Position numbers and translations under genes: made by a program
Origin: Gemmatimonadota bacterium
Lineage (GTDB): Bacteria; JAAXHH01
NCBI GenBank assembly: GCA_026706345.1
Contig: JAPOYX010000177.1
Span: 22,992 to 59,220 of the forward strand
Length of the DNA stretch: 36,229 nucleotides
Reading direction: 5' to 3'
The notes under the pieces: generated by a model
Database searches by the model: none
Seen by the model: only the letters and a program-made list of their open reading frames with translations
Told to the model about the DNA's origin: nothing
Shown: positions 1-36,229 of the stretch, in pieces
Position numbering within the stretch: the stretch's first letter is position 1
How the letters are laid out: every line of letters begins with the position of its first letter

Positions 1-290
1 CATCCTGAAACCATAGGGGGTCTGCGCAGGGAATCCAACGAAAAAAGGACTGAAACACCACCTAGAGCCCTGTAACTCCGTCGGTAGATATCAATCACCT
101 TCACAATGCGTGGAAGTACCGGAAGATGAGGAATGGAACTAAAACTCGAGAACAGATGTTGTTAAGACTACTAAATACTCATCCGGGGACTTCACGCGCG
201 GAATCGGCAGGCGGCTGAATTAAGGACCCTGCGAACGAGGAAGCCGCGCCTCATCAGGGAGAAGAGACCGGAGCCAGTAGAGGAGTCGAC
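1..290. other. Left-edge stretch with no supported gene
   Basis: I see no convincing coding region, RNA gene or repeat here. Only short open frames without plausible ribosome sites occur. The last ten bases carry the AGGAG ribosome site of the next gene. Confidence 0.5.
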
Positions 291-494
291 ATGAGTGATT
301 GGATAATGCCTGTAACCACCGGGGTCTGCTTGATTCTCGGCTGGTTGTTCTTCATACGTGGGAAAATGGCTTCCAGGGATGACATTAAAGACCTGTGTAA
401 AGAAGTGCATGATATGAATACCCGTTTAGGAAGAGTAGAGGGTGTGATCAGTAGATTGGAATTCGAATCTGTTTCAAGGAATCATGGGGGCTGA
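291..494 (+). CDS. Small single-pass membrane protein with coiled-coil tail
   Basis: A 67-residue protein of unknown function. Residues about 3-22 form one hydrophobic segment (WIMPVTTGVCLILGWLFFI), followed by basic residues and then a charged, heptad-like stretch (about 28-58) rich in Asp, Glu, Lys, Arg, Leu and Val that could form a short coiled coil. This layout is typical of small inner-membrane proteins with a cytoplasmic helical tail; I cannot name a family. The start is supported by AGGAG at 281-285, five bases before the ATG. Base composition is less GC-rich than in the metabolic genes further right. Being short, it could be a chance frame, but the good ribosome site and sensible topology argue for a real gene. 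Confidence 0.6.
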   Translation: MSDWIMPVTTGVCLILGWLFFIRGKMASRDDIKDLCKEVHDMNTRLGRVEGVISRLEFESVSRNHGG

Positions 495-609
495 TCCGCG
501 GGCCTGGTCTACCGATCGGCTTTGCGGTGGATTCAAGAATCCGCCGTCGTGATGAATCCGTAGCTTTGGAAGGGGAACCGTTCGCCAAATCAGGCGTCCT
601 ACTTAGTGG

Positions 610-644
610 GGACTGTGACTCTTTTCTGACAGAAAGGAAAGTCC
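610..644 (+). promoter_or_regulatory. Hairpin covering the ribosome binding site of the lipoprotein gene
   Basis: An inner stem pairs CTTTTC (621-626) with GAAAGG (632-637) around a TGACA loop, and an outer stem pairs GGACT (610-614) with AGTCC (640-644), immediately before the ATG at 645. The purine-rich ribosome site AAAGGAAAG (633-641) lies inside the paired region, so translation would require it to open. One pair is G-U. No folding energy was computed; a regulatory role is inference. Confidence 0.4.
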
Positions 645-1094
645 ATGCGATACCTGGTTGCGGCGGTATGGATCTCCATTTCCCTCCTTGCTTGTGACGA
701 CCGCGATCCTGTCGTTGGAGCAGACAACAATGGCGAACAGCCGGCCGAGAACGGCGAACAGCCGGCCGAGAACGGCGAACAGCGGACCGAGGAAGGCGAC
801 CGTGCGCGGATAGTAGAGATGCGACAGGAAATCGACGCGCTCGTCGGCGACGCTGCGGGCACGTCGATTACAGACTGCCGCTACGCGGCCTTGGGCTCCA
901 AGCCCTGCGGTGGTCCCTGGGAGTACATAGTTTACTCCGTATCGACCACCGATTCGACGGCACTGGCCGAGCGGCTGACGGCGTATGACGCCTTTGAAGC
1001 TGAGATGAATGAGCGTTATGGGTACGTTTCTGACTGCTCGATTCCCAACATACCGGCTTTGGTGTTTAAAGATGGACGGTGCATCGCCGAGTGA
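645..1094 (+). CDS. Putative lipoprotein with NGEQPAE repeats and conserved Cys-rich C-terminal domain
   Basis: A 149-residue exported lipoprotein. A short basic start, a hydrophobic stretch and the lipobox LLAC (Cys17) mark a signal-peptidase II substrate, so it should be anchored in a membrane facing the periplasm or the surface. An acidic linker with three NGEQxxE units (about 29-49) follows, encoded by 21-bp tandem repeats. The C-terminal part (about 65-149) contains CRYAALGSKPCGGPWEY and two more cysteines. This GxKPCGGPWxY pattern recurs, to my recollection, in small uncharacterised lipoproteins of several Gram-negative phyla; the spaced cysteines suggest disulphides. The ATG is preceded by AAAGGAAAG, which is buried in a hairpin. 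The stop codon overlaps a small inverted repeat at 1092-1107 without a T-tract. Function unknown. Confidence 0.75.
   Translation: MRYLVAAVWISISLLACDDRDPVVGADNNGEQPAENGEQPAENGEQRTEEGDRARIVEMRQEIDALVGDAAGTSITDCRYAALGSKPCGGPWEYIVYSVSTTDSTALAERLTAYDAFEAEMNERYGYVSDCSIPNIPALVFKDGRCIAE
729..791 (+). repeat. Three 21-bp tandem repeats in the lipoprotein linker
   Basis: Units at 729-749, 750-770 and 771-791 share the pattern AAyGGCGAACAGCsGrCCGAG. The first two differ at one base and the third at two. They are in frame and encode the acidic linker units NGEQPAE, NGEQPAE and NGEQRTE. Copy number probably varies between strains through slippage, changing linker length. Confidence 0.85.
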
Positions 1095-1201
1095 CGGCTT
1101 GCCGTCAAGCGCGTCGCTCAACCCGGACAGCGCTGCTCAAATGTGCGAACGGTAGACCATAAGGAACGGACTCGGACCGGCATCGGACAGGTTGGCGAGA
1201 T

Positions 1202-1768
1202 TCAGTCTTTGTTCATGAGCTCGAGCAACCTGGTCGTCGTGTTCCAATTGCGGACGGTCATGCGCTGGTACACGGGCATCGACGCCAGGCGGCTGAGATA
1301 GCTGCGCGAGGCCTGGTCGATGCGTCTCGAGAAGTAGAGCACACCGCTGCCGATCCAGGCTTCATCCACGCCGGGTCTGGTGGGGACACTCTCCATGGCG
1401 ATGGGTGCTGTAAGAGGAGCCTTCAGGAAGAGAACGTCGTAGCGGAACGTCTCCGGTTGTTCGCCGAAACCCGGCGGCGCGGCGGCGACCACCGCCCGCA
1501 TCTGCTTTCGTGAGCGTAACACGATACTCGCTTCGTAGTCGAACGCCGCGGCGAGCATTTCCTCGATTCGGTTCGTCAGGGTCCTGAGCCCGGATGAAGG
1601 CGAATGGAAGATCACGTTTCCACTTTGAATATAGGTGACGACACCACGGAAGCCTTCGGCCTCGAAACAGCTCCGGAGATCCGCCATCTTGATAATGTTC
1701 TTGCCGCCGACGTTGATACCGCGCAATAGGGCAAGGTAGGTTTTGTCGGGATTGTTATTTGTGGTCAT
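1202..1768 (-). CDS. DUF1697 family protein
   Basis: A 188-residue cytoplasmic protein of the DUF1697 family (Pfam PF08002). The hallmark start is clear: YLALLRGINVGGKNIIKM at residues about 11-28, then DLR..FE..GF..V.TYIQSGNVIF at about 30-56, where the family's conserved G-N-V-x-F segment sits. Length matches the usual 170-190 residues. No enzymatic function is established for the family. I chose the ATG at 1768 rather than an in-frame TTG five codons upstream, because GGGG lies at suitable spacing before the ATG and the extra residues are not part of the family core. It stands alone on the minus strand, facing the lipoprotein gene convergently. Family assignment is certain; role unknown. 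Confidence 0.9.
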   Translation of the reverse strand: MTTNNNPDKTYLALLRGINVGGKNIIKMADLRSCFEAEGFRGVVTYIQSGNVIFHSPSSGLRTLTNRIEEMLAAAFDYEASIVLRSRKQMRAVVAAAPPGFGEQPETFRYDVLFLKAPLTAPIAMESVPTRPGVDEAWIGSGVLYFSRRIDQASRSYLSRLASMPVYQRMTVRNWNTTTRLLELMNKD

Positions 1769-2064
1769 AAAGTGCCCCAGCAATACACGTTAGACTACGC
1801 GCCGGATTCTATTAACTGCTGCGCACCGTCCGGCTTGCCAAGCCAGGTAAAGGGAAGGACCCGAGTCGTTCGCCCGAATAGTCGGTGCAAGAATCCAGCC
1901 AGAATCTTGTAACAGCGAGACCTTTTATGTATTTTGACTGTGAAGAGTGCTACCTGGATTCATCCATCCCGGCAACACGCAGTTTCCGGATTTAAGCTAC
2001 AATATCGTCCGTCTGATTACAAGTCGGGTTGCTGTCTGACCGCATCCGAGTATCAAAGACGCCT

Positions 2065-2394
2065 ATGCATTGCCTCGTCAGTCTCCCCGGGAAACGCATC
2101 ACCCCCGCAACCAGCATGCGTGGCGCCGCTGGCGAGGCAGCTGTTACCTCGTCCGTCCGCTCCGGAGCCTGGGAGCAGGATGCTGGACCGCCGACAGTCG
2201 AGACTCCGCCGGAATTCCTCGCCGCCCTTGAGAAGGATGCCCTGGCTCGCGACGGCTGGACCGGCCTCATTCCCTCGGTACAGCGTCGTTATACGACTTG
2301 GATCGGCGTCGCGAAGCGCAAGGAGACCCGGGCCCGTCGGCTCGCAGAGACCCTCGACCTGCTGCGCCGCGGCGAGAAACTCGGAATGCGCTGA
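2065..2394 (+). CDS. Short YdeI/OmdA-domain protein, possibly truncated
   Basis: About 109 residues. The last 60 match the YdeI/OmpD-associated domain (PF13376): PPEFLAALEKD near residue 48, then a segment ending RRYTTWIGVAKRKETRARR and LAETLDLLRRGEKLG. In the family this C-terminal helical domain often follows a DUF1905 beta domain. Here the preceding residues do not resemble DUF1905 in any frame I read, so this is either a short family member or a remnant. The start is uncertain: ATG 2065 has no clear ribosome site, and TTG 2029 and ATG 2116 are alternatives. The domain is linked in some bacteria to resistance to antimicrobial peptides and bacteriocins, but that is weakly established. An overlapping frame on the same strand (1934-2428) shows no family features and is a shadow. 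Confidence 0.5.
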   Translation: MHCLVSLPGKRITPATSMRGAAGEAAVTSSVRSGAWEQDAGPPTVETPPEFLAALEKDALARDGWTGLIPSVQRRYTTWIGVAKRKETRARRLAETLDLLRRGEKLGMR

Positions 2395-2630
2395 GCTTCA
2401 GAGTCCACCGGCCGGTTACCGGACGTAGCCCCGACTGGCGGTGACCTCTGGGTAGCGGCTGACGAGACGGCAGATCGCGATACACCCCACCAGATTATAA
2501 AACAACCGAACCATGCAGCAACCGGACTATGAAAATGAACGCACCTTGAGATTTACCGGACTACTGGGTATCATACCTTCAAAACCCGACGTTTGAGAAG
2601 CTCGCATGGAACCCGCCTTAATATAAACCG

Positions 2631-3944
2631 TTGCTTTCATCCAGTTCATCCAACAACACCAGCGCACGTCGAAACGGCACCGCACAGACCGCCTGGGCGG
2701 ACATCGCTTGGCTGGCGGCGATGAGTTCGTCGCTGTTCCTCGTGCTGCTGTCTTCCTCGAGTTACGTTGCGTCCCTTCCCTTCATTCGCGAGGAATGGGG
2801 ACTGAACAATACGCAGTCGGGCGTGGTCTTTTCGGCCTATCTGGCCGGCTACGCGGCTTCCTCCCTGCTGATCATACCCTTTACCGACCGGTTCAGGCCG
2901 TATGTGATCATGCTCGCGGGCATAGCCCTGACGGCCATCAGCGCCGTGCTGTTCCCCCTGTTGGCGGAAGGATTATGGACCGCGAGCGCGCTGCGGTTCC
3001 TCTACGGAGTAGGGCATGTATGCGTGTACATCACGGGTATCCGGCTCGCTTCGCTCAGATTCTCCGAAAGGGGACGCGGCCTGGCCGTAGGGGTCTTCGT
3101 GAGTTCCGGATACGCGGGTACGACGGTTTCGTACGTGCTCATGGGCATTTTGCTGGATCTGTTCGAAAGCTGGGAACCGGCCTACCTTGCCACGACATTG
3201 CCCGGCCTCGCCGGCGTCGCGGTCACGTTGCTGCTGGCCTTTGAAAAAAGAACTGTTACGCCCCGGAGTGAACGAATCACGCCAATGGCCGGATGGCTGT
3301 CCCTGGCGCCGCTTCGAGACCGGCGGTTGATGCTGGTGATCATGGCCTATGCGCTACACACGGCCGAGCTCTTCGTGGCACGCCTTTGGCTGCCGCTGCT
3401 TCTCGTAGCCACGCTTATGGCGGGGGGTTTTGACTCGGACCTGGCCGCTTCGCGCGCCGCCACGCTGGCCGGCTTCATGTTCATGACCGGCATCTTCAGC
3501 GTGCTTCTGGGCGGATGGATGTCGGACCGGTTCGGGAGAATCAGGACGGCGACTTTGATCTTCGCGGCAAGCGGGATCTGTTCGTTTCTCGCCGGTTGGC
3601 TGGTCGGACTGCCAATCGCCTGGCTCGTAGCGCTGGGTTTCCTGTACGGGATTTTTACGGCTGCCGATTCCGCTATTTACTCGACGGCCGTCACCGAACT
3701 CGCCCCGAAAAACCTGGTCGGCTCCGCACAGGCCGTGCAGTCCTTCATCGGATTTGTCGTGGGAACCGGCGCGCCCGTAATCGCGGGGTCGATACTGGAC
3801 CTTTCCGGCGCGCAGTCGGCCTGGATCCGGGTATTCAGTTTCAATGGCGTACTGGCCGTGGTGGGCATCCTGTGCCTTGTTTGGCTTCGGCGGGTGCCGA
3901 TCTCGAGCGAAACTTCCCAGATCACCGCGCAGCACGCAGGTTGA
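2631..3944 (+). CDS. Major facilitator superfamily transporter
   Basis: A 437-residue inner-membrane transporter with about twelve hydrophobic segments in two halves. TM1 contains LFLVLLSSSSYVASLPFI, followed by WGLNNTQSGVVFSAYLAGYA. The inter-TM2/3 motif A is degenerate (PFTDRFRPY); its C-half counterpart GGWMSDRFGRIRTATLIF (about 286-303) is a good match to the MFS G-x-x-x-D-R-x-G-R-R motif. This is the pattern of cyanate/nitrate-type and organic-anion MFS members; substrate unknown. The only in-frame start before TM1 is TTG 2631: an in-frame stop lies at 2619-2621 and the first ATG falls inside TM1. No strong ribosome site is visible. It heads a long run of plus-strand catabolic genes, so uptake of a carboxylate or sugar derivative is a reasonable guess. 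Confidence 0.85.
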   Translation: MLSSSSSNNTSARRNGTAQTAWADIAWLAAMSSSLFLVLLSSSSYVASLPFIREEWGLNNTQSGVVFSAYLAGYAASSLLIIPFTDRFRPYVIMLAGIALTAISAVLFPLLAEGLWTASALRFLYGVGHVCVYITGIRLASLRFSERGRGLAVGVFVSSGYAGTTVSYVLMGILLDLFESWEPAYLATTLPGLAGVAVTLLLAFEKRTVTPRSERITPMAGWLSLAPLRDRRLMLVIMAYALHTAELFVARLWLPLLLVATLMAGGFDSDLAASRAATLAGFMFMTGIFSVLLGGWMSDRFGRIRTATLIFAASGICSFLAGWLVGLPIAWLVALGFLYGIFTAADSAIYSTAVTELAPKNLVGSAQAVQSFIGFVVGTGAPVIAGSILDLSGAQSAWIRVFSFNGVLAVVGILCLVWLRRVPISSETSQITAQHAG

Positions 3945-4107
3945 TAGGGTAGATTACTTAACAAATCAAACTATTTGATCGGCTCCTGCAATTGACGCTT
4001 TATATCTCCGCGGCCGAACCGTACATTACATGCCCACCGACATACCAGACTCGCACCGAGAAGGACGAATCATCTACATTCCGTTGCACTTACCACCGAG
4101 CAAGCAT

Positions 4108-5553
4108 ATGCATCCATATGACAACCCATCGCGGCCTGTATCCATCCCCGGTCCAGTAACCGCGGGCTACCTCCGGTATTTCCTTTCCGCAGTCGCGCCG
4201 CTCCTTTCCCTGGCCGTCCTGGTTTCCTGCGGCGGGGAAGGACCGACCACACCCGCCCCCGCGGACCCGCCCCGGGCCGCCAAGATACGTGTCGTTTCCG
4301 GTGACGGTCAGCGCGCGCTTGCCGGTTCGAGCCTGCGGGAACCGGTCGTGGTACAGGTGCTAGACGAGGAAGAACGGCCCATGCCCGGCGCGCTCGTCTT
4401 GTTCGCGCCCAGTCACGGCGTTACCGAACCAACAACCGCCGGAACCGGTCCGGACGGAAGAGTTGCAATGAACTGGACGCTCGGATCGGCTTCCGGACTG
4501 CAGACGCTGACCGTCAGTGCTTCAAGCGCCTCCGTCAACGTGAGCGGCCACGCGGTCTCCGTGGAAGACTCACTCGACGTCCTGTTCGCGCCAGCCGAAG
4601 AGGACGAATTGTCGGCGGTCCGCGCCGACTGGGCCTCGCGGGATTTCTCGGCGGCCGGCGGCATGATCGAGCTTGAAGAAGCCTACAGCATGGGCGGGAG
4701 TCCGACCACCTTGCGCATCGTATCGCACCAGGTCGCTGGCGTGCGTCATTACGGCGCCATCATCGTGCCTGACGGCGCCGACAATGAGGGTCTCCCCATA
4801 CTGGTATTCGCCCATGGCGGCGATGACGGAGTGTCGGTGGAAAGCACGCTTTTCATTTTGACCGTCGCCCTCGGCGAAAGGACGGACGATTTCATCTACT
4901 TGATCCCATCGTTCCGGGACGAGCCGCTCGAATACGGGGACCGGGCCTGGAGATCGGAAGGTCCGGCCAGTCCGTGGGACCACGACGTGGACGACGCGCT
5001 GGCACTGACCAACCTCGCCATGGAGACCATACCGGAAGCCCAAACCGACCGGTACTTCGTGGTGGGCGCCAGTAGAGGCGGCGGCGTGGCGATGCTGATG
5101 GGGATTCGGGACGAACGTATCGCGGGGGTCATCACATTCTTCGGACCGACGGATTTCCAGAACGAATGGGCGCGCGACATCGCCATTCTCCTGGTGAGCG
5201 GCGTGACGGTCGACCTGCCGGGCGTCGAATACCTGCGCGCCACGTACGTCGTGCCGTGGTGGACGGGAGACATTTCGCTCCAGGATGCCCGGCTGGCGCT
5301 CATCCGCCGGTCCGCCATCCTGTTTGTCGAGGATATGCCTCCCTTGCAGGTCCACCACGGCGACATGGACGGGGTGGTTTCCGTCACCCAGGCCGAGTCC
5401 ATGATACGGACCATGGAACAGATTGGGCGTGGTGCGCCGGAGTTCGAGGCCTATATCTACCCGGGCGGCACGCACGATATTACGTCGATGCCAAGCGCTA
5501 TTCCACGTGCACTGGTGTTCTTGCGCAATCTCCTCGGAACAAATGGCGAATAA
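4108..5553 (+). CDS. Lipoprotein with Ig-like domain and alpha/beta-hydrolase (esterase/peptidase) domain
   Basis: A 481-residue secreted lipoprotein. After a basic N-terminus a hydrophobic stretch ends in the lipobox LVSC (Cys41), then a Pro/Thr linker. Residues about 60-140 resemble an Ig-like (Big_1-type) beta domain: VVQVLDEEERPMPGALVLF and GTGPDGRVAMNWTLG. The remainder is an alpha/beta-hydrolase of the dienelactone-hydrolase / prolyl-oligopeptidase kind: nucleophile elbow GASRGGG with Ser322, acid within HHGDMDG (Asp419 or Asp421) and His456 in GGTHD. The complete triad suggests an active esterase or peptidase on the cell envelope. ATG 4030 could also start it, adding 26 residues; I prefer 4108 because it places the signal sequence closer to the N-terminus, but neither start has a strong ribosome site. 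The substrate is unknown. Confidence 0.8.
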   Translation: MHPYDNPSRPVSIPGPVTAGYLRYFLSAVAPLLSLAVLVSCGGEGPTTPAPADPPRAAKIRVVSGDGQRALAGSSLREPVVVQVLDEEERPMPGALVLFAPSHGVTEPTTAGTGPDGRVAMNWTLGSASGLQTLTVSASSASVNVSGHAVSVEDSLDVLFAPAEEDELSAVRADWASRDFSAAGGMIELEEAYSMGGSPTTLRIVSHQVAGVRHYGAIIVPDGADNEGLPILVFAHGGDDGVSVESTLFILTVALGERTDDFIYLIPSFRDEPLEYGDRAWRSEGPASPWDHDVDDALALTNLAMETIPEAQTDRYFVVGASRGGGVAMLMGIRDERIAGVITFFGPTDFQNEWARDIAILLVSGVTVDLPGVEYLRATYVVPWWTGDISLQDARLALIRRSAILFVEDMPPLQVHHGDMDGVVSVTQAESMIRTMEQIGRGAPEFEAYIYPGGTHDITSMPSAIPRALVFLRNLLGTNGE

Positions 5554-5613
5554 GCCAGACAGTGGGAAACATGGCGGGCCACCAGGGGCGCCTGCGAGCG
5601 TCGTGAGGTGAAT

Positions 5614-6807
5614 ATGGGCCTCCAGGTCGGTTTCGTTGGCACAGGTGCTTTCGCACAGTCATTCATCCCCCTGTTCAAGGCGCACCCGCTTGTGGAGCGG
5701 GTCGTGCTGTGCGATCTGGACGCCGAAAAACTGGTCCGTTCGGCCGCCCGTTTCGAGATCAGGGACACCAGCCCCTCCCTCGATCACCTCTGCGGAACCG
5801 CCGTGGACGCCGTGTGCCTCTTTACCCAGAACTGGCTTCACGGTCCCCAGGCCGTCCAGGCCCTGGAAGCCGGAAAACACGTGTACTCGGCCGTGCCGCC
5901 GGGGATCAGCGTGGCCGAAATCGAAAACCTGGTGGCCACGGCCCATACCTCGGACGCCGTCTACATGCTCGGCGAGACCAGCTACTATTATCCGGGGGTA
6001 CTGTATTGCCGGGATCAGTTCGCGCGGGGCGCCTTTGGCCGGATCGTATACGGCCAGGCGGAGTACTACCACGACTGGGATCACGGCCTCTACGACGTGG
6101 CGCGCTGGCGCGGCGGCGATCACTGGCGGAAGACGGCCGGCATTCCCCCCATGTACTATCCGACGCATTCGACGAGCCAGATCATTTCCGTAACCGGCGC
6201 GCGCATGACCCGGGTATCCTGCCAGGGATTTCGTGACCGGCACGAGGACGGTATCTACGCGGCCAATGACTGGGACAATCCCTTCAGCAACCAGAGCGCG
6301 CTGTACAGCATGTCCGACGGGAGTGTCTGCCGCATCAACGAGTTCCGCCGCGTGGGCCACTCGGGCTGCGTGCGCATGAGCCTCCAGGGCACCGAGGGCG
6401 GTTTCGAAGAATCTGCAAGCGGAGCGGCCTGGCTTCGCAAGGACGGGGAACTGGTAGAGCGCCTCGGTGACCTGCTCGCCTGCACCGGCCAGCCTGCGTC
6501 CGCGCAGGGAAGTGATCCGATGAGTAAGGTGACCGCATCCGACGGCACCCATCTCGGCGTCTCCGAGGTGCACCCGGTTGATCGGCTGCCGGCCGCTTTC
6601 GCCGGATTGCCCAACGGCCACGCAGGCAGCCACCAGTTCCTGGTCGACGATTTCGTGAACGCCTGTGTCAATAGGGCACTGCCCCCCAACAACGCGTGGG
6701 ACGCTGCCCGGTACATGCTTCCCGGTCTCGTGGCGCACGAATCCTCGCTAAGAGGCGGAGAACTGCTCCCCGTACCGGATCTCGGTGATCCGCCTGGCCG
6801 GAACTGA
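5614..6807 (+). CDS. Gfo/Idh/MocA-family protein lacking the EKP lysine
   Basis: A 397-residue protein with an N-terminal Rossmann fold (VGFVGTGAFAQSF, residues about 5-17) and a Gfo/Idh/MocA C-terminal domain. Members usually oxidise or reduce sugars and cyclitols with NAD(P). The segment after strand 5, normally ending in E-K-P, reads HVYSAVPPG here (about 89-97), so the usual catalytic lysine is absent. The next segment (YMLGETSYYYPGVLYCRD) and HDWDHGLYDVARWRGGDHW resemble uncharacterised Gfo/Idh proteins that I associate with sugar-degradation clusters. It may be a dehydrogenase with a changed mechanism or not a redox enzyme. The ATG at 5614 overlaps a GTG at 5608; GAGGTG lies just before. 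It follows the lipoprotein esterase by about 60 bases and may share its transcript. Confidence 0.8.
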   Translation: MGLQVGFVGTGAFAQSFIPLFKAHPLVERVVLCDLDAEKLVRSAARFEIRDTSPSLDHLCGTAVDAVCLFTQNWLHGPQAVQALEAGKHVYSAVPPGISVAEIENLVATAHTSDAVYMLGETSYYYPGVLYCRDQFARGAFGRIVYGQAEYYHDWDHGLYDVARWRGGDHWRKTAGIPPMYYPTHSTSQIISVTGARMTRVSCQGFRDRHEDGIYAANDWDNPFSNQSALYSMSDGSVCRINEFRRVGHSGCVRMSLQGTEGGFEESASGAAWLRKDGELVERLGDLLACTGQPASAQGSDPMSKVTASDGTHLGVSEVHPVDRLPAAFAGLPNGHAGSHQFLVDDFVNACVNRALPPNNAWDAARYMLPGLVAHESSLRGGELLPVPDLGDPPGRN

Positions 6808-6900
6808 CTTCGTCCTGGAACGTCCCGGGTCGGCCAGCGTTAGTATACAGTACGGAGCATCGGAAGGCTCAGGTCTATTCGTAACCCGCGGACCAGCACC

Positions 6901-8391
6901 TTGAACCAACATCAGATTGAAATCGCAGTCGCCCGTTGGCGGGCATACGTGGAACGGCAGGGGTCGGTTCCGGCGCCGGAACTGGATGCGCTCGAAGTCC
7001 GGCTCAGGGGCCAGGCAGCCGATCTCATGCAACGCGGTCTATCGGCCGATGAAGCCTTTCAGGTCGCCGTGCAGAGGCTCGGCCGTTCTGACCCGGCGTC
7101 TCGCGCATACGTCCGGGATCTCGCCATGCAGTTCATGGAATCGGCCTCCGGAGAATCTCCCTCCGGAGAATTTCCCTCCGGTGACGCCGATTTAAACAGT
7201 GTGGATACAGACGGAATCAAGTCAGCACAGGGAGCGGCCGATACCGGCGGCACGCATTCGTCCGATGGGGAGGCAGGCGCAAAAAGCACCGCCCGTGAAA
7301 AAGGCAGACACAGACCGGCGGAATGGGTCCTCGTCCTATGCCTGGCCGCGGGCGCTGCACTGGCAATCAAGGTCCCTGCGCTGTTCGGCTACGCATTCGA
7401 CGACGATGACGTCAACCAGTTCTACGCGCTCAACATCAGTTTCTTCGTGTTTCCGTTTGTGACTGCCTATTTCGCGTGGGAACGCGGGATGGACTCTGCC
7501 CGATGGGGCTGGTTGATTCCGCCCTTCTTCGTGGCCATGCTGCTGTGCAACATCTTTCCCTTCGAACCGGGCGGCGATACCGCGATACTTACCACGCTGC
7601 ACGCGCCCATCGCCCTTTGGCTCGTCGTGGGCTTCGCATTCGCGGGCGGCGACTGGCGGACGCCCGGACTGCGCATGGATTTCGTGCGGTTCAGCGGGCA
7701 GCTCTTCATCCTGTTCGTGCTCATCGCCCTGGGCGGCGGCGTGCTCACCGGCATTACGCTGACGCTGTTTAACGCACTGGGCGTGGACCTGCGATGGGCG
7801 GCCGCCTCCTGGATCCTTCCGTGCGGGGCGATGGGCACGATCGTCGTAGCGGCCTGGCTCGTAGAATCCGGGCAGGGCGCCATCGAGCAGGTTGCGCCGG
7901 TCCTCACGCGGATTTTCACGCCGCTTTTCACGTTGATGCTCCTCTCCTTTCTCGTGGTCCTGGTGTGGACCGGAAAAGGAATCGACGTACAGCGCGAAAT
8001 ACTGATCGCCTTCGATGTGCTGCTCATCGTCGTCCTGGGACTCGTGCTGTATTCGGTCTCGGCAAGAGCCCCCGAAGCGCCGCCGGGCGTATTTGACGGC
8101 CTGCAGATTGCGCTCATTTCAGCCGCCCTGGTCGTAGACGTCCTCGTGCTGGCGGCCATGACGGCGCGCATCGCCGAATTCGGCATTACCCCGAACCGAA
8201 TGTGCGCCCTGGGACTGAACATCATCCTGTTCATCAACCTGGCGTGGACGGCCCGCCTGTACTTCGGTTTTGTGCGAGGCCGGGACCCATTCTCGGCCGT
8301 GGAGCGCTGGCAGACGGGTTATCTTCCTGTATTCTCCACATGGGCGGCGTTCGTCGTGGCCGTTTTCCCGATGATCTTCGGGTATCGCTGA
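6901..8391 (+). CDS. Permease-prefix-domain multi-pass membrane protein (DUF4153-like)
   Basis: A 496-residue inner-membrane protein. Residues 1-80 form the soluble helical domain often called permease prefix domain 1: ARWRAYVERQG, LEVRLRGQAADLMQRGLS and AFQVAVQRLG. This domain usually precedes ABC permeases or other polytopic proteins. An Ser/Gly/Glu-rich linker (about 81-130) includes a short imperfect repeat ESPSGEFPSGD. About ten hydrophobic segments follow, the last part (ITPNRMCALGLN, LAWTARLYFG) resembling DUF4153-type proteins. No ATP-binding partner or permease signature is nearby. The start is the TTG at 6901: no ATG or GTG occurs between the in-frame stop at 6841 and the conserved prefix domain. 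Function unknown; a sensor or accessory membrane role is possible. Confidence 0.7.
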   Translation: MNQHQIEIAVARWRAYVERQGSVPAPELDALEVRLRGQAADLMQRGLSADEAFQVAVQRLGRSDPASRAYVRDLAMQFMESASGESPSGEFPSGDADLNSVDTDGIKSAQGAADTGGTHSSDGEAGAKSTAREKGRHRPAEWVLVLCLAAGAALAIKVPALFGYAFDDDDVNQFYALNISFFVFPFVTAYFAWERGMDSARWGWLIPPFFVAMLLCNIFPFEPGGDTAILTTLHAPIALWLVVGFAFAGGDWRTPGLRMDFVRFSGQLFILFVLIALGGGVLTGITLTLFNALGVDLRWAAASWILPCGAMGTIVVAAWLVESGQGAIEQVAPVLTRIFTPLFTLMLLSFLVVLVWTGKGIDVQREILIAFDVLLIVVLGLVLYSVSARAPEAPPGVFDGLQIALISAALVVDVLVLAAMTARIAEFGITPNRMCALGLNIILFINLAWTARLYFGFVRGRDPFSAVERWQTGYLPVFSTWAAFVVAVFPMIFGYR

Positions 8392-8465
8392 CACGCCGGC
8401 ACACCGTCTCACGCGCCACAACCGCGCCGCGAATCAGGTCTTCATGACAAACAACGGAGTTCATG

Positions 8466-9578
8466 ATGAGTAACCGGTCTGGCAAGCTGGCGGCCTGCAC
8501 GTCCAAGCCCTATGACAACGAAGAACACCTGAATATGCTGTACGAAAACGCCCCGAAGAAGTTCGCCTTCAGGGCGTCGGACCCGGACGGACTGTCCGCC
8601 TGGCAGGCCGCCTTTCGCCCGAAACTGCGGGAAGCCCTCGGCCTGGACAACATGGCATCGGATCTCTCGGGTTGGGTGCCAAAGGCCGAACGGCTCGAAT
8701 CCGCCGACCTGGGCAGTCATGTGCGGGAACGCTGGTATCTCTGGGTCGAACCAACGGTGCCGCTGCCGTTCTACCTCCTGTTGCCCAGTGGAGTGAAGTA
8801 TGGAGACGGGAGGCCGGACGGGACGGACCAGAATGGGGGCCTTCCCCTCGTGCCCCACGGCCACAACCATCCGCACATATACGTGGGCATTGCCCGGGAT
8901 GATGCGGAAGAGGCGCACATGATGGAGGGCGAGCGCGACATCGCCCGGCAGGCGGCCGCCGAGGAAGGCCACATCGTCATCGCGCCGACCACACGGGCCT
9001 TCGGGGAAACGCGCACGGCAAAGGACATCCGCGATGATAAGATGCACTCCTGCCGTGACCAGCTTGTTCACGACCTGCTGCTCGGAAGAACGCCCATCGG
9101 CGAACGCGTGTGGGACACGTCCCGCCTGATCGACTGGGCGGTCGCCAATCTGCCAATCGACGCCAATCGCATCGCCATTACGGGCAACTCGGGCGGCGGT
9201 ACGATATCCCTCTTTGCCTCGGCCTGCGAAACCCGGATCGCCCTCTCGATGCCGGGGTGTTATTTCTGCACGTTCGTGGGCAGCATCGGGATGATTCGCC
9301 ACTGCGAGTGCAACTATGTGCCCGGCATGCTTCGGCTGGGCGAAATGTACGACGTGGCCGGTCTGATCGCTCCCCGGCCCTTCTGCGCAATCGCCGGTCG
9401 GCATGACCCCATTTTCCCCATCGACCACGTCCATGCCGCCTTTGACCGGCTCAAGGCCGTCTACGCGGCCGCAGCCGCCGAGGATAAATGCGAGCTGGCC
9501 GTCGGAGAAGGGGGACATCGGTTCTACAAGACACCGGCCTGGGACTTCGTGCGCCGGCATTTCGGCACGCGGGCGTGA
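8466..9578 (+). CDS. Alpha/beta-hydrolase (dienelactone-hydrolase / acetylxylan-esterase-like)
   Basis: A 370-residue alpha/beta-hydrolase without a signal peptide, most like the abhydrolase_7 / acetyl xylan esterase group. The triad is visible: Ser242 in GNSGGG, Asp314 in GRHDPIFP and His351 in EGGHRF. An oxyanion-type HGH occurs earlier (VPHGHNHPH, about 121-129). The long segment between strands (EGHIVIAPTTRAFGETR) is typical of the group, which removes acyl groups from sugars or opens lactones. I chose the second of two adjacent ATGs (8463, 8466) because GGAG at 8456-8459 has better spacing to it. It sits between a membrane protein and a PhyH dioxygenase, consistent with the catabolic run of genes; the exact substrate is not visible. 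Confidence 0.85.
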   Translation: MSNRSGKLAACTSKPYDNEEHLNMLYENAPKKFAFRASDPDGLSAWQAAFRPKLREALGLDNMASDLSGWVPKAERLESADLGSHVRERWYLWVEPTVPLPFYLLLPSGVKYGDGRPDGTDQNGGLPLVPHGHNHPHIYVGIARDDAEEAHMMEGERDIARQAAAEEGHIVIAPTTRAFGETRTAKDIRDDKMHSCRDQLVHDLLLGRTPIGERVWDTSRLIDWAVANLPIDANRIAITGNSGGGTISLFASACETRIALSMPGCYFCTFVGSIGMIRHCECNYVPGMLRLGEMYDVAGLIAPRPFCAIAGRHDPIFPIDHVHAAFDRLKAVYAAAAAEDKCELAVGEGGHRFYKTPAWDFVRRHFGTRA

Positions 9579-9677
9579 AACGCGAATGTTCCCATACCAG
9601 ACTCGGAATCCAGGCAACGCCTTCGGCGGAACGCTTTCCCCGTGTCGAAAAACACGTGGAGTCCATGCGGAAAATTC

Positions 9678-9705
9678 TTGATAACTTCCAGGGATTCCAT
9701 ATAGT
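9678..9705 (+). promoter_or_regulatory. Sigma-70-type promoter for the PhyH dioxygenase gene
   Basis: TTGATA (9678-9683) is separated by 16 bases from TATAGT (9700-9705), each one mismatch from consensus. Transcription would start near 9712, giving a leader of about 42 bases. The AAGGAG at 9742-9747 sits six bases before the ATG at 9754. This suggests the PhyH gene starts its own transcript rather than relying only on readthrough. Confidence 0.55.
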
Positions 9706-9753
9706 TTTCTCAGATAACAGGATCATCGGCAACCGGTCATCAAGGAGCGCATC

Positions 9754-10629
9754 ATGGAAAGCGCCACGGTTCGAATCGATCCGCGTGAAGAGATCGGTTT
9801 CATGCATATCGACGAGACGGACTTCGGGTCCTTTACCACGGCCCAGCGCATCCGTCATCTTGAGGTCGAGGGCTACGTACACCTGCCGGATATGCTCGAC
9901 GACGACCACATCGCGCGTTTGAAGGCAGATCTGGCCGATGTGCCCATGGAGTGCAAAGATTACAGTGATTGCCAGACCTATTGCCTGGAAGCCCAGTGGC
10001 TCAGTCCGGCCATGGCCGAACTGATCGGCCATCCACCCATGATCGAGTTTCTGGAAGCGCTTATGGGGCCCGATATCGTGTTTACCCGGGGACTGTTCAC
10101 GCGGACGCTCTCGGGTTCGCCACCCATTTCCATGCACACGGACGGCCAGCCCTACGGCTCCTCCATCTTCAGCTACGAGGGCAGTTCACCAAGGCTGGTG
10201 CGCGTGCTCTACTACCTCGACGATCTGCCCCCTGAACGGGCGCCGTTCCGGGTGGTTCCACGCTCGCACCTGTCCTTTCACGCCCATGGCAATCCGTATG
10301 TGCGCTACAAGTCCCATCCCCAGGAGGTGACCCTGTGCGCGAAGGCGGGGTCGGCCCTGGTCATTCCCAAGGATGTCTTTCACGGCACCCATCCCAACCG
10401 TGATACGGTACCCCGGGAACTGATTCAGTTCGGTTACCGTCCGGCCTGGTCCGGGCCCGTCCAGCCCATGGAGGAGTGGGATCCGGGGGACGTGGCCGCC
10501 GCGCCCGTCCAGGCCAGACCTTTTCTTCAGAGTCCGAACAAGACCGGTCTGGAATGGCAGCAGCCGCACAAGCCCAAGGGGATGAAGAGCGAAGCGCCGG
10601 GGATCAATCCGGACAGGTGGGGAGATTGA
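9754..10629 (+). CDS. Phytanoyl-CoA dioxygenase (PhyH) family protein
   Basis: A 291-residue Fe(II)/2-oxoglutarate-dependent oxygenase. The 2-His-1-carboxylate facial triad is His128 and Asp130 (HTD in ISMHTDGQPYG) and a distal His at 210 or 213 (FHGTHPN). Arg221 in RELIQFGYRP is the probable 2-oxoglutarate carboxylate ligand. The N-terminus carries the typical PhyH segment (FTTAQRIRHLEVEGYVHLPDML, residues 27-48). Family members hydroxylate varied small molecules, so the substrate cannot be named. The start is well supported by AAGGAG six bases upstream and by a promoter at 9678-9705. A second, divergent PhyH protein is encoded at 18934-19656 in another operon. The C-terminal about 60 residues extend beyond the core fold and look partly disordered. 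Confidence 0.9.
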   Translation: MESATVRIDPREEIGFMHIDETDFGSFTTAQRIRHLEVEGYVHLPDMLDDDHIARLKADLADVPMECKDYSDCQTYCLEAQWLSPAMAELIGHPPMIEFLEALMGPDIVFTRGLFTRTLSGSPPISMHTDGQPYGSSIFSYEGSSPRLVRVLYYLDDLPPERAPFRVVPRSHLSFHAHGNPYVRYKSHPQEVTLCAKAGSALVIPKDVFHGTHPNRDTVPRELIQFGYRPAWSGPVQPMEEWDPGDVAAAPVQARPFLQSPNKTGLEWQQPHKPKGMKSEAPGINPDRWGD

Positions 10630-10704
10630 ACTGCCTCAACCCGGGTTTCACAAGTTGCCGGCGGGATAAATCGGGGACGGACACCCCCAGGAAGGGACAT
10701 CAGT

Positions 10705-11505
10705 ATGGCGGGTACTGCCTTGCGTAGCATCCAGCGTACCGCAGTAATGGCCGTGATGCTGGCCGCCTCGATTTCTACGGGCCGCACGGCCTCCGCGCAG
10801 ACCGAATTTCACCTGCAGGCGGGGAAACTCAGGAATCCCTTCGCGCAAAAGAGCGTGGAGTCCCTGGTGCTCACCGTACAACAGGCGTCTCAATGGAAGC
10901 TTGGGGACAGCTTCTTCTTCCTTGACTATATCGTTGACAGGACGAGGGACGGATTTAACGACCGTGATTTCTACGCCGAATGGTATCCAACCCTGAGCAT
11001 CGGCAAGCTGAAGCAGACGGAAGCGCGTCTGGGTAAGATTTCCGATGTCGCGTTTATCGCCGGAATCAACATGGGCGCCGATGCGAAGGTGTTCAAGTTT
11101 CTGCCGGGGCTCCGGGCGTCGTGGGATATTCCGGGCTTCCTGTTCCTGAATACCGATCTCACCGCCTATATCGACCGGAACTTCGGCGTGAAGAAGGATG
11201 GTGCGCCGAAGGAAGGGAACAGCTTTACGTTCGACGTGAACTGGGCCGCACCATTCAAGATAGGAGAACAGGCCTTCGCGATTATGGGTCACATGGAATA
11301 TATCGGGAGCAGATCGAACGAACTCGGCGGCCGTTACGACGGCTCCATCCTCGCACAGCCGCAGTTTGTCTGGGATCTCGGCCAGGCCATGGCCAACGAA
11401 CCCAATCAGTTTCTGCTCGGATTCGAGTACCAGTACTGGCGCAATAAGCTCGGCACGGACGAGGACGAAAACACCATCCAGTTTCTGGTGGTCTGGCGCC
11501 TCTAG
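10705..11505 (+). CDS. Tsx-like nucleoside-specific outer-membrane channel
   Basis: A 266-residue outer-membrane beta-barrel resembling the nucleoside-channel family Tsx (PF03502). A Sec signal peptide ends at ASA-Q (cleavage near 31/32). The mature chain has alternating aromatic strands, including the family-like SFFFLDYIVDRTRDGFNDRD (about 71-90) followed by FYAEWYPTLSIGKL, and ends in the aromatic strand NTIQFLVVWRL, as expected for BAM recognition. Tsx forms a narrow channel for nucleosides and related solutes. Length agrees with E. coli Tsx (about 270 mature residues). GGAAGGGA lies about eight bases before the ATG. It directly follows the PhyH gene, so the solute admitted may be the substrate of neighbouring enzymes; that is inference. 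Confidence 0.8.
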   Translation: MAGTALRSIQRTAVMAVMLAASISTGRTASAQTEFHLQAGKLRNPFAQKSVESLVLTVQQASQWKLGDSFFFLDYIVDRTRDGFNDRDFYAEWYPTLSIGKLKQTEARLGKISDVAFIAGINMGADAKVFKFLPGLRASWDIPGFLFLNTDLTAYIDRNFGVKKDGAPKEGNSFTFDVNWAAPFKIGEQAFAIMGHMEYIGSRSNELGGRYDGSILAQPQFVWDLGQAMANEPNQFLLGFEYQYWRNKLGTDEDENTIQFLVVWRL

Positions 11506-11611
11506 GACGGCCCTGTCACGCCGATTTCATGGTCAATCACCGGATTGCCGGGCGGGAGTGTCCGGTGACTCTTCGGTCATCGAGGCTCCCGCCCAACCTT
11601 TGGATATCCTG

Positions 11612-12652
11612 ATGAAAGCCGCCGTAATGGATGCCTTCGAATCGCCCCTCGAGGTGCGGGAAGTCCCTGATCCCGTACCGGCGGAGGACGGCGTCGTGAT
11701 CGAGGTGCGGGCCAACGGGATCTGCCGGAGCGACTGGCACGGATGGATGGGTCATGATACGTCGATCCGGCTGCCCCATGTGCCGGGGCACGAATTCGCC
11801 GGTGTGGTCGTCGAAAAGGGCGGCCTGGTGCGGAACTGGCGGGTCGGGGACCGGGTGACCGTGCCCTTCTGCGGCGGATGCGGCGTCTGCGCGCAGTGCC
11901 TGGCCGGCAATCACCACATCTGCGACAACGAGTACCAGCCGGGGTTTTCCGGATGGGGCGCCTTCGCCGGATACGTGGCCATGCCGTACGCCGACGTGAA
12001 TCTCGTCCGCCTGCCGGACGAACTGGACTTCGTCGAGGCGGCGAGCCTGGGCTGCCGGTTCATGACGGCTTTCCGCGGCGTGGTGGACCAGGGCCGGGTC
12101 ACCGGCGGCGACAGCGTGGCCATCCACGGCTGCGGTGGCGTGGGGTTGTCGGCAATCATGATCGCGAAGGCCCTGGGCGCCACGGTGATCGCCGTGGACA
12201 TAGACGACGACCGGTTGCAGTTGGCGAGGGACTTCGGCGCCGGGATGACGGTGAACGCCCGGACAAGTCCCGACGTGGTCAGGGAAATACGGGAGAAGAC
12301 GAGCGGCGGCGCCCTGATCTCGATCGACGCCCTCGGCAGCAGGGTCACCAGCCGGAATTCCATCCGCTGTCTTCGAAAAAGAGGCCGTCACGTTCAGATC
12401 GGCCTGACGCTGGCCGACGAGGCGGATGTCTCGATTCCCATGAACGCGGTAATTGCAAAAGAGCTTGAAATCGTGGGGAGCCACGGCATGCCGGCCCACC
12501 GGTACGCCGACCTGCTGCGCATGATCACATCCGGCGTGCTACGCCCCGGACGCCTGGTCGGCAAGACCGTTGCCCTAGAAGACGCCGGCGCCGAACTGGA
12601 GGCCATGGGCCGCTTCAGCCAGACGGGCGTAACGGTCATCGACCGATTCTGA
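11612..12652 (+). CDS. Zinc-dependent alcohol dehydrogenase (MDR family)
   Basis: A 346-residue medium-chain dehydrogenase/reductase. The catalytic zinc site is visible as Cys38 (GICRSDWHGW) and His60-Glu61 (PGHEFAG). The structural zinc site has Cys90, Cys93, Cys96 and Cys104 in GGCGVCAQCLAGNHHIC. The NAD(P)-binding motif is HGCGGVGLSAI (about 172-182), and AVDIDDDRL follows, whose acidic residue suggests NAD preference. Such enzymes oxidise alcohols or polyols; the closest flavour is the zinc-dependent alcohol dehydrogenase group acting on simple alcohols. The start is the ATG opening the conserved MKAAV; an upstream extension of the frame to 11366 overlaps the Tsx gene and is not coding. 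A weak TGGAT lies upstream. It could oxidise an alcohol product of the PhyH or esterase reactions. Confidence 0.9.
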   Translation: MKAAVMDAFESPLEVREVPDPVPAEDGVVIEVRANGICRSDWHGWMGHDTSIRLPHVPGHEFAGVVVEKGGLVRNWRVGDRVTVPFCGGCGVCAQCLAGNHHICDNEYQPGFSGWGAFAGYVAMPYADVNLVRLPDELDFVEAASLGCRFMTAFRGVVDQGRVTGGDSVAIHGCGGVGLSAIMIAKALGATVIAVDIDDDRLQLARDFGAGMTVNARTSPDVVREIREKTSGGALISIDALGSRVTSRNSIRCLRKRGRHVQIGLTLADEADVSIPMNAVIAKELEIVGSHGMPAHRYADLLRMITSGVLRPGRLVGKTVALEDAGAELEAMGRFSQTGVTVIDRF

Positions 12653-12753
12653 CGTCAACTGCCGGTTCTGACAGTCATCGCCCGGTTCTAAGGCGTTCAT
12701 AAACCGCATCCGGCACCGGTCGAGATTCTCGCCGCTATTTGAAAGGCACACGC

Positions 12754-13356
12754 ATGGCCGAGAAGGACATCATTGCGCTCGAAAGGCAGATATTCGAACT
12801 CACCGCGAAGCTGAACGAGTTGCGGAGAAACAACGATCCGCGGCCGGTACCCGACTACCGATTCGCCACGCTGACCGGAGAGGTCACCCTGCTCGACCTG
12901 TTCGCCGGCCGTGACCGCCTGCTGGCCATCCACAACATGGGACAGGGCTGCCGGTACTGCACGCTGTGGGCAGACGGATTCAACGGCATGCTTGCCCATC
13001 TCGAGGACGCCATTTCCGTCGTGCTCCTTTCAGGCGACCCCCCTGCCTTGCAGCGTGATTTCGCCAATTCGAGGAACTGGCGCTTCCGCCTCGCTTCCCA
13101 CGGCGGAGGCGAGTACATCGTAGAGCAGACGGTGATGGAAGGCGTGGAGAACATGCCCGGCGCAGTGCTCTACGAACGGCAGGGCGACCAGGTGCTACGA
13201 AAGAACAGCTGCGTATTCGGCCCCGGCGACCTGTACTGCTCCCTCTGGAACCTGCTGGGACTCGCCGGACTGGGTGAAGCGGAATGGACCCCGCAGTACC
13301 GGTACTGGCGACAGCCCGGGAAAATGGACGACGGCGGCGCCAATCTGCTGGAATAG
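12754..13356 (+). CDS. DUF899 thioredoxin-fold protein
   Basis: A 200-residue protein of the DUF899 / AhpC-TSA-like thioredoxin-fold group. After an N-terminal helix rich in Leu and Glu (residues 5-25), the fold contains DLFAGRDRLLAIHNM and the diagnostic GCRYCTLWADGFNG, giving Cys66-x-x-Cys69 at the redox position. FRLASHGGGEY and the C-terminal YCSLWNLLGLAGLG are further family features. The CxxC spacing suggests a dithiol oxidoreductase, although the family's activity is not firmly known. AAAGG lies nine bases before ATG 12754; an in-frame TTG 15 bases earlier (12739) is less likely. The ankyrin gene begins 56 bases downstream on the same strand and the two may be co-transcribed. Confidence 0.85.
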   Translation: MAEKDIIALERQIFELTAKLNELRRNNDPRPVPDYRFATLTGEVTLLDLFAGRDRLLAIHNMGQGCRYCTLWADGFNGMLAHLEDAISVVLLSGDPPALQRDFANSRNWRFRLASHGGGEYIVEQTVMEGVENMPGAVLYERQGDQVLRKNSCVFGPGDLYCSLWNLLGLAGLGEAEWTPQYRYWRQPGKMDDGGANLLE

Positions 13357-13412
13357 CGACTCGACCCGTTACAGCGGTTGGCGCGGTGCGCGACAGGCCT
13401 GCGGGAGGCGTG

Positions 13413-14519
13413 GTGTCAGACAGTCCAGCGATCAGGTTGTTCCAACGAAACTGGTTTCTACGTGAAGAGCGGTTACCGGACACCACGTACGCAGAAGAGC
13501 GCTTCATCGAAGCCGCCATTGGACAGGACCCCGGTCGATGGGACGGCCGACCGGACTTGACGCGGATGGCGGAAATCCTTGCCGAACATCCGACTGTTCT
13601 CGATCACATAGGCTCCCACTTGCTCACGGTGATTGTCGGAATGCGCGGCTGTGGAGGCGCGGTAACCATTCTCCTCGGTCGCGGGGTTACGCTTAACATC
13701 GACCCAATTGCCTACAACGTACTGCACGAAGCGGCCTGGGCGGGCTCCGCGGATACGCTCGAAGCCGTTTTCACATCGGGCGCGGCGGACGCCACCTCGG
13801 TTTCCGTCGAAAAGCCCCACACGGGCTGGCCCGCGAATCTCTCCCTCATGTACTGGGCCGCCTGGGGCGGATTTCCTGAAGTCGCCAGGCTCCTGATCGC
13901 TTACGGCGCCGGGAAACATCACGAACTACCTATTAAAGGCAACGGGGAGCGGGGAGAAACCTCCCTGCACGAGGCCGCGGCGCCGGGACTCTGGGGCGAC
14001 GAAGATTCACCCAGGAACCAGGGTAAGCGAGAAGTCGCCCGCATGCTTATCGAGGATGGTGCGGTGTACGACGGATGCGCGGCGGCGGGATTGAACGATG
14101 CGGAACAGCTCGGCAAACTGCTGGCTGCCGATCCCGGCACCGTTTCGGCGACCGGCGCTTACGGGATGACTCCCCTGCACTGGGCGTCGAGGGCGGGTTC
14201 GCTGGCCTGCGTCAAGCTGCTGCTGGATTATGGCGCCGATGTGGACGCACGGAACAAAGCGCGCCGAACCCCTTCGCAACTGGCGGCGGAAAGCGGCCGG
14301 GCGGAGGCCGTGAGGCTGCTGGCGGAGGCCGGCGCCGATCTGGACACCCAGGACCGCAAGGGACGTACTCCACTCCACAGGGCGACGTACGAAGGACACG
14401 CCGAGACCGCGGAAGCTCTGCTCGCCGCGGGCGCGGACAGGGCCGTGCTGAACAGGAACGGCAAAACCGCCTTCGAAATCGCGCGGCAAGGCGCTTCTTA
14501 TCTTAAGAAACGAACCTGA
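13413..14519 (+). CDS. Ankyrin-repeat protein
   Basis: A protein of about 368 residues, with no signal peptide, containing ankyrin repeats. The clearest three run from about residue 253 to 350: TPLHWASRAGSLACVKLLLD, TPSQLAAESGRAEAVRLLAE and TPLHRATYEGHAETAEALLA, each followed by the GAD turn. Earlier, degenerate repeats are recognisable (NVLHEAAWAGSADTLEAVF, YWAAWGGFPEVARLLIAYGA, TSLHEAAAPG). The fold mediates protein contacts and gives no catalytic role. The start is uncertain: I chose GTG 13413 because GGGAGG at 13403-13408 lies just upstream; GTG 13410 and ATG 13566 are alternatives. An open extension back to 13284 overlaps the DUF899 gene in another frame and lacks support. Confidence 0.8.
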   Translation: MSDSPAIRLFQRNWFLREERLPDTTYAEERFIEAAIGQDPGRWDGRPDLTRMAEILAEHPTVLDHIGSHLLTVIVGMRGCGGAVTILLGRGVTLNIDPIAYNVLHEAAWAGSADTLEAVFTSGAADATSVSVEKPHTGWPANLSLMYWAAWGGFPEVARLLIAYGAGKHHELPIKGNGERGETSLHEAAAPGLWGDEDSPRNQGKREVARMLIEDGAVYDGCAAAGLNDAEQLGKLLAADPGTVSATGAYGMTPLHWASRAGSLACVKLLLDYGADVDARNKARRTPSQLAAESGRAEAVRLLAEAGADLDTQDRKGRTPLHRATYEGHAETAEALLAAGADRAVLNRNGKTAFEIARQGASYLKKRT

Positions 14520-14544
14520 TGTCCGCCTACTCTGAGGTAAAACA

Positions 14545-15489
14545 ATGAACGTCCTGCTCAGGATGAACCTGATCGAACCACTGGTCGACGAAATTCGCCG
14601 GGTTGACGAGAGCGTACGGGTGATACGTACAGATTCGGAGGAGGAAGCCCTGGCCGTAATGCCGGAGATCGAAGTAGTCTGCGGCGAGATCACCCGGGCC
14701 CTGTTCGCGCGAAGGAGGAAACTCGCCTGGATCCAGAGTTGGGGCGCCGGGGTGGACGGACTGCTCTATCCCGAACTGGTGGAAAGCGACGTGGTGCTGT
14801 GCAGCGCGAAGGGCTTTGTGGGCGTGCACCTGGCCGACCACGGCATGGCGCTGTTGCTCACTCTGACCCGGGGAATCCATACCGCGATCCGCGATCCGGG
14901 CTGGGCACCGCGCTGGCCGATCCGCGACGCCTCGTGGGAACTGGCGGACCGGACCATGGGCATCGTGGGACTGGGCGGAACAGGCCGTGAAATGGCCAGG
15001 CGGGCGGCGGCCTTCGGCATGCGCGTCGTCGCCGTGGATCCCGAGGATGTCGAAGTGCCACCCGAAGTGGAAGCCTGCTGGGGCATGGAGCGTTTCCACG
15101 CACTCCTGGAACAGTCCGACGTCGTGGCCGTCTGCGCGCCGTTGACGGCGGAAACGGAAGGGTTGTTCGACCGGGCAGCCTTCGCCCGCATGCGCAACCA
15201 CGCGTTGTTGATCAATGTAACGAGGGGAAGGATCGTCGACGAAGCGGCCCTGCTGGAAGCGCTCGAAGGCGACCTGATCGGCGGAGCGGGCCTGGACGTG
15301 GTGCCGCAGGAGCCTCTACCTGACGACCATCCACTCTGGAAGATGGACAACGTGGTGATTACGCCCCATACGGCCGGGGGATCTCCCAACCGGGACGGCC
15401 GGTGCGTGGCGTTGTTCTGCGAGAACCTGAGGCGTTACCTGGATGGACTGCCGCTGGTGAGCGTGATCGACAAGCGCAAGGGGTACTGA
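14545..15489 (+). CDS. D-2-hydroxyacid dehydrogenase
   Basis: A 314-residue NAD(P)-dependent D-isomer-specific 2-hydroxyacid dehydrogenase. The nucleotide-binding motif GLGGTG is at 142-147. The catalytic residues are Arg227 (NVTRGRIVDE), Glu256 (VVPQEPLPD) and His275 (TPHTAGG). The family signature PLTAETEGLFDRAAFARM precedes them. Such enzymes reduce glyoxylate, hydroxypyruvate or other 2-keto acids; the WIQSWGAGVDG segment (62-72) corresponds to the glyoxylate/hydroxypyruvate-type substrate loop. GAGGT lies about eight bases before the ATG. It is the last gene of the long plus-strand run; the base composition drops sharply just after it. It starts 25 bases after the ankyrin gene, so co-transcription is likely. 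Confidence 0.93.
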   Translation: MNVLLRMNLIEPLVDEIRRVDESVRVIRTDSEEEALAVMPEIEVVCGEITRALFARRRKLAWIQSWGAGVDGLLYPELVESDVVLCSAKGFVGVHLADHGMALLLTLTRGIHTAIRDPGWAPRWPIRDASWELADRTMGIVGLGGTGREMARRAAAFGMRVVAVDPEDVEVPPEVEACWGMERFHALLEQSDVVAVCAPLTAETEGLFDRAAFARMRNHALLINVTRGRIVDEAALLEALEGDLIGGAGLDVVPQEPLPDDHPLWKMDNVVITPHTAGGSPNRDGRCVALFCENLRRYLDGLPLVSVIDKRKGY

Positions 15490-16888
15490 TAGGGGTGGAA
15501 CAAGATTAAGCAGATAGGATTCTCACACGAGATTGAACTTACTAATCCACCTCAGTTGTGGTTTTCCTATTCGGTTTCAAGAATATGAATGACCTAAACG
15601 TTGAATTTCGTAGATTAGAAATCAGTCACCAGGCAAAAAAAGTAGAACTGAGAATCTGAATGCTTGATTTAAACATCCTAATGTAACGGCGATATTCCAG
15701 CTATCTCTCCAAGTGTGGGAGCGTTTATCGCCGAAGCTAGTGGGGTTTGTTTAGAACACAATGGTCATAAACGTGGCAAGACTTTTTCGGTCCGTGGTTA
15801 TCGACAGAACCAGCATTCAATAGATTGGCCTACGATTACAAGTCAGTCTGTGGTAGCATGGAACGACCTTGAACAGGCTACTGAGTATGGTGCCGTAGCC
15901 ATTGCAGTTTTGGTCGCTAAAGAGGAAATCGCTGACGAGTTACGAGAACTAATGGAACAAGTCAATTTTCACCGGCACCTATTACTAAGGGGTGTTACAC
16001 TAGAAGAAACTGAAATCCAAATGAGTTTATCAGGTCAGGGGGTCGGGTTTGGACTAATTAGTCAAGTCGACCTGTTAGATCGTATTGATACCTCGTCAAA
16101 TGTCCTGCGGCGTATTGCCGAACGGCGAAGCAATAGACCTTTCAGGGAGAAAGGCAGGGTGGGGAAATCTTTAGGAGACTATCAACTGTACGTTTCTACT
16201 CCAAGATCTGCAAGTTTTGCGGTGACCTTAAAGGTAGGTAGACCCACAGCTCAATTGTCAATTGATGGAATAGATAATAGGCCCTTAGCCGTCATAGATG
16301 AGTTTCTGGATCTATTTGAACTAATGGGGCAATCAAAAGTTCCTGAACTAAAAGATCGGATTCGTGATCCAGCCTACTTGCGGAACTTCATCGCTCTATC
16401 AGAGAAAATAGCGCCGGATGGAGAACGAGTTCGACAGGTCGGTTTCACAGCACTCCGAGAAGGGAAAGAGCGCATAGTCGAGGTGAAAACGCCTTCATCT
16501 GTTCTTCCCTCGATGTCAGATTTTGAATTACCGAAACAGCAAGTTACTGAACCTAAACATATCAAATTAAGTGGGTTACTATGTTTTGCAGATGCGACCC
16601 GAGATAAAGACAACACAATCAAGATTGTTGACGATCAAGGTACACCCCATATCGTCGAAGTACCAGAAGGTATGATGGACGATATAGTGCGTCCAATGTG
16701 GAACTCACAGGTTACAATCGAAGGTACTCAAACAGGGAAACGTGTATTACTTCTTGATGTCATGCCTGATGAATCAGACTAAATGATCAGAAACCTCTCA
16801 AGTACTCGAATTAATAAATTGGATATTTCTTGGTTGATTGGATCTTTATCTAATTCATTTTCTTACCACTTGGCGTAACATACAACGC
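15490..16888. other. AT-rich island between GC-rich genes
   Basis: Base composition and codon use change abruptly after 15490 and return at about 16890. The 225 bases before the gene contain no promoter I can defend, only a 24-codon frame at 15585-15659. The 106 bases after the gene are AT-rich and featureless. No terminal inverted repeats, integrase or target duplication is visible, so this is called an island on composition alone. Confidence 0.6.
15715..16782 (+). CDS. Uncharacterised protein in an AT-rich island
   Basis: About 355 residues, no signal peptide and no hydrophobic segment, so probably cytoplasmic. I do not recognise a named domain. The N-terminal part (GAFIAEASGVCLEHNGH, then WNDLEQATEYGAVAIAVLVA at about 50-69) resembles the start of uncharacterised proteins that I recall from scattered bacterial genomes. 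The C-terminal part is beta-rich and ends in a segment (IKLSGLLCFADATRDKDNTI, then WNSQVTIEGTQTGKRVLLLDV) that could be an OB-like or SH3-like barrel. The GTG start is uncertain: reading the same frame upstream gives IPAISPSVGAF, which looks coding, and an ATG at 15681 would join it if one base were removed. Codon use is far more AT-rich than that of all neighbours, suggesting horizontal transfer. Confidence 0.65.
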   Translation: MGAFIAEASGVCLEHNGHKRGKTFSVRGYRQNQHSIDWPTITSQSVVAWNDLEQATEYGAVAIAVLVAKEEIADELRELMEQVNFHRHLLLRGVTLEETEIQMSLSGQGVGFGLISQVDLLDRIDTSSNVLRRIAERRSNRPFREKGRVGKSLGDYQLYVSTPRSASFAVTLKVGRPTAQLSIDGIDNRPLAVIDEFLDLFELMGQSKVPELKDRIRDPAYLRNFIALSEKIAPDGERVRQVGFTALREGKERIVEVKTPSSVLPSMSDFELPKQQVTEPKHIKLSGLLCFADATRDKDNTIKIVDDQGTPHIVEVPEGMMDDIVRPMWNSQVTIEGTQTGKRVLLLDVMPDESD

Positions 16889-17974
16889 TCAGTGCCGGTG
16901 TTCCACTCCGTGATCGTGCGCGGTGTGGTAATGGTGGGCGAGCAGGTCCGCGCCGAAATCGTTGGTCGGGTTGCGCCAGACCGTGTGCACGTGGTTGGCG
17001 TCATTCTGGACGTTGTCGTATTCCACCAGGAACCGTCCGCCCTGCAGGCGGTAGTAGTGGGGTTGTCGGGCTTCCAGGCCGCCCGCCCAGGCCAGATGCA
17101 CGTCGCCCACGCCGTTCTTCCGTAACAGATCGGATTCGATTTCGGCAACGGCGTCGGGCATTCGATGAATGTACTCGCCGATGAGAGCCTCCAACATCTC
17201 CTGCTGTCCGTCGTTCATACCCGCCCCGGAGAGGCCGCGAGGCGTTTCCGTGTACCGCACCGCATCATAGGGCACGTCCGTCCGGGCCAGCCGGTCCGGT
17301 TTCTCCCTGTTCTCCTGGATGAAGCGCTGATTCACCGTGACGATGTCCCCCGGCGGAACCGGCGCGATAAGCGCGCCGTGCCGTTGTTCCTCGTCCAGGG
17401 CGCGCACCAGTTCCCGCGCCAGGTCTTCCACGTTGCCCAGGGGCCGAAGCGAACCGACGCCGTTGAGCGCGGCCGAGGCGGGGTTCGCCCCGAAGAAGAA
17501 GGGCGTGGGCGCCACGATCCGTCCCCCGGCGATAGTATAGTTGATGGAAACGTGGTGCCCCTCGAATTTCCACCCCCAGGGATCCCGGTCAGAGGGCGTG
17601 CCGAAAATGGACACGTAGTAGTCGGAAGGATCCCGCCAGTTGCCCGAAGACCAGCCTTCCCGGGCATCCAGCGTCGCTTCCAGGCCCATGATGGTCGTCG
17701 TGGTGGCATATCCCGTTCCGCTCACCCCCGAGGCCACGAGCTGAAGGGCCCGGCGCCGCTGTCCCCGGTCCATCTCCCCGAGCGGCAGGCCTTTTCTCGC
17801 CAGGGGCACGTAGTCCCAGAAGGTGCGTGCGGCATCGTCTTCGAAGGGGAACAGCGCTTTCGCACGCTGATCCAGGGCCAGGGCGGCCGTGAAATCGACG
17901 GCGGCCTCTCCCATCCGCTGAACCAGGCCCCGGATGTGCTCGCTGGTCAGTAAACCGTTCTGGTCGTCGCTCAT
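16889..17974 (-). CDS. DUF3500 family protein
   Basis: A 361-residue protein of the DUF3500 family (PF12006). Family-like segments are FWDYVPLARKGLPLGEMDRGQRR (about 52-74), WGWKFEGHHVSINYTI (about 132-147), PTPFFFGANPA and the C-terminal AWAGGLEARQPHYYRLQGGRFLVEYDN followed by an exceptionally His-rich tail (HHYHTAHDHGVEHRH). Function is unestablished; the conserved histidines (HH, HYH, HDH) suggest metal binding, which is inference. No signal peptide is present in this copy. GGAG eight bases before the ATG supports the start. It is the third gene of an operon after the PhyH dioxygenase and amidohydrolase genes, 47 bases downstream of the latter. It ends next to the AT-rich island. Confidence 0.9.
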   Translation of the reverse strand: MSDDQNGLLTSEHIRGLVQRMGEAAVDFTAALALDQRAKALFPFEDDAARTFWDYVPLARKGLPLGEMDRGQRRRALQLVASGVSGTGYATTTTIMGLEATLDAREGWSSGNWRDPSDYYVSIFGTPSDRDPWGWKFEGHHVSINYTIAGGRIVAPTPFFFGANPASAALNGVGSLRPLGNVEDLARELVRALDEEQRHGALIAPVPPGDIVTVNQRFIQENREKPDRLARTDVPYDAVRYTETPRGLSGAGMNDGQQEMLEALIGEYIHRMPDAVAEIESDLLRKNGVGDVHLAWAGGLEARQPHYYRLQGGRFLVEYDNVQNDANHVHTVWRNPTNDFGADLLAHHYHTAHDHGVEHRH

Positions 17975-18021
17975 TTTTTATTCTCCGGTAGGAACGTAGA
18001 CTGATTTGATGGTGACTTGAT

Positions 18022-18921
18022 TCATTTGAGATCCGGAAACCGCAGGAACCGCTTGGCGGTTCCGCCCATGATCGCCTCGTATTCATGGGGCTTGATGTCG
18101 GGCACGGTCTCTTTGATCAACCGTGCCAGCTTGTCGTAACCGGGCTCTTCGTAGATCCATGGGAAATCCGTGGCCCACATGAGCCGGTCGGCGCCGAACG
18201 TGCCCAGGAAGTTCTTATTCCAACCCGCCAGGTCGGGGTAGGGGTAGGGCTCTTTGCTGAAGGCGTAATGGCCCGACAGGTGCATCGTCACGTTCTCGTA
18301 GGTGCTCAGCCGGTGCGTGGTGTGAAATGCCGGGTTGTAGGGCACAATGTCGATCTGCGGCCGTCCCCACTGGTCTGTCCGGCCCTTGCCCAGGCCCGGA
18401 CAGATGCCCAGGTGGTTGATGACTACCCGCACTTGGGGGAAGGCGTCGACGAGCCAGGCGATCAGATGGGCGTCCGCCGCACGCACGTACAACCAGAGGA
18501 CGAGGTCCTTCTCCGCGGCGTGCCGCCAGATAGGGTAGGTCGTGAACGTGCGCACGTCCACCACTTCGAATGGGTCCGGGGGGCCGCCGACCAAACCGAG
18601 CCGGAAACCCACGATACCCGTTCCGTCCGTCAGCCGGTCCATGTGCTCCTCTGGCGCGCCATAGGCCGATTCGGGTATGAGTCCGATGCCGAGAAAACGA
18701 TCCGGATAGGTTCTGAGGCAGTGAAGCAGGTAGGCGTGCTGAGCCACGCTCGTGCCGCCGATCTGCACCAGCATGGCCTGGTCGATGTCGCTGGCGGCCA
18801 TGTAGGTCAACAGCTTCTCGACCGTCTCTTCCCGTTCCGGCGGCGTGTTGCCGCCCGCTTCTCTCGGAAACTCGCGGGTCACCTTCGCGAACACGTGACC
18901 GTGGGCATCGATACGAGGCAT
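18022..18921 (-). CDS. Amidohydrolase (amidohydrolase_2 / TIM-barrel metal hydrolase)
   Basis: A 299-residue metal-dependent hydrolase of the amidohydrolase_2 group (PF04909), which includes 2-pyrone-4,6-dicarboxylate lactonase, ACMS decarboxylase-like and dihydroxybenzoate decarboxylase-like enzymes. The first metal-binding motif is IDAHGHVF (His7, His9) on strand 1. VVINHLGICPG (about 164-174) supplies the middle-strand His, and WATDFPW near residue 255 supplies the terminal Asp. The reaction cannot be fixed; lactone opening or decarboxylation are the family possibilities. The start has AGGAAG at good spacing. It begins 12 bases after the PhyH stop and is followed by DUF3500, so the three genes are very probably one transcript and one pathway. 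Confidence 0.9.
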   Translation of the reverse strand: MPRIDAHGHVFAKVTREFPREAGGNTPPEREETVEKLLTYMAASDIDQAMLVQIGGTSVAQHAYLLHCLRTYPDRFLGIGLIPESAYGAPEEHMDRLTDGTGIVGFRLGLVGGPPDPFEVVDVRTFTTYPIWRHAAEKDLVLWLYVRAADAHLIAWLVDAFPQVRVVINHLGICPGLGKGRTDQWGRPQIDIVPYNPAFHTTHRLSTYENVTMHLSGHYAFSKEPYPYPDLAGWNKNFLGTFGADRLMWATDFPWIYEEPGYDKLARLIKETVPDIKPHEYEAIMGGTAKRFLRFPDLK

Positions 18922-18933
18922 GCGGCTTCCTGT

Positions 18934-19656
18934 CTATGACATCCCGAAAAGCCGAAGCCGGTCCGGCGTGTTCAGCGACGGGGCGATGTGGGCGTACCGT
19001 CCGGGGTTGATTTTTCCGGGCGTACGCTTTTCGTAGGTAAGGATGATCGACTTCCGGGGGGTTTCTGTGCGGTTTTTCATGGCCACGTGCCATCCGTAGG
19101 TATTGAACATGACGGCCGTTCCGGCCTTGCCTGGGAACCGCCTGTGGCCCGGCATGGCTTCGAGGCTCTTCACGCGGGGGTACGGCCCGGCGCCGGGCCG
19201 GTGGCTGCCCGGGACGTAGGCGAATTCTCCGCCGTCGCGCTCGACGTCGTTTACGTAGACCTGCACCTTGATGTGGAGGGGATGGTCCGGGGGGACGTCG
19301 GGATGCCATCCCGTGTAACCCATGGGCCAGAGCGGCGCTGTGCGGACCTGCTCGCCAATGAAGATCATGTCGTCATCGGTAAAGGCTTTGACGTACTCGA
19401 AGTAACGCGGCTGGTCAAGTATGTCGAGAAAGACGCCGTCTTTTTCCAGCACGTTCGGTATGTCGTAATAGGTCGCCGCTAGTTCACCCCGGGCGACGCC
19501 GACGAGCCACTCCTCCTTGCAGGCGGCGGCCCAGTGGTCGAAGGCCTTCTGGAGGCGGTCCAGCATCGCACCCCGGATCGCGTCCTCGAAGACGAGATAA
19601 CCCTCATCCTCCCACTGTTTCCATTCCCCCGGGGTGGGGCCGGATTCCATGGTCAT
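18934..19656 (-). CDS. Phytanoyl-CoA dioxygenase (PhyH) family protein, second copy
   Basis: A 240-residue Fe(II)/2-oxoglutarate-dependent oxygenase, shorter than the copy at 9754-10629 and clearly divergent from it. Iron ligands are His118 and Asp120 (GWHPD) and His190 (YGWHVAMKN); Arg201 (TPRKSIILTYEKR) is the likely 2-oxoglutarate ligand. VQVYVNDVERDGGEFAYVPG (131-150) is the characteristic core. The C-terminus ends soon after the fold. ATG 19656 is used, with ATG 19650 two codons later as an alternative; no strong ribosome site is seen. It heads the three-gene minus-strand operon with an amidohydrolase and DUF3500. It is divergently oriented to the RfbC-like gene, with a 195-base gap. The substrate is unknown. 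Confidence 0.9.
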   Translation of the reverse strand: MTMESGPTPGEWKQWEDEGYLVFEDAIRGAMLDRLQKAFDHWAAACKEEWLVGVARGELAATYYDIPNVLEKDGVFLDILDQPRYFEYVKAFTDDDMIFIGEQVRTAPLWPMGYTGWHPDVPPDHPLHIKVQVYVNDVERDGGEFAYVPGSHRPGAGPYPRVKSLEAMPGHRRFPGKAGTAVMFNTYGWHVAMKNRTETPRKSIILTYEKRTPGKINPGRYAHIAPSLNTPDRLRLFGMS

Positions 19657-19851
19657 TCGGGGCTTCTTTCTTCTCGATTCAGATCGTGGTGCAGGTATAG
19701 TCGGGAATCAACAGCAACGGTTCCGCCATGTCAAGCGTGATGGCGCGCGACGGCGCGAAGCGGGCCAGATCGGACCATTTCCTCCTTGCCCATGTCTTCC
19801 GCGGCGTTCTATCTTCTGCGTTGAAACAACTGCCCAAGAAAGGAGAATCAC

Positions 19852-20481
19852 TTGAAGATCGAGGCCGTGGAATCCCTCGCGATCCCGGAGTTGAAAGTCA
19901 TTCGTTTCGGGTGCTTCAGAGATAACCGGGGGTATTTCACTGAGACCTACCGGCTGGGTGATCTTGTTCAGCACCCCGAAACGACGTTTCTCCGCGACAT
20001 CCGGTTTGTGCAGATCAACGAGAGTCATTCGCGCGCCGGTGTGGTCCGCGGCCTTCATTTCCAGTGGAATCCCCACATGGGCAAGCTGGTTCGGGCCGTT
20101 CGTGGCCGCATCGTGGACCTGGCGCTGGACATCCGGTTGGGGTCTCCTACGCTGGGCAGGATCGTTGCCCACGATATCTCGGAGGATCCTGGCGCCGACC
20201 AGGCCGAGTGGATCTGGGTGCCGCCGGGATTCGCCCACGGGTTCTTCTGCCCGACCGACTGCATTCTGGAATACCTGTGCAGCGGGGAGTACAGCCCCGG
20301 CAACGAGGCCGGTATCTCACCGATGGCGCCTGACCTGGACTGGTCACTCTGCGATCGCGCGTTGAAGCGAGCGTTCGACGAGATCGCCGCGGGAGCGGCC
20401 ATCATGTCCGAGAAAGACCGGGACGCACTTTCCATGAACAGCTGGCTTGCGGATGAACGGTCCGCGAACTTTAAGTATTGA
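19852..20481 (+). CDS. rfbC: dTDP-4-dehydrorhamnose 3,5-epimerase-like protein (RmlC/RfbC family)
   Basis: A 209-residue cupin epimerase of the RmlC family. It catalyses 3,5-epimerisation of dTDP-4-keto-6-deoxyglucose in dTDP-L-rhamnose synthesis in classical members. Conserved features include FRDNRGYFTETYR (22-34), the catalytic His69 in VVRGLHFQ, the partner Asp in IVDLALDIR (about 89/93), WVPPGFAHGFF (about 123-133) and the Tyr of GEYSPGNE. The start is the TTG at 19852, supported by AAGGAG six to eight bases upstream; no ATG is available. The rmlA, rmlB and rmlD genes are not in the window, so it may act with genes elsewhere or on a different nucleotide sugar. The last about 35 residues extend beyond the core and may be lineage-specific. 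Confidence 0.88.
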   Translation: MKIEAVESLAIPELKVIRFGCFRDNRGYFTETYRLGDLVQHPETTFLRDIRFVQINESHSRAGVVRGLHFQWNPHMGKLVRAVRGRIVDLALDIRLGSPTLGRIVAHDISEDPGADQAEWIWVPPGFAHGFFCPTDCILEYLCSGEYSPGNEAGISPMAPDLDWSLCDRALKRAFDEIAAGAAIMSEKDRDALSMNSWLADERSANFKY

Positions 20482-20535
20482 ACGTGCAGCAATGCCACAC
20501 CGTATTTCACACTTCAATCAATGGGAGAATCCTGA

Positions 20536-21012
20536 ATGACATCGGACCAACCTTCACTCTGGTCAGACATCCGCGGGCTCGTGTTCTTCGGCTGGATCGT
20601 CGCGGCGACGCGCCTGCTGCTGGATTTCGTCGCGCCCGAACAGTCCATGTTCATCGGCGTCTACTTCCTGATGCCCTTGGCCTACCTGTATTACGGGTTG
20701 AAAGGCAGGTGGGACCATTTGGCCTGGAGGCGGGTGGCGGGGTCGCTCGTTGTGGTGGTGTTCCTGGTCTGGTTCATTCCGAACCTGATTTCGTATACGA
20801 CCGCTTTCTTCGTCGGTCTGGAGCACGGCCGGTTCTCGCCGGAGAATTCCGGGAGGGTATTTGACTATGAGGGACCGGTTATGACGGTACTGAACGGCGG
20901 TATGGTTGCGGGGGGCACGTTCCTCGCGGGTTCTGTATGGAGCGTCTCGCTGGGCACGCTGTTCATCTGGCTGCCCGGGGCGATGCGCCGGCGGCAGGCC
21001 CGGGCCGGGTGA
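20536..21012 (+). CDS. Small four-helix inner-membrane protein
   Basis: A 158-residue polytopic membrane protein of unknown function. Hydrophobic segments lie at about 13-32, 36-52, 64-86 and 113-140, with a basic C-terminus (MRRRQARAG). The loop between the last segments is acidic and contains GRVFDYEGPVMTVLNGG. No transporter or enzyme motif is visible. GGGAG about nine bases before the ATG supports the start. It follows the RfbC-like gene by 54 bases on the same strand and probably shares its transcript, but nothing links their roles. It converges with the iolE gene; a small hairpin at 21020-21033 without a T-tract lies between them. Confidence 0.65.
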   Translation: MTSDQPSLWSDIRGLVFFGWIVAATRLLLDFVAPEQSMFIGVYFLMPLAYLYYGLKGRWDHLAWRRVAGSLVVVVFLVWFIPNLISYTTAFFVGLEHGRFSPENSGRVFDYEGPVMTVLNGGMVAGGTFLAGSVWSVSLGTLFIWLPGAMRRRQARAG

Positions 21013-21057
21013 TAGGGTTCGTCGGGACCGACGCCGTTCGTCAGGCCTGTCGCGTCC

Positions 21058-21942
21058 CTAAAACCCGATTTCCCGCAAATACTCCAGCGTCCGCTTCGCG
21101 ATCGGGAAGGGCTTGTCGAAAGGCGCAGGATACATGTCCTGTTCCACGATGGCGTAACCATCGTAGTCGATCCGCTTCAGCAGCCCAAGCAAAGCTGGAA
21201 AATCGACTACGCCCGCCGAGGGTTCGCAGAACATGTCCATCGCCACCGCATCGGCAAAGGGGATGTTCTCAGCTTCCACCCTCCGCTGTTTCTCCGGATC
21301 CACGCTCTTGAGATGAAGGTAGGGGATCCGTCCACGGTGTTTATCGAGGAAGGCTACCGGATCTCCGTCGCGGTAGGCGTGGTGCCCGACGTCGAAGCAC
21401 AGCGACACCCGCCCGGGGTCGGTGTCCGCCAGGAAACGCTCGATCTGCTCCTCGTATTCGACGTGGGTCTCGGCATGGGGGTGGAACACGAGGTGGAGGC
21501 CGAAAGTGTCGCGGGCGAGATCGGCGACGCGGTGGGTCGTGTCGATTAGTTTCCGCCAGGTTTCGTCGTCCAGGGTCCTTGGCTCGATCAATTCGCCAGT
21601 GAACAGGTCGGAGTAGGTGCCGTCGATCAGGACAAGAAAGCCCGCGCCGGTGGCGGCCAGCAGTTCTCCCGCGCCCACCACCTGTTGCTCCAGTTCAGGC
21701 CATCGGTCCGGGTCCTCGAGGTTGCCCATGGCGAAGGCGCTGGTCACCTTCAGGTTCCGTGCAGCCAGTTCCCTTTGCAGCCTGTCTATGTCCGTGGGCA
21801 GATAGCCATAGGGTCCCAGTTCGATCCACTCGTAGCCGGCTTCGACCACCTCGTCCATGAACCGCTGCCAGGGGGTCTGCCTCGGATCGTCCGGGAACCA
21901 GACGCCCCACGAGTCCGGCGCGCTGCCGATGCGGATGTTCAT
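21058..21942 (-). CDS. iolE: IolE-like myo-inosose-2 dehydratase (TIM-barrel)
   Basis: A 294-residue xylose-isomerase-like TIM-barrel protein. The N-terminus GSAPDSWGVWFPDDP (7-20) and GYEWIELGPYGYLPTD (36-51) are the clear signature of inosose dehydratase-like enzymes, which dehydrate 2-keto-myo-inositol to 3D-(3,5/4)-trihydroxycyclohexane-1,2-dione. Likely metal ligands are in HPHAETHVE (154-162), FDVGHH (Asp184, His187), HLKS (His210) and IVEQDM near 266. The ribosome site is strong (GAGGAGGT before ATG 21942). It lies 54 bases downstream of iolD, the enzyme that uses its product, which supports the function independently. Other TIM-barrel epimerases look similar, but the signature and context favour IolE. 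It is the last gene of the minus-strand operon. Confidence 0.9.
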   Translation of the reverse strand: MNIRIGSAPDSWGVWFPDDPRQTPWQRFMDEVVEAGYEWIELGPYGYLPTDIDRLQRELAARNLKVTSAFAMGNLEDPDRWPELEQQVVGAGELLAATGAGFLVLIDGTYSDLFTGELIEPRTLDDETWRKLIDTTHRVADLARDTFGLHLVFHPHAETHVEYEEQIERFLADTDPGRVSLCFDVGHHAYRDGDPVAFLDKHRGRIPYLHLKSVDPEKQRRVEAENIPFADAVAMDMFCEPSAGVVDFPALLGLLKRIDYDGYAIVEQDMYPAPFDKPFPIAKRTLEYLREIGF

Positions 21943-21996
21943 TCATACCTCCTCATGCACTTCTGCTTGCGAACGCGGCCGCGCGGAATTCCTCGC

Positions 21997-23886
21997 TCAA
22001 TAATGAAACCGCTGGCTCGTGCGGCGTTCGGCTTCGTAGCCCTCGCGCAACTTCCGCGTCATGGGATCGTTGGTCGCCTCGGCGGACGCGATGTCCCACC
22101 ATACGTCCGAAGGCGGCAGGTAGCGGTGTTTCTCGGTCTCGCACACGATCACGCAGGCCCGCGTCTCCGAACGGGCTTCCCTGAGCGCCTGTCGCAACTC
22201 GTCCGGCGACTTCACGTGCCACGCCCTTGCGCCGAAACTCTCGGCATTGGCCGCGAAATCGATCTCCAGGTACTCCCCTTCGAGACGGTCCGAACCGGCG
22301 TCCCGTCCGCGGAACTCGTTGCCGAAAGACCGGCCCGCCCGGGCCATCTGCAGGGCGCGGATAATCTGGTAACCGTGGTTCTCAGAGATGACGACGGTCA
22401 CCTTGAGGCCCTCCTGCATGGCGGTCATGAGTTCGGTGGGATTCATCAGGTAGGTCCCGTCGCCGATGTAGACGTAGATCTCGTCGTGTTTCCCGGCCAT
22501 GCGGGTGCCGAGCCCGGCCGGCAGTTCCCATCCCATGCACGAATAACCGAATTCCAGGTAGCAGGCCGCGCCGCCCGTCACGTCCCAGAGCCGGTGCAGG
22601 TCGCCTGGCGGGCTGCCGGCGGCGGCGATGACGCAGTCGCCTTCCCGGGCTTCGCCGTTCAGGGTCTGGATGAGTCGGGCCTGGCTCATGGCCTCGCCGG
22701 GATGATCGACGTACACTTCTTCTTTCAGCGACTTGTGGTAGGCGTCCATGTGGCGCCGGACCGCTGTACGGTAGGATGAACTGGCCCGGATGCCAGCTTC
22801 CTTCGCGGCTGCGGCCAGGGCGGTCAGCGCTTCCCGGGCGTCGGCCGTGACCGGCAAAGCGCCCTGCTTGTAGGCGTCGTGTCCGGCCACGTTGATGCCG
22901 ATGAACCGGACGTCGGGATTCGTAAAGGCCGACTGCGAGCCCGTGGAGAAATCGGTCAGCCGCGTCCCCACGGCGATGACCAGGTCGGCTTCGGCAGCGA
23001 TTTTGGCGCCCGCCGGCGTGCCGGTCACGCCGAACCCGCCGATCGCCCAGTCCGAGGATTCACGCATGGCGCCCTTGCCGCCGAAAGTCTCTCCCACGGG
23101 GATGCCGCAGGTATCGGCGAAGGCCGCGAGGGCGTCCCAGGCTTCCGAATAGTGTACGCCGCCACCCGCGATGATCATCGGCCGCTTCGCCCCTTTGAGC
23201 ATCTCGATCGCCTCGGCGATGCGCGCCTTCGTCGGCGGCCTGCGCTCCACGCGCCAGACCCGTTTCTCGAAGAAGTGGGCCGGGTAGTCGTAGGCGTGGG
23301 CCTGCACGTCCTGGGGCAGCGAGATCGTCACCGCGCCCGTATCCGCCGGATCGGTAAGCACGCGCATGGCTTCCGGCAGGGCGGTCAGCAGTTGTTCGGG
23401 CCGGTTGACCCGGTCAAAGAAGCGGCTGACCGGGCGGAAGCAGTCGTTGACGCTGACCTCGGCGGACACCGGGTGCTCTAGTTCCTGCAGCACCGGGCCC
23501 TGGTACCGGGTGGCGTAGTAGTCGGACGGCAGCAGGAGCACGGGCAGGCGGTTGATCGTGGCCGTGGCCGCCCCGGACAGCATGTTGGTCGAACCCGGCC
23601 CGATGGATGCCGTGCACGCGATGGTGGCCATGCGGTGGTTCACCTTGGCGTAACCCGAGGCCGTGTGCACCATGGACTGCTCGTTGCAGGGCTGGTGGTA
23701 GGTCAGGTCCTGCCCGTACTCGAAAAGGGCCTGGCCCAGCCCGGCCACGTTCCCATGGCCGAATATGCCGAATATGGCGGGGATGAAACGACGCTCCACG
23801 CCGTCGCGCTCGCTGTACTGAACGGACAGGAACCTGACCACCGCCTGCGCCGTGGTCAGGCGGACCTTATCGTGGGGGTATGCCAT
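21997..23886 (-). CDS. iolD: IolD: trihydroxycyclohexane-1,2-dione acylhydrolase
   Basis: A 629-residue thiamine-diphosphate enzyme that hydrolyses the ring of 3D-(3,5/4)-trihydroxycyclohexane-1,2-dione to 5-deoxy-glucuronate. It has the three-domain architecture of acetolactate-synthase-like enzymes. The ThDP-activating Glu69 is in CNEQSMVHTASGYAK, the middle domain contains IIAGGGVHYSEAW, and the ThDP/Mg motif begins at GDGTYLMNP (about 470) and continues to VISENHGYQ. Length agrees with known IolD (about 640). AAGGAG lies close before the ATG. It is between the IolG-like and IolE-like genes on one transcript. Acetolactate synthase is the main alternative, but gene neighbours and the long N-terminal RLTTAQAVVRFLSVQY, typical of IolD, argue against it. 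Confidence 0.95.
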   Translation of the reverse strand: MAYPHDKVRLTTAQAVVRFLSVQYSERDGVERRFIPAIFGIFGHGNVAGLGQALFEYGQDLTYHQPCNEQSMVHTASGYAKVNHRMATIACTASIGPGSTNMLSGAATATINRLPVLLLPSDYYATRYQGPVLQELEHPVSAEVSVNDCFRPVSRFFDRVNRPEQLLTALPEAMRVLTDPADTGAVTISLPQDVQAHAYDYPAHFFEKRVWRVERRPPTKARIAEAIEMLKGAKRPMIIAGGGVHYSEAWDALAAFADTCGIPVGETFGGKGAMRESSDWAIGGFGVTGTPAGAKIAAEADLVIAVGTRLTDFSTGSQSAFTNPDVRFIGINVAGHDAYKQGALPVTADAREALTALAAAAKEAGIRASSSYRTAVRRHMDAYHKSLKEEVYVDHPGEAMSQARLIQTLNGEAREGDCVIAAAGSPPGDLHRLWDVTGGAACYLEFGYSCMGWELPAGLGTRMAGKHDEIYVYIGDGTYLMNPTELMTAMQEGLKVTVVISENHGYQIIRALQMARAGRSFGNEFRGRDAGSDRLEGEYLEIDFAANAESFGARAWHVKSPDELRQALREARSETRACVIVCETEKHRYLPPSDVWWDIASAEATNDPMTRKLREGYEAERRTSQRFHY

Positions 23887-23978
23887 GATCTGCTCCTTCG
23901 TTTAGATGCCTGATCCCGGTCGATTCGGGCGGTGTCGGCCGGCCGCGATCGATTAGTCGATAGCCTTCGCCGGGTAGT

Positions 23979-25142
23979 TCAGCCGATATCCTGCACCGTT
24001 TCCCATCGGTCGGACGACCAGGAGCGCTCCACCGAGGCCAGCACCTCAGCCACGGCCCGCGCTTCATTGAAGCCGGGTTCGCCCTGCCTGCCCGCCGCGA
24101 TGGACTGCAGGAAGTGAAAGGTCTCGATCGCCTTGAGATCGTCGTATCCGAGTCCCACGGCCGGCCCGGGGTTGAAGTGGACGTGCCCCGGATAGGCCGG
24201 ACCGCTCTGCAGGGTGACGAACCCGTCGTGCGGTCCGTCGACCGCGTACAACTGCAATTCGTTCATGCGTTCGAAGTCCCACCGGATTGCGCCCTTGGTG
24301 CCGTGAATCTCGAAGGCCATCTGGCATTTCGTCCCCTGGATCACGCGGTCGACTTCGAAGGAACCCCGGGCGCCGTTCTCGAACTCCACCAGCGCCCCGG
24401 CGTAGTCTTCATTCGTCACGGATTCGCGTTGCCCGCCAGTCCCAACGGAAAAGTGCGTGCCCTCGCCGGCCGGCGCGACGGGCCGGTCTTCGATGATCAG
24501 CGCCCGCTGCCCGACTACGCGCCTGATGGGTCCCGCGAGCATGTGGGCCATGTCGACGACGTGGGACATGAGGTCGCCCAGGGCGCCGCTTCCGGCATCC
24601 TCTCTTCGAAAGCGCCACGAGAGCACGCCGTCGGGGTGACTCGCGTAGCCCGCTAAAAAGCGGCCGCGATAGTGAGTGATGTCGCCCAGCGCGCCATCGG
24701 CGACAAGCGTTCGCGTATGCTGCACCAGCGGCGCCCAGCGGTAGTTGTAACCCACCCAGGTCAGCACGCCGGCTTCGGTGGCCGTCCGGGCGATTTCGGC
24801 CGTTTCCGCTGGGGAGCGACCCACAGGTTTCTCACAGAAGATATGCTTGCCTGCCGCTGCGGCGGCACGGACCATGTCCAGGTGGAGATGATTCGGCGCG
24901 GTGATGTTGACCACGTACACATCGGGGTCGTCCATGACTTCGCGCCAGTCCGTCGTGGTCCTGGTGAATCCCAGCATGTTCCGGGCCTGCTCGCACCGCG
25001 CGGTCACGTCGTCCGCGCAGACGACCAGTTCCGGTACCAGCCCGCTTTCAGGAAAGCGCTGCCGGACCTGGTGGTAGGCCCGGCCGTGGACCATGCCCAT
25101 CCAGCCCATACCGATGATGCCGATGCCGATTTTCGGGGCCAT
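23979..25142 (-). CDS. IolG-like Gfo/Idh/MocA dehydrogenase
   Basis: A 387-residue NAD(P)-dependent dehydrogenase. The Rossmann motif GMGWMG is at 11-16. The catalytic lysine is Lys105 in the canonical CEKPVG, and DLMSHVVDMAHML (about 190-202) supplies the family's conserved His. The C-terminal domain includes EIHGTKGAIRWDFERMNELQLY, usual for sugar or cyclitol dehydrogenases. Next to iolD and iolE, the most economical role is oxidation of myo-inositol or scyllo-inositol to the inosose, the first step of the pathway. Sequence alone does not fix the substrate, and the second Gfo/Idh gene upstream (27516-28601) could instead fill this role. GGAG lies about eight bases before the ATG. It is 115 bases downstream of the transporter gene, with degenerate repeats in between. 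Confidence 0.9.
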   Translation of the reverse strand: MAPKIGIGIIGMGWMGMVHGRAYHQVRQRFPESGLVPELVVCADDVTARCEQARNMLGFTRTTTDWREVMDDPDVYVVNITAPNHLHLDMVRAAAAAGKHIFCEKPVGRSPAETAEIARTATEAGVLTWVGYNYRWAPLVQHTRTLVADGALGDITHYRGRFLAGYASHPDGVLSWRFRREDAGSGALGDLMSHVVDMAHMLAGPIRRVVGQRALIIEDRPVAPAGEGTHFSVGTGGQRESVTNEDYAGALVEFENGARGSFEVDRVIQGTKCQMAFEIHGTKGAIRWDFERMNELQLYAVDGPHDGFVTLQSGPAYPGHVHFNPGPAVGLGYDDLKAIETFHFLQSIAAGRQGEPGFNEARAVAEVLASVERSWSSDRWETVQDIG

Positions 25143-25171
25143 CTCAGCCGCTCCGTTTTGTTAATCGCACT

Positions 25172-25265
25172 GATCGCCGGGGTCGGCCGCAAAATTGCCA
25201 GGTCGGTCGAAGATCGCCAGGCCAGCCGCATAGTCGCCTGGCCGGCCGAATGCCGGGTCAGCCCA
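25172..25265. repeat. Degenerate tandem repeats of about 20 bp
   Basis: Between the transporter and the IolG-like gene, four to five imperfect units follow a pattern near aTCGCCaGGtCGGCCGaa, starting at about 25172, 25192, 25211 and 25231, with a partial fifth at 25251. Units differ at several positions. The last copy runs across the end of the transporter gene. They could form GC-rich secondary structure in the mRNA. Confidence 0.5.
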
Positions 25266-26490
25266 GGGCGTCGATCAATTGAGTGACGCCGAGATACAGA
25301 AAGAGGACCAGTGCTAGGGCGAGGAGCACGTTCAGCAACCAGCCCGTCTTCAGGTTTCCGACCCACTCCCTGCGCGAGTTCATATACAGCAGGGTGCCGG
25401 CCAGGAACGGCATGAAGAAAGCGCCGACCACCGTATAGACGATGACGACGGATACCGGCCGGTCGAACAGCAGCAGGGCCATGGTCGGAAAGGTCAGGAA
25501 CAACAGGAATCCGCGGTAGTACCGTGAATCGGTTCGGACCATGGCTTCGCGGGCCTCGCTGGACGCCTTTTTGAACAGTGCCATGAAGTCGGCGAACAGG
25601 TAGGGGATGCCCTGCCAGACCCCCAGTACGGATGTGATGACCGCGGCCCAGAATCCCAGGTAGAGAGACCACCGGCCGAAGGGTCCCAGCGCCGCTTCCA
25701 GCCGGTCGGCCATGCCCAGGACGATATCGATGCCCACCGCTTCGGGACGGATCTGCGCGCCGAGGATCATGACGGCTATACCGAAGAATCCCGTCAGGAG
25801 ATAGGCGCCGCCGAGGTCGATGCGTATGCCCTTGAGCCACTCGCTTCCGTTTCGGCCGGCCTCCCTGATCCAGTACCCGTAGCACATGACCGACAGGCTG
25901 CCGCCCACGCCGCCCAGGACGCTCAGTACGGCGACCACCGAACCCGACGGCGCGCTCGGCAGGGCGATGCCGCGCAGGATGTCGCCGAGGTCGGGACGGA
26001 GGGCCCAGGCGCTGATCAGGAAACTTACGAACATCAGGCCGATGAGCACCTTCATGACGGTCAGGAAGAACCCGAATCGGCCCGCCCAGACCATGACGCA
26101 CGCGGCCAGGGCGTGGATGATCCCCCACTGCGCAACCGAGAGCCCCGGGAAAACCGTATGGCCGGCAATGCCGGAGGCCGACAGCAGCCCGCCGCCGACC
26201 AGGAAGGACCAGATGAGCAGGTAGAGCAGGAAGAAGTACTGAACGGGCCTGCCGAGGCGCTCCACCCAGCCTTCCAGGAGCGTGGTGCCCGTCGCAAGCT
26301 GCCAGCGTCCGACCCCTTCGTTCAGGGCGAACTTGAGCACAGCGCCCCAGACGATGGCCCACAGCAGCACCGTGCCGAACTTCGCGCCGGCGTTGGTAGC
26401 CGAAATCATGTCTCCGGCGCCGACCCCCGTGGCCGCGACGGCGATCCCCGGCCCCATCAGGGCGATCATCTGGAGGAAGTTCAGTTTCAA
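25258..26490 (-). CDS. Nramp-fold transporter lacking canonical metal-site motifs
   Basis: A 410-residue inner-membrane protein with about eleven hydrophobic segments, of the Nramp/MntH superfamily (LeuT fold). TM1 reads GPGIAVAATGVGAGDMISATNAGAKFG-like (residues 13-39, split by the unwound region). In true Nramp metal transporters this region holds D-P-G-N, whose Asp and Asn bind the metal; here it is G-A-G-D (24-27). The TM6 M-P-H motif is also missing; the matching stretch reads SLSVMCYGYWIREAG. It is therefore probably not a standard Mn/Fe importer. It lies inside the inositol operon, so uptake of an organic solute or cation is possible but unproven. The start is TTG 26490 with GGAAA upstream; the next in-frame ATG is seven codons in. 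Confidence 0.85.
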   Translation of the reverse strand: MKLNFLQMIALMGPGIAVAATGVGAGDMISATNAGAKFGTVLLWAIVWGAVLKFALNEGVGRWQLATGTTLLEGWVERLGRPVQYFFLLYLLIWSFLVGGGLLSASGIAGHTVFPGLSVAQWGIIHALAACVMVWAGRFGFFLTVMKVLIGLMFVSFLISAWALRPDLGDILRGIALPSAPSGSVVAVLSVLGGVGGSLSVMCYGYWIREAGRNGSEWLKGIRIDLGGAYLLTGFFGIAVMILGAQIRPEAVGIDIVLGMADRLEAALGPFGRWSLYLGFWAAVITSVLGVWQGIPYLFADFMALFKKASSEAREAMVRTDSRYYRGFLLFLTFPTMALLLFDRPVSVVIVYTVVGAFFMPFLAGTLLYMNSRREWVGNLKTGWLLNVLLALALVLFLYLGVTQLIDALG

Positions 26491-26586
26491 GTTGGTTTCC
26501 GTATCGGAATCAGGCGTGAAGTTTGGTTTCCGCGCCGGTTCAGGCGGGCAGGCGCACCGGAATCAGCTCGGAAGGCGTTCCGGGTA

Positions 26587-27519
26587 TCAGATCTCGTCCC
26601 GCAACATTTCGTCCAGGTACCGCTTGCCGGACAGGATCGCGTTGAAGGGATCGGCGCCCGTGGCCAGCTCGATGCTGATGTACCCGTCGAATCCGCCGTC
26701 CCGCATGATCCGAAGCGCCCGCCGATAGTCGATCATGCCCTCGCCCAGGGGCGCGTTGATGTGCTGGGCGCGGTCTTCTTCCTGGAAGTAGATCCGCTGG
26801 ATGTTCTTGACGTGCCAGAAGTTGGTGTGGGGCGCGAGCATGCGGCACACGTCGTCCCAGCCGCCCTCGGGCGTCGCGTAGGCGAAGTAGAAGTTGCCGA
26901 GGTCCGGATTCGCCTTGATCAGGGGGTGATCGACGAGATCGATGAGCCGCAGCATGCCCTCCGGAGTGTCCACGATGCTGTTCTGGTGGAGTTCCAGCGT
27001 CAGTTCGGTGCCCTTCGACTCGGCCTCCCGGGCCAGTTTCTTCAGCACGCCAGCGGCTTCCTCGTAGTCTTCGTCCCGCGCCCGCAAGCTGCTGCCCACC
27101 GGGTCGGACTGTCCCCGGAGATCCTGCTCTCGCACGCCCACTTCCCAGGGTTGCGGCGAGATGGACATGTTTACGAGTGGTGCGCCCGCGAGTTGGGCTG
27201 CTTTCACCGCCCGGGACAGCAACCCCCGGTTCGCCGTCCGGACCTCCTCGGGCGCCGGCCAGGTGATGATCTTACGCAGTACGGTCAGTCCGCCGATTTC
27301 GAGTCCGTGGCCGCGCGCCTCCTCGCCCAGGTCGACCAGCGCTTCGTCCGGCGCGTCGTAGAAATTGAACCAGGTCTCGCCCAGGTCGATCCCATCGAAT
27401 CCGTGGCGGGCGAGCCAGTCCCACACGGGTTTACGTTCCTCGGCCAGGGGATAGCCTCTTTCCGCGGCTTCGGGTGAACGATAACCACTCAGCGTGAGGG
27501 TACAGAAGACGATTTTCAT
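26587..27519 (-). CDS. Sugar phosphate isomerase/epimerase (xylose-isomerase-like TIM barrel)
   Basis: A 310-residue AP-endonuclease-2 / xylose-isomerase-like TIM-barrel protein (PF01261). Features include FDGIDLGETWFNFYDAPDEAL (40-60), LTLELHQNSIVDTPEGMLRLID (about 179-200, with a metal-ligand Glu), IKANPDLGNFYFA, WHVKN and a late GYISIELATGADP where the last Glu ligand lies. Such enzymes epimerise or isomerise keto-sugars, or dehydrate inososes. ATG 27519 overlaps the upstream gene's stop in an ATGA junction (27516-27519), so the two are translationally coupled. An upstream in-frame start at 27561 would lie inside that gene and is rejected. In the inositol operon it may be an inosose or keto-sugar isomerase (IolI-like), but this is inference. 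Confidence 0.88.
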   Translation of the reverse strand: MKIVFCTLTLSGYRSPEAAERGYPLAEERKPVWDWLARHGFDGIDLGETWFNFYDAPDEALVDLGEEARGHGLEIGGLTVLRKIITWPAPEEVRTANRGLLSRAVKAAQLAGAPLVNMSISPQPWEVGVREQDLRGQSDPVGSSLRARDEDYEEAAGVLKKLAREAESKGTELTLELHQNSIVDTPEGMLRLIDLVDHPLIKANPDLGNFYFAYATPEGGWDDVCRMLAPHTNFWHVKNIQRIYFQEEDRAQHINAPLGEGMIDYRRALRIMRDGGFDGYISIELATGADPFNAILSGKRYLDEMLRDEI

Positions 27520-28601
27520 GGAGTGTCTTCCCCCAGGTACGCGTTGACGATGTCTCGGCAAAGGGCATGATCATGCCGCGCACCGTATCCGTCGGTGATG
27601 GGTGGTTTCCCGTTCACGACGCAATCGTGAAAATGGATCAACTCCAGCTTGAAGGAATTTTGCTTGTTGACGACGATTTCCTTCTTCCAGGGCTGTTCGC
27701 CGTCCATGCCCTGCACGGTGACCGGCGACGGCAGTCCCCGGTCGAACCCCGTGGGAAACCGAATGCCTACCCGCCATCCCGCGCCGAAGACTTCCAGGGT
27801 CTCCCGGAAATCGTGCAGTTCGGGCAGGCTGGTCCAGGTCGCCGAGCACCGGGCGTCGTTTTCATAGGCCAAGACGGTCGTCACGCTCGATCCTCCGCGC
27901 CACACTTCGGCGCTAACCACGCGTTCCGGCGGACCGAACATCCCCCGCAGGCTGCTGATGTCGTGGATCATGCTGCCGGAGAGCGAGAAGAATATCCTTC
28001 GCACGGCCTCCGGGGCGTCGCCGATGGCATCCCGGATGGCCTGTTCGCGCTGGGCGGCCGAGCGTTCGATCACCTCGCCCGGGATATCGTCGAAAGCGTA
28101 AAGCGTGAACTCCCGGAGGTGCCGGTCGTTGCCGCAATGGAGGTGGTTGGCCTGGATAAAGCGGATATCGGGCATGGCAAGCACTTCGTTCCGCGCGAAT
28201 TGGTATCCCGGATCGTGTTGTTTCATGTATCCCACCATCAGCGTCTTGCCCGAAGCCTCGGCGGCCCCGATGATCTGGTCCGCTTCTCCGACCGAGAAGC
28301 ACATGGGCTTCTCGATGAAGACGTGCTTGCCCGAATTCAACGAGGCGACGGCCGTTTCTGTCTTGGGGTCGGCGAAACACAGCAGAACGGCGTCCAGATC
28401 GAGGTCCAAGAGGTCCTGGTAGCGGGTGACGCGGGCTTGGGGCGGTACGTGGTACATCTCGCCGATGAAGTCGACCAGTTTTGCGGATGCGTCGCATAGA
28501 CCGGCCAGTTCGTAGCGGTCACGGAGCTCGGCGATATGGGGCAGGTGTTGGATCTGGGCGATCGCACCGCAGCCGATCACGCCGATCCTGATGCGGTCCA
28601 T
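27516..28601 (-). CDS. Gfo/Idh/MocA oxidoreductase
   Basis: A 361-residue NAD(P)-dependent dehydrogenase: Rossmann motif GVIGCGAIAQIQHLP (7-21) and the catalytic Lys98 in FIEKPMCFS. MIHDISSLRGMFG (around 222-234) supplies the conserved His/Asp region. The sequence is only distantly like the IolG-like gene at 23979-25142, so it probably has a different substrate. The start is ATG 28601, with AAAGG about seven bases upstream; an extension to 28658 lacks a ribosome site. It is the first gene of the minus-strand operon and its 3' end overlaps the epimerase gene by four bases, so the pair is translated together. A cyclitol or keto-sugar dehydrogenase is likely. The upstream promoter region is just 80 bases from the tRNA-Arg gene. 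Confidence 0.88.
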   Translation of the reverse strand: MDRIRIGVIGCGAIAQIQHLPHIAELRDRYELAGLCDASAKLVDFIGEMYHVPPQARVTRYQDLLDLDLDAVLLCFADPKTETAVASLNSGKHVFIEKPMCFSVGEADQIIGAAEASGKTLMVGYMKQHDPGYQFARNEVLAMPDIRFIQANHLHCGNDRHLREFTLYAFDDIPGEVIERSAAQREQAIRDAIGDAPEAVRRIFFSLSGSMIHDISSLRGMFGPPERVVSAEVWRGGSSVTTVLAYENDARCSATWTSLPELHDFRETLEVFGAGWRVGIRFPTGFDRGLPSPVTVQGMDGEQPWKKEIVVNKQNSFKLELIHFHDCVVNGKPPITDGYGARHDHALCRDIVNAYLGEDTP

Positions 28602-28682
28602 GAGAATGCCTTTCCGGCAATCGATGATCTTGAATCGATGCCCTGGAATCGATGCCACTGATGGGGAAGTCGATAAAGAGAA

Positions 28683-28756
28683 TACGCCCGGAGGGATTCG
28701 AACCCCCGACCTACTGATCCGAAGTCAGTTGCTCTATCCAGCTGAGCTACGGACGC
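28683..28756 (-). tRNA. tRNA-Arg (TCG anticodon)
   Basis: A 74-base cloverleaf reads on the minus strand from G1 at 28756. The acceptor stem GCGTCCG pairs with CGGGCGT, with two G-U pairs. The D-arm is GCTC..GAGC, the anticodon stem ACTGA/TCAGT encloses the loop CTTCGGA, giving anticodon TCG (reads CGA and related Arg codons). The T-arm GGGGG-TTCGAAT-CCCTC is standard. The discriminator is A. No CCA is encoded; the next genomic bases read TTC. Confidence 0.95.
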
Positions 28757-28839
28757 ACGGGGAACCCACTGAGGCCAGCATCCGATATACGCATTGAACG
28801 GATTGATGTCAACGAAATCAGGCGGCCTCAAGCCCGATG

Positions 28840-29257
28840 CTACGTTATGTTCGACCTCGCGCGAAGGGTTTCGTCAATCATATCGGAAAACACGCGTTCG
28901 AACCTTTCACGGGTTTCCGAAGACGCCAGGCAAACTAACGGGATAGTTGGACGACCCCCGAGACGGCGGTTAAGATCCACGCCCGGGATCTCGTTGATCT
29001 CGTTCCAGATCTGTTCGCGGGCCTCCGATTGATGAAAGGGGCGTTTCATATACTGGAACTGTACGTGCAATCTGCCGCGGGTCGTAAGACTGAATGTCCA
29101 TTGCACGTCATCCGGATAGTTCAGGTCGAGCTGGAACCACATTTCCGCGGGTCTCCGTACCACGTCTAGATGGACTGTCTGGTAACGGTGGAATCAATGG
29201 CCAACAACCGCTTACTGCTACGAGAAGAACAATCCCAAAGATGGTCGAACGGTCCAT
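28840..29257 (-). pseudogene. Lipoprotein gene interrupted by a frameshift
   Basis: Two frames appear to be one gene. From ATG 29257, with GGAG nine bases before it, the first frame gives a short hydrophobic signal peptide with lipobox VSGC (Cys18), then WPLIPPLPDSPSRRG. The second frame, one base later, gives a 107-residue-plus domain: VVRRPAEMWFQLDLNYPDD, VQWTFSLTTRGRLHVQFQY and IPGVDLNRRLGGRPTIPL, ending at 28840. Total length is 418 bases, one more than a multiple of three, so removing a single base between about 29195 and 29130 would give an intact lipoprotein of about 138 residues. I do not recognise the domain. Either the gene is decaying or the assembly has a one-base error. If the second frame were used alone, GTG 29163 would be the only start and has no ribosome site. 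Confidence 0.6.
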
Positions 29258-29688
29258 ATTTAATCACTCCATAATTACAACTTAACGACTGTTGCAGGTG
29301 GTCATCCCGATACTGGACACGTGCGGGCGTTGGGAATAGGCGCTTCTCTTCAACGATCTCTTGAACTTTGAGTAATTGACCCGTTCGTATGTTTCGCCCT
29401 TGTAGTGCCACAATTCAGCTTCGCTGGCCGCTTCTCACATGGCTTTTATAGGTTCTTTCAAAGATATAAACCGGCAAGGTGTGCAACCTCATCCACAGAC
29501 CGAGTACCTTCAAGGGAATTCTGTGTTCTACCAAGCTGAGCAGTTTGTCACGCAATGTTCAGTTGCGCTCGATGGCATGTATCGCTTCCGAACCAGAAGA
29601 TAGGTCGCCTTTAGTGCGAATCCAAGTCACTATTGCGCTGCGACATAACCTCCGAATCCATACACTGAATCTTTTTTGACAAAGAGGC
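29258..29688. other. Low-GC intergenic region
   Basis: About 430 bases with lower GC than neighbours. Short open frames on both strands (for example 29166-29411 minus and 29479-29679 plus) lack ribosome sites and family resemblance. The right end contains the promoter of the XRE regulator gene. No repeats or RNA gene could be supported. Confidence 0.5.
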
Positions 29689-29724
29689 TTGACAATCATC
29701 TTAATGTGTACTATATATAACACA
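29689..29724 (+). promoter_or_regulatory. Strong promoter with probable operator of the XRE regulator
   Basis: A perfect -35 TTGACA (29689-29694) is followed after 17 bases by TATATA (29712-29717). The -10 box lies within an imperfect inverted repeat, TGTG (29706-29709) to CACA (29721-29724) with an AT core, a likely binding site for the regulator encoded immediately downstream. Transcription should start at about 29724, the A of the ATG. A second TTGACA at 29676-29681 is less well spaced. Confidence 0.7.
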
Positions 29725-30077
29725 TGACACATTTTGGTAAATACATCCGTTCCCGCCGCGAAGACCTGCGGAAGCAAGACAGGCGGTTCTCCCTGCGCCA
29801 GGTGGCGCAGCGCATCGAGGTAGAGCCGGCCTACCTGAGCAAGATCGAACGCGGTGATGTGGCGCCGCCTTCAGAGGCCACGACGCTGAAGCTGGCACGG
29901 GATCTGGGCGAGGACCCGGACGTGCTGCTGGCCCTGGCGGGCAAGGTGTCGAGCGACCTTCAGGAGATCATCCGCAAGCGGCCGAAGTTGTTCGCGGACT
30001 TGATCCGAAAGATGAAGGAGGCGCCCGATCACGCCATCCTCAGGATAGTTCGCGAAGTGCGGGACGGTGAATGGTAA
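29724..30077 (+). CDS. XRE-family helix-turn-helix regulator
   Basis: A 117-residue DNA-binding protein. Residues 4-72 form an HTH_3 (XRE/Cro) domain: FGKYIRSRREDLR, FSLRQVAQRIEVE, the recognition helix EPAYLSKIERG (34-44) and ATTLKLARDLGEDPDVLLALAG. The C-terminal 45 residues are helical and basic-acidic (LQEIIRKRPKLFADLIRKM), possibly a dimerisation or protein-contact module. There is no ribosome site: the predicted transcript begins at or within a base or two of the ATG, so the mRNA is probably leaderless. An inverted repeat over the -10 box suggests autorepression. The gene lies 17 bases upstream of the conserved unknown gene at 30095 and is surely co-transcribed with it. Such pairing is common in XRE-controlled two-gene modules, including toxin-antitoxin and stress systems. 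Confidence 0.9.
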   Translation: MTHFGKYIRSRREDLRKQDRRFSLRQVAQRIEVEPAYLSKIERGDVAPPSEATTLKLARDLGEDPDVLLALAGKVSSDLQEIIRKRPKLFADLIRKMKEAPDHAILRIVREVRDGEW

Positions 30078-30094
30078 CAATAAGGAGAACCATG

Positions 30095-31114
30095 ATGATT
30101 TATCTTGAGCACGACCAGCTGGAAATACAATGCCCGGAAGTCCACGATCATGCCCGGTGTTCGATCTCGTTTCAGCGTACCCTGCGCATCCCGGACGATG
30201 GGCGGGACTACCCGTTGCCCCCGGGCCTGGGTGAATTTCCTCTGCGTCACCTGGACGACTACGCGGAGCGCGTGCCGACGGAGTGGGTCCGCAGGGGTGG
30301 CGTGATCATGCCGATGTTCCAGGCCGAGGCGATGTGGCTGAACTTCGACGGCTACCATGCCTATCCGTTCGCATTGAAGATCGCGACCGGGAAGGTCTGC
30401 GCGATCACCGGCGAGAACCGGGTAAACCATTTGAATACGGATCCTCAGGACTACCTGGTATTGCCCGAACAGCTGTGGCTGGATGGATACTGCGTCGAAA
30501 AGGGCGTGATCCGCCAGTTCGTGGCCATGCCGCTGGGCAAGGGGTACACGGTCGAGGAGCAGTTGAAGGGCTCGGCGCAGCATGGCGGCCTTCAGATAAC
30601 GGCCTTTCCGATGAAGGCGGAACGCTACGAGGCTATACGGGCGTGGGACGGACGATATCCATCGAACCCCCCGAAACTGATGGCCCAGCAAAGTCCCGAG
30701 GAAGATAGCATGGGACTGGCGCCCGGCGGCCGGATGCGGCAGGAGATCTACGAGGACGAATACGGCCTGGATGCCTGGGATCAGCGGCATCCCGCCCGGT
30801 GTTTCATTACCATCGCCAATTCGGCCCAGTGGAAGGCGATAACCGGCGAACGTCCTCCGATAGAGCCGCCTACGGCCCAACAATACACCGAAGCCGGCCT
30901 GCCCTGGTACGACTATTACGACGCCGATCACGAGGCCGTTTCGGGCAGCGATATCCTGAAGTCGGTGCAGAGCGTGTCGCAGACTGGCAAGGAGAAAGGC
31001 GAAACGGCGCTGCCGGACAATGAATCGATCCACGGAACCCGGGTCGTCTCAATCCGGGACACCAGAAAACGCAAGGTTCGGGAGTACTCCGCCAGCGAAT
31101 CGATGGATTCGTGA
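30095..31114 (+). CDS. Conserved protein of unknown function paired with XRE regulator
   Basis: A 339-residue protein with no signal peptide or membrane segment. I do not know its fold. I recall similar uncharacterised proteins in other bacteria, with shared segments such as FQRTLRIPDDGRDYPLPPGLG, VIMPMFQAEAMWLNFDGYHAYPFALKI, YLVLPEQLWLDGYCVEKGVIRQFVAMPLG and MGLAPGGRMRQEIYEDEYGLD, often beside a small HTH gene. The aromatic-rich GMG-type turns and EKGxIRQFVAMPLGKGYTVEEQL look like a compact beta-rich enzyme-like core, but no known catalytic motif is evident. AAGGAG (30082-30087) with seven bases to ATG 30095 fixes the start; ATG 30092 is slightly worse. The C-terminal about 60 residues (from about 280) are Ser/Lys-rich and probably disordered. 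It faces the nuclease-like gene convergently with a gap of only 12 bases. Confidence 0.8.
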   Translation: MIYLEHDQLEIQCPEVHDHARCSISFQRTLRIPDDGRDYPLPPGLGEFPLRHLDDYAERVPTEWVRRGGVIMPMFQAEAMWLNFDGYHAYPFALKIATGKVCAITGENRVNHLNTDPQDYLVLPEQLWLDGYCVEKGVIRQFVAMPLGKGYTVEEQLKGSAQHGGLQITAFPMKAERYEAIRAWDGRYPSNPPKLMAQQSPEEDSMGLAPGGRMRQEIYEDEYGLDAWDQRHPARCFITIANSAQWKAITGERPPIEPPTAQQYTEAGLPWYDYYDADHEAVSGSDILKSVQSVSQTGKEKGETALPDNESIHGTRVVSIRDTRKRKVREYSASESMDS

Positions 31115-31126
31115 GGTCAGGTGTAC

Positions 31127-32288
31127 TCAGGAGGGGACGTTCTCTTCGGTGGCTAAAGTGTTGCCCGTGGATTTCATTTCACTGTTCAGTCGGTCCAGCG
31201 GTTCCGAAAACGCCTCTTCCAACTTGACAATGTGTTCGCACAACCAATCAATCATTTCTGGCCAGTTTTCTTCGTCGAAGCCATTGAATGAGTGCGGAAA
31301 ACTGATGCGACAAGCTTTCTTATCGTCCAATCGCTGCCAGTGGAGTTCTGATCCGAAACTGCCTTCGATCTCCAGCCTTTTCTGTTCGAGCTTGTCAAAA
31401 AACCATTTGTTCTCTTCCGCCTGAGGGCGAGAAATGTAGAGTTCCACGCGCGCCAGGTTTTTTCCAAAGATCATGTTGTAACCACAACCTGACACCCCAG
31501 TTGGGCTCGCCAGCCAATGGTCTCTGGACGGACTGATAGTATCGTACCGCGTAACGCCACGAGCACGGAGTGCCTCCAATGTCTTCGTCCAGAAAGCGTG
31601 CCTCAATTTTTGCGTTTGAGTTAATGTGCGCTGACTGGCTTTCTCCTCCGACTCCTTGTTAGCCATCCCAATCATGTAATCCGCGGCTTCTGGTGTAGGT
31701 ATAATCTGTTGCAGGTCGATCAGAAGCTCTTCGCCGAAGCTGTAAGGCACTACCCGGAAACACTGCGCCTCGACCCCGTGTCCAATCAGCGCACAGTACC
31801 GTTGCCGTAACCTCCTTGCGGAAATTCGCAGCGACCAGAATCAGTCGCTGCTCATTACCTGCATTTAGTACCGTATCGTCGAGATCTTCAACACCGAGGA
31901 ATTCGCACAAGTTCGGTATTGCACTCTCGCCGTCGACCCACCGGTTGAGGTACTTCTGATAGATGTCGACGATCTCTGCCTTCTTCAAACTGGAACAATA
32001 GGCGACGTACTTGAGCGCCTGCCATACGACATCGCGGCCCGAATCGTCGAGTTTATTCTCGATAACCACCACTCGGCCTTCCTTGTCGAGGGCAAGGAGA
32101 TCGAGACGCTCCCTGGTGTCTTCGAAGCCGTCGAATTCCTTTTGGATGACCAGGAGGTCTTCTCCCAGGGCTTCCGGCGTATGCACCAACCATTCTTGGA
32201 GGTGGTCGCGTTCATTCAGTTTCAGATCGCTGAAACGCCGTTCTTCAAGCTGGATGAGGTGATTGTCTGAAAGGTCTACCTTGAACAT
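31127..32288 (-). pseudogene. DUF4268 / PD-(D/E)XK nuclease-like gene broken by a one-base insertion
   Basis: Two overlapping frames form one gene. From ATG 32288 (AGGAG eight bases upstream) the first encodes an N-terminal nuclease-like domain: HLQEWLVHTPEALGEDLLV, then RLDLLALDKEGRVVVIENKLDD (residues about 61-82), with the D...ExK pattern of PD-(D/E)XK folds. The frame continues to KEVTATVLC and then loses sense. The second frame (ending 31127) continues with VVPYSFGEELLIDL, and a DUF4268 domain: LARVELYISRPQAEENKWFF, LHWQRLDDKKACRISFPHS and WPEMIDWLCEHIVKLEEAF. Removing one G at about 31791 gives VTATVLWLIGHGVEAQCFRVV, exactly the expected join. The intact protein would be about 386 residues. 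Known relatives are uncharacterised, probably DNA-cleaving; the break could also be an assembly error. Confidence 0.85.
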
Positions 32289-32444
32289 CAGCGGGTCTCC
32301 TGCGGTAGTGTGCCGGGTAGGCTGCTCTTGAATCCGGTTACCGTGGTATAACTTGCCTCAACCTAGTCGCTTTGCGCCATAGGTTCGCGGTTTAATCGAC
32401 ATGATCCGGGGATGGCATTCGACGGTTTGGTAGCGAGGTCGGTA

Positions 32445-32518
32445 TACCCCAGGCAGGATTCGAACCTGCGACCCTCGGATTAGAAGTCCGATGCTCTGTC
32501 CAACTGAGCTACTGGGGC
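32445..32518 (-). tRNA. tRNA-Arg (TCT anticodon)
   Basis: A 74-base cloverleaf on the minus strand from G1 at 32518. Acceptor GCCCCAG pairs with CTGGGGT (one terminal G-U). The D-arm is GCTC..GAGC, the anticodon stem TCGGA/TCCGA encloses the loop CTTCTAA, giving anticodon TCT (AGA/AGG Arg codons). The T-arm GCAGG-TTCGAAT-CCTGC is perfect. The discriminator is A and no CCA is encoded. Confidence 0.95.
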
Positions 32519-32686
32519 GCACCACCTTCAATATATGGGATCGGGGGTTGCTGTCAACACGAGAGTGGGGCGGCACCGGGTCGACTTTTTGCGGTAGAAA
32601 ACGAGATTTCAGAAACGGCTTCCGACTGTTGAGGTATGCCGCATTGAAGCGGTCACCCGACAGTTCATCTTCACATGGGAGCCAAA

Positions 32687-33496
32687 ATGAAACGTTTTCT
32701 ACCGCTTTTCTTATTTCTCGTGACACCGGGTACGGCCTGGAGCGCTTTCGAACCGGTCTACGCCGGTGCCAGACCCGTCGGCATGGCGGGCGCCTTCGTG
32801 GCCGTCGCGGACGACGCCGAAGCTTCCTTTCTGAACCCGGGCGGTACGCCCAGGGTGGGCCGGCTTGCCCTGACGAGCTACTATACACGGCTCTTCGGCA
32901 TGAAAGAACTGGCCCAGGTGGCCGTCTCCGCCGTCGCGCCGACCGCCCTCGGGCACTTCGGTCTGTTCTATCACGGGCTGGGTAGCTCGCTGTACCGGGA
33001 GAGTGTCTTCGGTCTCTCCTACGGACGTTCCATCGGCAGGCGGTTCCATGCGGGACTGGCCCTGCGCCGATTGAGCCTTTCCATTGAAAACTACGAAGGC
33101 GCTTCCGCTCTTGCGATGGATGCGGGCATCCTCCTGGATCTCCCCTATGATCTCCGTCTCGGCGCGATGGCCCATGCCGTCGGCCGCTTCTCAGAATCCG
33201 GCCCCGCCGCGGAAAGCCCCCGCATCATCCAGGCGGGATTAAGCAGGACGGGAGACCGGTTGACGGTTTCCTTCCAGCTCGACCGCCACCCACGCCATGG
33301 CTTTACCACGAGAGTGGGCCAGGAGTTTCGCCTGGCCGAGTCCGTTACGATCCGGGCCGGTCTGACCACCGATCCTTCCCTGTTCTACGTCGGCCTGGGC
33401 CTGGCGAAGGGACGGGTCGAAACGGACTACGCCCTCTCGTCCCACGCCCTGCTGGGCATCACGCACCGGTTTTCCCTTACCATGGAGTTCGGATGA
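32687..33496 (+). CDS. PorV/UPF0164-like outer-membrane beta-barrel protein
   Basis: A 269-residue exported protein. A signal peptide of about 18 residues ends at WSA, and the mature protein opens with FEPVYAGARPVGMAGAFVAVADDAEASFLNPGG, the hallmark of FadL/PorV/UPF0164-type barrels (ArpxGMGGAFvAvADDa.a.yyNPAG). Repeated amphipathic strands follow, ending with the aromatic-terminal HRFSLTMEFG, a typical outer-membrane insertion signal. In Bacteroidota PorV-like proteins serve type IX secretion; I see no T9SS genes here, so this remains a family-level call. The start is ATG 32687, five bases after GGGAG (32677-32681); an ATG at 32675 is possible. The gene is followed after one base by the helix-hairpin-helix barrel gene, making a two-gene operon. 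Confidence 0.8.
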   Translation: MKRFLPLFLFLVTPGTAWSAFEPVYAGARPVGMAGAFVAVADDAEASFLNPGGTPRVGRLALTSYYTRLFGMKELAQVAVSAVAPTALGHFGLFYHGLGSSLYRESVFGLSYGRSIGRRFHAGLALRRLSLSIENYEGASALAMDAGILLDLPYDLRLGAMAHAVGRFSESGPAAESPRIIQAGLSRTGDRLTVSFQLDRHPRHGFTTRVGQEFRLAESVTIRAGLTTDPSLFYVGLGLAKGRVETDYALSSHALLGITHRFSLTMEFG

Positions 33497-33497
33497 T

Positions 33498-35198
33498 ATG
33501 CGTCTGTTCATTAAACCAATATGGCGCACGCTGGCCGCCGCGTCCCTTGTGGCGATGATGGGCATGCCGGAAAAACGAGCGGCCCAGGACCTCGACTACT
33601 CGATCGATGCGCTGATCGACCGGGAAGCCGCCGATATCGATCCGGAGGACATCGCGCTGCTGGTGTCGCTGCGGCGCGACCCGCTCGATATCAACCGGGT
33701 GGGCCGTACCGAGTTGGAACAGCTTCCGTGGATCACGCCCGTCCTCGCCGGCGCGATCGTGGCCTGGCGGGAAAGACACGGCCCCTTCGGCGACACCGGG
33801 GAGCTTGCACGAGTTCCGGGATTCACGGCTGCCCTGGTTTCCCGGATCAGTCCTTTCGTTCGCGCGGCAGGAGGCGGCGCGGAGGACGATCGCCGTATCG
33901 AGACCACGGGGCGCCTGCGCCTGGCGCGAAACCGCACCGACCGTCCCGACGCGCCGGGAAACGGAATCCTGGGTGTGCAGGCGGATATTGGACTGGGAAG
34001 CAGGTTTAATCTGGGAGGCCGGGGCGAACGCCGGGACCGGGGCGGAGAAACCAGGTGGCGGTCCGGATACGTGGAATTCGGCGGTTCGGCTGCTTCCCGC
34101 AGGCTGATCCTCGGATACTTTGAAATGGATTTCGGCCAGGGACTGATATGGCGCAGCCATTCGATCCGGCCCTCCACGGCCAGTCTCAGCGCGTCGGTGA
34201 AACGCCGCATCCGTGGCCTGAGGCCCGTGCGGACGACCTATGCATCCGGCGCCCGGCGCGGCATGGCCATGTGGATTGACCGACGCGGTTTCAGCCTGAC
34301 GGGGATCCTTTCACGGGCCGATTCGGGTAAATGGGAACCCGGCGGCCGCCTGGGTTGGAGCCGGAACAGTGGGTTGGTCGGTATCTCGGTCCTGCAATCG
34401 GAAGGTAGCCTGCGTGTTGGTACGGACCTCGACTTCCTATACGGCGGTACGAACCTGTTCGGTGAAATGGCGATCGACGAAGAAGGTTCCCAGTCCGTTC
34501 AGGGAGGCATGGTCTGGAGCATGGAGGGCGTGGAAGGCGGGCTGACCTTTCACCGCCAGCCGGATGCCCGACTGATTGAAAAGTCGGAAAGGACATGGCA
34601 GAGCCTGCTTCTGCGCTGGAGGCCGGATCGCCGGACCACGCTTCAACTGAGCGTCGAACCCCGGTTGACCTACTTGGAACTTTACCGGCGCAGCACCATA
34701 CGGTTTCGCCGCAGAATGGGGCGCGGTGTCATAGCCTCCGGAGTGTGGCGCCGTGAAACGGATGAGCGAAAGGTCACGGGATCGGCCCTGCTGGATACCT
34801 GGCGGGGACAGTTTGCCTGGCGGGTGCCGGCGCGGGTCCAGTGGCGGGCCCGCTACGAACGGCGCGGCCGGTCCGGTTTGAAGCCCGAACACGATCTGCG
34901 TCTGTACATGCGGTACCGGTCCAGGGACCGCTTCAGCCTGTCCGCGCAGTGGGAATACACCCTGGCCGGATTTCCCGCGCCGGAGGACGCGTTGGCCGGG
35001 TTTCCTGGTTCTGAGGACACGACCTCCCTGTTCAGGTCCAATCATCGTGAAAGGTGGGTTGTCCTGCTGTACGGACCGGTCGGACCGGGCGTTTCGACCC
35101 TGGTACGTTACACGCGGACCCGCCGGACCCGTTACGATCAACTCAAGGTTCCCCTCGTCGAAACACGGTGGGTTCTGCAGTTGAATGCCCGGTGGTGA
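33498..35198 (+). CDS. Exported helix-hairpin-helix plus beta-barrel protein
   Basis: A 566-residue protein. A signal peptide ends near residues 28-30 (KRAAQ), followed by helical residues 33-60 and a tandem helix-hairpin-helix (HhH) region, INRVGRTELEQLPWITPVLAGAIVAWRERHGPFGDTGELARVPGF (about 64-108), similar to ComEA-type HhH_3. From about 130 to the end the sequence is beta-rich with alternating Arg/Gly/aromatic residues (GRLRLARNR, FNLGGRGERRDRGGETRWRSGYVEFGG), and it ends in VETRWVLQLNARW, consistent with an outer-membrane barrel. ComEA HhH modules bind DNA in competence, so this could be a DNA-handling envelope protein. Similar HhH-barrel proteins are annotated in Bacteroidota and related phyla without assigned function. 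It starts one base after the PorV-like gene (TGA-T-ATG), so coupling is likely. The repeat FPAPEDALAGFPGSEDT near 490 is a local duplication. Confidence 0.85.
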   Translation: MRLFIKPIWRTLAAASLVAMMGMPEKRAAQDLDYSIDALIDREAADIDPEDIALLVSLRRDPLDINRVGRTELEQLPWITPVLAGAIVAWRERHGPFGDTGELARVPGFTAALVSRISPFVRAAGGGAEDDRRIETTGRLRLARNRTDRPDAPGNGILGVQADIGLGSRFNLGGRGERRDRGGETRWRSGYVEFGGSAASRRLILGYFEMDFGQGLIWRSHSIRPSTASLSASVKRRIRGLRPVRTTYASGARRGMAMWIDRRGFSLTGILSRADSGKWEPGGRLGWSRNSGLVGISVLQSEGSLRVGTDLDFLYGGTNLFGEMAIDEEGSQSVQGGMVWSMEGVEGGLTFHRQPDARLIEKSERTWQSLLLRWRPDRRTTLQLSVEPRLTYLELYRRSTIRFRRRMGRGVIASGVWRRETDERKVTGSALLDTWRGQFAWRVPARVQWRARYERRGRSGLKPEHDLRLYMRYRSRDRFSLSAQWEYTLAGFPAPEDALAGFPGSEDTTSLFRSNHRERWVVLLYGPVGPGVSTLVRYTRTRRTRYDQLKVPLVETRWVLQLNARW

Positions 35199-35312
35199 TG
35201 TAGACAGGAACTAGCCGTGTGTCCGAATCTGGAATGCTGTGCGAATGTTTATCAGAAATAGCTTTAAATCCAAAGCAACCTTTAGTATCCTCTAATTCGG
35301 GTATGGCAGTGC

Positions 35313-35684
35313 ATGACCGAATTCCTCGAACTGTTGCTGGAGCTTGCGAAGTACACGAAGTATGTCAAACACCTCAAGTGGTTGTGGGAACCCAATCAGG
35401 AGGCAAGGAAAATGTCAGAAAAACAAGCCCTGACCGATGATTTAGAAGAAGAGTTCAGGCAGGTGATATCAGATATCAAGGACGCCGTGCATGAAGGGAA
35501 GACCAGATTGTTTCATGAAAGGACTACGCTAGACGAACTATTCGTAACAGGCGAAGGACCGCAAGGCAAAATCACCAGTATCCCAGACAAGTTCAAAGAT
35601 CACATAGTCGTGGCATCTGACGGTAACCGGTCCTGGCTGGTCTGGAAGCAGAACTGCTCACCGTACTTTGATGACAGGCCATAG
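35313..35684 (+). CDS. Uncharacterised small protein
   Basis: A 123-residue protein I do not recognise. The N-terminal part is helical and amphipathic (MTEFLELLLELAKYTKYVKHLKWLW, then a charged stretch to residue about 60), and the C-terminal half is mixed beta with GKITSIPDKFKDHIVVASDG and SWLVWKQNC. There is no signal peptide. The start may be ATG 35313, or ATG 35412 (MSEKQALTDDLEEEF), 33 codons in, which has AGGAGG (35398-35403) nine bases upstream and so may be the better start. Base composition is lower in GC than the HhH gene. It is followed 35 bases later by the endonuclease-fold gene on the same strand. Confidence 0.55.
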   Translation: MTEFLELLLELAKYTKYVKHLKWLWEPNQEARKMSEKQALTDDLEEEFRQVISDIKDAVHEGKTRLFHERTTLDELFVTGEGPQGKITSIPDKFKDHIVVASDGNRSWLVWKQNCSPYFDDRP

Positions 35685-35693
35685 GCTGTCATC
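35670..35693 (+). terminator. Possible terminator hairpin at the end of the small unknown gene
   Basis: GATGACAG (35670-35677) pairs with CTGTCATC (35686-35693), with an inner CC/GG pair and a short loop. The stem overlaps the stop codon (TAG 35682-35684). There is no T-tract after it, so it may be an mRNA-stabilising or attenuating hairpin rather than a terminator. Confidence 0.35.
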
Positions 35694-35719
35694 TTCGGAA
35701 TAACCATGCAGGAATCCAC

Positions 35720-36229
35720 ATGAAACTGATCTGCTGGAATATCGGTCATCGAAAGGCGGCGTGGAGGTCATTGCCGGATCTGGACGTGGACGTTGTCCTG
35801 CTCCAGGAAGGCTATAAACCGCCAAAGGACGTGACTGACGGGATAGAAGTGGATCCTGCACCGTATTTCAGGAAGGACCCACAGCGTCCGGATAGCCGGG
35901 GCAAAGCACTATCCAGATGCGCTATCGTAAGAGTATCAGACAAAGTAAAGGTGGAATACCTGAATGATATAAAATCGAGTCATCCTGGCTGCCTGTCCGC
36001 GGCCGTCGTAACGCCTCTTGAAGGCAAGTTACAGGGTTGGCCGATTCACGTGGTGTCATTCTGTCCCCAGTATGAAACATACCATCCATCATCCGGTCTG
36101 AAGGGCGATGATCTGGTAGACCCATCGGTACATCGCATCATTTCGGACATCTCAATGCTTATAGGCAGGAAGGATAGTTTCCGGATGATTGCGGCTGGAG
36201 ATACGACGGTAATGTACGGAGACGAAGTC
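35720..36229 (+). CDS. Endonuclease/exonuclease/phosphatase-fold protein, 3'-truncated by window edge
   Basis: The first 170 codons of a gene that continues beyond the window. The N-terminus KLICWNIGHRKAAWRSL (2-18) and VDVVLLQEGYKPP (24-36) match the opening strands of the EEP superfamily, with Asn7 and the metal-ligand Glu32 of LLQE visible. WPIHVVSFCPQYETYH (about 112-127) carries the strand before the family's catalytic His segment, and MIAAGDTTVMYGDE near the end gives the GD motif usually written GDxN, here GD followed by TT. The fold covers DNases, sphingomyelinases and phosphatases, so the substrate is open. The start ATG 35720 has AGGA seven bases upstream. The small gene before it may be co-transcribed. 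Confidence 0.7.
   Translation, partial: MKLICWNIGHRKAAWRSLPDLDVDVVLLQEGYKPPKDVTDGIEVDPAPYFRKDPQRPDSRGKALSRCAIVRVSDKVKVEYLNDIKSSHPGCLSAAVVTPLEGKLQGWPIHVVSFCPQYETYHPSSGLKGDDLVDPSVHRIISDISMLIGRKDSFRMIAAGDTTVMYGDEV

Follow-up and report, generated by a model that had tools for sequence, protein, structure and literature searches.

A Nramp-related transporter without the canonical metal-binding motifs in an inositol-type operon of a sponge-associated bacterium

The gene cluster and its transporter

Here, we describe a Nramp-related transporter gene and the presumed operon around it in a sponge-associated bacterium. The window, meaning the whole stretch of 36,229 nucleotides that was analysed, holds a cluster of minus-strand genes bordered upstream by tRNA-Arg(TCG) (28682..28757, minus strand; ARAGORN and Rfam). 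The first gene of the presumed operon encodes dehydrogenase 2 of the Gfo/Idh/MocA type (27516..28601; PF01408; start taken at ATG 28601), and its end overlaps by 4 bases the ATG start, taken at 27519, of a gene for a sugar isomerase/epimerase-like TIM barrel (26587..27519; PF01261). These are followed by the transporter (25258..26490), Gfo/Idh/MocA dehydrogenase 1 (23979..25142), IolD, the trihydroxycyclohexanedione acylhydrolase, a TPP enzyme (21997..23886), and an IolE-like, inosose dehydratase-like TIM barrel (21058..21942), all on the minus strand. An ORF on the opposite strand lies downstream of the IolE-like gene. Also downstream, at 16889-19656 of the window, genes for a PhyH dioxygenase, an amidohydrolase and a DUF3500 protein follow one another on the same strand, an arrangement that the genus keeps together with the operon. 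By Pfam and NCBIfam profiles, the transporter is the sole one within the cluster.

The transporter gene encodes 410 aa from a TTG start at 26490 (in one ortholog the start at this position is ATG), with about 11 hydrophobic segments by hydropathy. It belongs to the Nramp superfamily, matching Pfam PF01566 (121.2 bits, E=6.9e-35; cut-off 29.8) and NCBIfam NF037982 (156 bits; cut-off 50), and can be aligned with canonical Nramp/MntH across about 280 columns (phmmer against PDB sequences; hhalign), with an hhalign probability of 96.9% for E. coli MntH. An earlier note on this DNA had placed a Nramp-fold transporter at 25258-26490, and these matches, all to the minus strand, bear it out. The protein falls far below the cut-offs of the MntH model NF001923 (32.9 vs 430 bits) and of the nramp model TIGR01197 for the Mn/Fe Nramp family (26 vs 272.5 bits). 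By homology, it would be a LeuT-fold secondary carrier. An AlphaFold model had a pLDDT of 34.5, a low confidence that is due to its input, six near-identical, window-derived sequences only. Matches to antibody chains in the PDB (E about 0.03) were taken as chance. Our search of genome contigs returned five near-identical loci only, all of the same group and from MAGs named 'Candidatus Latescibacterota', of which two are filed under Gemmatimonadetes, and no relative was found in the viral contigs searched.

Motifs and phylogenetic placement

At the place of the D-P-G-N motif of TM1, the transporter reads G24-A25-G26-D27 (26410..26421, minus strand; alignments and 15 phylum orthologs). These residues fall exactly over DPGN of human NRAMP1, ScaDMT and a clade-B Nramp and over DAGG of the Mg transporter EleNRMT (phmmer against PDB sequences), and hhalign with E. 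coli MntH gives the same TM1 register. In TM6, the stretch G193-W207 (GGVGGSLSVMCYGYW; 25870..25914, minus strand) has no M-P-H: VLGGVGGSL of the transporter aligns with VLGATIMPH of E. coli MntH, so that GSL stands at the MPH place, with Met and His both gone. The metal ligands D, N, M and H thus correspond to G24, D27, G197 and L199, and the protein is without the DPGN and MPH that mark a canonical Nramp (SLC11). D27 is the single carboxylate left in the TM1 motif, at position 4 instead of position 1, and the TM3 acidic residue of canonical Nramp is not conserved. Both motif replacements had been claimed in the earlier note and hold, in TM1 residue for residue with the acid D27 remaining. 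Its word "lost", however, probably has the direction wrong, since Nramp-related proteins are paraphyletic in a published phylogeny in which the metal motif is derived (PMC12873925).

Within the GAGD-type group, GGVGG and Y.YW of TM6 are conserved (alignment). The gene was found in all 16 phylum genomes compared, and GAGD is present in each of the 15 orthologs with readable TM1; the ortholog of the remaining genome (G013) is cut at a contig end. The window genome itself encodes three PF01566 proteins, with motifs GAGD, GSGE and GVSH. None of the PF01566 proteins read from the 16 genomes, a set without a few weak matches, was a canonical Nramp with DPGN. APC amino-acid carriers such as AdiC have a GSG carboxylate-binding motif, and its likeness to GAG is an analogy only; an equivalence of the two was rejected, as hhalign gave 0.3% probability and no meaningful alignment.

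A tree was built from 38 proteins, a small set drawn from plasmids and one phylum, in which the plasmid relatives are a biased sample and which omits the weak PF01566 matches L056 and L058 (below cut-off at 19-20 bits). The transporter lies inside a 26-protein clade (support 100/99) with TM1 motifs GAGD, GAAD, GTAD, GAGE, GSGE, GASH or GTSH, apart from MntH/BfraNramp, EleNRMT, haloarchaeal GPGT proteins and a PxpT-like protein of L. plantarum. Inside this clade it groups with proteins of Bacillaceae, Haematobacter and Ketogulonicigenium and with one Rhodococcus protein (99/99; about 31-41% identity), while EleNRMT groups with a DPSG protein. Deeper placements are uncertain because several rows are long branches.

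These data bear on whether the protein could still import divalent cations through an altered, NRMT-like site and so feed Mn or Mg to metal-dependent enzymes of the operon. We regard this as unlikely. The TM1 motif does keep the D27 carboxylate, and searches of the genome that holds the window gave neither a canonical Nramp nor a Mn/Zn binding protein of the ZnuA type. There is precedent as well: EleNRMT moves Mg and Mn (PMC8806188), and MumT and YcsG/MntG, Nramp-family proteins of nitrogen operons and distant relatives of the transporter, are reported Mn importers that raise cellular Mn (PMC5050338, PMC10448178). Against this, the transporter stands outside the NRMT clade and has no D..G-T..A site, the genome encodes MgtE, two FeoB and ZIP proteins elsewhere, and the genes beside clade members are mostly catabolic (see below). 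Neither a Fur box nor an MntR box was matched in the window, with consensus sequences of the E. coli and Bacillus type that may not be those of the host.

Operon content and gene neighbours

IolD scores above the curated cut-off of its model (TIGR04377; 813 bits, cut-off 715). The IolE-like protein reaches 169 bits with TIGR04379 (cut-off 290), with IolE (3cny; 1.3e-26) as its best PDB match. Dehydrogenase 1 stays below the cut-off of NF052479 (316 vs 650 bits), and its nearest solved relatives are levoglucosan and scyllo-inositol/L-glucose dehydrogenases (6a3f, 9e-78; 5ya8, 8e-75), levoglucosan dehydrogenase giving the best score and scyllo-inositol dehydrogenase one almost equal. No IolB (PF04962) was matched in any of the 16 phylum genomes, control genomes being positive, and no sugar kinase of these genomes exceeded the IolC cut-off (TIGR04382); inositol catabolism is therefore incomplete by orthology. 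With IolD and an IolE-like protein present, IolB not found and no IolC above cut-off, the cluster is an inositol-type operon, not a standard Iol pathway. The "inositol operon" of the earlier note is thus sound as regards IolD, the IolE-like protein and a dehydrogenase of the scyllo-inositol/levoglucosan type, but not as regards IolB and IolC. No pxp genes occur among the annotated operon neighbours.

The gene order of the operon is kept in the genera examined. Across three families of the phylum (loci compared), dehydrogenase 2 lies upstream of the transporter, and dehydrogenase 1 is its downstream neighbour. IolD was found only in the 14 genomes of one family (f1), in all 14 on the contig of the transporter, and the IolE-like protein in the same 14. 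Both are absent from the two outermost genomes (families f2 and f3; 83-85% complete), which keep the transporter beside the dehydrogenases; in one of these two genomes (G015), the contig continues for 0.7 kb past dehydrogenase 1, and this stretch has no match to IolD.

This distribution speaks against a cyclitol as the substrate, and raises the alternative of an organic, non-inositol substrate belonging to an older core of dehydrogenases 1 and 2 and the TIM-barrel isomerase, such as an anhydrosugar, a sugar or a hydroxy acid, with IolD and the IolE-like protein having joined or been lost separately. The missing IolB and IolC, the best score of dehydrogenase 1 with levoglucosan dehydrogenase, and the acids handled by most clade neighbours point the same way. 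Nevertheless, IolD passes its curated cut-off and in family f1 always shares a contig with the transporter, the match of dehydrogenase 1 to scyllo-inositol dehydrogenase is almost as good, and the f2 and f3 genomes are just 83-85% complete, so we consider such a substrate a minority reading, if a serious one.

Clear organic catabolism lies beside members of the 26-protein clade at eight loci. The Mesobacillus relative neighbours CoA-transferase A/B and thiolase genes with an IclR regulator; a Rhodococcus relative has an amidase gene overlapping by one base and an Lrp-type regulator; and Rhodococcus and Mycobacterium relatives occur with CoA-transferase, FAD-linked oxidase and an FCD regulator. 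Others stand with a four-carbon acid sugar kinase, a PdxA-like protein and an aldolase (Streptomyces), with UxaA and FadR/GntR (Rubrobacter), or with mannonate dehydratase, an aldolase-family protein and IclR (Halocatena). In G001, a genome of the window's own family, genes for an acyl-CoA ligase, a GTSH protein, oxalyl-CoA decarboxylase (1004 bits; cut-off 739) and formyl-CoA transferase (629 bits; cut-off 504) all run in one direction (G001:C60, L116:1614-8312), making the GTSH protein a candidate oxalate carrier; Oxc was found in no other phylum genome, so this oxalate cluster is a single instance. The same genome holds a GISH-type Nramp-related protein gene followed by an amidohydrolase gene (G001:C11, L118:6934-9351). 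In haloarchaea, outside the clade, the genes of GPGT proteins are followed by hydantoinase/oxoprolinase genes. The GSGE paralog of the window genome is convergent with the gene of a 1247-aa hydantoinase/oxoprolinase A+B fusion, caprolactamase-like (L115:6589-11767, G000:C178).

Two loci are metal-tinged. An MgtC/SapB gene lies beside the Ketogulonicigenium relative, and in Roseomonas (L100:1-4795) a GSGE-type member comes after genes for an NRPS, an esterase-like protein and a dihydroxybenzoate dehydrogenase, a siderophore-like setting that runs against an organic nutrient. The remaining clade loci have weak or uninformative neighbours. The earlier note had named GAGD-type members lying mainly beside metal-regulated genes, or measured Mn/Fe transport, as what would tell against its substrate proposal; two clade loci are metal-tinged, and in the window no Fur box of the E. 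coli type or MntR box of the Bacillus type was matched. The phylogeny with operon partners that it had proposed as a check supports an organic solute, with a clade apart from MntH and NRMT and informative loci that are mostly catabolic.

Probable substrate and proposed mechanism

The metal-binding residues are missing and the operon encodes enzymes of a sugar- or inositol-degrading kind, and the protein therefore probably imports an organic nutrient and not a metal. Our preferred reading, held with moderate confidence, is a LeuT-fold Nramp-related protein that takes up the organic compound on which the operon acts, plausibly a cyclitol such as an inositol or a closely related polyhydroxy compound. 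That it moves an organic solute is likely and is favoured over metal; that the solute is specifically a cyclitol is a more tentative proposal. The earlier note had suggested another cation or an organic solute such as a cyclitol or hydroxyacid. Motif phylogeny and operon partners support the organic solute and leave the cyclitol plausible, with the cation kept as a rival on account of the Mn-type relatives.

As such an importer, the transporter would bring in the operon's substrate by alternating access, the direction and the substrate class being those suggested by the operon. Oxidation by the dehydrogenases would come next, followed in family f1 by dehydration and ring opening through the IolE-like protein and IolD. 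The central site would be formed by the GAG turn of TM1, GGVGG and Y.YW of TM6 and the single acid D27. Its glycine-rich TM1/TM6 core may make room for an organic molecule, and D27, the sole charged motif residue left, would hold either a coupling ion or the hydroxyl groups of the substrate. Judged from the residues, such a site would suit an uncharged polyol or hydroxy acid more than it would a bare divalent ion.

Genes for making myo-inositol have been reported in sponge Latescibacterota (PMC12993501), so that cyclitols are part of their metabolism. This makes efflux or balancing of an osmolyte conceivable, that is, export or equilibration of a compatible solute or of a toxic pathway intermediate in place of nutrient import. 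Given that the operon make-up is catabolic, that characterised members of the Nramp superfamily are known as importers (PMC8806188), and that growth on an external substrate depends on PxpT (PMC13274462), we consider export highly improbable.

Comparison with known systems

The equivalog model NF037982 names all 15 GAGD/GSGE-type members tested "divalent metal transporter", none of which has the metal motif, and misassignment of the substrate class may thus be common in the annotation of Nramp-related proteins. Proteins of this kind that have no metal motif form a large group, most of it uncharacterised (PMC12873925), and the few Nramp-related cases that are characterised disagree, MumT and MntG being linked to Mn and PxpT to 5-oxoproline. 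The operon links (inositol-type, oxalate, four-carbon acid sugars, altronate/mannonate, hydantoin/oxoproline) point to concrete substrates for such proteins. They also touch on the origin of a metal transporter within a superfamily that carries organic solutes. It is conceivable, though we advance it with some reserve, that the GxG[D/E]/GxSH part of Nramp is a large family of organic importers mass-annotated as "divalent metal transporter", and that canonical metal transport derives from an ancestrally organic-solute fold; if true, the substrates would include cyclitols, oxalate, sugar acids and keto acids.

Canonical Nramp/MntH (SLC11) belongs to the same superfamily, but the transporter is without its DPGN, MPH and conserved TM3 acid. 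NRMT (EleNRMT; PMC8806188) likewise matches PF01566 and has an altered, non-canonical site, but keeps the TM1 Asp (DAGG) and T..A in TM6, whereas the transporter has GAGD, shows neither the D..G of TM1 nor the T..A/T of TM6, and is separate from EleNRMT in the tree. PxpT/YcsG (MntG; PMC13274462, PMC10448178) resembles the transporter in being Nramp-related, in standing in a catabolic operon and, as read from the L. plantarum relative, in a TM1 motif that starts with G; it differs in its operon and in a disputed substrate, 5-oxoproline or Mn. PxpT of C. glutamicum, a more distant relative, is required for growth on 5-oxoproline, its authors leaving metal transport possible (PMC13274462). The transporter neither groups with PxpT nor shows pxpABC linkage. 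A PxpT-like relative in L. plantarum, beside PxpA and with TM1 motif GPGF, lies outside the supported clade on a long branch and, unlike the transporter, has no acid at motif position 4. A Salmonella paper that names Nramp solely as a mouse genotype was set aside.

The transporter matches the Nramp-related G-motif groups (PMC12873925), which, like the transporter, belong to PF01566, are without DPGN/MPH and the proton-pathway residues, and have G first in the TM1 motif. All Nramp-related groups except those with EleNRMT and MntG are called uncharacterised there, and for the G-motif groups the source text gives no operon or substrate, unlike the transporter with its operon here. The general idea of an organic-solute Nramp relative is already published, with PxpT as precedent, and the transporter adds a variant to a branch of the Nramp superfamily that is known though for the most part uncharacterised.
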